Shown piece by piece: positions 1 to 43,661 of a stretch of 43,661 bases of DNA. The stretch is from a virus: positions 1 through 43,661 of IMG/VR virus record IMGVR_UViG_3300027852_000072, one strand, 5' to 3'. The translations under genes were made by a program, and so were the position numbers. The number at the start of each line of letters is the position of its first letter. Within the stretch, counting starts at the first letter, position 1. A model generated the notes under the pieces. That model had not been told where the DNA came from. It did not search any database and saw only the letters and a program-made list of their open reading frames with translations.

Positions 1-11
1 GTGTAACAGAT
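1..11. other. Foldback artefact at contig start
   Basis: These 11 bases are not part of the circular overlap. They are the exact reverse complement of bases 53-63, as expected from a foldback or chimeric read end. They should be trimmed. The base before the matching copy at 43536 is different, so they do not continue the genome. Confidence 0.7.
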
Positions 12-137
12 ACAGACGGTTCCCAGTCTACTATGGATGTGAACTTATCTGCATCTGTTACACAAAAACCCCCTGTTAAAACAACCCAAACCCCTTCAAC
101 CGATGCTCGTGCAAAAATGGCTGAAGATTCTCGTAAT
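12..137. repeat. Direct overlap with contig end (circular assembly)
   Basis: Bases 12-137 are identical to 43536-43661 (126 bp) and both lie in the same reading frame of the same gene. Such a length is typical of the k-mer overlap left by an assembler on a circular or circularly permuted molecule. The biological genome is therefore about 43,524 bp in this reading. It does not look like a functional terminal repeat because it sits inside a coding sequence. Confidence 0.9.
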
Positions 138-164
138 GCATGGAAAACTGGAGCAAAAAGCTGA
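12..164 (+). CDS. 3' end of capsid protease/scaffold gene (continues from contig end)
   Basis: This is the C-terminal part of the DUF2213 protein that starts at 42531. Base 12 corresponds to 43536, the first base of codon 336. From there the frame reads TDGSQS...AWKTGAKS and stops at 162-164. Only the last eight residues (AWKTGAKS) lie beyond what the right end of the contig shows. The stop overlaps the next start as TGATG, so the cement gene is translationally coupled to it. The full protein is about 385 residues. Confidence 0.9.
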   Translation, partial: TDGSQSTMDVNLSASVTQKPPVKTTQTPSTDARAKMAEDSRNAWKTGAKS

Positions 165-640
165 TGTCAGCACAAACTTCCTATTCACGACTACAAGCCG
201 TCGCTTATGCCGGTATGATTTATGCACTTGCTCCCCGTGATATTGCATCGCGAGCAGCAGAAGGTGACATCGCCTTTGGTATCGCAGTTTCACGCGGTTC
301 TGATCCTGATACCCAAGTGGTTCCTGGGGGAGCAACTGGATTTATGGGTATCTCCGTTCGTGCCCTCGATCAAGAAGGTGTTGCTAACACTGGTGCCATT
401 CAGTATGACGACGAAGAAACCGTCGCCGTTATGCGAAGCGGTTATATCTGGGCGGTTTGTCCAACTGGATGTGTTCCCGGCGATGTGGTTAACTATGTTG
501 ACGCGACCGGTGTTCTGGATTCTGGTGCTGCGGTCGCTGGTGAAACTTCCCTCGATAATGCTCAATGGGAAACCACTACTGCCGCGGGCGAAATCGGTCT
601 CATCTCTCTTACCTCTCAACCCACAACTGCTGGTGTCTAA
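164..640 (+). CDS. Capsid cement/decoration protein (DUF2190 / Gp24-like)
   Basis: This is a 158-residue protein placed between the protease/scaffold and the major capsid protein, the usual place for a head decoration protein. The glycine- and valine-rich beta pattern (VPGGATGFMGISVRALDQEG, then SGYIWAVCPTGCVPGDVV and GEIGLISL) resembles structural cement proteins that sit on the capsid surface. The ATG at 164 overlaps the previous stop and is preferred over the in-frame ATG at 140, which would overlap the upstream gene by 25 bases. Family assignment is from pattern and context. Confidence 0.7.
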   Translation: MSAQTSYSRLQAVAYAGMIYALAPRDIASRAAEGDIAFGIAVSRGSDPDTQVVPGGATGFMGISVRALDQEGVANTGAIQYDDEETVAVMRSGYIWAVCPTGCVPGDVVNYVDATGVLDSGAAVAGETSLDNAQWETTTAAGEIGLISLTSQPTTAGV

Positions 641-642
641 TT

Positions 643-661
643 AAATACTGGCCGGGTATTT
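643..661 (+). terminator. Small AT-rich hairpin after cement gene
   Basis: Arms 643-648 and 656-661 (AAATAC / GTATTT) enclose a GC-rich 7-base loop and are followed by a T-rich stretch. The stem is only 6 bp and AT-rich, so it could be a weak attenuator or mRNA-processing point before the capsid gene rather than a full terminator. Confidence 0.3.
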
Positions 662-698
662 AATTGTTTAATCACTGTTAGTATTTAAAAAGGCAAAA

Positions 699-1691
699 AT
701 GATGAAAGTAACATTACAAGATGGTTCTGTAGTAACATTGGACGCGGCACTTGCTCGAGCAGTCGAGGATACATATTTCGATGCTAACGGTGCTGTATTT
801 TTTCAACGACAACTGGAGCACATCAAAGCACGAAGCTACGATGTCCGTTATGCTGAACTGAAAGCTCGTCAGCTTTTCCCAGTATCCAACGAAGCGGGTC
901 CCGGTATCACAAGCATCACATTCCGCACCTACGATCAAGTTGGTTCTGCGAAGATTATCCAGGCTTATGCAGATGATCTGCCTCGTGCTGATGTCGCCGG
1001 TAAAGAAACCTCGATTCCTGTTCGTTCAGTTGGTGTTTCTTATGGTTATAGTCTTGATGAAATTCAAGCCTCTCAGTTGACCAACACTGGTCTTGACCAA
1101 CGACGAGCGAATGCCGCGGTTCGTGCCAATGAGCAGGTTATCAACGACGTCGCAATGTTTGGTAGTGCGGATGACGGTTTGCCTGGTTTCTTCAGCAATC
1201 CGAATATCCCAACAGGCAATGTTGTGGATCCAGGTGGCGGTACTGAGTGGGTCAACAAGACTCCTGACCAAATCCTGTTTGATGTGAATGATCTGTTCGC
1301 AGACATCTTCGAAACCACCTTGATGGCGGAACGTGGAAACACTCTGCTTATTCCACCTGCACAGTGGTCCTACATCAGCTCCACTCCTCGGAGTTCTACC
1401 AGTGATACTACTATCCTGCAATATCTCGTGCAGAACAGTCCGTATCTGAATAGCATCGAAGATGTTATTCCTCTGAATGAATGTCAAGCATCTCTCAATG
1501 CAACATTCACCAATGATGGCATGGTGGCATATGATCGTAACCCAGAAAAACTGGAACTTGAAATCCCAGTTGAACTTGAGATGCTTCCGATTCAACAGAA
1601 GAACCTCGAGTTCGTTATTCCTGGTCGTTCACGATTAGGCGGAGTTAACATTTATTATCCTCTGTCTGCTGCAATCGCCGAGGGTATCTAA
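699..1691 (+). CDS. Major capsid protein (DUF2184 family)
   Basis: This 330-residue protein is in the size range and position of an HK97-fold major capsid protein. It carries features I associate with the DUF2184 capsid family: an N-terminal region with FQRQLEHIKARSYDVRYAELKARQL, the segment SVGVSYGYSLDEIQAS, the long helix with RRANAAVRANEQVINDVAMFG, and a C-terminal IPGRSRLGGVNIYYPLS strand. It follows the protease/scaffold and cement genes and precedes the connector genes. An AAGG motif lies 5-8 bases before the ATG ATG start pair. A hairpin follows the gene and may let capsid mRNA accumulate. Confidence 0.9.
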   Translation: MMKVTLQDGSVVTLDAALARAVEDTYFDANGAVFFQRQLEHIKARSYDVRYAELKARQLFPVSNEAGPGITSITFRTYDQVGSAKIIQAYADDLPRADVAGKETSIPVRSVGVSYGYSLDEIQASQLTNTGLDQRRANAAVRANEQVINDVAMFGSADDGLPGFFSNPNIPTGNVVDPGGGTEWVNKTPDQILFDVNDLFADIFETTLMAERGNTLLIPPAQWSYISSTPRSSTSDTTILQYLVQNSPYLNSIEDVIPLNECQASLNATFTNDGMVAYDRNPEKLELEIPVELEMLPIQQKNLEFVIPGRSRLGGVNIYYPLSAAIAEGI

Positions 1692-1696
1692 CCACC

Positions 1697-1730
1697 CCTG
1701 CGGCGAAAGTTGTCGCAGGATCTTTTTCTT
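1697..1730 (+). terminator. Rho-independent terminator or attenuator after capsid gene
   Basis: Arms 1697-1702 (CCTGCG) and 1714-1719 (CGCAGG) extend inward with G-U pairs to a 3-base loop, and the stem is followed by TCTTTTTCTTTT. This is a good intrinsic terminator just after the capsid gene. Because the downstream head genes have no clear promoter of their own, it is probably leaky. Confidence 0.7.
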
Positions 1731-1756
1731 TTAAACAATTATAGAAGGTAAGTAAT

Positions 1757-2041
1757 ATGGCCGGTGTTATGAACAACTCAGCTCGTCAGTACAATTTAAA
1801 AAGTGCTGATCCTAAATTAGGGCGGAATACTACTGTCCGTCTTCATCCAGGTTTTAATGTTGTCAAGGATGAAGAATGGGCGGTAATCAAAAAGCTCAGT
1901 TACACCCGTGGATTAAAAAGAGCGGGAATCTTGGACTTTGGCCCTGTCGCAGATAAAAAAGTAACAGGAGCAAACAAGAAAACCGCCGCATCAAAATCCA
2001 AATCTACACCTATTGCTAAAAAACCACCTGTAACGGAATAA
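1757..2041 (+). CDS. Small head-module protein, unknown function
   Basis: This 94-residue protein follows the capsid gene. The first about 65 residues look folded (NTTVRLHPGFNVVKDEEWAV, then LSYTRGLKRAGILDFG). The last about 28 residues are low-complexity, rich in Lys, Ala, Ser and Thr. An AAGG motif lies 9-12 bases before the ATG. It is likely a virion or head-assembly protein by position, but I do not recognise a family. The basic tail could contact DNA or an acidic partner. Confidence 0.6.
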   Translation: MAGVMNNSARQYNLKSADPKLGRNTTVRLHPGFNVVKDEEWAVIKKLSYTRGLKRAGILDFGPVADKKVTGANKKTAASKSKSTPIAKKPPVTE

Positions 2042-2117
2042 GGTAAATCTCTGTTTGTCTCCCTCTGCAATAGATTTTGCGGAGGGGGAAGAAGTTACGA
2101 TTGTGAGAAGTTTACCT

Positions 2118-2441
2118 ATGAGTATCAAATTTGATAACCGTGTCAGTTGGATGGACATTGTTGCTTTTACTGGTGTTATCATATCAGCCTTGTATTTTGT
2201 TTTTGCACAAGGTGGAGCAATTGAAAAAGTTGAAATTGCACAGGGTTATATACAGGAAGACATTGACCGTATTGAAGCGGAAAGCGATGCTAAGATAGAT
2301 CATTTTCGTCGTGAAAGCGATGAGAAGATTAATACTGTGAAGCGGGAAGTACAAGATACAAGACAGGAACAAAAAGAAGGCTTCGATAAACTTGAAAAAA
2401 AGCTAGATAAGCTGATAGACCGAGCACTCAATGACCGTTAG
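2118..2441 (+). CDS. Single-TM coiled-coil protein in head module
   Basis: The 107-residue product has one predicted membrane helix at about residues 13-30 (WMDIVAFTGVIISALYFVFA), followed by a long charged coiled coil rich in Glu, Lys and Arg to the C-terminus. A TTG at 2055 would add 21 residues, but the ATG at 2118 sits right before a conserved-looking start (MSIKFDNRVSW). The end overlaps the start of the next gene at 2431. A membrane-anchored coiled coil is unusual between capsid and connector genes. A role in lysis, injection or superinfection control cannot be separated from sequence alone. Confidence 0.6.
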   Translation: MSIKFDNRVSWMDIVAFTGVIISALYFVFAQGGAIEKVEIAQGYIQEDIDRIEAESDAKIDHFRRESDEKINTVKREVQDTRQEQKEGFDKLEKKLDKLIDRALNDR

Positions 2442-2826
2442 TATCACCGACATTCGTACGAGATTTCCAGAATTTTCTGATGATACAGAATATCCGGATC
2501 CCACTATTCAGCTTTTTATTGATGATGCCGTCAATGTATTTATGGGAACGGATGAAGTTCGATGGGGAGGTAAGTACGATTATGCACTTGCATATTTAAC
2601 TGCACACCTATTGGCCTCTGGAGAAAATACGGAGTTAGGAGATACCTCTGCTTCCTCCGGACCTATCTCATCTAAAAGTGTCGCTGGAGTCGCGGTAGCT
2701 TATGCTGTTGTCGCCAAGGACAGATCTGAGGGTGATAGCTTTTTAGCAAGTACATCGTATGGTCAAAGATATATCACCATTAGAAATCGCTGCTTTGTTG
2801 GAGTTTTAATTGCTAATCAGTTATGA
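2431..2826 (+). CDS. Head-tail connector / adaptor (DUF4054-like)
   Basis: This 131-residue protein has the layout of DUF4054-type adaptors: an N-terminal SITDIRTRFPEFSDD..YPDPTIQLFIDDA, a helix with YALAYLTAHLLA, then a Gly/Ser loop before AGVAVAYAV and a C-terminal helix. It probably docks under the portal as the first connector ring. It overlaps the genes on both sides, so it belongs to a coupled head-completion series. Confidence 0.75.
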   Translation: MTVSITDIRTRFPEFSDDTEYPDPTIQLFIDDAVNVFMGTDEVRWGGKYDYALAYLTAHLLASGENTELGDTSASSGPISSKSVAGVAVAYAVVAKDRSEGDSFLASTSYGQRYITIRNRCFVGVLIANQL

Positions 2827-3278
2827 GATCAAGAACTGTAATTCGTAAAAAACCTGATGATGCTATAAAGAAGCTTGAAGCACTTGCTAAAAAGCTAGAT
2901 GGTCCTAATGCTGTTAAGGTTGGTTTACCAAAAGATTCAAATGCCTATCCTGATGGGACATCTGTTATCGCAGTAGGAGCAGCTCACGAATTCGGTAGTG
3001 ATGCACAGAATATTCCGCAACGTAGTTTTCTAAGACAAACTATGATAGAAAATAAAAAAGAATATAAGCGGATGATGACCAGATTAATGAAAAAGGTTGC
3101 AAAAGGCGAGATGACGAAAAAAGAAGTTTTGCGACTGCTAGGGTTAAAAGTACAGAATGATATTATTGGAAAGATTTCAGATGGTATATCTCCAGAGTTA
3201 TCAACACGAGAAGGAACAGCATTAATTGACACTGGACATCTTCGTCAATCTATAACTTTTAAAGTTGGAGACGAATAA
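2823..3278 (+). CDS. Neck / head-tail joining protein (HK97 gp10-like)
   Basis: This 151-residue protein contains the segment KVGLPKDSNAYPDGTSVIAVGAAHEFG followed by IPQRSFLRQTM, and a C-terminal LIDTGHLRQSITFKV. These are marks of HK97 gp10-type head-tail or tail-completion proteins. The ATG overlaps the previous stop and the stop overlaps the next start. It is expected to help build the head-tail interface. Confidence 0.75.
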   Translation: MRSRTVIRKKPDDAIKKLEALAKKLDGPNAVKVGLPKDSNAYPDGTSVIAVGAAHEFGSDAQNIPQRSFLRQTMIENKKEYKRMMTRLMKKVAKGEMTKKEVLRLLGLKVQNDIIGKISDGISPELSTREGTALIDTGHLRQSITFKVGDE

Positions 3279-3634
3279 TGCCTGTAAATGTCTCAGCTGC
3301 GATTTGCAAAGATACTGCAGAAAAGATAGTAGTTACACGGTTCTCTGCTGGCAGTTATGTAAATGGTATTTATCAAAAAGGTGGAACATCAGATTTTAAA
3401 ACTTTAGCAAGTGTGCAGCAACCGACGATGAAACAGCTGCAGCGATTACCAGAAGGTCTTCGCGATAAAGACATCATGCTATTTGTATCCAAAAAATCGT
3501 TAAGAGGAACAAGCGACAGAGATAACATATCTGCTGATATGGTAACTCACAAAAGTATCCAGTATGAAATCACCGACGAAGGTAACTGGTCATCATACGG
3601 ATACACCTCTGTTTTTGGCATAAGAATACCATGA
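3278..3634 (+). CDS. Probable head-closure (stopper) protein
   Basis: This 118-residue protein with a beta-rich pattern lies between a gp10-like neck protein and the tail terminator, where the stopper is normally found. Segments such as TLASVQQPTMKQLQRLPEG and the C-terminal YEITDEGNWSSYGYTSVFG resemble small head-completion proteins. The assignment rests mainly on position. Start and stop overlap the neighbouring genes. Confidence 0.5.
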   Translation: MPVNVSAAICKDTAEKIVVTRFSAGSYVNGIYQKGGTSDFKTLASVQQPTMKQLQRLPEGLRDKDIMLFVSKKSLRGTSDRDNISADMVTHKSIQYEITDEGNWSSYGYTSVFGIRIP

Positions 3635-4164
3635 TACTCGAAGAAACACTTAATCGTCTGCTGCGGGATACTGTAGATTTGATTTTAACAACCCCTGGGT
3701 TTAGCATAAAAGCAAAACAGAAAGATGCTCCGCGACCACAGGGATCCTATGCTTCGATAGACTTCTTAAGCGATGAAGCACTTGGTTGGGAAGAGATTAT
3801 ACATGCAAACCAAGTGGACCCTGAAAATCTGGATGCTGAAATAAGAGGTATGAGAACCGTTGGAATGTCAATCGGTTTTTACAGGGATAATGCAAGAGAT
3901 AATGCTAGGTTTGTTAGAACAGCACTTGCCAGAGAATCCGTGCAAGAACTTTTTACGGCGGCAGAAGTTGGGTTAAGTTCAAGATCTATGGTGAGAGAAA
4001 TATCAGAAGCTTTTAATAATGGTTGGGAAGAAAAAGCACAATTTGATGTTTTTTTAAGTGTAGTAGGTACAGATGCAGATGTTGTTGCCGCGATCTGTTC
4101 TGTGGATATGGCGGGTGAATTTCAGACTCGCGGATTAACATACAATCTTAATATAGAGGTTTAA
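3631..4164 (+). CDS. Neck / tail terminator protein (gp12-like)
   Basis: This 177-residue protein directly precedes the sheath gene. Its alpha/beta pattern includes PQGSYASIDFLSDEALG near the start, RTVGMSIGFYRDNARDNARF in the middle, and an edge strand with AQFDVFLSV near the end. This is typical of the tail-terminator family that caps the tail tube and sheath and joins the tail to the head. It overlaps the previous gene, and two bases separate it from the sheath gene. Confidence 0.6.
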   Translation: MILEETLNRLLRDTVDLILTTPGFSIKAKQKDAPRPQGSYASIDFLSDEALGWEEIIHANQVDPENLDAEIRGMRTVGMSIGFYRDNARDNARFVRTALARESVQELFTAAEVGLSSRSMVREISEAFNNGWEEKAQFDVFLSVVGTDADVVAAICSVDMAGEFQTRGLTYNLNIEV

Positions 4165-4166
4165 TC

Positions 4167-5654
4167 ATGACAATTCCAGTTCGAAGTGTAGTTAGTGTTG
4201 ATATTTCTGTCGGAGGTGCTTTTCCAGCAAGAGCAGGTTTTGGCACCCTGAATATTGTTACGGAAGAGACTGGAGTGATTGGTCTCGCGGAACGAATTCG
4301 AGAGTATAGTGACATTGATGGTGTCACTGCCGATTGGGCATCAACAACCGAAGTCGTCGCTGCAGCAACCAGTTATTTTGCACAGCAGCCGAAGCCAACA
4401 TCGTTAAAGGTATCTACTCGTTATGAAACAGATCAAAGTGCGGAATTACGAGGCGGGTCAGTAGCAGATTCTGCTGCGAATCTCGCTTTGTTTACTGCCA
4501 TAGCGGACGGGTCTTTCACACTGTCTATTGACGGAGTGAGCGAGGATATTTCAGGTCTTGATTTTACTCTTGACACTACTATGGATGAAGTTGCTGCAGC
4601 AATTCAAGCTGAGTTGCAACTTGTTGCCGCAGGCGGTTTTACTTTAGCCACATGTGTCTACGATGGTTCACGATTTTTTGTAACCTCTGGAACTACTGGT
4701 ATCCTGTCAACTATCAGCTTCATGACTGCAACCAATCCTGCCGTCGGTACTGACATTTCTTCTCTGCTACAAATGCGACAGGGCGAAGGAACAAAAGGCA
4801 ACGGTATCGCAGGTGAAACCATCACTGCTTCTCTTGATGCGATAAACAATATGGATGACGATTGGTATGGACTCCTGTTTACTAAAGAGGTTCGTGACCT
4901 GGTATCCATCAATGTGGAAGATGCTGTAGAAGCTGCGGCAGATTGGTGTGAAGCTCGTGTGAAAGTGTTCTTTAATACAACCAACGATTTGGATGTACTG
5001 GACTTAGTAACCACTAACGATATTGCATCTGTCCTGCAGGCGAAAACTTTGCGACGAACTATTACAACTCTCAGTTCTAACATTGACCAGTATCCTTCTG
5101 CTTCATTGGCCGGTAGAGCATTTACTGTTAACTTCAGTCAACCTAACAGCACGATAACTCTGAAGTTCAAATCGCTTCCAGGTATCACTGTTGAAAATCT
5201 GACCACTAACGAAAAAAGTGTTCTTGATTCTAAAAATGCAAATGCCATTATCGACGTTGGCGGTAGCAACATGTTTGCCGAATCATTCATGGCGGATGGT
5301 ACCTTCCTTGACGAGGTTCACGGCATAGACTGGTTGACAGATGCGATTCAGACCAACGTGTTTGGGTATCTGCTGACCAGAACAACCAAGGTTCCGTATA
5401 CAGATAAAGGTGCCGCAAGCCTGGAACAACAAGGTATTAAAGCTTTGGATGAAGCAGTTCGTAATGGTCTCGCAGCACCTGGTACTACTATCGACGGAGA
5501 ATTTTTGTCCCGCGGATATTCTACAACGTTGGTGCCTGTAGCTGATGTAAATGCTTCTGATAAATCTGCGAGAGATTATCCTGGGTTTTCTTTTGTTATA
5601 CTGGGAGCTGGAGCTATTCACGGAGCTCAAATCAACGGTGTATTTGAGCGATAA
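4167..5654 (+). CDS. Tail sheath protein (DUF3383 family)
   Basis: This 495-residue protein starts with VRSVVSVDISVGGAFPARAGFGTLNIV, as DUF3383 proteins do, and ends with the sheath-like C-terminal domain SARDYPGFSFVILGAGAIHGAQINGVFER. It is followed at once by the tube protein, the standard order in contractile-tailed phages. It forms the contractile outer tail layer. The middle insert (about residues 95-210) looks like a surface domain. It is the main evidence that this is a myovirus. Confidence 0.85.
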   Translation: MTIPVRSVVSVDISVGGAFPARAGFGTLNIVTEETGVIGLAERIREYSDIDGVTADWASTTEVVAAATSYFAQQPKPTSLKVSTRYETDQSAELRGGSVADSAANLALFTAIADGSFTLSIDGVSEDISGLDFTLDTTMDEVAAAIQAELQLVAAGGFTLATCVYDGSRFFVTSGTTGILSTISFMTATNPAVGTDISSLLQMRQGEGTKGNGIAGETITASLDAINNMDDDWYGLLFTKEVRDLVSINVEDAVEAAADWCEARVKVFFNTTNDLDVLDLVTTNDIASVLQAKTLRRTITTLSSNIDQYPSASLAGRAFTVNFSQPNSTITLKFKSLPGITVENLTTNEKSVLDSKNANAIIDVGGSNMFAESFMADGTFLDEVHGIDWLTDAIQTNVFGYLLTRTTKVPYTDKGAASLEQQGIKALDEAVRNGLAAPGTTIDGEFLSRGYSTTLVPVADVNASDKSARDYPGFSFVILGAGAIHGAQINGVFER

Positions 5655-5694
5655 AAACACCCTGTATTTTTGAACGATAAAAGAGGTTTAATTC

Positions 5695-6123
5695 ATGAAG
5701 GCATATAGTTTTTTAGACACATTACTTCTCATCAACGGATTTCCTATTTCAGGTTTTGGCGATGATGATACCACCATTGAAGTCAAACGGCTTGCGGATT
5801 CTGCCTCCCATAAAATGGGTACTGACGGTGAAATGACTCTATCTCTGAGTGCGAATCTTTCAGGTGAAATTATTTTTCGCTTGATGCAGACCTCTACCGA
5901 TAACGGTTTGCTATCCACTCTCATATCAAATCAGGAAAGTGGAACATTCGTTCCGATTTTTGCTGAGTTTAAAGATGTGCGAGGCGGAGATTTAGGTTCA
6001 GGTACCCTTGGATATATTCCAAGGCCTGCAGACCTTGGCCGCGGCGAAACAGCAAAATCGCAAGAGTGGCGAGTTGTTGTTGAACGATTAGACCTGTTAC
6101 ATCTAGGTGTAGAAAGTTTCTGA
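5695..6123 (+). CDS. Tail tube protein (DUF3277 family)
   Basis: This 142-residue protein has the segments LLINGFPISGFGDDDTTIEVKRLADSA, MTLSLSANLSGEIIFRLMQTS and the C-terminal EWRVVVERLDLLHLG. These match the DUF3277-type tube protein found after DUF3383 sheaths. It should stack as hexamer rings inside the sheath. The start has AGAGG upstream. A highly structured non-coding stretch follows. Confidence 0.85.
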   Translation: MKAYSFLDTLLLINGFPISGFGDDDTTIEVKRLADSASHKMGTDGEMTLSLSANLSGEIIFRLMQTSTDNGLLSTLISNQESGTFVPIFAEFKDVRGGDLGSGTLGYIPRPADLGRGETAKSQEWRVVVERLDLLHLGVESF

Positions 6124-6189
6124 GGGGATAAAGTCACTGTGGGGATTCCGGCCTATTCACAGTGACTCCCTCGGAATTCAATAGGCCGG
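6122..6189 (+). promoter_or_regulatory. Overlapping stems able to form a pseudoknot
   Basis: Stem A pairs 6132-6141 with 6158-6167 (10 bp) and is reinforced by GAGGG at 6122-6126 with CCCTC at 6168-6172 across a bulge. Stem B pairs 6148-6157 (CCGGCCTATT) with 6180-6189 (10 bp). The 5' arm of B lies in the loop of A, so A and B are either alternatives or form a pseudoknot. A third option pairs 6143-6150 with 6172-6179. The element sits between the tube and tail chaperone genes and ends 25 bases before the next ATG. It has no T-run, so it is not a plain terminator. Confidence 0.7.
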
Positions 6190-6214
6190 TATAATTTGGA
6201 CCGGGAGTTATAAA

Positions 6215-6688
6215 ATGGGTTGTAAAACAGAATCAAAACAAATTGGAGAACATGAATACAGTGTAACACAATGGCCCGCTGATAAAGCGATGGTAATGAA
6301 GTTCAAACTAATAAAAACTATAGGGCCTGCACTGTTTAAAATTGCCGGCGGATTCAGCCAAAAGAAAGATGCAGAAGGCAATGATATTGTCCCACCTGGT
6401 GGACATGAAGCGGATCCGTTTAATGTTGATATAAACACTGATTCTATATCAGAAGGATTATCTCAACTATTTAAAGAGAATGATCCTGAGGAACTCGCCG
6501 CTCTTTTTAAAAACTGTGTTGTTGGTGCTGGTTGTGACGGCACGATTATTACCGAGCAGAGTTTTAACATGCTATTCTCTGGTGATTCTCTTGTTGATGT
6601 CTATCGAGTGTTTCTTTTTGTCGTACAGGTTAATTTCTCAAATTTGTTAAAAGGCAAGTTGTTGACCAAAGTACTCGACAAGCTGTAA
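6215..6688 (+). CDS. Tail assembly chaperone, short form (G-like)
   Basis: This 157-residue product lies between tube and tape measure, the position of the G/GT pair of tail chaperones. Such proteins coat the tape measure during tail assembly and are usually absent from the virion. The start has GGGAG about 7 bases upstream. Near its end lies the slippery heptamer A AAT TTG (6640-6646), after which a -1 frame stays open to 6888 and gives the longer form. The family was inferred from position, size and frameshift signal. Confidence 0.75.
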   Translation: MGCKTESKQIGEHEYSVTQWPADKAMVMKFKLIKTIGPALFKIAGGFSQKKDAEGNDIVPPGGHEADPFNVDINTDSISEGLSQLFKENDPEELAALFKNCVVGAGCDGTIITEQSFNMLFSGDSLVDVYRVFLFVVQVNFSNLLKGKLLTKVLDKL

Positions 6689-6888
6689 GTCCAGATAGTG
6701 CATCAGAGGTAGATGTTTCTAAGTATCCAAATGTTAATGCGGAGTTGCATCGTCCCCTTTTAATAGATCCACCAATGTGCACTCTCCGTGAATTGCAAGA
6801 CGGAACATACTCAATAGATGATCTGATGATGATGAATGAACTTATAGATCTAAAATTAGAAGCTAAAAAAGCAGGTGCACCGTCGTGA
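6215..6888 (+). CDS. Tail assembly chaperone, long form by -1 frameshift (GT-like)
   Basis: The zero frame is read to the heptamer A AAT TTG at 6640-6646, which fits the X XXY YYZ rule exactly. After a -1 slip the ribosome continues from 6646 with VKRQVVDQSTRQAVSPDS and ends with a helical segment (CTLRELQDGTYSIDDLMMMNELIDL, then KLEAKKAGAPS) before TGA at 6886-6888. The -1 frame has no start codon of its own in a sensible place and no good ribosome site, while its codons look coding. The T-like extension would be about 80 residues. The tape measure start overlaps its stop as GTGA. Confidence 0.8.
6640..6646 (+). promoter_or_regulatory. -1 ribosomal frameshift slippery site AAATTTG
   Basis: In the chaperone frame the codons are AAT TTG preceded by A, so both tRNAs can re-pair as AAA TTT after a -1 slip. 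The -1 frame is open only from 6634 and the zero frame stops at 6686, so this is the only canonical heptamer in the usable window. Confidence 0.75.
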
Positions 6889-8420
6889 CTTTAGACGAAT
6901 TACTAGTTGGCTTAGGTTTTGATTACGACGAAGAAGGTCTATCTGATTTTAAATCTGATGTCGGTAAAACCGTTGATGTGGTTAAAAAACTCGCGACTGT
7001 TGCTCTTGCGGGTGCCGCGGCTTTAACAGCATTAACGGCGGCGACAACTGCTGCTTCCGATGAACAAGGTAAACTAGCCGATGAGGTTGGTGAATCTGTT
7101 GAGAACATTGATGCCTTGGAGTTCGCCGCAAGACGAGCAGGTGAAACCTCAGAATCCGTAGGTAATTCAATAAGACAACTCGCTATTCGTGCGGCAGAAG
7201 CTGCGAGAGGAACAGGTACAGGTGTTGAAGCATTTGGCATATTAGGTATAACATTAACTGGAGTAGATGGTCAACTCAAAAGCACCAGTGACCTTATGCT
7301 TGAAGTTTCTGGCCGAATGCAGGGACTTGATCGTGCAAGACAAATTGAACTCGCCGATAAATTAGGTCTCCGCGATTCAATTAGATTATTGCAACAAGGA
7401 CCTAAAGCTATTCGTGAACTTACCGCGGAAGCAAAAGCTTTAGGGGTTACAACTGCAGAAGATGCCGCGTTGAGTGCGGATTTTCAAGATGCCATGGTTG
7501 ATGTGTGGCAGATTACAAAAAGCATATCAAGAACCATCACTGCAATATTGGCTCCTGCAAGTACTGAAATGATTGGCCTGTTCACCGAATGGTGGAAAGT
7601 AAACAGGGTTATAATAGAACAGAACCTACCGAAGTGGATAGAGGGATTCACTAAAGTCTTAAAGTTATTATCACTTGCTTTAGGAGCTTTTATATCCGCT
7701 AAAATAGTCATTCATCTAATTCAACTTATCTCGCTTTTCCGAGGTGTAACACTTGCGGCACTAGCCATGAATGCGGCAGTTCTTTTATTGCCATTACTTC
7801 TTGGTGCTGCGGTTGCTGGATTATTATTGTTATTGGAAGATGCTAAAGTTTTCTTTGAAGGAGGTGATTCATTTATAGGTGACATGATAAAAAGGTTCCC
7901 AGAATGGGAGTCTGAAATATCTGTTGTCGCCGCAGTATTAGCCACAGTGGTAGAAATGACCACTATGATTTTTGACGGTTGGAATATGATCTTCGGTCTA
8001 TTCAAATCCGAAAAAGGGTTTATGAATGAAATAAAAGAAATGGTTGATTTCGCCCCCGCATTTATAGGGGATCTACTTGGTATCGCTCCTGTCGGCAGTG
8101 AGAAAGGAAGAGCACTATTACCTGATGATCAAAGATCTTCCCCGATTCGTGGTGAGTTCCCCGAAGAGTTATTAACTCCAGCTAATAACAATATAGGAAT
8201 ACCAACCATCATTAGTCAATTAAGCACTCAAGCCGCAGCATCATCTCCTACTATACCTGTTAACAACTCTTCGGTACAAAATGGTGGGAATACAATGCGG
8301 GTTGATAGGGTAGAAATTAAAATAGAAGGCGATGGAAAAAATTCGGCTGAAATAGGACGGGAAGTTAGAGACCAGTTTGTGCAAGCAACACAGGATCTCA
8401 ATACAGCGGTGGATCAATAA
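6885..8420 (+). CDS. Tape measure protein
   Basis: This 511-residue protein follows the chaperone pair. The first 40 residues are an alpha-helical head with FDYDEEGLSDFKSDVGKTV, followed by an Ala-rich hydrophobic stretch, long helical regions (SVENIDALEFAARRAGE), and two strongly hydrophobic segments in the middle (about residues 255-315), as in tape measures that insert in the membrane during injection. GTG is the start and overlaps the previous stop. At about 0.15 nm per residue the length suggests a tail of roughly 75-80 nm; that figure is inference. Confidence 0.85.
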   Translation: MTLDELLVGLGFDYDEEGLSDFKSDVGKTVDVVKKLATVALAGAAALTALTAATTAASDEQGKLADEVGESVENIDALEFAARRAGETSESVGNSIRQLAIRAAEAARGTGTGVEAFGILGITLTGVDGQLKSTSDLMLEVSGRMQGLDRARQIELADKLGLRDSIRLLQQGPKAIRELTAEAKALGVTTAEDAALSADFQDAMVDVWQITKSISRTITAILAPASTEMIGLFTEWWKVNRVIIEQNLPKWIEGFTKVLKLLSLALGAFISAKIVIHLIQLISLFRGVTLAALAMNAAVLLLPLLLGAAVAGLLLLLEDAKVFFEGGDSFIGDMIKRFPEWESEISVVAAVLATVVEMTTMIFDGWNMIFGLFKSEKGFMNEIKEMVDFAPAFIGDLLGIAPVGSEKGRALLPDDQRSSPIRGEFPEELLTPANNNIGIPTIISQLSTQAAASSPTIPVNNSSVQNGGNTMRVDRVEIKIEGDGKNSAEIGREVRDQFVQATQDLNTAVDQ

Positions 8421-9040
8421 TGGCTTTTGAAAATCTATTTATTCGTACACAAAAATCCATAGGTGGAATACAGCTTGATGCTATTATCACCGAAGACCAC
8501 GAAAGTACTATTACTCCTACGAAAAACCCTATAGAACTTGGAGCAGATATTACTGACCATGCGATTATCAATCCGAAGAAGTTGACGGTATTCGCTGAAG
8601 TGTCTGATACACCATTGAGTGTTGGTGCCGCGATTGGAGAAATCATTGATACCGTGACAGGACTCTTTGGTTCATCTACGGAAGAAAACGAAACTAGAAG
8701 CAACGCAGCTTTTAATTCAATCATCGCATTACAGGAAGCTCGCGAACCAATCGAGGTTCAAACTAAATTTAAGCTATATGAAAATATGCTTATAACAAGT
8801 GTTCGTGACACAGTTGATGTTGATAGTTCAAGAATAGCATCTATGAGTATTTCATTGGAAGAGATTATCATATCAGAAACTGAAATCGTGGCGATGTCCG
8901 AAAGCACTTTAGCAGAAGGTACAACTTCTGATCAGGCATCAAGTGCCGCGAATAAAGGAAACGTTGAACCTATTACAGAACCAGAGGAAAGTAGTGCTAA
9001 TAAATCTGTGCTAAAAGCCGGATTAGATTTTTTCCAGTAG
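8420..9040 (+). CDS. Baseplate protein, Dit-like
   Basis: This 206-residue protein begins FENLFIRTQKSIGGIQLDAIITEDHESTITPTKNPIELGADITDH. This is the pattern of the Dit-like N-terminal domain found after the tape measure in many contractile phages. It then continues with a Ser/Glu-rich C-terminal half. It probably forms the ring at the distal tube end that joins tube and hub. The start overlaps the tape measure stop. Confidence 0.7.
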   Translation: MAFENLFIRTQKSIGGIQLDAIITEDHESTITPTKNPIELGADITDHAIINPKKLTVFAEVSDTPLSVGAAIGEIIDTVTGLFGSSTEENETRSNAAFNSIIALQEAREPIEVQTKFKLYENMLITSVRDTVDVDSSRIASMSISLEEIIISETEIVAMSESTLAEGTTSDQASSAANKGNVEPITEPEESSANKSVLKAGLDFFQ

Positions 9041-9047
9041 GTAGATT

Positions 9048-9383
9048 ATGATTGAAATACCTTTAGACAATAAACCGGAACAGCTTTTCTCCATTATATT
9101 AAATGGCGAAAGATATGATGTGCAAGTGATGCTTAATACTAGAGCGGGTGACGGCGATGGAGTGTGGTCCATATCCTTTTTCCAATCCGGAGTAGCAGTA
9201 TTAGTAGGCTTACCATTACTTGCTGGAGTAGACATCGTTCATCAGTTCAATATCCCGATAAAGAATTTATATATGATTAATCTGGATAATACAAAACTGG
9301 ATCCTAGCCGTGACGAATTCGGCACAGGTTCTAAACTCTTTATAGTAACAGACGAAGAAATCGAAAGTGTCACGTCAGTATAA
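9048..9383 (+). CDS. Baseplate plug protein, Pam3 gp18-like
   Basis: This 111-residue protein has the segments LDNKPEQLFSIILNGERYDVQVMLN, then GDGVWSISFFQSGVAVLVGLPLLAGVDIV and a short C-terminal strand. This matches the small plug protein known from the cyanophage Pam3 baseplate, which closes the tube lumen. It overlaps the next gene by 17 bases, so the two are coupled. Confidence 0.7.
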   Translation: MIEIPLDNKPEQLFSIILNGERYDVQVMLNTRAGDGDGVWSISFFQSGVAVLVGLPLLAGVDIVHQFNIPIKNLYMINLDNTKLDPSRDEFGTGSKLFIVTDEEIESVTSV

Positions 9384-10233
9384 AAAGTCTTATGATTTAA
9401 CCGTGATTCCTGTTGACGGAGATACCCGTGTCATAAAGGATTTGCGGATTAATTTTGAGATTACAAAGTCGGTATTAGGTCCTCCCAATTTAGGGATGAT
9501 AGAAATATACAATCCGAATCCTGATACTCTCGCCGCATTACAAAATAAATTTACTAAGGTTATTTTGAATGCAGGCTATGAGGGAAATGTGAGACTTATT
9601 TTTAAAGGTGACATCCGCAATGTGTTACAGATGCGACAAGGTCCTGACCGAATAGCTACAGTGTATGCGGCAGACGGTGATAAAGACTGGAAGAACTCCA
9701 CGTTCAATAAGACCTTCGCCGAAAGTGTTTCTATTAAATCCGCCATTGATGAGGTACTAGCGAGTTTTTCAGGATTAACCATTGGACCACTTGAAGGAAT
9801 TCCGGATGAACCTGATAAATTAATGGGGCAAACACTATCTGGTTCATCTAAAGACATAATGGATGTGTTCGCAGACCAGTATGGTTTCAACTGGAATATA
9901 CAAGATGGCGAGATGGTTGTAACTCCTATTGACCAACCGTTAGAAGGTAGTGCAATCGCTTTAATAAACTCCGCGACAGGTATGATAGGTTCGCCGACGT
10001 TAACAGAGATTGGAGCTGATGTAACAACACTGCTTAATCCTAGTTTAATGCCAAATACATCATTTAAGATTGAATCGCAAACCGCTAATGTATCAATGGG
10101 GAATCTGTTTTTTAGAAATATTAACAAGACAACAGCAGAGGGTACCTACAAGATTCAAGAGTCTGTTTTTAAAGGGGATACTCATAACAGTACATGGTTT
10201 TCGGTTATTAAAGGGAGATCAATAAATGTCTGA
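9367..10233 (+). CDS. Baseplate hub protein
   Basis: This 288-residue protein has an N-terminal beta domain containing LRINFEITKSVLGPPNLGMIEIYNPNPDTLAAL, followed by IFKGDIRNVLQMRQGPDRIATVYAADG and a helical SIKSAIDEVLASFSGL segment. These are marks of gp27/gpD-type hub proteins that bind the spike. Genes on both sides fit: plug before, Gp138-type spike after. Confidence 0.7.
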   Translation: MSRQYKKSYDLTVIPVDGDTRVIKDLRINFEITKSVLGPPNLGMIEIYNPNPDTLAALQNKFTKVILNAGYEGNVRLIFKGDIRNVLQMRQGPDRIATVYAADGDKDWKNSTFNKTFAESVSIKSAIDEVLASFSGLTIGPLEGIPDEPDKLMGQTLSGSSKDIMDVFADQYGFNWNIQDGEMVVTPIDQPLEGSAIALINSATGMIGSPTLTEIGADVTTLLNPSLMPNTSFKIESQTANVSMGNLFFRNINKTTAEGTYKIQESVFKGDTHNSTWFSVIKGRSINV

Positions 10234-10879
10234 TAAGTCTTCTACTTTAGCGAATTTAGGATCTACTATACGAGCAGGTATAGAAAACAGATTGAAAGAT
10301 TTACATACTTCGATGCCTGGTATCATAAGTGCTTTTGATCCAGCAACACAATTGGCTAGTGTACAACCTGCTATCCGCCGAGTATTTAAAAGCGAAGAAG
10401 CTGATGGAGTTGAAACACTGATACCAGTAGACTTGCCATTGCTCATCAATGTACCGGTACATTTCGTAAGAGGCGGAGGTTTTTCTATGACCTTTCCTGT
10501 TGCTGTAGGTGATGAGTGTCTGTTAGTCTTTTGCGAAAGATCTATTGATGAGTGGTATACTTTTGGCGGTGTAAGAGATCCAGGTGCACGTAGGTTCCAT
10601 GCTTTATCTGATGCTATTGCCTTCGTCGGAATATCATCTGCTCCAAATGCTATACCTAGTTTTGCAACAGATGGTGTTGAAATAAAGAAAGACGACGGGA
10701 CTGCAAAAATTACACTTGGTGACGGTGGAAGTATCCGCCTGGAAAACTCGAGTGGATTTGTAGAACTGCAAGCAGATGGTCTGTTCAATATCAACGGGAT
10801 AATATTTAGTCTGCATGTTCATCCACAAGGCAATGACAGTGCTGGCAATGTGCAAGTTAATACCGGAGTTGCAATATGA
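10226..10879 (+). CDS. Baseplate spike protein (Gp138 N-terminal domain)
   Basis: This 217-residue protein contains the OB-fold pattern of the Gp138 family: STMPGIISAFDPATQLASVQP-like start, DLPLLINVPVHFVRGGGFSMTFPVAVGDECLLVFCERSIDEWY, then HALSDAIAFVG. A short beta stretch GSIRLENSSGFVELQADG follows and probably builds the central spike shaft. It forms the membrane-piercing tip under the hub. It overlaps the hub gene and the wedge gene. Confidence 0.8.
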   Translation: MSDKSSTLANLGSTIRAGIENRLKDLHTSMPGIISAFDPATQLASVQPAIRRVFKSEEADGVETLIPVDLPLLINVPVHFVRGGGFSMTFPVAVGDECLLVFCERSIDEWYTFGGVRDPGARRFHALSDAIAFVGISSAPNAIPSFATDGVEIKKDDGTAKITLGDGGSIRLENSSGFVELQADGLFNINGIIFSLHVHPQGNDSAGNVQVNTGVAI

Positions 10880-11241
10880 TCGGAAGAGCATTAGATTCAA
10901 ACAACGATTTGATAGTAGAAAATGGTCAGTTAACACTTGTACGAGACGGAGCAGAAGCAGTACAACATGTGCGGACTCGTCTTCTGTTTTACAAAGGCGA
11001 ATGGTTTTTAGACACTAATGCCGGAGTACCGTGGCTTCAAGATGTTTTTGTTAAACCTGTAAATTTAGCCAAAATAGAATCTATTATTAAAACGGCCATA
11101 TTAAAAACCCCTACTGTTTTAAAACTGAATTCCTTCTCTATGGTATACGAAGGACCAACAACACGACGGCTTTTAGTTTCATATAATGCTGATACAGTGT
11201 ATGGAACAATTAATACTGATGAGGTGACTATAAATGTCTGA
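10876..11241 (+). CDS. Baseplate wedge protein, gp25-like
   Basis: This 121-residue protein has the segment DGAEAVQHVRTRLLFYKGEWFLDTNAGVPWLQDVF, typical of DUF2634/gp25-like wedge proteins that start sheath assembly. The ATG overlaps the stop of the spike gene and the stop overlaps the J-like gene. Function follows from family and position. Confidence 0.8.
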   Translation: MIGRALDSNNDLIVENGQLTLVRDGAEAVQHVRTRLLFYKGEWFLDTNAGVPWLQDVFVKPVNLAKIESIIKTAILKTPTVLKLNSFSMVYEGPTTRRLLVSYNADTVYGTINTDEVTINV

Positions 11242-12406
11242 ATACGGAATAACACCTGAGGGATTCATACGAAAACGGTTAGATGTTGTACTTGCTGAAA
11301 TGAATGCGGGAGTCAAAGCGATATTCGGCGAGAATTTCAATGTGGAACCTGAATCCGTTGACGGTCAAATTAACGGTTTAATATCAGAAGCCTTTGCAAA
11401 TATCTGGGAAATAGCAGAGGAGTCTTATCATGCTTTTAACCCAAGTGGTGCTACTGATGCCAGATTGTCAAACCTTGTTCAACTAAACGGAATTCGACGA
11501 GGCGATGTTAGCTTCTCAACGGTTGAATTAACTTTAACCGGAGTGAATGGAACCGTTATCCCAGTTGGTTCCCTAGTTAGTACCTCAGATAGTCAGTTTC
11601 GTACAGATGAGGAAGTCACTATACCTGTCGGGTTATCAATCACAGTTGATGCTACAGCGGTTGTTAGTGGTCCAGTGATAGCACTAGCAGGAACCATTGA
11701 TACTATAGACACTGCGATAACAGGATGGAGTACAGTTACAAATGTCCTGGATGCACTTGTTGGTGAAGCAGAAGAAGAAGATCCAGACCTGCGATCGCGA
11801 AGGATTAAATCAACTAGTCGCGGAGCACAATCAATCATTGATGCTATACAAGCAGAAATTCTAGCTGTGACAAATGTCACTCAGGCTACAGTATTAAAAA
11901 ATGATACTAATACTGGTCCGGATGCAAACGGTTTACCTGCTCACTCAATACATGCAATTGTTATTGGCGGACTTGAAGCAGATATTGCACAAGCGATTTT
12001 TATAAAGAAAACACTTGGAGCAACTCCGTTTGGTACCACAACCGTTGTTGTAAATGATAGTCAAGGGATTCCACATGATATATCATTTTCAAGACCTACT
12101 ACTGTGGACATCTATGTTGTCGTGAATCTAACGACTTTTGCAGGGTATCCATCCACAGGTGATGATGATGTCAAACAAGCTATTGTGGATTATGCAAACG
12201 GTGACTTGATAGAAGGACGTGGATTCTTTCTTAGTGATGATGTGATCCACTCAGAAGTCTACACCCCCATAAACACTATACCAGGACACACGGTAGATAG
12301 TATGTTCATCAAGATTTCTGATCCTGCAGATGCTACTCTTGATATCCCTATCGCAACCGGTGAGTTGTCACAGTTCCTTATTGCAAACATTACGGTTAAT
12401 TCATAA
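11234..12406 (+). CDS. Baseplate J-like wedge protein
   Basis: This 390-residue protein matches Baseplate_J features: an N-terminal helical region (VDGQINGLISEAFANIWEIAEESYHAFNPSGATDARLSNLVQLNGIRRG), the segment GTVIPVGSLVSTSDSQFRTDEEV, the stretch EEDPDLRSRRIKST and a C-terminal domain with INTIPGHTVDSMFI. It forms the main wedge body of the baseplate with the gp25-like and DUF2612 partners beside it. Confidence 0.88.
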   Translation: MSEYGITPEGFIRKRLDVVLAEMNAGVKAIFGENFNVEPESVDGQINGLISEAFANIWEIAEESYHAFNPSGATDARLSNLVQLNGIRRGDVSFSTVELTLTGVNGTVIPVGSLVSTSDSQFRTDEEVTIPVGLSITVDATAVVSGPVIALAGTIDTIDTAITGWSTVTNVLDALVGEAEEEDPDLRSRRIKSTSRGAQSIIDAIQAEILAVTNVTQATVLKNDTNTGPDANGLPAHSIHAIVIGGLEADIAQAIFIKKTLGATPFGTTTVVVNDSQGIPHDISFSRPTTVDIYVVVNLTTFAGYPSTGDDDVKQAIVDYANGDLIEGRGFFLSDDVIHSEVYTPINTIPGHTVDSMFIKISDPADATLDIPIATGELSQFLIANITVNS

Positions 12407-13107
12407 TGGCTATTGAAATAGATCATCAGGCTTTAGCTGAGAGCAGATTAGCAACTCAGTTTAGAAATTCTGATAACTTAAAAGCTTACATTGATGCTTT
12501 ACTAGCGGAAGCCAATGTTCTTGAAGCAGTGTTTCAAAGTCTGCTTAATGACCGTTGGATTGATACCGCAATAGGTGTTCAGTTAGATATACTCGGAGAG
12601 ATAGTAGGTCAACCTCGTATTCTCATTGATGCCGATGTGTTGTCTTATTTCGGATTTGACGGACATCTTTCAGCAACATCATTTGGCACCATATCAGATC
12701 CAGATGTCGGCGGTAGATTCCGTACTCTTGGCGAGTCTACTACAGGAAACAGGGTATTAACAGATGATGAATATAGATTATATATAAAAGCGAGAGCTAT
12801 TAAGAATAACATCATACCTACCACACAAGAGATGGTTGACTTCCTTCAGTTTTTATTTGAAGTGGATCTCGTGGTAATACAAGAAGGTGCAATGCATTAC
12901 ATTGTACAATTCGGTAGATTATTAACGGTTAACGAAAAAGCTTTATTATTAAATACTGATCTAGCACCCGATGTTGCAGGTGTTGGAACAACTTATGCCG
13001 AATTTGATGCGGATTCGTATTTCGCTTTCGGTAGTTTTCCTGGTGCTGCAGGTTTTGGCACACTTAGTGGTCCATTGGTCGGAGGCACTTTTGCCTCTTT
13101 AATTTAG
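12406..13107 (+). CDS. Baseplate wedge protein (DUF2612)
   Basis: This 233-residue protein carries the DUF2612 pattern: LLAEANVLEAVFQSLLNDRWIDTAIGVQLDILGEIVGQPR, then LTDDEYRLYIKARAIKNNIIPTTQEMVDFLQFLF. It has the role of the P2 gpI-like wedge that links J to tail fibres. The Phe/Gly-rich short repeats AYFAFGSFPGAAGFGTLSGPLVGG and YFGFDGHLSATSFGTISDPDVGG are internally similar and contain -FGT(I/L)S-(D)P-VGG-F. Confidence 0.8.
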   Translation: MAIEIDHQALAESRLATQFRNSDNLKAYIDALLAEANVLEAVFQSLLNDRWIDTAIGVQLDILGEIVGQPRILIDADVLSYFGFDGHLSATSFGTISDPDVGGRFRTLGESTTGNRVLTDDEYRLYIKARAIKNNIIPTTQEMVDFLQFLFEVDLVVIQEGAMHYIVQFGRLLTVNEKALLLNTDLAPDVAGVGTTYAEFDADSYFAFGSFPGAAGFGTLSGPLVGGTFASLI

Positions 13108-13123
13108 AAAAGGATTATATGAT

Positions 13124-14362
13124 ATGACAACAAAACCAGATTTAAGTAGAATATGGGCGGATGGTGGAACTGTAGAAGATCCTGATGTCACTCTTCCTGG
13201 AAAGTTTGATACTGGGTGGATTGCAGAAATCCCTACTTTTGAAAATATGAATTTCCTGCAGCAGTTGTTCAGCACAGGACTTTTGTATTTGGCTGAAAAC
13301 GGTATTTCGGAGTGGAGTAATGATATTGACTTCGCTGCAAATGCTATTCAGAAAGGAAGCGATGGTAATGTCTATCGTGCAACTGCTGCGAACGGACCTG
13401 CAACAACTATTGTTGATCCTGTTGGAGATACAACTGAAGTCTGGGTACCTGCATTAAACACCGGCCGCTTGATAGGTACAGAATCAGCAACAGATGTGTA
13501 CACCGCAGAACTACCTACTGTCGCAGACGGATTTGCATTTGAAATAGAATTTGCAACAGTAAATACTGGAGCATGTACTTTAAACGGTCTTGACATCCAT
13601 TTGATGGGTGGAACAGTAGATCCCGCTGCAGGAGACATCACACCAGATCAACTGACCCGTGTGATTTACCGCTCTAGTCCTAGTGCCCATTTTGAATTGG
13701 ACAGAACTGGCAAGGTAGTAAAAACCGTTGTGACAGCAACAGATGCTGCATGGACTCCTCAACCGGATACTAAGACCATCTCGTTCGATGAAGTTCTCGG
13801 CGGCGGAGGAGGAGGTGGTGGAGTTGACGGACAAGGTGGTGGTACTGCAGGTGCTTCAGGAGGAGGAAGCAGTGGTGCACGAGGAGCTAAAACTACTTCT
13901 GTGATTGATGCTTCGTACAACATCACCATTGGTGCAGGTGGAGCAGGTGGTTCAGGAAATAACAATGGTGTAGATGGTGGTGATACTACTATTGTGGGTT
14001 CTGTTGGACCTGGTACCAATGTTAATGTCACCTGCCCAGGTGGTGGAGGTGGTACAGGACTCTTGGCTAACGGAGCATTTTTAGTTGGTTCAGGGGGTGC
14101 TCTCGCTGTGGCACCAACAGGTGTTGATTTCGGTACACGGGGCGGAGTAGGTGAAGACGGTATATCTACTACTCTTTATCAAGTTATCCCACAAGGTGGT
14201 AGTGCAATTGGTTCTGGATCAAGAGGCGGGAATAACGGTAGTGCTAACAATGCTCAGAACTATGGTGACGGCGGCGGCGGTTGTACAATCTCTGCAGCAA
14301 CAACAAACATTGACGGTGGCGATGGAGGGGATGGGGTTGTTGTAATCACTGAGTATTTATAA
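13124..14362 (+). CDS. Tail fibre / receptor-binding protein with glycine-rich tip
   Basis: This 412-residue protein follows the last wedge gene. The N-terminal part (KFDTGWIAEIPTFENMNFLQQLFSTGLLYLAENGISEWS) is typical of short tail fibres that attach to the baseplate. The middle has a beta domain. From about residue 225 it becomes very glycine-rich, with runs of Gly broken by short strands such as YNITIGAGGAGGSG and PGTNVNVTCPGGGGGTG, like the polyglycine-II sandwich tips of phage adhesins. This tip most likely contacts the host receptor and is where variation would be expected. Confidence 0.75.
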   Translation: MTTKPDLSRIWADGGTVEDPDVTLPGKFDTGWIAEIPTFENMNFLQQLFSTGLLYLAENGISEWSNDIDFAANAIQKGSDGNVYRATAANGPATTIVDPVGDTTEVWVPALNTGRLIGTESATDVYTAELPTVADGFAFEIEFATVNTGACTLNGLDIHLMGGTVDPAAGDITPDQLTRVIYRSSPSAHFELDRTGKVVKTVVTATDAAWTPQPDTKTISFDEVLGGGGGGGGVDGQGGGTAGASGGGSSGARGAKTTSVIDASYNITIGAGGAGGSGNNNGVDGGDTTIVGSVGPGTNVNVTCPGGGGGTGLLANGAFLVGSGGALAVAPTGVDFGTRGGVGEDGISTTLYQVIPQGGSAIGSGSRGGNNGSANNAQNYGDGGGGCTISAATTNIDGGDGGDGVVVITEYL

Positions 14363-14376
14363 CCGGAGAAGTATTT

Positions 14377-14772
14377 ATGCATTTATACAGATTATCAAAC
14401 TCATCAAAAACAAATCGTGAAGGGATAGATCCACGGCTAATTAAACTTAGCGATTTGGCCATTAAAATGACCATTGTAGATTTTGGACATGGTAAAACTG
14501 CAGGATTTCGTACCGCGATTCAGCAGAATAAATTGTTCAAAGACAATAAGTCTAGAGCGGATGGATATAATAAACTAAGCTATCACCAAAGTGGAAGGGC
14601 ATTAGACTTCTATGCTTATGTTGATGGTAAAGCTAGTTGGGATAAAGGACATCTGGCTCAAGTTGCCGCCGCATTCTTTCAAGCCGCGTCAATCAAAGGG
14701 TACAAGATAATCTGGGGCGGGTTATGGAAATCTTTTCAGGATTATCCTCACATACAATTGGTAGATGACTGA
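14377..14772 (+). CDS. Endolysin, M15-family L,D-peptidase
   Basis: This 131-residue protein has the zinc-peptidase M15 signature: H70 in SYHQSGRALDFYAY with D77, and W113-G-G-W with H125 in the segment FQDYPHIQL. These metal ligands and the helix between them define VanY-like/T5-type endopeptidases that cut the peptide cross-bridge of peptidoglycan. It lacks a signal peptide, so it relies on the holin encoded next. The stop overlaps the next start. Confidence 0.88.
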   Translation: MHLYRLSNSSKTNREGIDPRLIKLSDLAIKMTIVDFGHGKTAGFRTAIQQNKLFKDNKSRADGYNKLSYHQSGRALDFYAYVDGKASWDKGHLAQVAAAFFQAASIKGYKIIWGGLWKSFQDYPHIQLVDD

Positions 14773-15224
14773 TGGCACTTGATCCTTTAACCGCAGCATT
14801 CGAAGCCGGTAAATATGCGATAGAACGGATTTGGCCGGATCCAGAAAAACAAGCGATAGAAATCCGCCATCTAGAAAAACTGCGACAAGACGGTGAACTA
14901 GTTCGTATGAAGATACGGGCTAATTTGCTTATTAAGCAGATGGATACCAACAAGCAGGAAGCATCTCATAAAAGTGTGTTTGTCGCTGGATACAGACCAT
15001 TTATTGGATGGGTTTGCGGATTTGGTTTGCTGTATGTTTCTACACTAGAACCAATTCTACGGTTCATAGCATTATTGTGTGGTTATACAGGAAAATTTCC
15101 TGTTATTGATACATCCTTAACGATGCAGATTTTAATGGGAATGTTGGGTATCGCAGGCATGAGAAGTTATGATAAGAAGAATAAGACACAAACAGACAAG
15201 ATTATACCGTCGGAGTCTAATTAG
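14772..15224 (+). CDS. Holin, 3-TM GTA-release type
   Basis: This 150-residue protein has an N-terminal amphipathic charged half (PDPEKQAIEIRHLEKLRQDGELVRMKI), then hydrophobic segments at about residues 80-92, 95-115 and 118-135. This layout matches the 'holin of 3TMs, for gene-transfer release' family. A conserved-looking YRPFIGWVCGFGLLY motif supports it. It lies right after the endolysin and is the last rightward gene before the large hairpin. Confidence 0.8.
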   Translation: MALDPLTAAFEAGKYAIERIWPDPEKQAIEIRHLEKLRQDGELVRMKIRANLLIKQMDTNKQEASHKSVFVAGYRPFIGWVCGFGLLYVSTLEPILRFIALLCGYTGKFPVIDTSLTMQILMGMLGIAGMRSYDKKNKTQTDKIIPSESN

Positions 15225-15310
15225 GGTTCACCCTATTATGATTCTAAGGGGCCAGTATGTGTGTTCACACGGGCCTATGTCTAGAATCATAATAGGGTTA
15301 ATCCTAATTA
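15218..15310. terminator. Long bidirectional hairpin between convergent operons
   Basis: Arms 15218-15246 and 15282-15310 pair over 29 positions with one mismatch and one G-U. The loop holds a second short stem (GTGTG-TT-CACAC). The structure lies exactly where the rightward late genes meet the leftward nucleotide genes and overlaps both 3' ends. It probably stops transcription from both sides and protects the mRNA 3' ends. Confidence 0.85.
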
Positions 15311-15780
15311 GTCCAAATCAGTTGGTTATCGGTGTTAATCACCAATGTTGGAACAACCTGTTCCCACTCTCTCCCAGAATTAAGCCATATCTCTTTGACT
15401 CGCTCATGCGGGTATTCTTCAGCAAAAACTACACGTTGGCATGATGTGTTCAGAAGAAGTTTTATGCAATGGATACATGGTGACGCGGTAGTATAAGCGG
15501 TTTTTATTTCATACACTTTTCCGCATTGTAACAGAGCATTCTGTTCCGCATGAACAGCTTCGCATTTATCTAGATCTTCTCCAGACTTAGCATTACTTCC
15601 ACCACATGGTGAGTTGATGCAATGTGGTTGACCTGATGCGGGACCATTTCGTCCAGTGGATAAAAGATGATCGCGGTTGTTGACCAATACACACCCAACC
15701 TGTCGACGGGAGCATGTTCCCTTGCTTGAAGCTAAAACTGCCATGTTGATATAATACTCATCTGCTTCTTTAGGAGTCAT
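15304..15780 (-). CDS. dCMP deaminase
   Basis: This 158-residue protein of the cytidine/deoxycytidylate deaminase family has the zinc site HAEQNAL (H77, catalytic E79) and SPCIHC (C102, C105). The N-terminal segment CSRRQVGCVLVNN and the NGPASGQPHC loop are also typical of dCMP deaminase. It converts dCMP to dUMP, feeding dTMP synthesis. It is the last gene of the operon; its ATG overlaps the stop of the thymidylate-synthase-like gene (ATGA). Having this next to a dCMP-modifying enzyme repeats the T4 arrangement. Confidence 0.9.
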   Translation of the reverse strand: MTPKEADEYYINMAVLASSKGTCSRRQVGCVLVNNRDHLLSTGRNGPASGQPHCINSPCGGSNAKSGEDLDKCEAVHAEQNALLQCGKVYEIKTAYTTASPCIHCIKLLLNTSCQRVVFAEEYPHERVKEIWLNSGREWEQVVPTLVINTDNQLIWTN

Positions 15781-16604
15781 TGTATTTTTCCTCTAGGAAT
15801 GTATCTCACCTGTTTAACAAACGGGGTGCAAGCAACATACTGGTTTTCGGCACCCATCTTTATATCATCCATGAGATCATTGCCATTTTCATACAAGCTC
15901 AGATCTATATCTTCACGACTTTCTAGCGGCGGTGTAACAGTTGTTAATATTTCTTTCACCAATGGTACATCGCTTTCGTACATATGTTGTGATCCACATG
16001 TCAAGATTAAATCCCCAAGTTCTAATGTGCCAAACTTAGACGGGACCAAGTGTCGTAGGTTAATAGCTATCCATGCTGAGATCATTGAGAAAGTAAATAC
16101 ATCATAAACCCACCCTCTCCATATATCCGAAGATCGCATGTCTGTTTTGCAATGCAATCTATTTTCTCGTATTAGCCATTGCATTGATACTGTGCATGGA
16201 ATGTCTTTAGACGGCTTTGGGTTTTCTCGCCAAATCGTAAGAACAGCTTGTCGTGATTCCGTGTCATTGATCAGAGAAGACATGATGTGGTCTGTTTGCT
16301 CAATAACTTTTGGACCGTATGCTCCTCTAAATGTTATACCATTGTCACTATACTGCTCAATGATTTTCATGTATCTGGCAATGTCCGTGACACTGTTACT
16401 GCCGGAAAGTATCCAATATGCTTCACCGAACAGATAGCTGTAGTTAACCAACCGGTGCGGAATATCTACTATTGGATTATTCATATCTATCCGCGATTGG
16501 TACCCAAGGATTTCTCGGGTAGGTGTTGTTCTTGGAGATACAATAGCTCCATTGAGTACAAGGTCATGTAAAACACGAAGCCAAGTAGTGTTAACATTCC
16601 CCAT
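15777..16604 (-). CDS. Thymidylate-synthase-fold dCMP hydroxymethylase (or dCMP methylase)
   Basis: This 275-residue protein keeps the core of thymidylate synthase: E61, Y96 in GAYGP, catalytic C137 in IPC, the RSSD motif at 157-160, and H207-x-Y209. At the place of the base-selecting Asn (N177 in E. coli ThyA) it has Asp168 (GWVYD). In T4 gp42 that Asp is what makes the enzyme use dCMP instead of dUMP. The expected product is 5-hydroxymethyl-dCMP, or 5-methyl-dCMP if the hydroxyl is reduced away. The usual His after the catalytic Cys is Thr. Coupled starts and stops tie it to a pyrophosphohydrolase-kinase fusion. Confidence 0.8.
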   Translation of the reverse strand: MGNVNTTWLRVLHDLVLNGAIVSPRTTPTREILGYQSRIDMNNPIVDIPHRLVNYSYLFGEAYWILSGSNSVTDIARYMKIIEQYSDNGITFRGAYGPKVIEQTDHIMSSLINDTESRQAVLTIWRENPKPSKDIPCTVSMQWLIRENRLHCKTDMRSSDIWRGWVYDVFTFSMISAWIAINLRHLVPSKFGTLELGDLILTCGSQHMYESDVPLVKEILTTVTPPLESREDIDLSLYENGNDLMDDIKMGAENQYVACTPFVKQVRYIPRGKIQ

Positions 16605-17605
16605 TACATCTCTCCCATTTTTGTGAGTATGTTTTCCGACAAGGTTTTTAAATCATTGCCTTGGGTTAAGAAATCATAGCGGGTTACTTTCGGATTGCTT
16701 TTCAATCGGTTTTGTGCTCTTGTTTTGCCGACTAAAAATTGGATATAAGAATGGAAGTATTTAAACTCGTAGGGTATTTCCACTCCCTTCCATAAAGACT
16801 CGTATGCTAGAGATACATCATGCATACTATCATACATCTCAGGCCTGGTACCCGCGAGGTTTTTAAAATGCTGATTCGCCGCTTCTTTGTCTTCAGGCAA
16901 ACAGTAGATCATATGCCTGTTATCTTCTCTAAAAAACTGGTGATGCATTCCGTTGTATAGGTCTCCGCGGTAACAACCCTCACGGAACACATCACCATAC
17001 ACACAGTCTGATAACCAATGACGGTCTAAGATAACAAGTTGGTTTTTTGATATTCGTCCCGCTGCATCCAGAGTGCTTTGCATATATTGGAACATATACT
17101 CATCAATCTCTTTTGACCATGTTGAATGCATGTAATGAGCATTGTAATGCTCAACAAAGTACTCTGCCAATGTTGTTTTACCGCAGCCGTCAGGTCCTTC
17201 CAGGATGATGATACCTGTGTGATGATTCGGGGGTGATATTAAATCCTCGAGATATGGTGCTCTCCATCCATCTGGTTTTATGAGATCATATTTATGACCT
17301 CGCTTAGATTCCTCCGCAGATAATACAACCCGCTTTTGCATATTGGCTTGCATCACCCTCGTCATTCCTTCATCAACATCAAAACCATGTAGATGGCATG
17401 CACCTAAAGCAAAGACGATTAAATCTAACAAAGCATCAAACTGGCCTTCAAGATCTCCGTCTTCTCTAGCATCAATATATTCTGTGATCTCTTCGCCAAA
17501 AGCGGTAAGACGAAATTGGTATTCTTCCTCTGACAGTTCACGAGGTGGACCATCATAAGAGATTTTGAAGTGTTCGTGCATTCGTGCAATAAGTTGATAT
17601 ATCAT
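16604..17605 (-). CDS. Fusion of MazG-like NTP pyrophosphohydrolase and dNMP kinase
   Basis: This 333-residue, two-domain protein has residues 1-100 as an all-alpha NTP pyrophosphohydrolase with the metal motif EExxE (E38, E39, E42) and DALLD (57-61). Residues 130-333 are a thymidylate-kinase-like P-loop kinase with Walker A GPDGCGKT (137-144) and an LVILDRHWLSD motif. One chain could thus hydrolyse a dNTP (dCTP by context) to the monophosphate and phosphorylate the modified monophosphate, the jobs of T4 gp56 and gp1. Substrates are inferred. Its ATG overlaps the methyltransferase stop. Confidence 0.8.
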   Translation of the reverse strand: MIYQLIARMHEHFKISYDGPPRELSEEEYQFRLTAFGEEITEYIDAREDGDLEGQFDALLDLIVFALGACHLHGFDVDEGMTRVMQANMQKRVVLSAEESKRGHKYDLIKPDGWRAPYLEDLISPPNHHTGIIILEGPDGCGKTTLAEYFVEHYNAHYMHSTWSKEIDEYMFQYMQSTLDAAGRISKNQLVILDRHWLSDCVYGDVFREGCYRGDLYNGMHHQFFREDNRHMIYCLPEDKEAANQHFKNLAGTRPEMYDSMHDVSLAYESLWKGVEIPYEFKYFHSYIQFLVGKTRAQNRLKSNPKVTRYDFLTQGNDLKTLSENILTKMGEM

Positions 17606-18414
17606 TATTTATTCCTTTCTCGGCCGAGAGATTCGTTTTCAAATTTTACAATAGATGGTTTTAACTTTAAAGCTTTTGCAGGGTTGGTATCGCGGACACA
17701 GACATGGGTTATGTTACGAGATGCTTCAGGATATTTAGGACTTAGATAGCATCCCAATACTTCATTACCATAAAACTCTTTCATAGCCTCATGTGATTTA
17801 ATATCCTCCGCTGATGCCACTTTCTTTATGTCATTGATATTAGAGAAGGTGCCGAATTGTTTTACTATTTTAAATCCGGCTTTATGCAATTCATCTTCCA
17901 TTTCTGCTTTTGTAACTTCGGAGATATGGTTGTTGGCTTGCTTGTAGGTAGAACAATAAACAGGAGTGCTAAATATCAACACACCATCTTTGGATAACAG
18001 CTTCCTCATTGCTCTGAGAAGTTTCCGTCCATGTTGGATTTCCATGTGTTCAAAGACTTCAAAATTGACGATGACATCAAAGTACTTATTGATGTTCTTT
18101 AGATCTTTGTATTGCTCAACAAAGTTAAACTCATCAAACACACGGAAATTCTTTCGGGTCACTGGGTTTGGTATCTTGTTTAGATCAACACCCACATATG
18201 ATTTTGGAACTGAGTTTGGGTTCGCTCCTCCAAGCGATCTGGCGAAGGGCATTTCCTGACCACACCCAACATCGAGAACCCGCTTGCTGCGGTCTACATA
18301 CTTGGATGCAAACCCCCATCTAAACACATGCCCCAGATAATCTTTATGCGGCGAGTATTTAAACTGTGCAAGCTTTAATTGGGTCTTGTCATACTCGATG
18401 TTGTCAGTGGTCAT
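17605..18414 (-). CDS. Class I SAM-dependent methyltransferase
   Basis: This 269-residue protein has Rossmann motif I VLDVGCG (46-52), motif II around YVGVDLNK, and the post-motif NFEVFEHM, all marks of class I methyltransferases acting on small molecules or modified bases. It has no DPPY/NPPY motif of N-type DNA methyltransferases. It sits at the head of the nucleotide operon and overlaps the kinase fusion gene. It could modify a nucleotide or base-linked group, but the substrate is unknown. Confidence 0.75.
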   Translation of the reverse strand: MTTDNIEYDKTQLKLAQFKYSPHKDYLGHVFRWGFASKYVDRSKRVLDVGCGQEMPFARSLGGANPNSVPKSYVGVDLNKIPNPVTRKNFRVFDEFNFVEQYKDLKNINKYFDVIVNFEVFEHMEIQHGRKLLRAMRKLLSKDGVLIFSTPVYCSTYKQANNHISEVTKAEMEDELHKAGFKIVKQFGTFSNINDIKKVASAEDIKSHEAMKEFYGNEVLGCYLSPKYPEASRNITHVCVRDTNPAKALKLKPSIVKFENESLGRERNK

Positions 18415-18582
18415 TTATACTCTCCTGCTCGCGTGGTTATCAATAAGCCTTATGTAGAGCTTTCTGAAAGCCTTGCGATATGTTGTAGTGAGAACTGTAC
18501 CATTGGGCCAATATTCTGGATTGATAACAGTTACCTTTTTAAAAGCCGGAGTTTCCGGTTGCTTCTTGCCTGGATAATACAC
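18415..18582 (-). CDS. Hidden reading frame upstream of methyltransferase, unusual start
   Basis: The minus frame ending TAA at 18417-18415 directly abuts the methyltransferase ATG. Its last 55 codons read VYYPGKKQPETPAFKKVTVI...YRKAFRKLYIRLIDNHASRRV, which looks like real protein. It stays open upstream to about 18750, through IAKKNTIVDSRRITRDGVEYLC, without any ATG or TTG; only the GTG at 18582 is available. Either it starts at GTG, at a rare codon near 18660, or it is reached by a -1 slip from the Lys-rich gene at its G AAA AAA stretch. It otherwise fills a gap in a compact operon. Confidence 0.5.
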   Translation of the reverse strand: MYYPGKKQPETPAFKKVTVINPEYWPNGTVLTTTYRKAFRKLYIRLIDNHASRRV

Positions 18583-18647
18583 GGCACATAAATACTCAAC
18601 TCCGTCCCGTGTTATCCTTCGGCTATCAACAATAGTGTTTTTCTTCG

Positions 18648-19022
18648 CTATGTCTTCGAAGCTTTTTTCCGCGGCGACGATGTCTTTTGCTTTCCGCCGG
18701 CTTTTGATTTTTTCGACGTGGGTGACTTTTTTGATGAAGTGGAAGTACCTCCTTTAGACTTCGTCACCTTCTTGTCACCAGGTTTCGCCGCACTTGCTTT
18801 TCGTCCACGTTTACCGCATCCGTATTTCGCGGCATCTTCAGTAGACAATGTTCCGGCCTGAATCATCTTGTTGGCATAGAATCGGATATGTGATTCGTCA
18901 GCTTTAGACCCAGGACACTTCTTGGCAACTTGACCGAGAATGAACTTGGCGGATTTCGCTTTACCAATACCATCTTCAATGACACTCTTGGCAGACACTT
19001 TCTTTGCTGTTGCTTTTGGCAT
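18648..19022 (-). CDS. Lysine-rich, histone-H1-like small protein
   Basis: This 124-residue protein starts at ATG 19022, chosen because AGAGGA lies just upstream; an earlier in-frame start at 19148 would cross a strong promoter-like inverted repeat. Residues about 10-66 are a small folded domain (KSAKFILGQVAKKCPGSKADESHIRFYANKMIQAGTLS). The rest is a Lys/Ser/Thr/Ala tail like histone H1 C-termini. The domain resembles the C-terminal part of the next protein (19127-19636). It likely binds DNA, perhaps as a nucleoid or host-takeover protein. Confidence 0.65.
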   Translation of the reverse strand: MPKATAKKVSAKSVIEDGIGKAKSAKFILGQVAKKCPGSKADESHIRFYANKMIQAGTLSTEDAAKYGCGKRGRKASAAKPGDKKVTKSKGGTSTSSKKSPTSKKSKAGGKQKTSSPRKKASKT

Positions 19023-19037
19023 GATGTTTTCCTCTTT

Positions 19038-19081
19038 GTGATATAATGTTCTGCTTGATTGCAGAGGTAACATTATATCAC
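19038..19081 (-). promoter_or_regulatory. Extended -10 promoter inside a 13-bp inverted repeat
   Basis: Arms 19038-19050 and 19069-19081 are perfect 13-bp inverted copies with an 18-bp spacer, and each contains TGATATAAT on one strand. The leftward copy (TATAAT at 19077-19072) is an extended -10 element for the Lys-rich gene. The second copy faces it on the other strand. A very similar sequence lies before the 34209 gene. The symmetry suggests a repressor operator over the promoter. Confidence 0.6.
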
Positions 19082-19126
19082 GGTTAATAGGGTAAATGTA
19101 ATTACTTTCCAATGTTTTTTTGTTTT

Positions 19127-19636
19127 TTATCCTTGAGTTTTTAACCAATCTTTGTAGGCTTTTGAGCGACGTGGAGCATGCTCAGGTCCGATGACACCAT
19201 CGCGAAACAACGTTGAACGGTACCAAGAGACGTGGGTGAAATCAAACTTGGAATCAGGGAACTGTTCTTTGATAGTTGATACGATTTCTTTGTCATCCTT
19301 ATCATCAACGATAAGACTAATGGTGATAAACTTGATGGAAACATTTTTCTTTTTGACCTTGGTAGTTTTCTTAGCTACTTTTTTGGCCTTGGTTTTTTTC
19401 TCGCTGATGGTGACTTCTTCGGAAGTAGTTACATCAAAACCTCGTTTGACGGCTCTGGCTTCTTCCTGCTGTTGGTCATATTCAGCTTTGATAGCAACAC
19501 ATCGTCTGTTACCTGTTGCAATATCGCGAAACTTTTTGACAGGCTTTTTGCCAATTGTTTCAGCCATGATGTTGTAAAAAGCAACCAGCTGTTTCATGTT
19601 GTGTTGAGTGAATGAAGCGGTGATTTTCTTAGTCAT
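19127..19636 (-). CDS. Basic protein with shared small domain, unknown function
   Basis: This 169-residue protein has an N-terminal domain (about residues 1-65) with QLVAFYNIMAETIGKKPVKKFRDIATGNRRC, a Lys-rich linker (KKTKAKKVAKKTTKVKKK), and a C-terminal domain containing PDSKFDFTHVSWYRSTLFRDGVIG. The last segment matches the domain of the neighbouring 18648-19022 protein (P-x-SK, H-[IV]-x-x-Y, G). The protein probably binds nucleic acid. It has its own promoter at 19693-19721. Confidence 0.65.
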   Translation of the reverse strand: MTKKITASFTQHNMKQLVAFYNIMAETIGKKPVKKFRDIATGNRRCVAIKAEYDQQQEEARAVKRGFDVTTSEEVTISEKKTKAKKVAKKTTKVKKKNVSIKFITISLIVDDKDDKEIVSTIKEQFPDSKFDFTHVSWYRSTLFRDGVIGPEHAPRRSKAYKDWLKTQG

Positions 19637-19667
19637 GATGTATCTCCAAATGTATGTGTGTTTTTAT

Positions 19668-19686
19668 GTTGGTTTATTTAACCAAC
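19668..19686 (-). promoter_or_regulatory. Hairpin at transcription start
   Basis: GTTGGTT (19668-19674) and AACCAAC (19680-19686) flank a 5-base loop just downstream of the -10 at 19693-19698 on the minus strand. It would form at the very 5' end of the mRNA, or act as an operator. Confidence 0.45.
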
Positions 19687-19692
19687 AAGAGC

Positions 19693-19721
19693 ATTATATT
19701 ATGGTAGGTTGGTGATGTATA
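19693..19721 (-). promoter_or_regulatory. Early sigma-70 promoter for 19636 gene
   Basis: TATACA - 17 bp - TATAAT on the minus strand. The spacer begins TCACCAA, as in the other family members. Three copies of a 10-bp A-rich unit lie immediately upstream (19724-19756), like a phased UP element. Confidence 0.75.
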
Positions 19722-19723
19722 CC

Positions 19724-19760
19724 TTTATTTGCATTTATTTGCATTTATTTGCATTTATTT
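19724..19760. repeat. 10-bp tandem repeat (TTTATTTGCA), about 3.5 copies
   Basis: Three exact copies at 19724-19733, 19734-19743 and 19744-19753 plus a partial copy. The helical spacing places A-tracts on one face upstream of the promoter -35, so they may bend DNA or bind the polymerase alpha subunit. Single copies precede the promoters at 20060 and 20311. Confidence 0.85.
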
Positions 19761-19763
19761 TTA

Positions 19764-19792
19764 GCCGAAGGGGATTTCTCCCCCTCGCTTTA
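19764..19792 (-). terminator. Hairpin after 19798 gene
   Basis: GCGAGGGGG and CCCCTTCGGC on the minus strand pair with a small bulge around an AAAT-type loop. It resembles the terminator at 20369-20390 in its core, but the following bases are A-rich rather than T-rich, so termination is uncertain. Confidence 0.4.
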
Positions 19793-19797
19793 AAACA

Positions 19798-20028
19798 TTA
19801 ATCCAGGTTAGTTTGGATAGAAAATCCACCGTCATCACTAAGTAAAGCATCCATCAGATCAAAAGTATCATTGAACTCAAGAACTATTTCTTCTGGTTCA
19901 CCATATTGATTGTCTTCTGTTGCTTCTTCAGATAATCGCTGTAAGAGTTCTGATTTGGTTTTAGCCCTGATATCACAACCTTCAGACGGATGATGCAGGA
20001 ATTGAGCTCTCCAGTAAATTAGTTCCAT
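19798..20028 (-). CDS. Small acidic early protein, unknown
   Basis: This 76-residue acidic protein (MELIYWRAQFLHHPSEGCDIRA start, EEATEDNQYGEPEEI middle) has no family that I recognise. It has its own strong promoter at 20060-20088 and a GGAG ribosome site, so it is expressed early as a single-gene unit. Confidence 0.6.
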   Translation of the reverse strand: MELIYWRAQFLHHPSEGCDIRAKTKSELLQRLSEEATEDNQYGEPEEIVLEFNDTFDLMDALLSDDGGFSIQTNLD

Positions 20029-20059
20029 GATTTATCTCCAGATGTTTGTGTGTAGGACC

Positions 20060-20088
20060 ATTATAATGTTATTGATTGGTGATGTAAA
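20060..20088 (-). promoter_or_regulatory. Early sigma-70 promoter (TTTACA-17-TATAAT)
   Basis: This is a near-perfect promoter for the 20028 gene. About 45 bp including spacer, -10 and the leader GGTCCTACACA are nearly identical to the promoter at 20311-20339. Confidence 0.85.
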
Positions 20089-20091
20089 CAT

Positions 20092-20277
20092 TTATTTGCA
20101 AAGTTTGTTGAGATTGTCCAAATGGCGAAGGGTTTCATTCAAAGTGAATTTAGCATCGATGAACTCTTCTTCTTCTTTTTCTGAAATATCTAAGTCCAAA
20201 GCCAAGACATTAATATCCGATTGACATTCTTTTAAACGAGCGATGACGGATTCTATTAAAGTAATTGGAGTGCTCAT
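20092..20277 (-). CDS. Small helical protein, unknown
   Basis: This 61-residue, mostly helical acidic protein carries LIESVIARLKECQSDINVLALDLDIS, then a Glu run and a second helix. It is short but has its own promoter (20311-20339). No family recognised. Confidence 0.55.
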   Translation of the reverse strand: MSTPITLIESVIARLKECQSDINVLALDLDISEKEEEEFIDAKFTLNETLRHLDNLNKLCK

Positions 20278-20310
20278 GATATTTTTCTCTGTGTTTGTGT
20301 GTGTAGGACC

Positions 20311-20339
20311 ATTATAATGTTATTGATTGGTGATGTAAA
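20311..20339 (-). promoter_or_regulatory. Early sigma-70 promoter (TTTACA-17-TATAAT)
   Basis: Drives the 20277 gene. Same hexamers, spacer and leader as the promoter at 20060. Confidence 0.85.
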
Positions 20340-20361
20340 CATTTATTTGCATTTAATTGAA

Positions 20362-20390
20362 AAAAAATAGCGGAGGATTTCTCCCCCGCA
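20362..20390 (-). terminator. Rho-independent terminator
   Basis: On the minus strand a GC-rich stem (GCGGGGGAG / CCTCCGC) with an AAAT loop is followed by a run of eight T. It ends the transcript of the 20720 gene just before the next promoter. Confidence 0.8.
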
Positions 20391-20399
20391 GAATGATGT

Positions 20400-20720
20400 T
20401 TATTTTTTCCGTCCAGCTTTCCAATCGGCGAAAGGAGCATCAAGTTCTACGAATTCAGTGTCGAGGATATTAAGAAAATCTCCTTCTTCATCTAAATGGA
20501 TAAGCAGTTTTGTTACTAATGCTCCGTAGGTTCCCGCAGCTTCGTGTTTTGACCAACCAGCTCTTTGCAAGTCTGCGACATCACACCAGGTGAAAGTATC
20601 TTCTGCAAGGTTACTTGGAACTGATCCGCCCATATTTGCTAAACATGAATCAACTAAAGTCATAATAGCATTGGTTTCGTTTGCAGTTAAAGAAGCTAAA
20701 GTAGTTGTGAGGTGTCCCAT
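20400..20720 (-). CDS. Small protein, unknown
   Basis: This 106-residue protein has a helical N-terminus (LTANETNAIMTLVDSCLANMGG), then TFTWCDVADLQRAGWSKHEAAGTYGALVTKLLIHLDEEG, a pattern seen in small phage and plasmid proteins with a helix-turn-helix-like order (LQRAGWSKHEAAGTYGALV). DNA or protein binding is possible but unproven. It is a monocistronic unit with a promoter at 20754-20782 and a terminator after it. Confidence 0.6.
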   Translation of the reverse strand: MGHLTTTLASLTANETNAIMTLVDSCLANMGGSVPSNLAEDTFTWCDVADLQRAGWSKHEAAGTYGALVTKLLIHLDEEGDFLNILDTEFVELDAPFADWKAGRKK

Positions 20721-20753
20721 GATATTTTTCTCTATGTTTGTGTGTGTAGGACC

Positions 20754-20782
20754 ATTATAGTGTTATTGATTGGTGATGTATA
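20754..20782 (-). promoter_or_regulatory. Early sigma-70 promoter (TATACA-17-TATAAT)
   Basis: Drives the 20720 gene. Spacer TCACCAATCAATAACAC differs from the 20060 copy by one base. Confidence 0.8.
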
Positions 20783-20805
20783 CTATTATTGGTAATTAAT
20801 TGCAT

Positions 20806-21030
20806 TTATTTTTTCACTCGTACTCGCCTTCTTTTCTTCTTAGTTTTAGTCTTAGGCTTTTCAACGTTGGCTTTTCCGGCGATGTCTTCTGGATGTAACC
20901 ACACCCCCATCACATCAACCCACATTCCAAAAGATCCCATATCAGGATAGAAGGTATCAAGAATCCGTTTTTTGTTTTGCTCATCTAATACTGTCTCGCC
21001 GGCGACATAAGGGGTTTTTCTTTTGCTCAT
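20806..21030 (-). CDS. Small basic-tailed protein, unknown
   Basis: This 74-residue protein has a folded-looking part with YVAGETVLDEQNKKRILDTFYPDMG and GMWVDVMGVWLHPEDI, and then a strongly basic C-terminus of Lys and Arg. The tail suggests nucleic-acid binding. It lies next to the repeat block at 21094-21376, with a TATAAT upstream at about 21068-21073. Confidence 0.55.
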   Translation of the reverse strand: MSKRKTPYVAGETVLDEQNKKRILDTFYPDMGSFGMWVDVMGVWLHPEDIAGKANVEKPKTKTKKKRRRVRVKK

Positions 21031-21093
21031 AGCTTTTCTCCAAGTGTATGTGTTTGTTCATATTACATTATAATCTGATTAGCAATGTTTATA

Positions 21094-21376
21094 CATCTAC
21101 TTTTTATTCCATTTAAGTCTTTCGCTTATTTGCCTTATAACGGTTTGCATCTACTTTTTATTCCATTTAAGTCTTTCGCTTTTTTGCCTTATAACCTAAC
21201 CATCTTCACATCTACTTTTTATTCCATCTAAGTCTTTCGCTTTTCTGCCTTATAACCATTTGCATATACCTTTATTCCATCTAAGTCTTTCGCTTTTCTG
21301 CCTTATAACTATTTGCATATACCCTTTATTCCATCTAAGTCTTTCGCTTTTCTGCCTTATAACGGTTTGCATCTAT
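21094..21376. repeat. Tandem ~54-bp repeats, five copies plus a partial; candidate replication origin
   Basis: Copies start at 21094, 21148, 21209, 21263 and 21316, with a partial one at 21370 (periods 54, 61, 54, 53, 54). The shared core reads ATTCCAT[CT]TAAG then TCTTTCGCTTT and GCCTTATAAC. They fill the gap between a small gene and the SNF2-type helicase, and the last full copy runs into the helicase 3' end. Directly repeated AT-rich units beside replication genes fit iterons or an origin. They are not CRISPR because there are no variable spacers. Confidence 0.8.
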
Positions 21377-22841
21377 TCCTGTAGTCAATCAACCTTTTGG
21401 CAAAAGAATCCTGAACCTTTTTCCTTTTTATAAGAGTAGGATATATCGCTTGGTGGTCATATAACCCTTTTGCCATTATATAACACAAGAACACTTGTTT
21501 TGCTTTGTTACCACTCCTCAGCAACCGTCGTAGAAACTGATCATGGGTATCGTAGTCGTGGTCAAGAGAATAGAAAACCACAACGTCGGCGGATCCTTTT
21601 TGCAGATTTAAACCGTGACCAACCGACTGAGGGTTTCCAGCGAGTAATGGTATCTTATTATTGTTCCAATTCTTTTGCAACTTAACCTTTTGAGGTCCTG
21701 TTTTTGCATCGTCAAAAAACTTGATTCTCTTCTTAAAGTACTGTTGCAGAATTTTCTTGTCGTGTTGAAATTTATAACCAATTAGTATTGGTCTCCCGTT
21801 AAACTCTTCTATGAGATTTTCTATGATGTACAACTTTTCTTTATGCAGTTCTATTACTTGTCTCTTAGACGACGGCAGAGGTTTCCCAAGCGGATCTTGA
21901 TCTTCATATATGGCACCATTACATATTTGATGCAATTTGTTAGATAAACTAGAAGCGGATTCTGCTACCAATTCTTTATTATCAATTAGAGTAAATAGTT
22001 CTGATTCAATTTCCGAATAAGCTTTCATAGCTCTCTTAGGCAAGTGTATGAATTTCTCTAGTACTATTCTCTTCGGCATGTAGACATAGTCTTCTGCTTT
22101 AAGACAAATAGCAAAAGGTGCTATTTTCTTTAGTATTTTTTTGTCTGCTCCTTTTGAGAGTTCATACTGTCTCCATTCAGGTCTACCAACTTGGTCGAAA
22201 TATTTTTCACGATAGTATGAAATCTTGGTTCCTAAACTTTGTCCTTGATCAATGATGCTCATTTGTGACATCAGACCTAGGTACCCATTTGCTACAGGTG
22301 TTCCGTTTGCAATATACCTGTACTTAAACCCTGGAGCCAATCGGTTGATCAACCATGTTCTATGAGACCCTGTGTTAGGTCCTCCTGGAGTTTTGAATTT
22401 AGATGACTCATCCACGATTAACATATCAAATGGCCAAGATTTTTTCGGCTTTCCTTTAAGTTTCTGCATTAACCATTTTAGTCCTTCTGGATTTATGATG
22501 TAAATGTCAACACCACGTTTTTTTAAAGCTAAATCTTTTCCAGGTCCATGCAAGATAGTGTATTTAAACCGTCTAAAATTCGTCCATCCTTTTATTTCTT
22601 CAGGCCAAGTCATATAGCATGGATTCAACGGTGCTACGATCAAGACCGCTTTGGTTTGTTTTCGTAATTTTCTTTTGTTGAATATCTGTAGCAGGATGGA
22701 GGTTTTTCCTAATCCTGGATCCAGGAATAAGGCGAGGTAGTTTTTGCGAAGTCCTTCTTCAAAACATAGTTTCTGGTAAGGTCTAGGTTTCCATCTCGGA
22801 GTTAAGGGTCTCGTCAACTTGTGCTTTCGTTTTGCAGACAT
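21357..22841 (-). CDS. SNF2/DEAD-like helicase
   Basis: This 494-residue SF2 helicase has RPYQ near residue 20, Walker A DPGLGKTS (41-48), the DEAH-box equivalent VDESSK (143-148), the IANGTPVANG motif III, and a C-terminal NPQSVGHGLNLQ then DQFLRRLLRSGN motif VI. It is shorter than cellular SNF2 proteins and typical of phage replication modules, often beside a VRR-NUC nuclease, as here. It overlaps that gene by about 59 bases. It probably acts in replication restart or recombination. Confidence 0.85.
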   Translation of the reverse strand: MSAKRKHKLTRPLTPRWKPRPYQKLCFEEGLRKNYLALFLDPGLGKTSILLQIFNKRKLRKQTKAVLIVAPLNPCYMTWPEEIKGWTNFRRFKYTILHGPGKDLALKKRGVDIYIINPEGLKWLMQKLKGKPKKSWPFDMLIVDESSKFKTPGGPNTGSHRTWLINRLAPGFKYRYIANGTPVANGYLGLMSQMSIIDQGQSLGTKISYYREKYFDQVGRPEWRQYELSKGADKKILKKIAPFAICLKAEDYVYMPKRIVLEKFIHLPKRAMKAYSEIESELFTLIDNKELVAESASSLSNKLHQICNGAIYEDQDPLGKPLPSSKRQVIELHKEKLYIIENLIEEFNGRPILIGYKFQHDKKILQQYFKKRIKFFDDAKTGPQKVKLQKNWNNNKIPLLAGNPQSVGHGLNLQKGSADVVVFYSLDHDYDTHDQFLRRLLRSGNKAKQVFLCYIMAKGLYDHQAIYPTLIKRKKVQDSFAKRLIDYRNRCKPL

Positions 22842-23067
22842 ATACTCTAAATCCTAGTGGTCTAAGGACCCTATTAATAAACCATTTTTGGGTTTTGCGA
22901 AGTTTCTTATCTTCGGCTTTACACTCCACAAAAAATATAATACCTCCTGGCATCAATATGGTTCTATCTGGAAAATTCCTTTTTCCCATTATAATTAATT
23001 TTAAACAAATACCTCCGCGAGCTATTACCTGTTCGCGGAGGTACTTTTCAACCGGAGCTTCTGACAT
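22783..23067 (-). CDS. VRR-NUC domain nuclease
   Basis: This 94-residue protein is a single VRR-NUC domain (a PD-(D/E)XK nuclease). It carries NFPDRTILMPGGIIFFVECKAEDKKLRKTQ, with the catalytic D, E-x-K and Q in order. Such small proteins cut branched DNA such as Holliday junctions. It pairs with the SNF2-type helicase downstream. A strong coding hairpin lies just after the start (23009-23042). Confidence 0.85.
   Translation of the reverse strand: MSEAPVEKYLREQVIARGGICLKLIIMGKRNFPDRTILMPGGIIFFVECKAEDKKLRKTQKWFINRVLRPLGFRVYVCKTKAQVDETLNSEMET
23009..23042 (-). promoter_or_regulatory. Hairpin within the first codons of the nuclease gene
   Basis: TACCTCCGCGA (23009-23019) and TCGCGGAGGTA (23032-23042) are perfect 11-bp arms with a 12-base loop, beginning about 25 bases after the ATG. 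In mRNA it is strong enough to slow early translation. Confidence 0.5.
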
Positions 23068-23070
23068 TAA

Positions 23071-23556
23071 CTATCCGCTTTTGGTTCGTTGAGCAAGAGG
23101 AGTAGCTTCAGCAACCGTGGTATCGTCTTCAGTTTCTTTGGCTTCATATTTTTTACCGCCATTTTTCACAGTATCAAGATTTTCAAGATGATACTGCAGA
23201 GACAAAACAAAAGCGGCGGAATGCTCCATGAAGTCTTTCGCTTTACCATTGAAGTCATCGAAGTGTTTCAGCATTGATTTGGTATTGATAATGCTGTTCA
23301 TGTCACGATAAGCTTTGAGGTACACCTTCCGTTGTTCCATAAAGGCAGAATGAGTTTTACGGAGAAGTTCTTTTTCCTTCTTGCCGTCTTCATTATCCTT
23401 CTTGAGATCTTCTCGCATTTGCCGTTCATCCGCAGCAATACGGTTTCTCGCGATTCGCATGATGTCCGCCTTTTGCTTTTTGTCTTTGCATTTTCCGGCA
23501 TCGGCTAAAATCTTTTCGACTGGAGTTTTTTCGTATTTATCTTCTAATTCACTCAT
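23071..23556 (-). CDS. Coiled-coil replication-module protein, unknown
   Basis: This 161-residue protein is almost all helix with many charged residues (RNRIAADERQMREDLKKDNEDGKKEKELLRKTH, then a second helix with SMLKHFDDFNGKAKDFMEHSAAFVLSLQYHLENL). It sits between the polymerase and VRR-NUC genes, so it may be a replication or recombination accessory factor. No family recognised. Confidence 0.6.
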   Translation of the reverse strand: MSELEDKYEKTPVEKILADAGKCKDKKQKADIMRIARNRIAADERQMREDLKKDNEDGKKEKELLRKTHSAFMEQRKVYLKAYRDMNSIINTKSMLKHFDDFNGKAKDFMEHSAAFVLSLQYHLENLDTVKNGGKKYEAKETEDDTTVAEATPLAQRTKSG

Positions 23557-23592
23557 AATATTTATCCTAAGTTTAAAGTTTTAAATAACTCA

Positions 23593-25617
23593 CTATTTTC
23601 TATAGCGAGATCCTTCCCACCCTTCTGCAACAATTAACAGACCTTTAGCCCACGGTTTTAATTGACACAAAAGATTCTCATACTCTTTTACCGATCCAAA
23701 ATCCTTTTTGACCATTGACAATGACTCATCGTGCACAGTAAACAAAGCATGGTATCCTTCCTTCTCAGCATTTAACATTCCATCAGACATTATATCCATT
23801 GCAATCGCTTGGACACAGTGCTGAAACAATGTTCCACCCCAAATCTTTTCGTATTCCCATTTTCTACCAGCTGGAGCATTCTGATTCCATGTTTTATAGT
23901 AGATTACGGTTTGCTCTTGCCCCCAATCATTTATTCCTTCGATAGTTTTTGCTTGAGGATAATACAGCTTCCGTCCTGATGGAAGTCTAACAGTTAAAAA
24001 ATGACGATCAAGACGGTAGGACAGTTTACCTTGACATGCTGAGTAAGCAACTCCTGGATTTTGTATTGCTTTAATCGCCGCTGCTTCACATTCTTTCCAG
24101 GCTTTTGGGACTCTTTCGTATTTGGTCCTATATCCTTTAACAGCTTTTTGAGCGATGTCCGCGATTATATCTAAGCCTCTTTGCTCTACACATCTTGATA
24201 GGAATTTTTTCCATCCCATACCAAACCCACATCCTAATACCGTTTCCTTTCCTATATCTCTTTCAAACGATGGTTTCTTAATCGAGGACATTGCAACATT
24301 AAAAATGTCTCCTGCCATTGACTCATAAATTTTTCCCTCTCCTGCGAAATCCGCCATTCCCGTTTTATCACCCGCTAACCACATAACTATGCGAGCTTCA
24401 ATCTGAGCATAATCCGCACAAATAAAAGTATATCCTTCAAATGCATTGATCATTGACCTTGTCGCCGCTTTTAAACTATCCATGATACCACCATATAGAA
24501 TGTCTATGAGACGGGTATCAGAGTTCTTGATGGCTTCAGCAAGTACATCAAAATCACACCAATATGGAAAGTCTTTTTCTGGCTTAGAGAAGTTTTGAAT
24601 CTGTAATCCTCTTCCACCCCATCGTCCGGTTTTTGCTATGAAAGCTTTTAGAAATCCATGGACTAAACCTTCTGGAGTGATGTAGGTCAACGCAGCTTTA
24701 TATTTAGCGGTAGAAGATTTGGAAACATCAGACCGTATCTGCAAAATGTTTTTTATGAACGGTGTTGTCTTAGGATGGTTTAAATACTTTTCTATTGTCG
24801 CGGCTTGCATGTTTGGTATATCACAGTCTTTAGCATTTAACCATTCTTTTAATTTAACATTTTGAGTGGCAGATTCTATTTCTCCATTCGTTATTTTTTG
24901 GATCCGCTTATCCGCTTGTGTTTTATATTTATCAACCAAATCCAAGGCACCATGTACCATTGGTAGATCTATTGGAATGCCTCTGACATTCATCTTTTCG
25001 GTTAATGTGAAAACTTCCCATTGTCTTTGTGTCATTGGCGGACAAGCTCTTACTATTCCCATCTGAGCTTTCACATCTGAATTGCAATAATCTATAAAGT
25101 CTTCAAATTTGGCTTTGTGTTCATGGGGGTGATTAAACATATCTGCATCTTTTTTACGAGAAGGATTGCAGAAGAAATTTATTAGTCCTTTGCCTTTTTT
25201 ATCTTTCTTATCTATCAAGCCTAGTGTATCCCCAGCATTTTCAAGTGATGCAGGGAAACCGGCGATACAGGCAAGAACCATAGTGTCATAAAATGATTCC
25301 ACTTCTAATTCAGGCCAATTGAATTGTCTGGTACCTACTAGATTCCATATCCAATATTCAAATTCTGAGTTGTGTGCACGGAAAACGGCTTTTCCCCGCT
25401 TCACTTTTTTGATTGCTTTATTTAGCAAGGTTAAGTTTTCGCCAGTGGAAAAATAAGGATTCCAGTTATACACTTTCTTTTGATCAGACGAAAAACTTAT
25501 CATCAGTATCTGAGTTGAATAATGCCCAGCATATTTCCTAGCACCCACTACAGTGATATTGAGCTCTGAGCGGGTTTCGAAATCGATGTCTATAAATGAT
25601 GTTGGAACACGGGACAT
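23593..25617 (-). CDS. DNA polymerase, family A with 3'-5' exonuclease
   Basis: This is a 674-residue protein from ATG 25617; the AGGAA site favours this over a start 36 bases further up. The exonuclease has FIDIDFETRS (Exo I), AHNSEFEYW (Exo II) and YCNSDVKAQ (Exo III). The polymerase has motif A ICADYAQIEARI, motif B ERDIGKETVLGCGFGMGW, and motif C TVHDES. All catalytic acids are present, so it is a proofreading replicase. It is the main replicative enzyme, working with the primase-helicase and ssDNA-binding protein of the same strand. Confidence 0.93.
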   Translation of the reverse strand: MSRVPTSFIDIDFETRSELNITVVGARKYAGHYSTQILMISFSSDQKKVYNWNPYFSTGENLTLLNKAIKKVKRGKAVFRAHNSEFEYWIWNLVGTRQFNWPELEVESFYDTMVLACIAGFPASLENAGDTLGLIDKKDKKGKGLINFFCNPSRKKDADMFNHPHEHKAKFEDFIDYCNSDVKAQMGIVRACPPMTQRQWEVFTLTEKMNVRGIPIDLPMVHGALDLVDKYKTQADKRIQKITNGEIESATQNVKLKEWLNAKDCDIPNMQAATIEKYLNHPKTTPFIKNILQIRSDVSKSSTAKYKAALTYITPEGLVHGFLKAFIAKTGRWGGRGLQIQNFSKPEKDFPYWCDFDVLAEAIKNSDTRLIDILYGGIMDSLKAATRSMINAFEGYTFICADYAQIEARIVMWLAGDKTGMADFAGEGKIYESMAGDIFNVAMSSIKKPSFERDIGKETVLGCGFGMGWKKFLSRCVEQRGLDIIADIAQKAVKGYRTKYERVPKAWKECEAAAIKAIQNPGVAYSACQGKLSYRLDRHFLTVRLPSGRKLYYPQAKTIEGINDWGQEQTVIYYKTWNQNAPAGRKWEYEKIWGGTLFQHCVQAIAMDIMSDGMLNAEKEGYHALFTVHDESLSMVKKDFGSVKEYENLLCQLKPWAKGLLIVAEGWEGSRYRK

Positions 25618-25640
25618 GTGTATATTCCTGTAACGAGGGT

Positions 25641-25671
25641 CCTCTCTACCCACAGTCGGTGGATAGAGAGG
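25641..25671 (-). promoter_or_regulatory. Intergenic 13-bp hairpin before polymerase gene
   Basis: Arms 25641-25653 and 25659-25671 pair perfectly with one G-U and a 5-base loop. No T-run follows on the minus strand. It may set mRNA processing or polymerase expression levels relative to the ssDNA-binding gene. Confidence 0.55.
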
Positions 25672-25689
25672 TGAAAAGATTAATAGAGA

Positions 25690-26343
25690 TTAATCAATAT
25701 CATCGTCGTCAAAATCATCGTCTTCTTCGGCGAATGATTCAAACTCTTCTTCGGCAGATTTACCACCATCCAATCGTTCACCTTCGCCCAAATACATGAG
25801 GTTGTTCAACAGGCATCGCACACCTTTTGATTTACCCTGTGCAGTATCAACTTCATAGGTCTTGATGGTGATTGAAAAATAGAAATGGTATCCAGAGACA
25901 CAGATCTCCTCCAACTCGTCTGGATCCATAATCCGCTCATTGTGGCGATTGACCACTTGCGGAATACGGTAAGCAGTGGAAGTCATAACATAGTATCCCT
26001 CAACCTCTTTACCGTAATTGGTTTCCGGATCTGCTGACAGTTCATCGCCGTCGTGCAACGGTTGTCGCATTTTCTTGGACTTAAAGATGTCAATGTCAGA
26101 ACCGAACTTGTTGGTTGCAACAGTCCGGATTGCTTGCTTAATAGCCTTGATGGTTTTTCTATCCTTTTTAGGAATCAGGATAGTGGTACCACACTTCTTG
26201 TTGCCGTTGTCATCCGGTTCAAGTCGTAAGACTTTCATGTACGAGGAACGGCATTTGCCAGTGATCAAGCGGACCTGATTTGTCTTTTTATTACTGGCGG
26301 CAGATTTACGGGTTCGTGGTTTACGGTTTCGTCGCGTTGTCAT
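25690..26343 (-). CDS. ssDNA-binding-like protein (DUF2815)
   Basis: This 217-residue protein has a basic N-terminal tail, an OB-like core (VRLITGKCRSSYMKVLRL, YYVMTSTAYRIPQVVNRH, then YHFYFSITIKTYE and GVRCLLNNLMYLGEGERL), and a very acidic C-terminal tail ending DDDFDDDDID, like the tail of SSBs that recruits partners. DUF2815 proteins are known ssDNA binders in phages. It overlaps the DUF2800 gene (26340), its usual neighbour. Confidence 0.85.
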   Translation of the reverse strand: MTTRRNRKPRTRKSAASNKKTNQVRLITGKCRSSYMKVLRLEPDDNGNKKCGTTILIPKKDRKTIKAIKQAIRTVATNKFGSDIDIFKSKKMRQPLHDGDELSADPETNYGKEVEGYYVMTSTAYRIPQVVNRHNERIMDPDELEEICVSGYHFYFSITIKTYEVDTAQGKSKGVRCLLNNLMYLGEGERLDGGKSAEEEFESFAEEDDDFDDDDID

Positions 26344-27599
26344 TTTCGTATTTTCCTATTTTTTGATTTACGTGGTTTTGGTAATTTATGCTGGAAATCA
26401 GCATTTTTTACAGACTTGGATAACTTCGTTCCTTTCACAGGTTTGTCCGTTATCGTGTCCATAAACTGGATGATCTTATCTTTATCCCAATTCTTTTCGT
26501 TTTTAAGATAAGATTCTAATTGAGTGACAGACATCATGTGCTTGACAGGTGTCGTTTGGCATTCTTTAATAGTTAACCGAGCTTTTCGCAATAAGTTATT
26601 GAGTTTCTTTTCTTCAATGAAAACCCTGTTGCCAAGTTTCTCTTCCAGGATATAATCTCCGACTTGGCCTCCTTTCTTTTCAAGAGTTTTTATTGAGTAC
26701 TCCTCGCATTTGTTTAAGAATGATAATATCCTTGCCTTGTTGTCAAGTATAAAGGCTAATTGATCATGACTTAAACTCTGTGGAGCAGGTAATTCTGGTT
26801 TTGGTTCCGCTACATTTTGGAAGTCTATATGAACCAATTGAAGTGTCTGCTTAGCATTTGCCTCGCATACATGTCTTGCTTCACACCACGTGCATTGTAT
26901 TGGTCCAGGAGTAAGTGTGGCAGTTTCTTTTGCGATTAAACTTATCGCTGGTGCCATCACCTTTTCTTCCCATGTTAAAAGCTTTTTGACAGTCAATTCT
27001 GCTGAACGGATACGACCTTCTGGATGTGAGGCATTCGGTTGAATGATTGTGGTCCTTACCTTTTTGAAGTTGTACCATTCATTCTCGTGGTGATATGCAC
27101 CTAAAGCATATATTTGAAGTTGGTAATTGTCATCAACCTCAACTACAACCCTTCCGTTTTTGTAATCTTCAATTCCGAGTAGTCCATTCTGTTTGTACCC
27201 GGAGATGTCACAGGTACCACCAACGTCAATGTCGTAGATAAAAGACAGATCATATTTTTGTTCTGCTACTATCTCATCAAACTCGTCACGGATAAGTTCT
27301 ACACGGTTATAGCAGGTTGTGGCTCCAGCAATACCTTTTTCATCTACCACAAGACCTTTGGTATCAGGGTCATGTTTGATAATTCGTTTGATTTGTTTTT
27401 TGGTCAGAGTTTCAGGATGGACTTGATTGATAACACAATGTTCAATGATGTGGTGAACTGCTGTACCAAGTCTTGCAGCATCACCGGAGAAGTCTTGAGG
27501 TAATTTCTTTTCCGCTTTTAGATATTCAATATAGGCTATGGATCCAGGACATCTTATCCATCGTGCTGCGGCTGAAGCTGGTAATCTCGAATGTTGCAT
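26340..27599 (-). CDS. RecB-like nuclease-fold protein (DUF2800)
   Basis: This 419-residue protein has the opening SRLPASAAARWIRCPGSI, the PD-(D/E)XK core with the segment GIEDYKNGRVVVEVDDNYQLQIYALGAYH (D-x-K and Q-x-x-x-Y), and a cysteine cluster CTWCEARHVC. These match DUF2800, a relative of Cas4/RecB-type exonucleases. It probably processes DNA ends in replication or recombination with the DUF2815 partner. Confidence 0.8.
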   Translation of the reverse strand: MQHSRLPASAAARWIRCPGSIAYIEYLKAEKKLPQDFSGDAARLGTAVHHIIEHCVINQVHPETLTKKQIKRIIKHDPDTKGLVVDEKGIAGATTCYNRVELIRDEFDEIVAEQKYDLSFIYDIDVGGTCDISGYKQNGLLGIEDYKNGRVVVEVDDNYQLQIYALGAYHHENEWYNFKKVRTTIIQPNASHPEGRIRSAELTVKKLLTWEEKVMAPAISLIAKETATLTPGPIQCTWCEARHVCEANAKQTLQLVHIDFQNVAEPKPELPAPQSLSHDQLAFILDNKARILSFLNKCEEYSIKTLEKKGGQVGDYILEEKLGNRVFIEEKKLNNLLRKARLTIKECQTTPVKHMMSVTQLESYLKNEKNWDKDKIIQFMDTITDKPVKGTKLSKSVKNADFQHKLPKPRKSKNRKIRK

Positions 27600-27616
27600 G
27601 TGTGTATCCTATACTT

Positions 27617-27654
27617 ATAAAAATTACGGGGAGATATTTCACTCCCCATAATTT
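27617..27654 (-). terminator. Rho-independent terminator
   Basis: On the minus strand AATTATGGGGA / TCCCCGTAATT form an 11-bp stem with one wobble, followed by five T. It lies downstream of the poly-Asp gene and before the DUF2800 gene. Confidence 0.7.
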
Positions 27655-27690
27655 GGTTTCGCTTGATGTGTAATAAGCCAGGTGGACTAA

Positions 27691-28257
<567 letters not shown>

Positions 28258-28375
28258 GGTTTTTTCCTTTACATTAATGAAGTTACATAGTAAGCTTTAT
28301 CATCCGAGAAGTACATAAAAAGAACAAATATTTAGAACTTTTATCCAACGAACTTAGGCTTAAGTTGGTGATCTG
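28258..28375. other. Non-coding gap of 118 bp before the acidic-protein gene
   Basis: No reading frame seen. It holds an AACTTA-GGCT-TAAGTT dyad at 28348-28363 that resembles one at 36222-36234. It probably contains the leftward promoter for the poly-Asp gene, though no strong -35/-10 pair is clear. Confidence 0.4.
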
Positions 28376-28612
28376 TCAGAGTAGATCATACTCATTGGTT
28401 GTAAATCCATATCTGAATTCACCAATTTGGTTTTTAAGTTTTTTCAAGCATCCAATACCTTCACAGTCTGCTTGATAGATTATATGTCCGCGAGTATAAT
28501 TAGCGGAGACCTCTTCAATCATTTTGAATATAGTCAACCGCTTTTTCTTTCTATATCCACTGATGATAGATTTGAAGTCATCAAAGTTTTCTTCGTGATA
28601 TACTTTTGGCAT
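28376..28612 (-). CDS. Small protein, unknown
   Basis: This 78-residue protein has VYHEENFDDFKSIISGYRKKKRLTIFKMIEEVS and a C-terminal part with GIGCLKKLKNQIGEF. It lies directly after the primase-helicase gene (its start is 3 bases from the primase stop) and is likely cotranscribed. No family recognised. Confidence 0.6.
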   Translation of the reverse strand: MPKVYHEENFDDFKSIISGYRKKKRLTIFKMIEEVSANYTRGHIIYQADCEGIGCLKKLKNQIGEFRYGFTTNEYDLL

Positions 28613-28614
28613 TT

Positions 28615-30999
28615 TTATTCTGCCCAGTTCTCGTCTTTTATCTTTATTAGTTTTAACCGTCGTTTGATTGTTTTGACAGACGAGTTCGAAAGATCACTAT
28701 CAGGCAATAACCATACATTCTCTTGCTTCCCATTAAAAAATATTCGATTGTCTTTTGCTTTTGGATTTTCATACCGTTCAAATCCTAAACTACGAAGCAA
28801 GTAATATAATCTTTTGGATTGAGCAGACCCAGGACTTCCTAAGTCTTCTGCCAATCCTCGATACCGTCCAGCAGATTCTGCCTGTATACCTTGGACAATT
28901 AAACGGTGTGTAGCACATTTTGCTGCAAAAAATGTATTGTCTTCTTCAGTAAGCCATCCATTAATGATTGATCCCGGCCAACCGATTGATAAGCTTTTGA
29001 CCTCTTTGGTGTACTTGGTTTCAGGTGCTCTTAACGGTGAGAACTTAGATATATCTCTCTCCATAAAGAAGTAATATATCGCCGCAATGTTTTGATCGGT
29101 AAAATCCGCAAGAGCTTGATAATATTCATCGTCTTTTGGTTTAACATCTGTGCGGATCATACAAAAGCGACGTTCATCTGGGGAGATGATTAAAGCATCT
29201 TCTTTGTTAGTGAACCCCATTGAATTAGCTTTGTTTATAGTGTCATATGGATCAAGACCTTTACGGTGAGCAGTGAGAATATTATCTGTGATAAAAGATT
29301 TGAGCTTATCAGTCAGCAATTCTTTTTCTTTTTGATTAGCTCCGATGTCCAATTCTTCAAACACGACAAGTTGCTTATCAAGTTGCCAGGCATTAAAATC
29401 TGATTTGATTACCTCATTATTCACCTTACCGAAATTAGTGAATCCGATTATTGGCAATATTATTTTTTCAGCGATAATTGTTTTACCAATTCCTTTGCCA
29501 CCTTTTATTACCGGCATCCACCTGATCTTAATACCTGGACGTTGGACTAAGTGTGCAATAAAATCAAGGAAAATACTCCGCTCATATCTGTCGGGTATCA
29601 AGTACTTGAAATGATTTACGATGATAGAGACATCACCTGGTAAAGGGAAAATATCAGGAGGTATATAAGTGTTGGCATATCTCACTCCTCCTCGTATATA
29701 CAATTCTGATTCAGACGGATCAAATTCTAAGCGGGATACTTTCTGCATCAGATTATATTTCATGATCATACCAAATAGTGATCCGTCAACATTTGGTGTT
29801 GCATACATAGCAGAGAAAGCTTCTCGCTTATAATACTCGCCGGTACTAGTGTTGTATGCTCTATCATCTGATGCTACATATACCCACCGCTTAAACTCTT
29901 CTTTTAAAACCGTGCTGGTGGATTCAAAATCCTCTTCATTGGTTTCTTCTAACTTACCTGCTAACTCCAGTTCTTTGGTTGTAACTTCTTTTGATATAAC
30001 CTTTTTAGTTAGCTTGAATTTTGTCTGAATAGCATTAACGATGAGTTCGCATTGAGATGGTTTCAGCCGGTTTTTCACTTTAGCCAAAACATAAATATTC
30101 AGAATATGCTCGTAATCATCTGAGCCATATTTGCTACCAGAGATCCTGGCTATTATCTCATCATAACCCCACTCTAAATCGCCGTGATTCCGCTTGTGAG
30201 CTTTAATGATTGACTCACAAATGACCTTAACTTCTTTCGCTGACAGCGGAGGGTTTAATTTTACCTGATTCCAGGATTGAGCCATTGGCAACAATTCGGT
30301 GGTGGACATTCCCGTCTGAATTGTCTTACCTACGAATCTGGCAAGAGCATCATTTCTCCCGCCTTCATCCACATCCTCATTCACATTAAAAGGTTCGTGG
30401 ATGGTGCTATCATCTGTCTGCTGAAAATTTGCGGCGGAAACACTATCACGAACCCGTTGAGATATTGGATTGAACCGCATCCCTTCAAGATTCTGAAAAA
30501 ACTGGAAATGATTTTTACGAGATTGATGAGTAGCAGGCAAGTACATTGGCCTGGATAATGCTTTTGATGACAGGTCAACATTCTCCGCACCAAGTAATCC
30601 CATTAAATAAAGCATTGTTTCAATATGGGTGGTGGCATCAATAGGAGATTTATACGGTAGCACTAATCTATATCTGTCCCCTTTGCCTTTAGCTTTATGA
30701 CTAAAGGTGGTATAAATACAATGTTGGTATTTTTTGAATTTTTTCCTAATTTCAGAAAGTGTTAAAGCAGTATCATCAAGATCAATTGTTGCCCCGTAAT
30801 ACTTATCAACATTTTTTGCGGTACGGATGTCCTTTTTAAATGAGGCAAATATAAAATACTTACCATCCTTTTTATCCTGAATAATAGGCTTAGATAATTG
30901 TCTAAAAAGTTTTTGTACCGTTATTTCCTTCTGAACAATATCGTTTTTATAAACCGATGTCCCAAGCGAAATAACAGCAATATATTTATGTGCTGTCAA
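28615..30999 (-). CDS. Primase-helicase (AEP-like primase with D5/NrS-1-type helicase)
   Basis: This 794-residue protein has residues 1-180 as an archaeo-eukaryotic primase/polymerase-like domain: acids DLD at 73-75, TTFSHK at 97-102, and KGDRYRLVLP at 106-115. Residues 212-270 look like a PriCT connector (DEGGRNDALARFVG and SAKEVKVICESII). Residues about 445-690 are a superfamily 3 helicase of the DUF5906/D5 kind with Walker A GGKGIGKT (500-507) and Walker B FEELD. One chain thus primes and unwinds the fork. The layout resembles NrS-1 polymerase, though this phage also has a family A polymerase. Confidence 0.85.
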   Translation of the reverse strand: MTAHKYIAVISLGTSVYKNDIVQKEITVQKLFRQLSKPIIQDKKDGKYFIFASFKKDIRTAKNVDKYYGATIDLDDTALTLSEIRKKFKKYQHCIYTTFSHKAKGKGDRYRLVLPYKSPIDATTHIETMLYLMGLLGAENVDLSSKALSRPMYLPATHQSRKNHFQFFQNLEGMRFNPISQRVRDSVSAANFQQTDDSTIHEPFNVNEDVDEGGRNDALARFVGKTIQTGMSTTELLPMAQSWNQVKLNPPLSAKEVKVICESIIKAHKRNHGDLEWGYDEIIARISGSKYGSDDYEHILNIYVLAKVKNRLKPSQCELIVNAIQTKFKLTKKVISKEVTTKELELAGKLEETNEEDFESTSTVLKEEFKRWVYVASDDRAYNTSTGEYYKREAFSAMYATPNVDGSLFGMIMKYNLMQKVSRLEFDPSESELYIRGGVRYANTYIPPDIFPLPGDVSIIVNHFKYLIPDRYERSIFLDFIAHLVQRPGIKIRWMPVIKGGKGIGKTIIAEKIILPIIGFTNFGKVNNEVIKSDFNAWQLDKQLVVFEELDIGANQKEKELLTDKLKSFITDNILTAHRKGLDPYDTINKANSMGFTNKEDALIISPDERRFCMIRTDVKPKDDEYYQALADFTDQNIAAIYYFFMERDISKFSPLRAPETKYTKEVKSLSIGWPGSIINGWLTEEDNTFFAAKCATHRLIVQGIQAESAGRYRGLAEDLGSPGSAQSKRLYYLLRSLGFERYENPKAKDNRIFFNGKQENVWLLPDSDLSNSSVKTIKRRLKLIKIKDENWAE

Positions 31000-31026
31000 G
31001 GGTAGATCCTTATTTATAAAAAGATA

Positions 31027-31224
31027 TTAGTTAATGTTCGCGAAGGATTCGCTGTTGGTGCAGACATTTTCCTGCAGTTGTATTACTGACGCGACCAAAG
31101 CGGGATTCTTGATTGCATAACCATCGCCAAATTCTTCATCGATGATGTCTACGGCATTTTTGAATAACCGGCCGGTTACATCGTATAAATCTGAATTATC
31201 ATTTATTGGTCTATTCGTTGGCAT
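31027..31224 (-). CDS. Small protein, unknown
   Basis: This 65-residue protein (NDNSDLYDVTGRLFKNAVDIIDEEFGDGYAIKNPALVASVIQLQENV) has a helix pattern often seen in tiny phage regulators. It is upstream of the primase gene and likely cotranscribed. No family recognised. Confidence 0.55.
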   Translation of the reverse strand: MPTNRPINDNSDLYDVTGRLFKNAVDIIDEEFGDGYAIKNPALVASVIQLQENVCTNSESFANIN

Positions 31225-31249
31225 TACATTTTTTCCTGATTAGTTGTGT

Positions 31250-31513
31250 TTAAATATTTGGTGTACCGTCTGGTATTCTATTTGCCCAACAGTTGGGACA
31301 AACCCAGACTGCTTCACCTGTCGACGAGAATTCTGGTAAGTTAGTGCATCTCCATCCAGCTGAAAACATTTCTCTTGACGAACGGCAGACAGATATATGA
31401 TCATCTGTAGGTATAGCATTTTCATCCGTAAGCAATACTGGAGGACAAGAATCACAAGTTATGTGGATCTTATCAATTGAACCCTTATCATTGTACACTA
31501 TGCTACGAGCCAT
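31250..31513 (-). CDS. Small cysteine-rich protein, possible zinc ribbon
   Basis: This 87-residue protein has CDSC near residue 20, single Cys at about 43 and 56, and CPNC near 72. Two CxxC pairs suggest a zinc ribbon fold. The stop of the next gene (31513) overlaps its start. Role unknown. Confidence 0.6.
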   Translation of the reverse strand: MARSIVYNDKGSIDKIHITCDSCPPVLLTDENAIPTDDHISVCRSSREMFSAGWRCTNLPEFSSTGEAVWVCPNCWANRIPDGTPNI

Positions 31514-31710
31514 TATTTACCTGTTTCCTGCTGTCTGTTTCTAGCGAACAATTCAACTTCGCCCATTTTTTCGGCATCAGCAAAAGCTTCTTCTCGCCCT
31601 AGATTCCAGGCATGTTTTGCTAATCTGTATTCAGGCCAGTTTTTTCCGCTGGTACCACTGTGGCTTTTCCACCATGCTAAAAAACCGGGAGTTTCGTCTG
31701 TATTATCCAT
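31513..31710 (-). CDS. Small protein with phage-common WPEYRLAKHAWNLGRE motif
   Basis: This 65-residue protein carries FLAWWKSHSG and LAKHAWNLGREEAFADAE, a pattern recurrent in small early phage proteins of unknown function. Overlap with the zinc-ribbon-like gene shows coupling. Confidence 0.6.
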   Translation of the reverse strand: MDNTDETPGFLAWWKSHSGTSGKNWPEYRLAKHAWNLGREEAFADAEKMGEVELFARNRQQETGK

Positions 31711-31772
31711 GATTGGTTTACCTGCTTGAATATAAGTATTTATTTGACTGCTGATCGTATACTGTTTAGGTG

Positions 31773-32039
31773 CTATAAGACACGATTATTTTCCAATTCG
31801 GAAGGAGCAAATTCTGACGGTAAAGCGGTCTCAAGAACCACTTCTCCAAACGATGTATTGAAAGTCTGCTCATACAATCTTTCCAGTTCCCGCTTTGCAA
31901 TGACATACTTGTCATCACACATAAACCGCCATTGGTCTTTAGTAAATATATACCTTGCCCTACGATTATCGTGAGTAGGATCTTTCGGAAAGGTGGGGAA
32001 AGTGTAATTGTCTGACTTGACAATTTTAAGATTCTTCAT
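31773..32039 (-). CDS. Small protein, unknown
   Basis: This 88-residue basic protein has RARYIFTKDQWRFMCDDKYVIAKRELERLYEQTF. It overlaps the upstream gene (32036) by 4 bases. No family recognised. Confidence 0.55.
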   Translation of the reverse strand: MKNLKIVKSDNYTFPTFPKDPTHDNRRARYIFTKDQWRFMCDDKYVIAKRELERLYEQTFNTSFGEVVLETALPSEFAPSELENNRVL

Positions 32040-32362
32040 TTGTTCTTCCTTCCAGCCATTTCTGTTAAATAGGTTTCAACTATTTCATATAACTGCTCGT
32101 AGTTAATGCAAATTGTTCGTTCATGATCTGGATCTGCTTTTTCGCTTTCGCATACATCCCTCATAATCAACATGAGAAAAATACGAATATCAACAGTTTG
32201 TGAATTAGTTGGTGCTTTTTCAATCAATTCCCCAAATACTAATCCAGTAATCACCGCAATAGTTTCACTATTAATTGGCTCATCAGAAATCTTTTTGTAA
32301 TTTGCTATAACACCTTTAATTATTTCTGTTTTTTCTTTTGCAGACATAGTTAATAACGACAT
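32036..32362 (-). CDS. Small helical protein, unknown
   Basis: This 108-residue protein has AKEKTEIIKGVIANYKKISDEP, then TGLVFGELIEKAP and LMLIMRDVCESEK. AAGGAG lies about 8 bases upstream of the ATG at 32362, deciding that start over a later in-frame ATG. No family recognised. Confidence 0.6.
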   Translation of the reverse strand: MSLLTMSAKEKTEIIKGVIANYKKISDEPINSETIAVITGLVFGELIEKAPTNSQTVDIRIFLMLIMRDVCESEKADPDHERTICINYEQLYEIVETYLTEMAGRKNK

Positions 32363-32379
32363 TATTTTTTACTCCTTGG

Positions 32380-32682
32380 CTAATTGTGGGTTATTCCTTC
32401 GCATGCATCCGCAAGTTCACGAAGTACTGTACTGAGATTCTTACCGTCTTGGCTTAAATGCAAAACTGTATTGTGGGCAGATGCCGGGGGAAACTTATCA
32501 TCTGTACTCCCGCGGTAAATACCGAGATGTCCTAGTTTACTTCTAACAACACCTATCATTTCACGATTCGGGTACCCATCGCTAGATGTTCCATTAGTTA
32601 ATACAGCAGCAAGCACTTCCATTTCTTCCATTTGTACTTGATTAATCATATATCCGGCTAATCCCATTATTTTATAGCTCAT
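32380..32682 (-). CDS. Member 2 of a two-member paralogous family
   Basis: This 100-residue protein from ATG 32682, which overlaps the stop of the upstream gene (ATGA), resembles the 104-residue product of 32970-33284. Both share EEMEVLA, then a GY-x-N-x-E-x-[LI]-GVVR segment, LG[IL]-[YF]-x-G-x-T, and KNLSTxLRELAD-x-CE near the end. Function unknown; the pair probably arose by duplication. Confidence 0.65.
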   Translation of the reverse strand: MSYKIMGLAGYMINQVQMEEMEVLAAVLTNGTSSDGYPNREMIGVVRSKLGHLGIYRGSTDDKFPPASAHNTVLHLSQDGKNLSTVLRELADACEGITHN

Positions 32683-32966
32683 AATATCCACCATCGAATT
32701 CCATCATGGTACCCGTGAGCTACTAACCACTCACCAGATTCTTTTCCGTATTTCTTTTTAAATATCCCAGTTCTGGAATACTCGCAGCGGAGTTTGTGGA
32801 GAGATATGAGAGCAACTTCAGGATCAGGGGTTTTTCCTGTCATCTTAGTCATCTGTTCACAAAACCTTTCAACATTTAAGTCTTGTATAACTTTAAGACC
32901 CCGGGTATTTTTAATCCGGACCTTAGTGAGTTCATCTTTTGGAGGTGAGGGTGGATTAGTGTACAT
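32679..32966 (-). CDS. Small protein between the paralogues, unknown
   Basis: This 95-residue protein has VKIRNTRGLKVIQDLN-like order (KVRIKNTRGLKVIQDLNVERFCEQM), a helix with PDPEVALISLHKLRCEYS, and a C-terminal KKKYGKESGEWLVAHGYHDGIRWW. It overlaps the next gene as ATGA. No family recognised. Confidence 0.6.
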   Translation of the reverse strand: MYTNPPSPPKDELTKVRIKNTRGLKVIQDLNVERFCEQMTKMTGKTPDPEVALISLHKLRCEYSRTGIFKKKYGKESGEWLVAHGYHDGIRWWIL

Positions 32967-32969
32967 ATT

Positions 32970-33284
32970 TTATTCCAGGGCTTCGCATTCATCCGCAAGT
33001 TCACGGAGTATAGTGCTGAGGTTTTTGTTTGATTTGCCGAGAGTGATGACACCGCCAACAAACATTGGAAACATATCATCTTCACTTTCAGTGTCACCAA
33101 CGAATAGTCCGAGATTTCCTGAATCTGTTCTGACGACGCCGAGGGTTTCATCGTTTGAATATCCGTGATTTACTATTCCGCCGGTATGGACAGAAGCGAG
33201 AACTTCCATTTCTTCAGTATATTCGTCGGCGAGAACATCGAAAGAGTTAAGTTTGGTGTTAGTTAAACCGGTGATTTTGCCCAT
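32970..33284 (-). CDS. Member 1 of a two-member paralogous family
   Basis: This 104-residue protein starts GKITGLTNTKLNSF and is homologous to the product of 32380-32682 as listed there. It has its own early promoter at 33323-33351 and heads a three-gene unit. Function unknown. Confidence 0.65.
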   Translation of the reverse strand: MGKITGLTNTKLNSFDVLADEYTEEMEVLASVHTGGIVNHGYSNDETLGVVRTDSGNLGLFVGDTESEDDMFPMFVGGVITLGKSNKNLSTILRELADECEALE

Positions 33285-33322
33285 GATGATAATATCCAGT
33301 GTGTTTGTTTGTGTGTAGGACC

Positions 33323-33351
33323 ATTATAATGTAGTAGGATACTGTTGTAAA
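33323..33351 (-). promoter_or_regulatory. Early sigma-70 promoter (TTTACA-17-TATAAT)
   Basis: Drives the 33284 gene. Hexamers and the leader GGTCCTACACACAAAC match the family near 20 kb although the spacer differs, so the leader is conserved independently of the spacer. Confidence 0.8.
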
Positions 33352-33354
33352 CAT

Positions 33355-33579
33355 TTAATTGTTATTAAGTGTAATTGCATTTAAAAGTTTGCAGTAATCA
33401 CAATTGGCTTCTGAGAAATGCGAGCGGTTTCTTTCTTGTTGATGCTTGAGACACAAATTGAGGTGATATCTCTGTTCGTTGAATTCTATTTCTTCTCTCG
33501 CTTGCTGTTCCTTTTTTAACAGAGATTCAATATCGGTTTTGTGAGTGAAGACAAACTTGAGTCTTTTTAATATGCCCAT
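33355..33579 (-). CDS. Small coiled-coil protein, unknown
   Basis: This 74-residue protein has FTHKTDIESLLKKEQQAREEIEFNEQRYHLN and two Cys near the C-terminus. It ends just before the promoter at 33323-33351. No family recognised. Confidence 0.55.
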   Translation of the reverse strand: MGILKRLKFVFTHKTDIESLLKKEQQAREEIEFNEQRYHLNLCLKHQQERNRSHFSEANCDYCKLLNAITLNNN

Positions 33580-33581
33580 GA

Positions 33582-33743
33582 TTATGCTCTTTTGACATTG
33601 GCAAGTTTAGGTGCACGAGTATCACCAAGGTAAACCAATTCAAAAGGACCTGGTGCTCCTCTTGTGTTTGCCTTGATACGAATTGCCCAGTTGTGTGGGT
33701 CAGGTTTTGCTTCTCTTGCGAATTTGGCTTCGTACTGGTACAT
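33582..33743 (-). CDS. Small protein of 53 residues
   Basis: The minus frame from ATG 33743 to TAA at 33582 reads MYQYEAKFAREAKPDPHNWA, then IRIKANTRGAPGPFELVYLG and ends KLANVKRA. It abuts the next start with 2 bases between. Its composition looks protein-like and it fills an otherwise empty 210-bp gap. No family recognised. Confidence 0.6.
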   Translation of the reverse strand: MYQYEAKFAREAKPDPHNWAIRIKANTRGAPGPFELVYLGDTRAPKLANVKRA

Positions 33744-33790
33744 GATGGTGGTATCCGTTTTGTTTGTGTATATGTAGAGAGAGAGAGTGA

Positions 33791-33994
33791 TTACCGTTTA
33801 TCTGTCTCATACTTTTTTGCATGAGTTTTACAGAAAGCTTTATCTGGGCCATAACCTCTTTTTCTTGAACACTGCTTGTCTTTATATGAACCGGCAACAT
33901 ATATGCTTTTAGCACATTTTTTATAATTTGGTTTATGTCCTTTTGGCTCCCCGCTCCATTTGCCGTAGGCTTTTTCGTATATAGTGCTTCGCAT
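33791..33994 (-). CDS. Small Cys/Lys-rich protein
   Basis: This 67-residue protein from ATG 33994 has YGKWSGEPKGHKPNYKKC, then KDKQCSRKRGYGPDKAFCKTHAKKY. Cys and His spacing (C-x-C-x-C-x-x-H) suggests a small zinc-binding fold. Promoter at 34029-34057 lies just upstream. Confidence 0.6.
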   Translation of the reverse strand: MRSTIYEKAYGKWSGEPKGHKPNYKKCAKSIYVAGSYKDKQCSRKRGYGPDKAFCKTHAKKYETDKR

Positions 33995-34028
33995 GATGGT
34001 AGTACCTGTTTTGTTTATATGTAGGACC

Positions 34029-34057
34029 ATTGTATTACAGTAGATTAGAGATGTAAA
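34029..34057 (-). promoter_or_regulatory. Early sigma-70 promoter (TTTACA-17-TACAAT)
   Basis: Drives the 33994 gene. The sequence after the -10 (GGTCCTACATATAAAC) matches the rest of the family. Confidence 0.75.
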
Positions 34058-34077
34058 CAACTATTATCCATTAAAGT

Positions 34078-34209
34078 TTATGTCTTGTTCCAATCTTGCG
34101 AACTCCAGAATTCCATGAAAACATCACTCTTTGTGTTGATGACTCCCATCCAATTAACAATCCACTGACTTCGCAATATATAAACTTTATAATCATCTTT
34201 ACTTCCCAT
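34078..34209 (-). CDS. Small protein of 43 residues
   Basis: The minus frame from ATG 34209 to TAA at 34078 reads MGSKDDYKVYILRSQWIVNW, then MGVINTKSDVFMEFWSS and QDWNKT. The Trp-rich, well-distributed sequence and the promoter-like TACAAT at 34235-34240 before it support a real gene. No family recognised. Confidence 0.5.
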   Translation of the reverse strand: MGSKDDYKVYILRSQWIVNWMGVINTKSDVFMEFWSSQDWNKT

Positions 34210-34234
34210 GGTCTGATGTGTATGTAGTGATAGC

Positions 34235-34253
34235 ATTGTATCACGGCTAATAA
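34235..34253 (-). promoter_or_regulatory. Extended -10 promoter, like that at 19038-19081
   Basis: TATTAGCCGTGATACAATG on the minus strand matches TATTAACCGTGATATAATG before the Lys-rich gene at all but two positions. TGA-TACAAT is an extended -10. The inverted repeat seen there is not present here. Confidence 0.5.
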
Positions 34254-34615
34254 CCATTGTATTCAGTTAATGGTGGTGGATTCCTTTCGTCGTAGTATTC
34301 AGTTGGTGATGGTGGTTCTTCTGGTGGTTCAGGTTCTATTAGTGTTAGTGGTAAGTACCCGCCTGGATTATAATGCTTTGCTGCGATATGACATTCTGCT
34401 TCTTTAATTGATTCCGCACCTATGGAGACATCACACTGGGTACCTGAGTTGCAATTGCACGAGAAGCATTCTGTTCTTATATTGTAATAATAGAAAGTGG
34501 TGAATTCCGCACCTGTACATCTCCCGCCAACGCGATGTGGAAAATCGTAAGCGGGACATGTGCAAATGGGACGATCATCTTGGCGACTAATGCTTCGTTT
34601 GATGTTTACATTCAT
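34247..34615 (-). CDS. Cysteine-rich protein, unknown
   Basis: This 122-residue protein has CTCPAYDFPHRVGGRCTG, then ECFSCNCNSGTQCDVSIGAESIKEAECHIAAKHYN, which resembles a zinc-ribbon with the class of small proteins having an alpha-helical EAI tail, and a Pro-rich C-terminus. Its start overlaps the upstream gene's end. Function unknown. Confidence 0.6.
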   Translation of the reverse strand: MNVNIKRSISRQDDRPICTCPAYDFPHRVGGRCTGAEFTTFYYYNIRTECFSCNCNSGTQCDVSIGAESIKEAECHIAAKHYNPGGYLPLTLIEPEPPEEPPSPTEYYDERNPPPLTEYNGY

Positions 34616-34904
34616 TGTTCAGCTCATACTCATGAGCATCTGCAAACATCGAGGATGGAATATAATGAGCTTCAATACCGTGAGGTGTATAAGAGAGTTC
34701 ATAGACAATATACTCTTTGCCATCACGAGTCATATGCTTTTCAAAGCCCAGTGATATGGCGAAATCAATGAAAAGCTTCTGTGGTAAATCTGGACTATTA
34801 CAGTGCTCGCATACTTGACCCGCTGGTTTTTCTGGCGATGGGGCTTTGAGGCATACTGGGCAAACGATATTCGGGTCAATGATAATAGATGAATTGTCAA
34901 ACAT
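34587..34904 (-). CDS. Zinc-ribbon protein, unknown
   Basis: This 105-residue protein from ATG 34904, with AGGAAA just upstream, has CPVC near residue 15 and CEHC near residue 33, a zinc ribbon. The rest has KLFIDFAISLGFEKHM and a beta pattern ending HEYELNNECKH. No family recognised. Confidence 0.6.
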   Translation of the reverse strand: MFDNSSIIIDPNIVCPVCLKAPSPEKPAGQVCEHCNSPDLPQKLFIDFAISLGFEKHMTRDGKEYIVYELSYTPHGIEAHYIPSSMFADAHEYELNNECKHQTKH

Positions 34905-34949
34905 GATTATTTTCCTGTAGGTTGATGGTGTGTGTTGATTAAAAGGCAA

Positions 34950-35366
34950 TTACAATCTTTTTATAGGATTGGCAAAACTAATGCTGAGTTGAGGTGAAGT
35001 AAAACAGTCAATATTTTCGTTGTAATCAAAATCGCCATATTGACTATAGTATTTATTTAGCTTTTTGTTGCATTTGTCTATATGGTCAGATATTCCTAAC
35101 TGAATACCTTCGTCGTAAGCGGATTGAGGTTGATGACGGTGATGATGATGAGATGTTAAAAGAGTGATACCTGCCTGGACCGATTTTGCTTTTCCCATGA
35201 GAGTGATAGCATGTTTATATCCGTCATTTTTACGAATAGCATTTTCAGAAGTTCTCAGACTGATGAAGACTATCGCATTGTGTATTAACCACAGGATACC
35301 AATTGCAGCGAGAGCGAATGCTGCGAACAGTAGGGTTTGGATAATATTTTCTGAATAAAAGTACAT
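34950..35366 (-). CDS. Member 1 of a three-member family, single TM
   Basis: This 138-residue protein has an N-terminal membrane helix (about residues 10-32, LLFAAFALAAIGILWLIHNAIVF). Its soluble part has NDGYKHAITLMGKAKSVQAGITLL, a His-rich run, then a helix and DFDYNENIDCFTS. Two paralogues follow at 35373 and 35866 with the same order. Likely a phage early membrane protein of unknown role. Confidence 0.65.
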   Translation of the reverse strand: MYFYSENIIQTLLFAAFALAAIGILWLIHNAIVFISLRTSENAIRKNDGYKHAITLMGKAKSVQAGITLLTSHHHHRHQPQSAYDEGIQLGISDHIDKCNKKLNKYYSQYGDFDYNENIDCFTSPQLSISFANPIKRL

Positions 35367-35372
35367 GATAAG

Positions 35373-35735
35373 TTACTCCTGAAATACTGTGAAGCCTGGT
35401 ACGAAATTAGTTGAATAGAATAAATCTTTGTCGTAATCATACTCCCACTGTTTGTTGGTACTGTTTTGAAGACATTTGATATGGTGTTGAATGTGATGAG
35501 TGATAGCGGTTTCAGCACCTTCCGAAAAGTCTTTGCTTGGTTTAGGGATGTTGCGGATGGTGTTGACACCTAGACGAGTAGATGAAGAGCTTGCTAAAGT
35601 CTCTTTGGCGAATTGGTACCCTTTTACCCGTCGCTCAGAAATAGCATCCACACTATAATATCTAGTGAACCATATAATTAGTGCGATAAGGATGCAGGCG
35701 ATGGCGAGGAAGATGTAAGGTGTTGTTGGTGACAT
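35373..35735 (-). CDS. Member 2 of a three-member family, single TM
   Basis: This 120-residue protein has a membrane helix at residues about 6-24 (YIFLAIACILIALIIWF) and soluble part KGYQFAKETLASSSSTRLGVNTI, then EGAETAITHHIQHHIKCL and WEYDYDKDLFYSTNF. It matches the two neighbours in order and spacing. Function unknown. Confidence 0.65.
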   Translation of the reverse strand: MSPTTPYIFLAIACILIALIIWFTRYYSVDAISERRVKGYQFAKETLASSSSTRLGVNTIRNIPKPSKDFSEGAETAITHHIQHHIKCLQNSTNKQWEYDYDKDLFYSTNFVPGFTVFQE

Positions 35736-35865
35736 GCTATGTAGTCCTTTTATATATGAGATTAGAAGTATGTGTTTCTAATGTTTACAGTAGTGATATT
35801 AAATCTATTTTAGTGAATAGTACAACTGAGAATAGAAGTGTATATTAGAAATATCTAATATTATG
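35736..35865 (-). promoter_or_regulatory. Gap between paralogues with duplicated promoter-like sequence
   Basis: No gene seen. It shares TATGAGATTAGA (35755-35766) and a TTTTAGTGAATAGTACA stretch with the region before the third paralogue (36158-36169, and TTTTAATGAATAGTACA). The upstream region was duplicated with the gene, so these are probably the promoters of the 35735 and 36135 genes. Confidence 0.5.
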
Positions 35866-36135
35866 TTATAGAGCGAAAACCTCAGTTGTGGTAGTAGAAA
35901 CATATAATCCAGTTTCATATTCATAAGACCAACTATTGATAGTTTCATCAGATGATAAATAGTCAAGTTGGATTTGAATGTGGTCAAGGATAGATTTGTT
36001 AAGACCAATAGTGAAGTGTTTGTTGATATAGGGCATGGATTTGAGAATGTTAATTCCATGTTCAGTTGATCGGGCAGAGTCAAGAGTGTTAAGACCAAAT
36101 TTATAACCGTTTAAAATTTGAATGAGATGTAACAT
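35866..36135 (-). CDS. Member 3 of a three-member family, soluble
   Basis: This 89-residue protein lacks the membrane helix of its two neighbours but has the same soluble part: NGYKFGLNTLDSARSTEHGINILKSM, then GLNKSILDHIQIQLDYL and SWSYEYETGLYVSTT. It is the first gene on the minus side of the AT-rich divergent region. Function unknown. Confidence 0.6.
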   Translation of the reverse strand: MLHLIQILNGYKFGLNTLDSARSTEHGINILKSMPYINKHFTIGLNKSILDHIQIQLDYLSSDETINSWSYEYETGLYVSTTTTEVFAL

Positions 36136-36664
36136 AAGAAGGTGTCCAGTATGTATGTATGAGATTAGATACTAAAGCACTTTTAATGAATAGTACACAC
36201 TTAAATTAATATAATACGGTTATTTAAGCCTAAGTTATTGAAATCCTTAGTGAAAGAAGCCAGATATTTGTGCCTGAGTTAATTAACTGTAGGCCTAGTT
36301 ACTATGTAAGCCATTGATATTATTAACTTTATAAGACACTATACTTCTAATACTATATACTTCTATAAAATAAATAAAAAATAAAGATATAGTATATTAA
36401 CTATATATAATATACTAATATTAGAAATATATAATATGAGAAATAAGAATATATATAATAGTCCGTCGGCAGTTGAGTTAATAGAGTTTCAGCATTTCAT
36501 TGTTCTTATAAATCAACAAGTTAGCATTAACTAAACTCACTGTTAATTGCTCAACTATTTCTGCCATAATTAAATTTGGACTGTTTTAATGCTCTTTAGT
36601 GTCCTTCTTTAATCCTATGCACTATAATCTAACCTCATACTTAAACATACATCGAGGATTAATA
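36136..36664. promoter_or_regulatory. AT-rich divergent intergenic region
   Basis: This is about 530 bp with no coding frame, extremely AT-rich at about 36340-36470. It separates the leftward early genes from the rightward genes. It contains the leftward promoter for 36135, a TTAAGCCTAAGTT motif at 36222-36234, a 9-bp inverted repeat (36391-36399 with 36408-36416), and a rightward TATAAT at 36623-36628 with no good -35. It could also hold a second origin or a binding region. Confidence 0.6.
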
Positions 36665-36841
36665 ATGACCAATGAAGAAGATTTAGAAGCTTTAAGGACT
36701 CGTTTAAAACACGATGAACAGGTATGTGAAGTGATTGATGAGTTAATTAAACTTAGGCATTGGCGGGATGTTGTATTTGACCTTCATCCAGATGTGGACA
36801 TTGATATTAACTATGATATAAATAATGGAGACCAAGAATGA
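36665..36841 (+). CDS. Small acidic protein, unknown
   Basis: This 58-residue protein is read from ATG 36665, chosen because GAGG lies 8-11 bases upstream. It has a helix with EDLEALRTRLKHDEQVCEVIDELIKL and an acidic end (DVDIDINYDINNGDQE). It overlaps the next gene as ATGA. No family recognised. Confidence 0.55.
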   Translation: MTNEEDLEALRTRLKHDEQVCEVIDELIKLRHWRDVVFDLHPDVDIDINYDINNGDQE

Positions 36842-37107
36842 TTAAAACAAATCGCAGGATTAGAGGTACCAGTCGTGGCAGAAGGTATAAAGCATTGGAA
36901 CGAAAAGAAAAGAATACCGCTGCCAATACTGTTCGCAAGTATGTTCTTCGCGAGTTGTGCAGAAATATAACCACAGAGCGAAGTCTGTTGATAATGTACA
37001 GAAGAGCCAAAGCCGGAAAGTTGGATTATGCTGTCGACGAGTTTCTGGAAGAGTTGGGAGATGTTGCCAAGAAGAAGATCCGTGAAAGAGGTTATTGGAA
37101 ATTGTGA
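36838..37107 (+). CDS. Small basic protein, unknown
   Basis: This 89-residue basic protein begins KTNRRIRGTSRGRRYKALERKEKN and ends with FLEELGDVAKKKIRERGYW. The N-terminal Arg/Lys cluster may bind DNA or RNA. It lies next to the dyad repeats and the terminase promoter, so it is a candidate late regulator. Overlapping start with the previous gene. Confidence 0.55.
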   Translation: MIKTNRRIRGTSRGRRYKALERKEKNTAANTVRKYVLRELCRNITTERSLLIMYRRAKAGKLDYAVDEFLEELGDVAKKKIRERGYWKL

Positions 37108-37113
37108 TTATCA

Positions 37114-37164
37114 AAACCTAAGGTGCTTAGAAACCTAAGGTGCTTAGAAACCTAAGGTGCTTAG
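37114..37164. repeat. Three exact copies of a 17-bp dyad repeat
   Basis: The unit AAACCTAAGGTGCTTAG is repeated at 37114, 37131 and 37148 without gaps. It contains CTAAG-GTG-CTTAG, a perfect 5-bp inverted repeat. The array ends 20 bp before the -35 of the terminase promoter. It could be a regulator operator, or the small terminase (pac/cos) binding site, since both lie at this place in other phages. Confidence 0.85.
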
Positions 37165-37183
37165 AAACCATTGGTTTATATAT

Positions 37184-37212
37184 TTTACAATTTGGTACAT
37201 ACAGACTATAGT
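37184..37212 (+). promoter_or_regulatory. Late promoter TTTACA-17-TATAGT
   Basis: TTTACA at 37184-37189, a 17-bp spacer, TATAGT at 37207-37212. It lies just before the terminase genes. The expected start of RNA is about 37218-37220, at the ATG of the small terminase, so the mRNA may have no leader. Confidence 0.75.
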
Positions 37213-37219
37213 GTCTGCT

Positions 37220-37615
37220 ATGGATACCAATTCGGCCGAAGAAAAAATCACCGCTCTATGTGAAGAACTGAAAATCCCAAGTCCTATCGAGTTTTTGACG
37301 AAGATCATGGGAGGCACAGATCCACGTAGAGTTTCTCTCGTATACAGCAAAATCATAGAGTTAGAAAGCAAATATGGATTAGAACCTCCCGACGAATGGG
37401 ATTGGATAGATCTCATTGAGCTAATAAAAATGGAGTATCGCGGCTCAATCGTAGATATGGGCAAAAGTCAGGATGCAGCAAAACAACTATTAGAATATAC
37501 TCATCCTAAAAGAAAAGCCATCGAAATGGTTAGCATTGATAAAACTCCCAAAGATAAAAAATTGACTAGGATGGATATAAAACGGCTTAATAGGGAATTT
37601 GACCTTGAGTATTAG
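37220..37615 (+). CDS. Terminase small subunit
   Basis: This 131-residue helical protein lies directly before the large terminase. It has EEKITALCEELKIPSPIEFLTKIMGG, then EPPDEWDWIDLIELIKME, DAAKQLLEYTHPKRKAIE and a basic C-terminus. A GTG at 37157 would put the start inside the repeats; ATG at 37220 has no Shine-Dalgarno sequence but lies at the predicted RNA start. It should bind the packaging site and recruit the large subunit. Confidence 0.8.
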   Translation: MDTNSAEEKITALCEELKIPSPIEFLTKIMGGTDPRRVSLVYSKIIELESKYGLEPPDEWDWIDLIELIKMEYRGSIVDMGKSQDAAKQLLEYTHPKRKAIEMVSIDKTPKDKKLTRMDIKRLNREFDLEY

Positions 37616-39104
37616 TTTTGATCCAACTGATCTAAAATATCTGCGACATGTTTTAGAGCATGATCATCTGCGGTTTTCTAGGTATTTTTTTAAGCTAAGA
37701 GAAGGGTGCAAATTTATAGTATCCCCTCATCATCATATTATCTCTGAAACTTTAGACCGTGTTATCAAAGGCGAAATCACTCGCTTAATTATCAACGTCC
37801 CACCGGGATACACCAAAACTGAATTAGCTGTTATATCATTTATGGCGAGAGGATTAGCTATTAACCCAATGGCTAAATTCATGCATCTGTCATATTCCAA
37901 TGACCTAGCACTTCTCAATTCTCAGATAACTCGTGACATCATCAGTCTAGAAGAGTACCAAGAACTTTGGCCAATAACCATTCGGCAGGATACCGCAGCG
38001 AAGAAACGGTGGTTTACTGAAGAGGGTGGTGGAGTATATGCTACATCATCTGGTGGACCTGTTACAGGATTTCGTGCGGGTAGAATGGAAGAGGGATTCA
38101 CTGGTGCTTTTATAGTTGATGATCCTATCAAACCTGAAGAAGCTTTGTCAGAAGTAATCCGAAATCGCATCAACAGTAGAATCAGTTCCACGTTCAAATC
38201 TCGATTAGCTTTAGAAAATGTCACCCCTATGATTTTCATTATGCAACGAGTGCATGAAGATGATCCATCGGGATTCTTGCTTAAAGGTGGATCAGGTGAG
38301 AAGTGGTTTCATCTAATGTTACCCACTCCCATCCCCGAAGGTCCTGTTGCATCATGGTACCCTGATGAATACACTCATGGAATTCCGATTGAATACGAAT
38401 TGCCTGCAGGTCCACTGTGGGATAATAAGCATGATGATGACAATTTAGATCTGATGTATGAGGTTGATCCGTATACCTCAATCACACAATATGGTCAACG
38501 TCCTTATAAATTGGGCGGTGGAATGTTTAAAGACAGATGGTGGAAGCATTGGTCAGTGCTCCCTGTCAACATGCCTGTCAAACGGATATACGGAGACACC
38601 GCATCAAAAACTAAAGAGATCAACGATTGGTCCGTATTTCAATGTTGGGGATGGAGTCCAGAACAAGGCATCTTTCTTATTGACCAAATACGAGGCAAAT
38701 GGGAAGCACCAGAACTTAAACAGGCACTTATTGATTTTTGGAACAAACACAGATTCACTAATCATCCCAATATTAGACCTGTGCAAATGGTTAAGGTGGA
38801 AGACAAATCAAGCGGTACAGGTCTCATTCAAGACATTAGGAAAACTACGAATATCCCAATTGAAGGAATACCTCGAAGCCGAGATAAAGTTGAAAGAGCA
38901 TTTTCAACTATCCCTCATATTGCCGCAGGTCATGTGCACTTACCTATAGAAGCAGATTGGTTAAGTGATTATAAAGCAGAGTTCACAAAGTTCTCGCCTC
39001 TTATGACCCATAAACATGATGATCAAATAGACCCAACGATGGATGCTATTGAAGATCTACTAATTTTTGATAACCGCATAATTACTGAAGAATCACTTAC
39101 TTAG
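37605..39104 (+). CDS. Terminase large subunit
   Basis: This 499-residue protein is read from TTG 37605, 8 bases after AGGGA; another TTG at 37599 is too near that site. The ATPase has Walker A NVPPGYTKTE (about residues 64-73) and a VDDPIKP Walker B-like segment. The nuclease has YGDTASKTKEINDWS, KVEDKSSGTGLIQ and a C-terminal HDDQIDPTMDAIEDLL, with the acids D in these motifs. It cuts and packages the DNA. It overlaps the small subunit by 11 bases. Confidence 0.92.
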   Translation: MSISFDPTDLKYLRHVLEHDHLRFSRYFFKLREGCKFIVSPHHHIISETLDRVIKGEITRLIINVPPGYTKTELAVISFMARGLAINPMAKFMHLSYSNDLALLNSQITRDIISLEEYQELWPITIRQDTAAKKRWFTEEGGGVYATSSGGPVTGFRAGRMEEGFTGAFIVDDPIKPEEALSEVIRNRINSRISSTFKSRLALENVTPMIFIMQRVHEDDPSGFLLKGGSGEKWFHLMLPTPIPEGPVASWYPDEYTHGIPIEYELPAGPLWDNKHDDDNLDLMYEVDPYTSITQYGQRPYKLGGGMFKDRWWKHWSVLPVNMPVKRIYGDTASKTKEINDWSVFQCWGWSPEQGIFLIDQIRGKWEAPELKQALIDFWNKHRFTNHPNIRPVQMVKVEDKSSGTGLIQDIRKTTNIPIEGIPRSRDKVERAFSTIPHIAAGHVHLPIEADWLSDYKAEFTKFSPLMTHKHDDQIDPTMDAIEDLLIFDNRIITEESLT

Positions 39105-39126
39105 GCCGAAAACTAAGGAGAATATT

Positions 39127-39654
39127 ATGAGTTCATTACGAGATAATTACGGAAGCATCAGTGGTACTAAAACACCTTTTATAAGACATGCAACAAATGA
39201 TGGTCTTGTAAGCGGCAGTATTGATGCGGCGATTAACGGTTCCGTGACACCTGTCAAATTTTATATACAACCCGCTGTAGATGAAGTTTTTGAGATTTTA
39301 TCTACGGTATTAGTGGTTTCTTCTTTAGCATCAAATCCCGCAATTGGTAAATATGGTAATAATGACTTAGCTTTAACAAATGGTGTCCAGTTTTTTATCG
39401 AGCAGGATGGGGTAGAAACCATATTGGGATCTCCTATTATTGATAATGCGGATTTAGCAGGTATATATGCTGCAAATGGCACATACGGTTTTGCTTCATC
39501 TATTAATCTAAGAACTTACCGGGCGGATTTACCTAATGCTTTTATACTTAGGGGAAAAACTTCTGACAAATATGGGATTATTGTGCAGGATGATTTATCT
39601 ACTTTGAATACTCACAACCTAAACTTAGTAGGTCTAGTTTCCACTCAAGTATAA
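39127..39654 (+). CDS. Tandem paralogue 1, probable structural protein
   Basis: This 175-residue beta-rich protein begins MSSLRDNYGSISGTKTPFIRHATNDG and is a paralogue of the next gene. Both share the start, G-S-V-T-P-V-x-F-Y-[IV]-Q-P, a LTNG[VI]-x-FF-[IV]-E segment, and a KYGI[IL]VQDDL[ST]TL ending with an NLN/S-x-x-G tail. They lie between terminase and portal, so they may be capsid fibres, decoration proteins or host-facing accessory proteins. No family recognised. Confidence 0.65.
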   Translation: MSSLRDNYGSISGTKTPFIRHATNDGLVSGSIDAAINGSVTPVKFYIQPAVDEVFEILSTVLVVSSLASNPAIGKYGNNDLALTNGVQFFIEQDGVETILGSPIIDNADLAGIYAANGTYGFASSINLRTYRADLPNAFILRGKTSDKYGIIVQDDLSTLNTHNLNLVGLVSTQV

Positions 39655-39669
39655 TATAAGGAGATTATC

Positions 39670-40209
39670 ATGAGTTCATTACGAGATAACTACGGAAAGG
39701 TAAGTAACACAAAACGGGTTGTTCTACGACATGCTACTGACGACGGTGATCCTGAAGGCGGAGATAATGCCAACGTCAACGGATCAGTAACTCCTGTTAT
39801 GTTTTATGTTCAACCCATTCTAACAGAAACCTTTGATATACATAATATTGAAATCTCAGTTAGTGATTCAGGAAATACTGGTCTCAACGATTATGGGGGT
39901 GTCTCTGGACCATTAACAAATGGCATTGTATTCTTCGTTGAACTTGAAGGGATCTTTATACCCATAGGTATTCCTATTAAAACAAATCGTGAATTGATCA
40001 ATCTAAGTGAAAGCTCTGAGACTCACGAATTTGCTGGATCAACTTTTGTTAAATCCTACCGCTTTGGTATTGCGAAGTTCGGAGAAGGTATAGGTATTAT
40101 TTTACACGGCAAACATCTTGACAAATTCGGGATACTTGTTCAAGATGATTTGACCACTTTAATCAATCATAATTTATCTATAAATGGTAATGCAATTACC
40201 CAGTTATAA
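39670..40209 (+). CDS. Tandem paralogue 2, probable structural protein
   Basis: This 179-residue protein begins MSSLRDNYGKVSNTKRVVLRHATDDG and matches the previous protein as described there. A similar RBS precedes both (AAGGAG). The divergence between the copies is large in the middle, suggesting separate binding partners. Function unknown. Confidence 0.65.
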   Translation: MSSLRDNYGKVSNTKRVVLRHATDDGDPEGGDNANVNGSVTPVMFYVQPILTETFDIHNIEISVSDSGNTGLNDYGGVSGPLTNGIVFFVELEGIFIPIGIPIKTNRELINLSESSETHEFAGSTFVKSYRFGIAKFGEGIGIILHGKHLDKFGILVQDDLTTLINHNLSINGNAITQL

Positions 40210-40218
40210 GAGGTTAAT

Positions 40219-41610
40219 ATGAGTACCACAGAAAAAGCACAGATTTTAACTGATAAACAAATAGGCATATTCAAAGATGGGTTAGAAAACCTAATTGCTG
40301 AACTTGGTACTGCACAGGATAAACGGTCTTATTCTAAATTCGTCAATAAGAAGAATCTGTCGCATGAGGCAAATAGAGCAGAGTTAGAAGCCCTGTACCG
40401 CACTGATTGGATGGCAGGAAAAATTGTTGACATTATCCCTGATGATATGACTCGTGAGTGGAGAACCTTCAAAGGTGATATTGATCCTGAAACCGTTAAA
40501 GGATTAGAAGAGGAAGAAACCCGTATTGATTTACCGGGCAATTTCATGCAAGCACATATATGGGGTAGGTTGTATGGCACCTCATATATAGTACTATCCG
40601 TCGACGATGGGCAAAATTCAGATAAACCTCTTAGACTTGATGGACTAAAAGAAGGATCTTTGAAGCATATTAAAGCGGTTGACAGATACCGGCTAACTCA
40701 TGCAGGTGGTGCACCAATCGGTGATCCGATGAATCCTCATTTCGGTTTGCCGGAGTATTACCAATTTGTAGGAGCAGGTGCTACTGCTAATACCCGCATT
40801 CATCACAGCAGAGTTATTCGGTTTGAAGGTGTGAAGTTACCCTACGATTCTTTTCGCGAGAATAACTACATTTCAGATTCTGTGCTAAGCAGACTATATG
40901 ATCCCTTGATTAACTTCAGCACTGTTTCTACTGGTGCTGCAAGTATGGTTTTTGAAACCAACGTAGATATTATGAAGGTCAAAGGTTTAATGAATTACCT
41001 GTCAACTTCTGCAGGTGAAGAGTTACTCCGCAAACGATTTACACTCGCAGGCCTGATGAAGAGTTTCAACAATATGATGCTATTGGACTCTGAAGAAACT
41101 TACGAAAACAAGTCTAATACTTTTGCAGGTTTACCTGACCTGTTAGATAGATATGGATTGCATGTTGGTGCAGGTGGAGATGTTCCAGCAACTCGTTTAT
41201 TGGGTTCATCTGCGAGCGGGTTTAATGCCACAGGCGAAGGTGATTTAAAGAACTACTACGATACCATCCGCTCATCACAGAAAAAAAATTACCGTCCTAA
41301 GATTGATTATGTTGATCAGATCATCGCCAAGAGTTTAGGTATATCTCTGGAAGCGGATTTATCTTACGAGTTTAATTCTCTATTCCAGATAACTCCTAAA
41401 GAGCAAGCAGATAAAGAGTTTGTAGATGCACAACGGGATGCTATCTATCTGGATCGCGGTGTCGTCGGCGAAGATGTTGTTGCGAAAGAATTAAAGCAGA
41501 ATGATGTATACACCAACATTCGTGATGAGGATCTTGAAGAACCCGATAACGACGAAGATGATGAAGACAATGAAGACGATGACGATTTTAATCTTGGAAA
41601 TGGGGGATAA
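40219..41610 (+). CDS. Portal protein (DUF1073 family)
   Basis: This 463-residue protein has DUF1073 features: ANRAELEALYRTDWMAGKIVDIIPDDMTREWR, YGTSYIVLSVDDG, then HSRVIRFEGVKLPYDSFREN and SASGFNATGEGDLKNYYDTIRSSQKK. It ends in a strongly acidic tail. It makes the ring through which DNA enters and leaves the head. Databases sometimes label DUF1073 proteins as 'anti-CBASS Acb1', but this sequence fits a portal by position and length. Confidence 0.88.
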   Translation: MSTTEKAQILTDKQIGIFKDGLENLIAELGTAQDKRSYSKFVNKKNLSHEANRAELEALYRTDWMAGKIVDIIPDDMTREWRTFKGDIDPETVKGLEEEETRIDLPGNFMQAHIWGRLYGTSYIVLSVDDGQNSDKPLRLDGLKEGSLKHIKAVDRYRLTHAGGAPIGDPMNPHFGLPEYYQFVGAGATANTRIHHSRVIRFEGVKLPYDSFRENNYISDSVLSRLYDPLINFSTVSTGAASMVFETNVDIMKVKGLMNYLSTSAGEELLRKRFTLAGLMKSFNNMMLLDSEETYENKSNTFAGLPDLLDRYGLHVGAGGDVPATRLLGSSASGFNATGEGDLKNYYDTIRSSQKKNYRPKIDYVDQIIAKSLGISLEADLSYEFNSLFQITPKEQADKEFVDAQRDAIYLDRGVVGEDVVAKELKQNDVYTNIRDEDLEEPDNDEDDEDNEDDDDFNLGNGG

Positions 41611-41615
41611 AGATA

Positions 41616-42458
41616 ATGCCTGCTATTTCGCCTATTCCAACTAAAGAAGCAGCGAAGATAAATAAAAGGTTGAGAAAGAAAAAGCAGAAGCGGGTGCTAC
41701 CAGTTAAGTCTCCGCGAAATGTTGAGGTTAAATACCGCAAAAACCTTTTGAGACTTGTTAACAGTTTAAAAAGAGATGTGCGAAAAAATATATACCCTCT
41801 TTTGCGAATGTTGCAACCACAGTTTACCGGTGATGCTTATGCGGAACAGTTAGCAACTGCTTTTGATAGACTTCGTCTGAACTATTCAGCTGTCAATGTA
41901 GAAGCACAAACCCTTGCTAAGAGTTTTGTTGAAGGTACCAATACAGTAAACAAACGGCAATTTTATTCAGCGGTAGAAAAAGCTGTTGGTATAAATGTGC
42001 AAAGCATTATACAGAGCGAAGGATTAGAAGATGCATTGGTAGCTACTACCCGTGAAAACGTCGGATTGATTAAATCTATTCCTGAAGAGTATTTTAAAAA
42101 GCTAGAAACTATTGTTTATAATGGTACTACCCAGAAATCTTCAGCTAGTTCTATGATTTCTCAGATTCAAGAATTGAACGGAAGTACTACTAAAAGAGCG
42201 AAAGTTATCGCGAGAGATCAAACTTCCAAGCTTAATTCAGCACTTAATCAGCAGCGACAGCGGAATCTGGGAGTTGAGGAATATATTTGGAGGACTGCAG
42301 GGGATAGTAAAGTAAGGGAATCTCATAGAACTAAGAACGGAAAAATATTCAGATGGGATAATCCACCAAAAGATACCGGACATCCTGGCAATGACATCCA
42401 ATGCCGTTGTGTTCCTCAAGCAATCATAACTTCTGACAAAAAAAGTGGTAGTATTTAA
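41616..42458 (+). CDS. Minor head protein (Mu F / SPP1 gp7-like)
   Basis: This 280-residue protein has a basic N-terminus (NKRLRKKKQKRVLPVK). Its C-terminal module is VIARDQTSKLNSALNQQRQRNLGVEEYIWRTAGDSKVRESHRTKNGKIFRWDNPP-like, with HPGNDIQCRCVP at the end. This is the Phage_Mu_F signature with its conserved RxxH and C-x-C. It usually enters the procapsid with the portal and affects early infection. Confidence 0.88.
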   Translation: MPAISPIPTKEAAKINKRLRKKKQKRVLPVKSPRNVEVKYRKNLLRLVNSLKRDVRKNIYPLLRMLQPQFTGDAYAEQLATAFDRLRLNYSAVNVEAQTLAKSFVEGTNTVNKRQFYSAVEKAVGINVQSIIQSEGLEDALVATTRENVGLIKSIPEEYFKKLETIVYNGTTQKSSASSMISQIQELNGSTTKRAKVIARDQTSKLNSALNQQRQRNLGVEEYIWRTAGDSKVRESHRTKNGKIFRWDNPPKDTGHPGNDIQCRCVPQAIITSDKKSGSI

Positions 42459-42528
42459 TAAAAAATAGTGTACATGTTGGTATTAACAATCTACTATCAA
42501 GACTGTTTTGATCCAATTTAATAATCAA

Positions 42529-42540
42529 TTATGTACATAA
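42529..42540. promoter_or_regulatory. 12-bp palindrome TTATGTACATAA over the protease start codon
   Basis: The palindrome contains the ATG of the 42531 gene and has no Shine-Dalgarno sequence before it. It may be chance or an operator; GTGTACATGT, a related half-palindrome, lies about 60 bp upstream. Confidence 0.35.
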
Positions 42541-43661
42541 CAGATCGGATAAATATTGCCAATAGCCAACGTCAGTATACCGACGAGGGTTTTTTAGTAC
42601 TCCCCGCACGAATCGCACGAACTGGTATCCAAGACTATTTAGCATTTGAACTTGGACTAACTGACCGCGAACCAACCGACGTCATCCGCATATATCGTCC
42701 ACCAGAAGAAGTGTTTTCTGCTGACTCCCTAGCCTCCTTCGCCAATAAGCCTGTTACTGATAACCATCCTGAAGTTTTGGTGAATTCTGAGAATGCCAAA
42801 GAGGTAACTGTTGGCATGTCTGGGAATGAAGTTGTCAAAGATGGCATATATGCTTCTACCATGTTGCAAATAATGGACAAGAGTGCCATTAAAAAGGTCG
42901 AAGACGGACAGGTTGAATTATCAAATGGTTATGTCTCCGACTTAGTATGGGGCGAAGGAATTACTCCGGATGGTGAAAAGTACGATGCCATTCAGAGGAA
43001 TATAAAAGGTAATCATATTGCCTTGGTTAAAGAAGGTCGTTGTGGCCAACAGTGTAAAGTGTCTGATAATTCGTTTAACAACCCACAGGAGCCAATCATG
43101 GCTACAATTACTATCGACGGTGTGGATTTTGAGGTAACAGATCAAGCTTCACAAGCCGTTAAAAAACTTCAGCAGTCTTTAAAAGACTCTGAAGAAAAAG
43201 TGAAAGACATGGAAGAAGAAGACGAGGAGGAGGAGAAAAAGAAAGAAGATGAACTTGAAGGGGTTAAAAAGGACCATAAAACCGCCCTTGATAATCTTCA
43301 AGCGAAATTCGACGATGCCAAAGCGAAAATCCCAACCCCTGAAGGTTTGGATAAGCTCGTTGAAAACCGTATTGCTACTCGCGATGCTGTTCTTCGTATC
43401 TGCCCCGATACCAAGTGGGAAGGTAAAGACTGCGAAGCCCTCCGCAAAGAAGTTGTTGCAGACAAATGTCCTGAAGTTGATTTGGAATCTGTCTCGCCAG
43501 AATACATCCGAGCTCGTTTTGATGCATTGGCGGAAACAGACGGTTCCCAGTCTACTATGGATGTGAACTTATCTGCATCTGTTACACAAAAACCCCCTGT
43601 TAAAACAACCCAAACCCCTTCAACCGATGCTCGTGCAAAAATGGCTGAAGATTCTCGTAAT
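42531..43661 (+). CDS. Capsid maturation protease/scaffold (DUF2213), interrupted by contig end
   Basis: This 385-residue protein continues at bases 12-164 after circularisation. Residues 1-185 are a DUF2213 domain (YTDEGFLVLPARIARTGIQDYLAFELG, ADSLASFANKPVTDNHPEVLV, then YDAIQRNIKGNHIALVKEGRCG), which acts as a prohead protease with S/H-type residues. The C-terminal part is a Glu/Lys-rich coiled coil (about 200-260) typical of scaffold. An in-frame ATG at 43098 has a strong ribosome site and may give the scaffold alone. It lies between minor head protein and cement protein. Confidence 0.85.
   Translation, partial: MYITDRINIANSQRQYTDEGFLVLPARIARTGIQDYLAFELGLTDREPTDVIRIYRPPEEVFSADSLASFANKPVTDNHPEVLVNSENAKEVTVGMSGNEVVKDGIYASTMLQIMDKSAIKKVEDGQVELSNGYVSDLVWGEGITPDGEKYDAIQRNIKGNHIALVKEGRCGQQCKVSDNSFNNPQEPIMATITIDGVDFEVTDQASQAVKKLQQSLKDSEEKVKDMEEEDEEEEKKKEDELEGVKKDHKTALDNLQAKFDDAKAKIPTPEGLDKLVENRIATRDAVLRICPDTKWEGKDCEALRKEVVADKCPEVDLESVSPEYIRARFDALAETDGSQSTMDVNLSASVTQKPPVKTTQTPSTDARAKMAEDSRN
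43098..43661 (+). CDS. Nested scaffold protein from internal start
   Basis: AGGAG (43087-43091) lies 6 bases before ATG 43098, in frame with the protease gene, while the upstream ATG at 42531 has no such site. The internal product would begin MATITIDGVDFEVTDQ and consist of the scaffold coiled coil and the C-terminal tail to position 164 of the circle (about 196 residues). This mirrors lambda C/Nu3, where protease and scaffold share a 3' end. The protein is inferred, not proven. Confidence 0.6.
   Translation, partial: MATITIDGVDFEVTDQASQAVKKLQQSLKDSEEKVKDMEEEDEEEEKKKEDELEGVKKDHKTALDNLQAKFDDAKAKIPTPEGLDKLVENRIATRDAVLRICPDTKWEGKDCEALRKEVVADKCPEVDLESVSPEYIRARFDALAETDGSQSTMDVNLSASVTQKPPVKTTQTPSTDARAKMAEDSRN
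43536..43661. repeat. Direct overlap with contig start (circular assembly)
   Basis: Exact copy of bases 12-137, as described for that entry. One copy should be removed when the genome is circularised. Confidence 0.9.

Follow-up and report, generated by a model that had tools for sequence, protein, structure and literature searches.

A predicted pseudoknot between the tail tube and tail assembly chaperone genes of uncultured myoviruses as a candidate switch for chaperone translation

The gap between the tail tube and tail assembly chaperone genes of an uncultured myovirus carries a predicted RNA element that recurs in related viruses and probably sets the amount of chaperone made. We assign a probability of about 0.5 to the reading that this element is a conserved cis-acting RNA in the tail-gene messenger, which would control initiation of chaperone translation as a two-state switch. 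Comparison of related sequences makes it near certain that the mRNA folds into the helices P1 and P2 with the P3 pseudoknot, and that the Shine-Dalgarno (SD) sequence sits in a hairpin of its own. The hairpin loop is complementary to two sites, the P3 3′ arm and the SD motif, but would be unable to pair with both together, from which we infer the two states.

The window, which is the whole stretch of 43,661 nucleotides that was analysed, carries a myovirus late operon in which ORF calls and PHROG matches give the order sheath, tube, chaperone and tape measure (Table 1). A homologue of the tube protein is annotated as tail tube in Pectobacterium phage PP101, and a comparison of the window with annotated phages returned no match at the DNA level. 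A startless frame at 6634-6887, shifted by -1 from the chaperone frame, whose end it overlaps, matches PHROG 4364 (E 1.2e-11) and is a probable extension of the chaperone by frameshift. Elsewhere in the window, an inverted repeat of 30 nt with 93% complementarity lies between convergent ORFs (15217-15311) and is likely a bidirectional terminator, overlapping A+T-rich inverted repeats are clustered at 36300-36560 within a region (31.0-37.1 kb) that holds no ORF of at least 150 aa, and an ORF on the minus strand (27691-28257) encodes a very long aspartate run.

Table 1. Coordinates in the window of the predicted RNA element and its flanking genes
Feature	Positions	Strand	Remarks
Tail tube gene (142 aa), upstream	5695-6123	+	PHROG 280 virion structural protein, E 5.7e-30; TGA stop 6121-6123 inside P1
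P1 5′ arm (outer stem)	6118-6126	+	Pairs with 6168-6176; 309/309 cells paired in relatives
Asymmetric 5′ bulge GATAA	6127-6131	+	5-7 nt in 24/29 members, variable sequence
P2 5′ arm (stem A of the sequence-only reading)	6132-6141	+	Pairs with 6158-6167
Loop segment TTCCGGCCTATT	6146-6157	+	P3 5′ arm 6148-6157; alternative SD partner 6146-6151
P2 3′ arm	6158-6167	+	Partner of 6132-6141
P1 3′ arm	6168-6176	+	Partner of 6118-6126
P3 3′ arm AATAGGCCGG, pseudoknot (stem B of the sequence-only reading)	6180-6189	+	0/20000 swaps better; 0/500 column shuffles
SD hairpin	6191-6211	+	6191-6197 with 6205-6211; loop GGACCGG 6198-6204; SD GGGAG 6203-6207
SD motif CCGGGA, P4 partner of loop 6146-6151	6201-6206	+	Core pairs in 92/92 cells, 23 sequences
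Tail assembly chaperone gene (157 aa), downstream	6215-6688	+	PHROG 1613 tail assembly chaperone, E 4.3e-17

A sequence-only reading of this DNA had proposed two interlocking 10-bp stems, A and B, as a pseudoknot or a switch between folds. Both stems are perfect and interlock as it described, an arrangement of two perfect 10-bp stems that occurs nowhere else in the 43.7-kb window. At a stem length of 8 bp, the window holds only one other such place, which is weaker, and dinucleotide-shuffled windows hold a mean of 0.6 interlocked 8-bp pairs when overlapping registers are counted. The folding energy of positions 6110-6217, with the knot left out, has a z of -3.3. Stem A extends outward across the 5-nt bulge as helix P1, which takes in the tube stop codon; this outer helix had been overlooked, as had the SD hairpin and the pairing of the loop with the SD motif. 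The arrangement is that of an H-type pseudoknot, in which a hairpin loop pairs with sequence on its 3′ side, and covariation is found for P1/P2 as well as for P3.

Relatives were gathered by protein searches of viral contigs, using tube and chaperone queries and alignments. The same layout was found at about 29 distinct loci plus near copies, all from uncultured viruses (myoviruses) and always in the tube-chaperone gap, with tube proteins that are 49-69% identical to that of the window where compared. It consists of a long P1 just after the tube stop, a 5′ bulge of about 5 nt, P2, and a loop that pairs downstream as P3. For comparative tests, 24 and later 29 sequences were split by hand into arms and loops, and the divisions were checked by script against the locus sequences. 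Because division by hand is biased towards structure, we applied swap tests, in which pairing within each sequence is compared with pairing between swapped sequences, and repeated these in a nonredundant set thinned to less than 80% tube identity. Column shuffles leave the relatedness of the sequences in place, and swaps and thinning control it in part.

All three helices are supported by compensatory change. P1 is paired in 248/248 cells of the first set and in every cell of the second (Table 1), with two-sided changes at 11/11 pairs, P2 is paired in 90% of cells with two-sided changes at 6/6 pairs, and P3 is paired in 92% of cells with two-sided changes at five of its seven pairs, the remaining two being invariant. 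The combined covariation score of P1, P2 and P3 is 0.748 against 0.243 for shuffled columns, a value that 0/500 shuffles reached, and the same holds for the P3 score taken alone. Each loop pairs better with its own P3 arm (-14.8 kcal/mol) than with a swapped one (-12.2 kcal/mol), in the nonredundant set as in the full set (each 0/20000 permutations), and the SD hairpin likewise passes the swap test (P < 5e-5). Homologues without compensatory changes would have spoken against the proposed pseudoknot; since such changes are present throughout, the proposal holds. The strand on which wobble pairs occur is also informative. Read on the mRNA strand, P1 contains 15 G-U pairs, whereas A-C combinations, which correspond to G-U on the opposite strand, do not occur; this indicates that it is the sense RNA that is constrained. 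A chance origin, or a DNA-level element such as a protein-binding palindrome or a recombination site, would account for the inverted repeats as such, but is contradicted by this strand asymmetry and by the compensatory changes, and we find it scarcely credible.

Two further regularities are seen in P1. Purines fill about 93% of cells in the 5′ arm of its inner seven pairs (27 members; 6118-6126 in the window), a bias that could either be functional or be a by-product of the paths between G-C, G-U and A-U pairs. Many members also have an SD-like GGAGG directly after the tube stop, with an anti-SD-like CCUCC in the P1 3′ arm. At one locus (L029, 3001-3291), the tube frame is interrupted early (96 aa) and the downstream element is intact; the interruption is either an assembly error or a real frameshift.

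The element appears to be confined to this gap. A covariance model (R1), which was built from the base pairs of the P1/P2 hairpin only and excluded those of P3, recovered the held-out L007, the L064 group, L087, L090 and L038 at E <= 6e-5, and all of these matches also carry P3 and the SD motif. R1 found one significant copy per genome record searched, always in the tube-chaperone gap, and no significant second copy in the same genomes, where extra matches had E >= 0.09 and mostly fell on the opposite strand of the same site. A pattern scan of all viral contigs for other gene contexts returned known members and GC-rich sequence that reads as chance only. The single match from a genome collection, which is one of the loci counted above, was a contig inside a Patescibacteria MAG, which may reflect misbinning. 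Absence of the element is also found among relatives. Seven of them (including L016, L020 and L022) have a short gap without it, and its presence requires four changes on the tube tree. It is likewise absent from cultured MW202455 and from five cultured phages (three of them Chaseviridae), in which the gaps are short, apart from a longer gap in Spp001 that has no match to the model. Among members, L013 has the pseudoknot and is missing the SD motif, and in L033 P3 is broken. L004 carries, in the same gap (3418-3514), a bulged hairpin followed by TCTTTTTATT, with no knot, as a terminator-like alternative.

The apical loop of several members encodes a mini-ORF, AUG-AUY-CCG-GYC-stop (MIPA/MIPV), which was seen in L009, L010, L012, L014, L015, L018, L021, L026, L035 and L057, and in a version with a GUG start in L023. 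A leader peptide was therefore considered and rejected as the shared function of the element, since the mini-ORF start codon occurs in only about ten members and is missing from most, the window included. A programmed frameshift pseudoknot was also rejected, as every member that was read has its tube stop codon at or before P1.

Transcription termination offers another possible role for a stable hairpin between phage late genes, and L004 has a terminator-like hairpin in the same gap. The sequence-only reading had stated that this is no standard terminator, and the relatives agree with it: a U-run after the stem is absent from the window and from most members, with L004 and L029 as exceptions, so we rejected an intrinsic terminator, from which the element also differs by its conserved pseudoknot and SD hairpin. 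A weaker version of this idea is an attenuator, in which the hairpin would be a partial terminator that lowers chaperone mRNA and P3 would act on the terminator fold. The L004 hairpin and its downstream run at the same site would fit such a role, as would six T after P1 in L029, but the longest T-run within 10 nt after P1 is at most 3 in 22/29 members (2 in the window), the window site received no terminator call, and a terminator would not normally have so large an apical loop. We regard an attenuator as very improbable.

The comparison of relatives also reveals another site with which the loop could pair. This is the SD motif, typically GACCGGAG, which is similar in sequence to the P3 3′ arm; the loop (CCGGCC) is complementary to each of them. 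All four core loop-SD pairs are present in each of the 23 motif-bearing sequences, though in most members the conserved CCGG palindrome makes these pairs nearly automatic. More telling are joint G-C to A-U changes in the loop, the P3 arm and the SD motif of three phages. L017 has CCAG in the loop, matched by CTGG in the P3 arm and again in the SD motif. L023 and L037 have CCGA in the loop, with TCGG at each of the two partner sites, and the joint changes of these two phages may be one shared event. In addition, wobble changes in the P3 arm of L009, L021, L026 and L034 leave the SD unchanged, which argues against plain duplication of one motif. In swap tests, loops pair better with their own SD motif (-11.5 against -10.3, P = 5e-5; P = 0.002 in the nonredundant set). 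Because P rises to 0.07 when L017, L023 and L037 are removed, and because the column-shuffle result is weaker than that of P3, we consider the predicted loop-SD pairing supported, not proven.

These data bear on the switch between folds that the sequence-only reading had proposed. That part of its proposal has gained support, but its competing partner, a third stem formed by 6143-6150 and 6172-6179, has not. This stem has 8 pairs (one of them G-U) in the window and is not kept in relatives (own versus swapped, P = 0.12); the competitor suggested by the comparison is instead the SD motif. Of the roles that had been put forward for the element, translational control now appears the best supported on comparative grounds.

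A pseudoknot beside a translation start may also be a protein operator, in which the tube protein, the chaperone or a ribosomal protein would bind the knot and repress or permit chaperone translation, with the repeats of the P3 arm and the SD as two protein sites. The CCGG-centred motifs common to the P3 arm and the SD would suit this, there is a phage precedent in T4 gene 32 (PMC3014915), and pseudoknot operators of ribosomal proteins are well known (PMC10931766). However, the changes track complementarity to the loop, the P3-arm wobbles named above are absent from the SD, and no candidate protein was found. We therefore judge a protein operator distinctly unlikely.

The spacing of the element ties it to both neighbouring genes. 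In nearly all members, P1 starts 1-7 nt past the tube stop; the chaperone start, for its part, follows the SD core at a distance of 7-12 nt, so the element is fixed to both. P1 and P2 together have a median length of 18 bp, the linker from P1 to P3 (L3) spans 3-17 nt (median 6), and the distance from P1 to the SD is 17-35 nt (about 26). Given a stem of about 18 bp and so short a linker, the zipped hairpin should strain P3 more than it strains the loop-SD pairing, unless the conserved bulge lets the helix bend. We infer that P3 alongside a zipped P1 and P2 would require either that the helix bends there or that P1 opens. P3 is stronger than the loop-SD pairing in 24/29 members (L018 is one in which the loop-SD pairing is the stronger) and is transcribed first, so the default state should be that with an open SD, and the closed, loop-SD state may be rare.

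The anchoring of P1 just past the tube stop, the long stem with its asymmetric bulge, and the knotless bulged hairpin of L004 at the same place could also point to mRNA stability or processing. Here, P1, the bulge, P2 and the knot would mark or protect the 3′ end of the sheath-tube message, either as an RNase III-type site or by stopping 3′ exonucleases; tube would thereby exceed chaperone, and the SD pairing would be secondary. A role in RNA stability, which the sequence-only reading had raised as an RNase-resistant block, is possible. As a full explanation it is unlikely, since it accounts neither for the compensated P3 and SD hairpin nor for loop and SD motif having changed jointly.

For the translational switch that we prefer, the geometry suggests a working mechanism. 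In the open state, P3 would be formed and the SD released, and in the closed state, P3 would be broken and the SD captured by the loop. The state would be set by translation of the tube gene: as a ribosome terminates at the end of this gene, it would unpair the base of P1, which would relieve strain in the linker and favour P3, allowing the chaperone to be translated. Gating by ribosomes that terminate on tube would couple chaperone output to tube translation. Alternatively, a phage protein that binds the knot might play the part of the ribosome. The complete version, a ribosome-gated switch between two pseudoknots in which the loop chooses a decoy arm or the SD of the next gene and RNA alone sets the tube to chaperone ratio, is a tentative proposal that lies on the unlikely side.

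We place the element among the cis-acting translational-control pseudoknots, a known kind, as a new family with an unusual design. None of the Rfam 15 families matched the window or the loci holding eight relatives at the gathering threshold, and relaxed thresholds gave chance-level matches only. No described RNA at the tube-chaperone gap was found in the literature searched, which is a part of the whole. The repZ pseudoknot of plasmid ColIb-P9 and that of T4 gene 32 may be taken as analogues, not relatives. In ColIb-P9 (IncI-alpha/IncB repZ/repA), as Asano and Mizobuchi reportedly described in 1998, the loop of a hairpin binds a distant segment close to the downstream SD, and translation of an upstream frame gates the switch; their paper is cited by title in PMC10724649. 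The knot itself is said to activate repZ, with a leader peptide as the gate and an antisense RNA that binds the loop. In the present element, the upstream frame is instead the tube gene and the loop has two alternative partners.

In T4, T2 and RB69, gp32 binds an mRNA pseudoknot and spreads over the A+U-rich ribosome-binding site of gene 32 (PMC3014915). The likeness lies in an H-type pseudoknot in phage mRNA upstream of the gene whose translation the knot controls. However, the knot and SD of gene 32 share no pairing partner, the gene is different and there is no sequence similarity. The downstream gene here is a tail assembly chaperone (PHROG 1613) and not a single-stranded DNA-binding protein, and the present knot sits right after a stop codon, between two structural genes. 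Pseudoknots in ribosomal-protein mRNAs (S15 rpsO, the S4 alpha operon and L20 rpmI) lie over or upstream of translation starts and control initiation (PMC10931766). These also place a pseudoknot near a translation start, but belong to cellular operons with a ribosomal protein as ligand; the present element matches no Rfam family. None of these three systems has the sequence, gene context or two-partner loop of the element.

The predicted element stands between two structural genes whose products are required in very different amounts, with tube far more abundant. Its loop with two partners, one of them an SD, is an unusual design that was revealed by comparing relatives. A family this rich in covariation makes the question of how tail-protein ratios may be fixed within one transcript a testable one.

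Follow-up and report, generated by a model that had tools for sequence, protein, structure and literature searches.

Phage T4 makes 5-hydroxymethyl-dCTP (hm-dCTP) with gp56, gp42, gp1 and cd, that is, with a dNTP pyrophosphatase, a dCMP enzyme of the thymidylate synthase (TS) fold marked by Asp179 and Asp145, a nucleotide kinase and a dCMP deaminase, and the locus described here encodes counterparts of all four. Three further systems resemble it. Contigs in which cytosine modification was found by MetaGPA (PMC8670742) are associated with TS-fold proteins carrying Asp at position 177 and with PRA-PH and dCMP deaminase domains, and they also encode a carbamoyltransferase. MilA, the CMP hydroxymethylase of mildiomycin biosynthesis, shares with our TS-fold enzyme the Asp for cytosine and a second Asp three residues before the catalytic Cys, and is its closest solved relative. 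In Stenotrophomonas phage AXL3 (Axeltriavirus), gp27-gp31 provide five functions in the same order as here; they were published as a route to dTMP. T4 provides the precedent for this kind of pathway, and MetaGPA that for the association of its domains. The novelty lies in the compact, fused layout, in the wide recurrence among non-T4 phages of a cassette with five functions, and in a conserved methyltransferase linked to it. From the genes, their predicted folds and active-site residues, and the recurrence of the gene order, we infer that this operon very probably replaces dCTP with hm-dCTP, so that the phage genome would be built with 5-hydroxymethylcytosine or a derivative of it and would be protected against host nucleases.

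The sequence analyzed (the window) is an entire virus record of 43,661 bases. Because it ends in a 129-bp repeat (9-137 and 43533-43661, 99% identical) and carries genes for capsid, portal, terminase, baseplate, DUF3383 (presumably sheath-like), primase and polymerase, we consider the genome complete at about 43.5 kb, and judged from its tail genes the virus is myovirus-like. A megablast search of the 14-24 kb region against phages gave no matches. The preliminary description placed four minus-strand open reading frames in this region, and our analysis agrees: they overlap by 1, 1 and 4 bases (TAATG, TAATG and ATGA) and look like one transcript unit. The first encodes a class I SAM-dependent methyltransferase of 269 aa (17605..18414; PF13489, E 3e-19), the second a MazG-like NTP pyrophosphohydrolase joined to a P-loop kinase of the thymidylate kinase fold (16604..17605), the third the TS-fold enzyme, a putative dCMP 5-hydroxymethylase of 275 aa (15777..16604), and the fourth a dCMP deaminase of 158 aa (15304..15780; PF00383, E 1.7e-20; PHROG dCMP deaminase, E 4e-34). 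The deaminase has the zinc motifs HAE and PCxxC and is 53-58% identical to those of MW202621, PW916 and AXL3. Compared with T4, the genes form a single overlapping operon in which pyrophosphatase and kinase are fused, the TS-fold enzyme is only 23% identical to gp42, the kinase resembles thymidylate kinase, and a SAM methyltransferase is found where T4 has glucosyltransferases.

The fusion of MazG to a dNMP kinase, also noticed in the preliminary description, is real, with both folds present, but it is derived rather than typical. An AlphaFold2 model of the protein has a mean pLDDT of 92.3; its N-terminal domain (residues 1-124) has the all-alpha NTP-PPase fold and matches the MazG-like NTPase DR2231 (Foldseek TMt about 0.7), and its C-terminal domain (residues 128-333) matches TMPKs (VIA Z about 14-15). 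The MazG half also exceeds the cut-off of the PRA-PH/MazG family (PF01503, E 3e-10, residues 8-88). The kinase half lies under the Pfam cut-off and under the curated NCBIfam dTMP kinase cut-off, and is closer to PHROG thymidylate kinase (PHROG 761, E 1.4e-13) than to the deoxynucleoside monophosphate kinase family (PHROG 139, E 0.003). The fusion is shared by five near relatives (L092, L093, L094, L095 and L097), which excludes a sequencing artefact; in almost every other relative, including AXL3, PW916 and MW202510, MazG and the kinase are encoded by two adjoining genes. Most of the unfused kinases, that of AXL3 among them, have an extra C-terminal domain, weakly resembling uracil-DNA glycosylase (PF03167, E 0.0013; 2 of 11 members), which the window kinase lacks. 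The fold by itself does not specify the nucleotide, and the ligands in DR2231, the nearest MazG structure, are dUMP and dUMPNPP, which makes dUTP a possible main substrate of the MazG half. These ligands would also suit an operon that supplies dTTP, in which MazG removes dUTP and dCTP, the deaminase makes dUMP, and an ordinary thymidylate synthase and dTMP kinase follow. The four activities amount to a complete dCTP-to-dTDP route, and thymidylate synthase and thymidylate kinase are indeed the names that Pfam, PHROG and GenBank give.

The TS-fold protein itself argues against dTTP supply. It matches the thymidylate synthase family of Pfam (PF00303, E 1e-19), but its 34-54 bits fall under every one of the NCBIfam thymidylate synthase cut-offs (108-405), and its closest match in the PDB is MilA (E 9e-22, 80 bits), against 51 bits for the best thymidylate synthase. 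We aligned it with E. coli ThyA and T4 gp42 and tallied the active-site residues over 134 TS-fold relatives. What the TS fold requires, a catalytic Cys, Glu58/60 and Tyr94/96, is conserved as Cys137 (the nucleophile), Glu61 and Tyr96. Asp168, which the preliminary description had taken for the base-selecting residue, does align with ThyA Asn177 and gp42 Asp179, and the position is Asp in 131 of 131 aligned relatives; the papers on MilA, T4 gp42 and MetaGPA (PMC8670742) describe this Asn177/Asp position as the switch from uracil to cytosine. Three residues ahead of Cys137, in a KDIPC motif, Asp134 corresponds to T4 Asp145 and is Asp in 130 of 132 relatives, where E. coli ThyA has Leu143. ThyA His147 is replaced by Thr138, and the PVAI-type C-terminal tail of thymidylate synthases occurs in 0 of 132 relatives, the window protein ending in RYIPRGKIQ. 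These clade-wide departures (Asp for Asn177, Asp for Leu143, Thr for His147 and no tail), together with the scores under all curated cut-offs, led us to reject ThyA as the identity of this enzyme. We also considered loss of Trp80 as a hydroxymethylase marker and dropped it, as T4 gp42 retains Trp in the same column.

Asp168 by itself leaves the product undecided, because the Asn-to-Asp change on its own already gives a thymidylate synthase dCMP methylase activity (Liu and Santi 1992, cited in PMC8670742). The enzyme might by that account make 5-methyl-dCMP and lead to 5-methylcytosine DNA, as in phage Xp12, which shows that such phages exist; the SAM methyltransferase would then be unrelated. 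The ternary-complex study of T4 gp42 (PMC6400193) names as hydroxymethylase traits the Asp three residues before the Cys, which activates water, the missing C-terminal tail, and, at the second position ahead of the active-site Tyr, a Ser or Thr (Ser94 in T4); the T4 mutant D145N is dead, while S94A keeps about 25% activity. Since Asp134 is kept and the tail is lost, hydroxymethylation is likelier than methylation. Of the two products left side by side in the preliminary description, 5-hydroxymethylcytosine is favored by Asp134, and 5-methylcytosine becomes the less likely. In place of Ser94 the window enzyme has Gly94, as do 130 of 132 relatives (Gly), and for this reason we describe it as working like gp42 and not as a strict gp42-type member. 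Arg118 and Ser158 align with MilA Lys133 and Ala176, which according to the MilA paper make that enzyme prefer ribose to deoxyribose. Because this pair is replaced, dCMP and not CMP is the expected substrate, and we rejected a MilA-type CMP hydroxymethylase as the identity. Its residues make putative dCMP 5-hydroxymethylase the best assignment for the TS-fold enzyme.

Restriction data bear on the same choice, given that Eam1105I and AhdI share a site. Of 37 restriction enzymes, 35 fail to cut AXL3 DNA, and the sites of the 2 that do cut it consist of A and T alone; enzymes whose site contains G or C, KpnI and Eam1105I among them, leave it intact (AXL3 paper). In contrast, the fully 5-methylated DNA of Xp12 is cut completely by KpnI and AhdI (Xp12 paper). 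AXL3 DNA is therefore probably something other than plain 5-methylcytosine DNA, a comparison made across laboratories and isoschizomers. Taken with Asp134 and the lost tail, this makes the dCMP methylase route improbable. The authors of the AXL3 paper interpret its thymidylate genes as a dTMP pathway, but AXL3 encodes a separate ThyX and its DNA is heavily restriction-resistant; with the active-site residues and scores of the TS-fold protein, this leaves dTTP supply as a highly improbable reading. Across related loci ThyX is uninformative as proof of a separate dTMP route, since it is present in only 5 of 50 records; no ThyX was found in the window genome.

For the window operon, we accordingly keep hm-dCTP synthesis as the preferred reading and propose the following steps. 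The MazG half would cut dCTP, and probably dUTP, to the monophosphate; the TS-fold enzyme would place a hydroxymethyl group on C5 of dCMP, using methylene-tetrahydrofolate; the kinase half would phosphorylate hm-dCMP, with a host NDP kinase completing hm-dCTP; and the dCMP deaminase would divert spare dCMP to dUMP, from which the host would make dTMP. Finally, the methyltransferase might modify the hydroxymethylated product, as nucleotide or as base, the new oxygen being the simplest site. The order dCTP to dCMP to C5-substituted dCMP to diphosphate had been suggested in the preliminary description, and the active-site residues, the predicted folds and conserved synteny support it.

That synteny extends well beyond the window. 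As a single query the TS protein had no matches among viral contigs, and its relatives there came from an alignment-based scan. The order methyltransferase, MazG, kinase, TS-fold enzyme, deaminase was found in 46 of 67 loci with both a methyltransferase and a TS-fold gene (viral contigs, methyltransferase query), most of the others missing one member, and in 40 of the 81 rows from the TS-protein search (window included). Recurrence at this level argues that the cassette is not a chance arrangement. Asp occupies the base-selecting position in all 80 loci found with the TS-fold protein; the methyltransferase is present in 54 of the 80 records, leaving about a third of Asp-type TS loci without it. 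Five functions in the same order are also present in AXL3, in Pseudoxanthomonas phage PW916 and in two Manatee Spring phages, the kinase reading frames of PW916 and MW202621 having been read directly from the sequence. By their record names, one of the Manatee Spring phages is a siphovirus and the other a podovirus. The cassette is widespread, in dozens of unrelated, non-T4 phages.

The methyltransferase is, with confidence, a class I SAM methyltransferase by its Pfam match and its AlphaFold2 model (pLDDT 89.6). The model matches Rossmann methyltransferases at Z 16-18.6, and the highest score (Z 18.6) belongs to CmoM, an enzyme that adds a methyl group to a substituent at C5 of a tRNA uridine; we take this match as a hint only, because the structural neighbors are numerous and tied. 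A phmmer search of the protein against the PDB gave no matches. The (D/N/S)PP(Y/F) motif IV of DNA N4-cytosine/N6-adenine methyltransferases is absent, the position reading NFEVFEHM, with no DPPY-like motif in the invariant columns, and a C5-methyltransferase motif was not found in the protein. The family is largely restricted to phages: among 50,697 phage records only 5, from four phages, have a relative, and each of these carries the cassette; close homologues among species genomes are few, two of them on long contigs that carry all five functions.

It is quite possible that this enzyme stands outside the base-modification pathway and acts on RNA, protein or a small molecule, being linked by chance or having an independent counter-defence role. 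In a sister clade from actinophage-like contigs the methyltransferase adjoins the terminase on records of 57-64 kb, and TS, deaminase, MazG and kinase are all absent there, which means that the enzyme may have a target other than a hydroxymethylated base. The Asp-type TS loci without a methyltransferase and the generic structural neighbors fit this too. In the methyltransferase tree, the loci that lack TS are dispersed (6 changes), with one cluster near L012/L025/L014. Against an unrelated role stand the GenBank phages, where the methyltransferase is found only alongside the cassette, and its constant place before MazG in siphovirus, podovirus and myovirus-like genomes and in a long cellular contig (L173) that carries the cassette.

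No other candidate for a decorating enzyme was recognized. Where the MetaGPA contigs have a carbamoyltransferase, this clade has the methyltransferase in the cassette: the carbamoyltransferase C-terminal domain (PF16861) was found in 0 of 76 related records, carbamoyltransferases were absent from records with and without the methyltransferase alike, and no scanned protein of the window matched one. Searching the window genome for Glycos_transf_1 gave no hit, and among its scanned proteins those from about 200 aa upward matched head, tail or replication families or nothing. The methyltransferase is therefore the sole recognized candidate in a complete genome, and as it is a conserved member of the cassette, a further cytosine derivative is plausible. 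O-methylation of hydroxymethylcytosine is our leading guess for its nature. That the enzyme O-methylates hydroxymethylated dCMP, dCTP or DNA, so that these phages carry 5-methoxymethylcytosine or another methylated hydroxymethylcytosine, we put forward as a tentative and rather doubtful proposal.

In summary, two residues, Asp for Asn177 and Asp for Leu143, offer a sequence test that reclassifies many phage 'thymidylate synthases', and the cassette could explain why the DNA of the cultured phage AXL3 resists restriction. To our knowledge, 5-methoxymethylcytosine has so far had no description as a natural DNA base; if the methyltransferase does decorate the base, the cassette would point to a new natural DNA base.

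The window carries a direct repeat of 129 bases with 99% identity at its two ends (9-137 and 43533-43661), and the record is therefore a complete, circularly assembled genome of ~43.5 kb. A tandem repeat of ~5 copies with a unit of 54-66 nt lies downstream of the helicase gene (21093-21380), and the terminase and portal genes are separated by two adjacent paralogous genes (39127-39654 and 39670-40209), which share 74% identity at their starts. In addition, an intergenic element recurs as 85-nt copies at 19657, 20024, 20275, 20718, and 33287. The best copies read TTTACA-17-TATAATGGTCC on the minus strand and have small minus-strand genes directly downstream; they resemble a copied sigma-70 promoter plus leader.

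Directly upstream of the cassette, two small, lysine-rich, histone-like proteins are encoded (18648-19636), and a similar lysine-rich ORF directly precedes the methyltransferase gene of the related locus L004. Relatives of the cassette methyltransferase are also encoded by each of four actinophage-like contigs (L014, L017, L025, and L028), in several of which the gene adjoins the terminase; no TS, deaminase, MazG, or kinase gene was found on these four records.

In most cassettes, the kinase carries an extra C-terminal domain (L006:5526-5999, L041:7691-8095, and relatives; alignment A10) with weak likeness to uracil-DNA glycosylase (PF03167), which is missing in the window. This domain could discriminate between cytosine forms or could be a degenerate binding domain. 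Finally, in Pelagibacter phages HTVC119P (L002:5508-6792) and HTVC200P (L003:5511-6789), the gene for a small kinase precedes one for an Asp-type TS-fold protein; their annotations are hypothetical protein and thymidylate synthase, respectively. This pair is a minimal, two-gene version of the cassette, and hydroxymethylcytosine may also occur in these Pelagibacter phages.

Follow-up and report, generated by a model that had tools for sequence, protein, structure and literature searches.

A small terminase gene whose promoter lies within a predicted start-codon hairpin

What controls the small terminase gene (terS) of a phage in which a repeat array, a promoter and the start codon follow directly on one another? 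The window, by which we mean the whole 43,661-nucleotide stretch of DNA that was analyzed, is virus record IMGVR_UViG_3300027852_000072. Its ends overlap by 126 bp (12-137 = 43536-43661) and the genome as assembled is therefore circular, with about 43.5 kb. The record is classed as linear despite these overlapping ends, and its first 11 bases fall outside the match. A second contig, IMGVR_UViG_3300002180_000086, is identical to the window from 36395 to its end and crosses the end junction; this contig starts within AT-rich tandem repeats (36387-36460) that occupy a divergent intergenic region. Elsewhere in the genome, five imperfect copies of a 54-bp repeat occupy an AT-rich stretch beside a helicase gene (21094-21375) and possibly mark a replication origin, and the genes at 39127-39654 and 39670-40209, likely paralogues, are 74% identical over ∼91 nt around their starts.

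Judged by its matches to phrog_38 (E = 7e-99) and to Pfam Terminase_6C, the identity of the large terminase gene terL (37599-39104, plus strand) can be regarded as certain; genes for the portal, head morphogenesis and capsid proteins lie downstream. The 131-residue reading frame at 37220-37615 on the same strand lies upstream of terL and overlaps it, and a family of homologues occupies the same place in other phages, which together indicate that this frame encodes the small terminase. Profile matches to PHROG 641 ('terminase small subunit') are weak or marginal and involve 9 of the 45 family members. The predicted structure of TerS is all-helical (mean pLDDT 79, pTM 0.46), and a structure search returned no solved relative and one strong match, W8VUR2, a nameless viral protein of 130 residues with 39% identity that we take to be the probable KPP23 homologue. 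Structural genes follow terS, and because the DNA-metabolism genes are on the opposite strand, terS heads the structural operon. Two small plus-strand genes precede it: one encoding 58 residues (36665-36841) with no family match in profile searches, and one encoding a basic protein of 89 residues (36838-37107), whose stop codon is 6 bp 5′ of the repeat array.

The -35 hexamer of the terS promoter, TTTACA (37184-37189, plus strand), is followed after 17 bp by a -10 hexamer, TATAGT (37207-37212, plus strand). This promoter, which the first-pass annotation had described, is indeed present and matches the consensus at 10 of 12 positions, placing it among the best matches in 35000-43661, although such matches are no commoner in this region than in shuffled DNA and promoter scores of at least 9 occur at about 3 per 10,000 plus-strand positions. 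The TTTACA hexamer and the spacing are common to terS in most relatives and to the phage's own minus-strand promoters, and both terS hexamers resemble the repeated minus-strand arrangement TTTACA-17-TATAAT. The minus-strand promoters form a family of their own (TTTACA-17-TATAATGGTCCTACACACA) that also shares a conserved box further downstream and precedes several small genes (19657-20802, 33287-33371 and 34010-34074). As had also been claimed, the terS ATG at 37220 lies 7 nt beyond the -10 hexamer and has no Shine-Dalgarno-like stretch before it; most genes of the phage have one. The geometry of the promoter predicts an RNA 5′ end at 37219-37220 (plus strand), with a 7-nt discriminator and the A of the ATG as +1. 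That this promoter is regulated and late is plausible, late use because structural genes follow it and the DNA-metabolism genes are on the opposite strand.

Comparison with relatives supports the reading of the terS-terL mRNA as leaderless. The three closest terS lineages, with 64-68% protein identity, carry TATAAT 5-7 nt before the ATG, and together with the window they make up a clade of four lineages with the leaderless layout (window, L006/L090, L089 and L091). The gap between -10 and ATG is 7, 7, 7 and 5 nt in the window, L089, L006/L090 and L091, respectively, and the bases within it differ among these relatives; the spacing is kept and the sequence is not. No consistent Shine-Dalgarno sequence precedes terS across the four lineages. 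Leaderless genes in Deinococcus-Thermus likewise have a -10 hexamer 6-7 bp from the reading frame and no Shine-Dalgarno sequence (PMC12340547). The same two features recur in this clade, with L091 at 5 nt, but terS is a single gene among genes led by Shine-Dalgarno sequences, and it has a good -35 hexamer and a start-codon hairpin.

This hairpin, which encloses the -10 hexamer and the ATG, was overlooked in the first-pass annotation and has the strongest support of all parts of the element. In RNA that reads through from upstream, positions 37192-37230 (plus strand) are predicted to fold as UUGGUACAUACAGAC, the loop UAUAGU and GUCUG-c-UAUG-ga-UACCAA, with 15 pairs and bulges. Positions 37192-37206 would pair with 37213-37230, placing the ATG in the 3′ arm and leaving the -10 hexamer alone as the exact loop. 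A scan for inverted repeats that allowed no bulges missed this structure. The 41-nt fold has an energy of -14.6 kcal/mol (z = -3.9), equalled by 1 of 200 shuffles and by 69 of 21,810 overlapping 41-nt windows of the genome; its stability alone is not rare, but its placement is. With energies computed for RNA in isolation from ribosomes and proteins, the predicted pairing probability of the ATG in read-through RNA is 0.95-0.99, and the predicted cost of opening the start is 13.2 kcal/mol in this RNA versus 1.0 kcal/mol in RNA starting with the ATG. With shuffled upstream sequence, the opening cost was 5.6 ± 2.3 kcal/mol, and none of 40 trials reached 13.2. The terS cost is the highest among 57 genes of the genome (median 4.0).

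We consider it somewhat probable that the element ties translation of terS to its own promoter, the leaderless RNA being open and read-through RNA being locked by the hairpin. Polymerase bound at TTTACA-17-TATAGT would start at or beside the A of the ATG and produce a leaderless terS-terL mRNA with an open start. RNA from the upstream genes (36665-37107), in contrast, would contain both arms of the hairpin, burying the ATG, and no Shine-Dalgarno sequence, so that terS would be silent in this RNA. A putative source of read-through RNA is a candidate promoter, GTGTCC-18-TATAAT (36599-36628, plus strand), recognized by its consensus match, and terminator scans found none between the gene for the 89-residue protein and terS. 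On this pattern, terS is probably read-through-proof and translated only from the RNA of its own promoter.

The nearest relatives appear to reach a similar outcome by other means. At the place of the array, L006, L089 and L091 carry an intrinsic terminator, a GC-rich stem that leads into a U run and begins 76-85 nt 5′ of the ATG; scans of the window for such a structure found none at that place. Two of these three lineages, L089 and L091, have the terminator only and no start-codon hairpin, and L006 has a terminator together with a marginal hairpin (p about 0.03-0.05), so a strong start-codon hairpin occurs in only one of the four clade lineages, the window. The clade's terS genes thus seem to be insulated from upstream transcription by a terminator (L089, L091), a hairpin (window) or both (L006), although four lineages amount to a pattern and not a proof. 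Across the wider family, terminator and hairpin do not replace each other: there is no overall difference and the two are not mutually exclusive.

We asked what the wider family shows with a set of 46 non-redundant terS leaders. Most of them have TTTACA 17 or 18 bp before a near-TATAAT -10 hexamer upstream of terS, in two layouts: 5-7 nt separate the -10 hexamer from the ATG in the window's clade, and mostly 31-36 nt do so in the wider family. In the latter, an inverted repeat extends from the promoter to the start codon, and the sequences of its arms differ between phages. The repeat reaches the ATG in L031/L110 (18 perfect pairs) and in L117 (16), and stops just short of the start codon GTG in L062 (13); many other leaders have shorter repeats. 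When the 5′ region of each phage was paired with the 3′ region of every other phage, own pairs averaged -13.6 kcal/mol versus -9.2 kcal/mol for cross pairs (z = -9.9; 0 of 20,000 permutations across the 46 leaders), whereas |z| did not exceed 3.3 at any of 19 control offsets on these sequences. Representatives chosen by TerS identity gave z = -6.4 below 60% and z = -3.3 below 50%. Restricted to the leaderless clade and its near neighbours, at the coordinates of the wider family, the same test gave z = -0.3; this clade has its arms at a shorter distance from each other and therefore adds nothing to the family statistic. In 24 of 29 leaders (p = 7e-5), shuffling the 5′ part of the long RNA made it easier to open. 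The predicted RNA start falls between the arms in most leaders, and RNA from the own promoter would therefore lack the 5′ arm. Just after this predicted start, a GCCGG(A) box is conserved in L028, L031, L050, L053, L065, L066, L076 and L106.

It could be argued that these inverted repeats act as DNA, as an operator or a cohesive-end site, and not as RNA hairpins, since they straddle the promoter and the gene start and are symmetric in DNA too, and since the strand asymmetry is weak. Wobble pairs number 12 G-U versus 8 A-C, which is not decisive for RNA action, and, relative to the cross-genome baseline, the sense strand has an advantage of about 1.2 kcal/mol, or about 2 standard errors; the asymmetry therefore favours RNA action weakly. 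However, the arms change while their complementarity stays, which is hard to reconcile with a single protein family recognizing one fixed sequence, and the 3′ arm lies mostly on the ribosome-binding region or the start codon. We regard action as DNA as unlikely. We give even chances to the broader proposal that the terS family ties expression to its own promoter by placing this promoter in the upstream half of a start-codon hairpin with arms that change together, that one clade is leaderless, its -10 hexamer forming the loop and its RNA beginning with the A of the ATG, and that an upstream terminator is an alternative form of insulation.

What, then, is the role of the array? It spans 37114-37169 and consists of three perfect 17-bp direct repeats of AAACCTAAGGTGCTTAG (37114-37130, 37131-37147 and 37148-37164), followed by AAACC up to 37169. 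Each unit contains the dyad CTAAG-GTG-CTTAG, and the units are free of mismatches over 37114-37164, as the first-pass annotation had reported; 19 bp, and not the 20 bp given there, separate the last unit from the -35 hexamer. Allowing up to three mismatches, we found no further copies of AAACCTAAGGTGCTTAG in the window, and shuffled controls gave a mean of 0.12 matches and never three. Neither array nor unit is present at terS or elsewhere in the relatives with 64-68% identical TerS, and a search of viral contigs for the array or dyad with this core recovered one identical contig only. Judged by these relatives, the array is therefore not a general feature of these terS promoters, and the comparison with them does not support the proposed link to regulation or packaging. 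The earlier interpretation as a whole is partly supported. Look-alikes in L121 and in the Bacteroidales genome L149 have unrelated settings and were judged to be chance matches; the one in L149 (1201-1320) is a 22-bp tandem repeat containing the 13-mer CTAAGGTGCTTAG as in the array. Repeats of 30 bp and 39 bp in G001 and G003 were considered as counterparts and set aside, as they are not near terS. The 89-residue basic protein was likewise considered as a binder of the array, a reading that its distribution does not support, its sole relative being a weak homologue in L091/L092, both of which lack the array.

The array is most likely a lineage-specific addition that serves as a protein-binding site, and a regulator of the terS promoter is more likely to bind it than the packaging machinery or terminase. 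That it is a set of operators for a phage or host transcription regulator falls a little short of an even chance in our estimate. Activators of class I usually bind at about the distance upstream of the RNA start found here, where dyad-bearing tandem sites lie directly 5′ of the promoter and the nearest dyad center (37158) is ∼62 bp 5′ of the predicted start. The 17-bp spacing, however, puts the sites off a common helix face, no copy of the unit accompanies other promoters of the phage, relatives use the same promoter without the array, and no candidate regulator was identified; the spacing and the absence elsewhere do not point to any known class of regulator.

A packaging site, at which TerS would bind the repeats and the terminase would cut nearby, has a precedent in the pac site of SPP1, whose direct repeats extend across the promoters and the start of the small terminase gene (PMC4737164). 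The array is unique in its genome and directly 5′ of terS, and the repeats near SPP1 terS, boxA among them, are not all kept in the relative SF6 (PMC4737164). The loci are thus alike in having direct repeats at the terS promoter or start that are partly lineage-specific, but the sequence and number of the repeats differ. Against packaging, phages with 64-68% identical TerS carry neither array nor unit, and the DNA-binding domain of SF6 TerS shows no clear preference for such repeats (PMC4737164). Because the SPP1 repeats are themselves partly missing in SF6, absence in relatives leaves room for a packaging role, which we nevertheless think doubtful. We consider it improbable that the array acts at the RNA level and stands in for the terminator of the relatives, either as an insulator formed by RNA structure or as a weak terminator. 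It does occupy the site of that terminator in L006, L089 and L091, and with its flanks (37095-37195) it folds to -27.4 kcal/mol (z = -3.6), better than 99% of shuffled-flank versions, but the coordinates with the best z were picked after the fold was known; moreover, no GC-rich stem directly precedes a U run, and terminator scans were negative at the array. The small share of probability left by these three readings goes to an array that is neutral.

The proposed locking of a start codon in read-through RNA has counterparts elsewhere. In T4 gene e, and also in soc, 49 and I-TevI, a long RNA initiated upstream buries the start in a helix (PMC3014915). The proximal promoter of gene e is located within the sequence that specifies the 5′ strand of this helix, and its RNA lacks that strand, so that the longer early RNA hides the start and the late-promoter RNA does not (PMC3014915). 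The layout of terS is the same: by prediction, the start is paired in the long RNA (0.95-0.99), and the own-promoter RNA, with the -10 hexamer as the loop, lacks the 5′ arm and opens for 1.0 kcal/mol. Upstream RNA could enter terS, given the same-strand genes, the candidate promoter at 36599-36628 and the scans that found no terminator. The T4 genes, however, rely on gp55-dependent late promoters, have ribosome binding sites in their leaders and encode lysozyme, Soc, 49 and a homing endonuclease, whereas terS is a terminase gene with a sigma-70-type promoter and, in this clade, a leaderless start. By analogy, terS would work like the T4 set but is not a member of it, its promoter not being of the gp55 type. 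A large hairpin has also been proposed to block translation of read-through RNA of Bacillus subtilis sigG, and transcripts started at the sigG promoter itself are unable to form it (PMC5942855). Unlike terS, sigG is a cellular sigma-factor gene that has a leader and a ribosome-binding site (PMC5942855). Among the titles and abstracts that a literature search retrieved, we found none on leaderless or hairpin-locked terminase genes.

If the proposed mechanism is correct, no terminase would be made unless the gene's own promoter were active, regardless of transcripts entering from upstream, and a simple RNA rule would time packaging in many uncultured phages. The mechanism of T4 lysozyme, known for a handful of genes, would then extend to the packaging genes of a broad phage family and gain a leaderless form, and a promoter inside a start-codon hairpin would provide a sequence signature with which to screen other genes.
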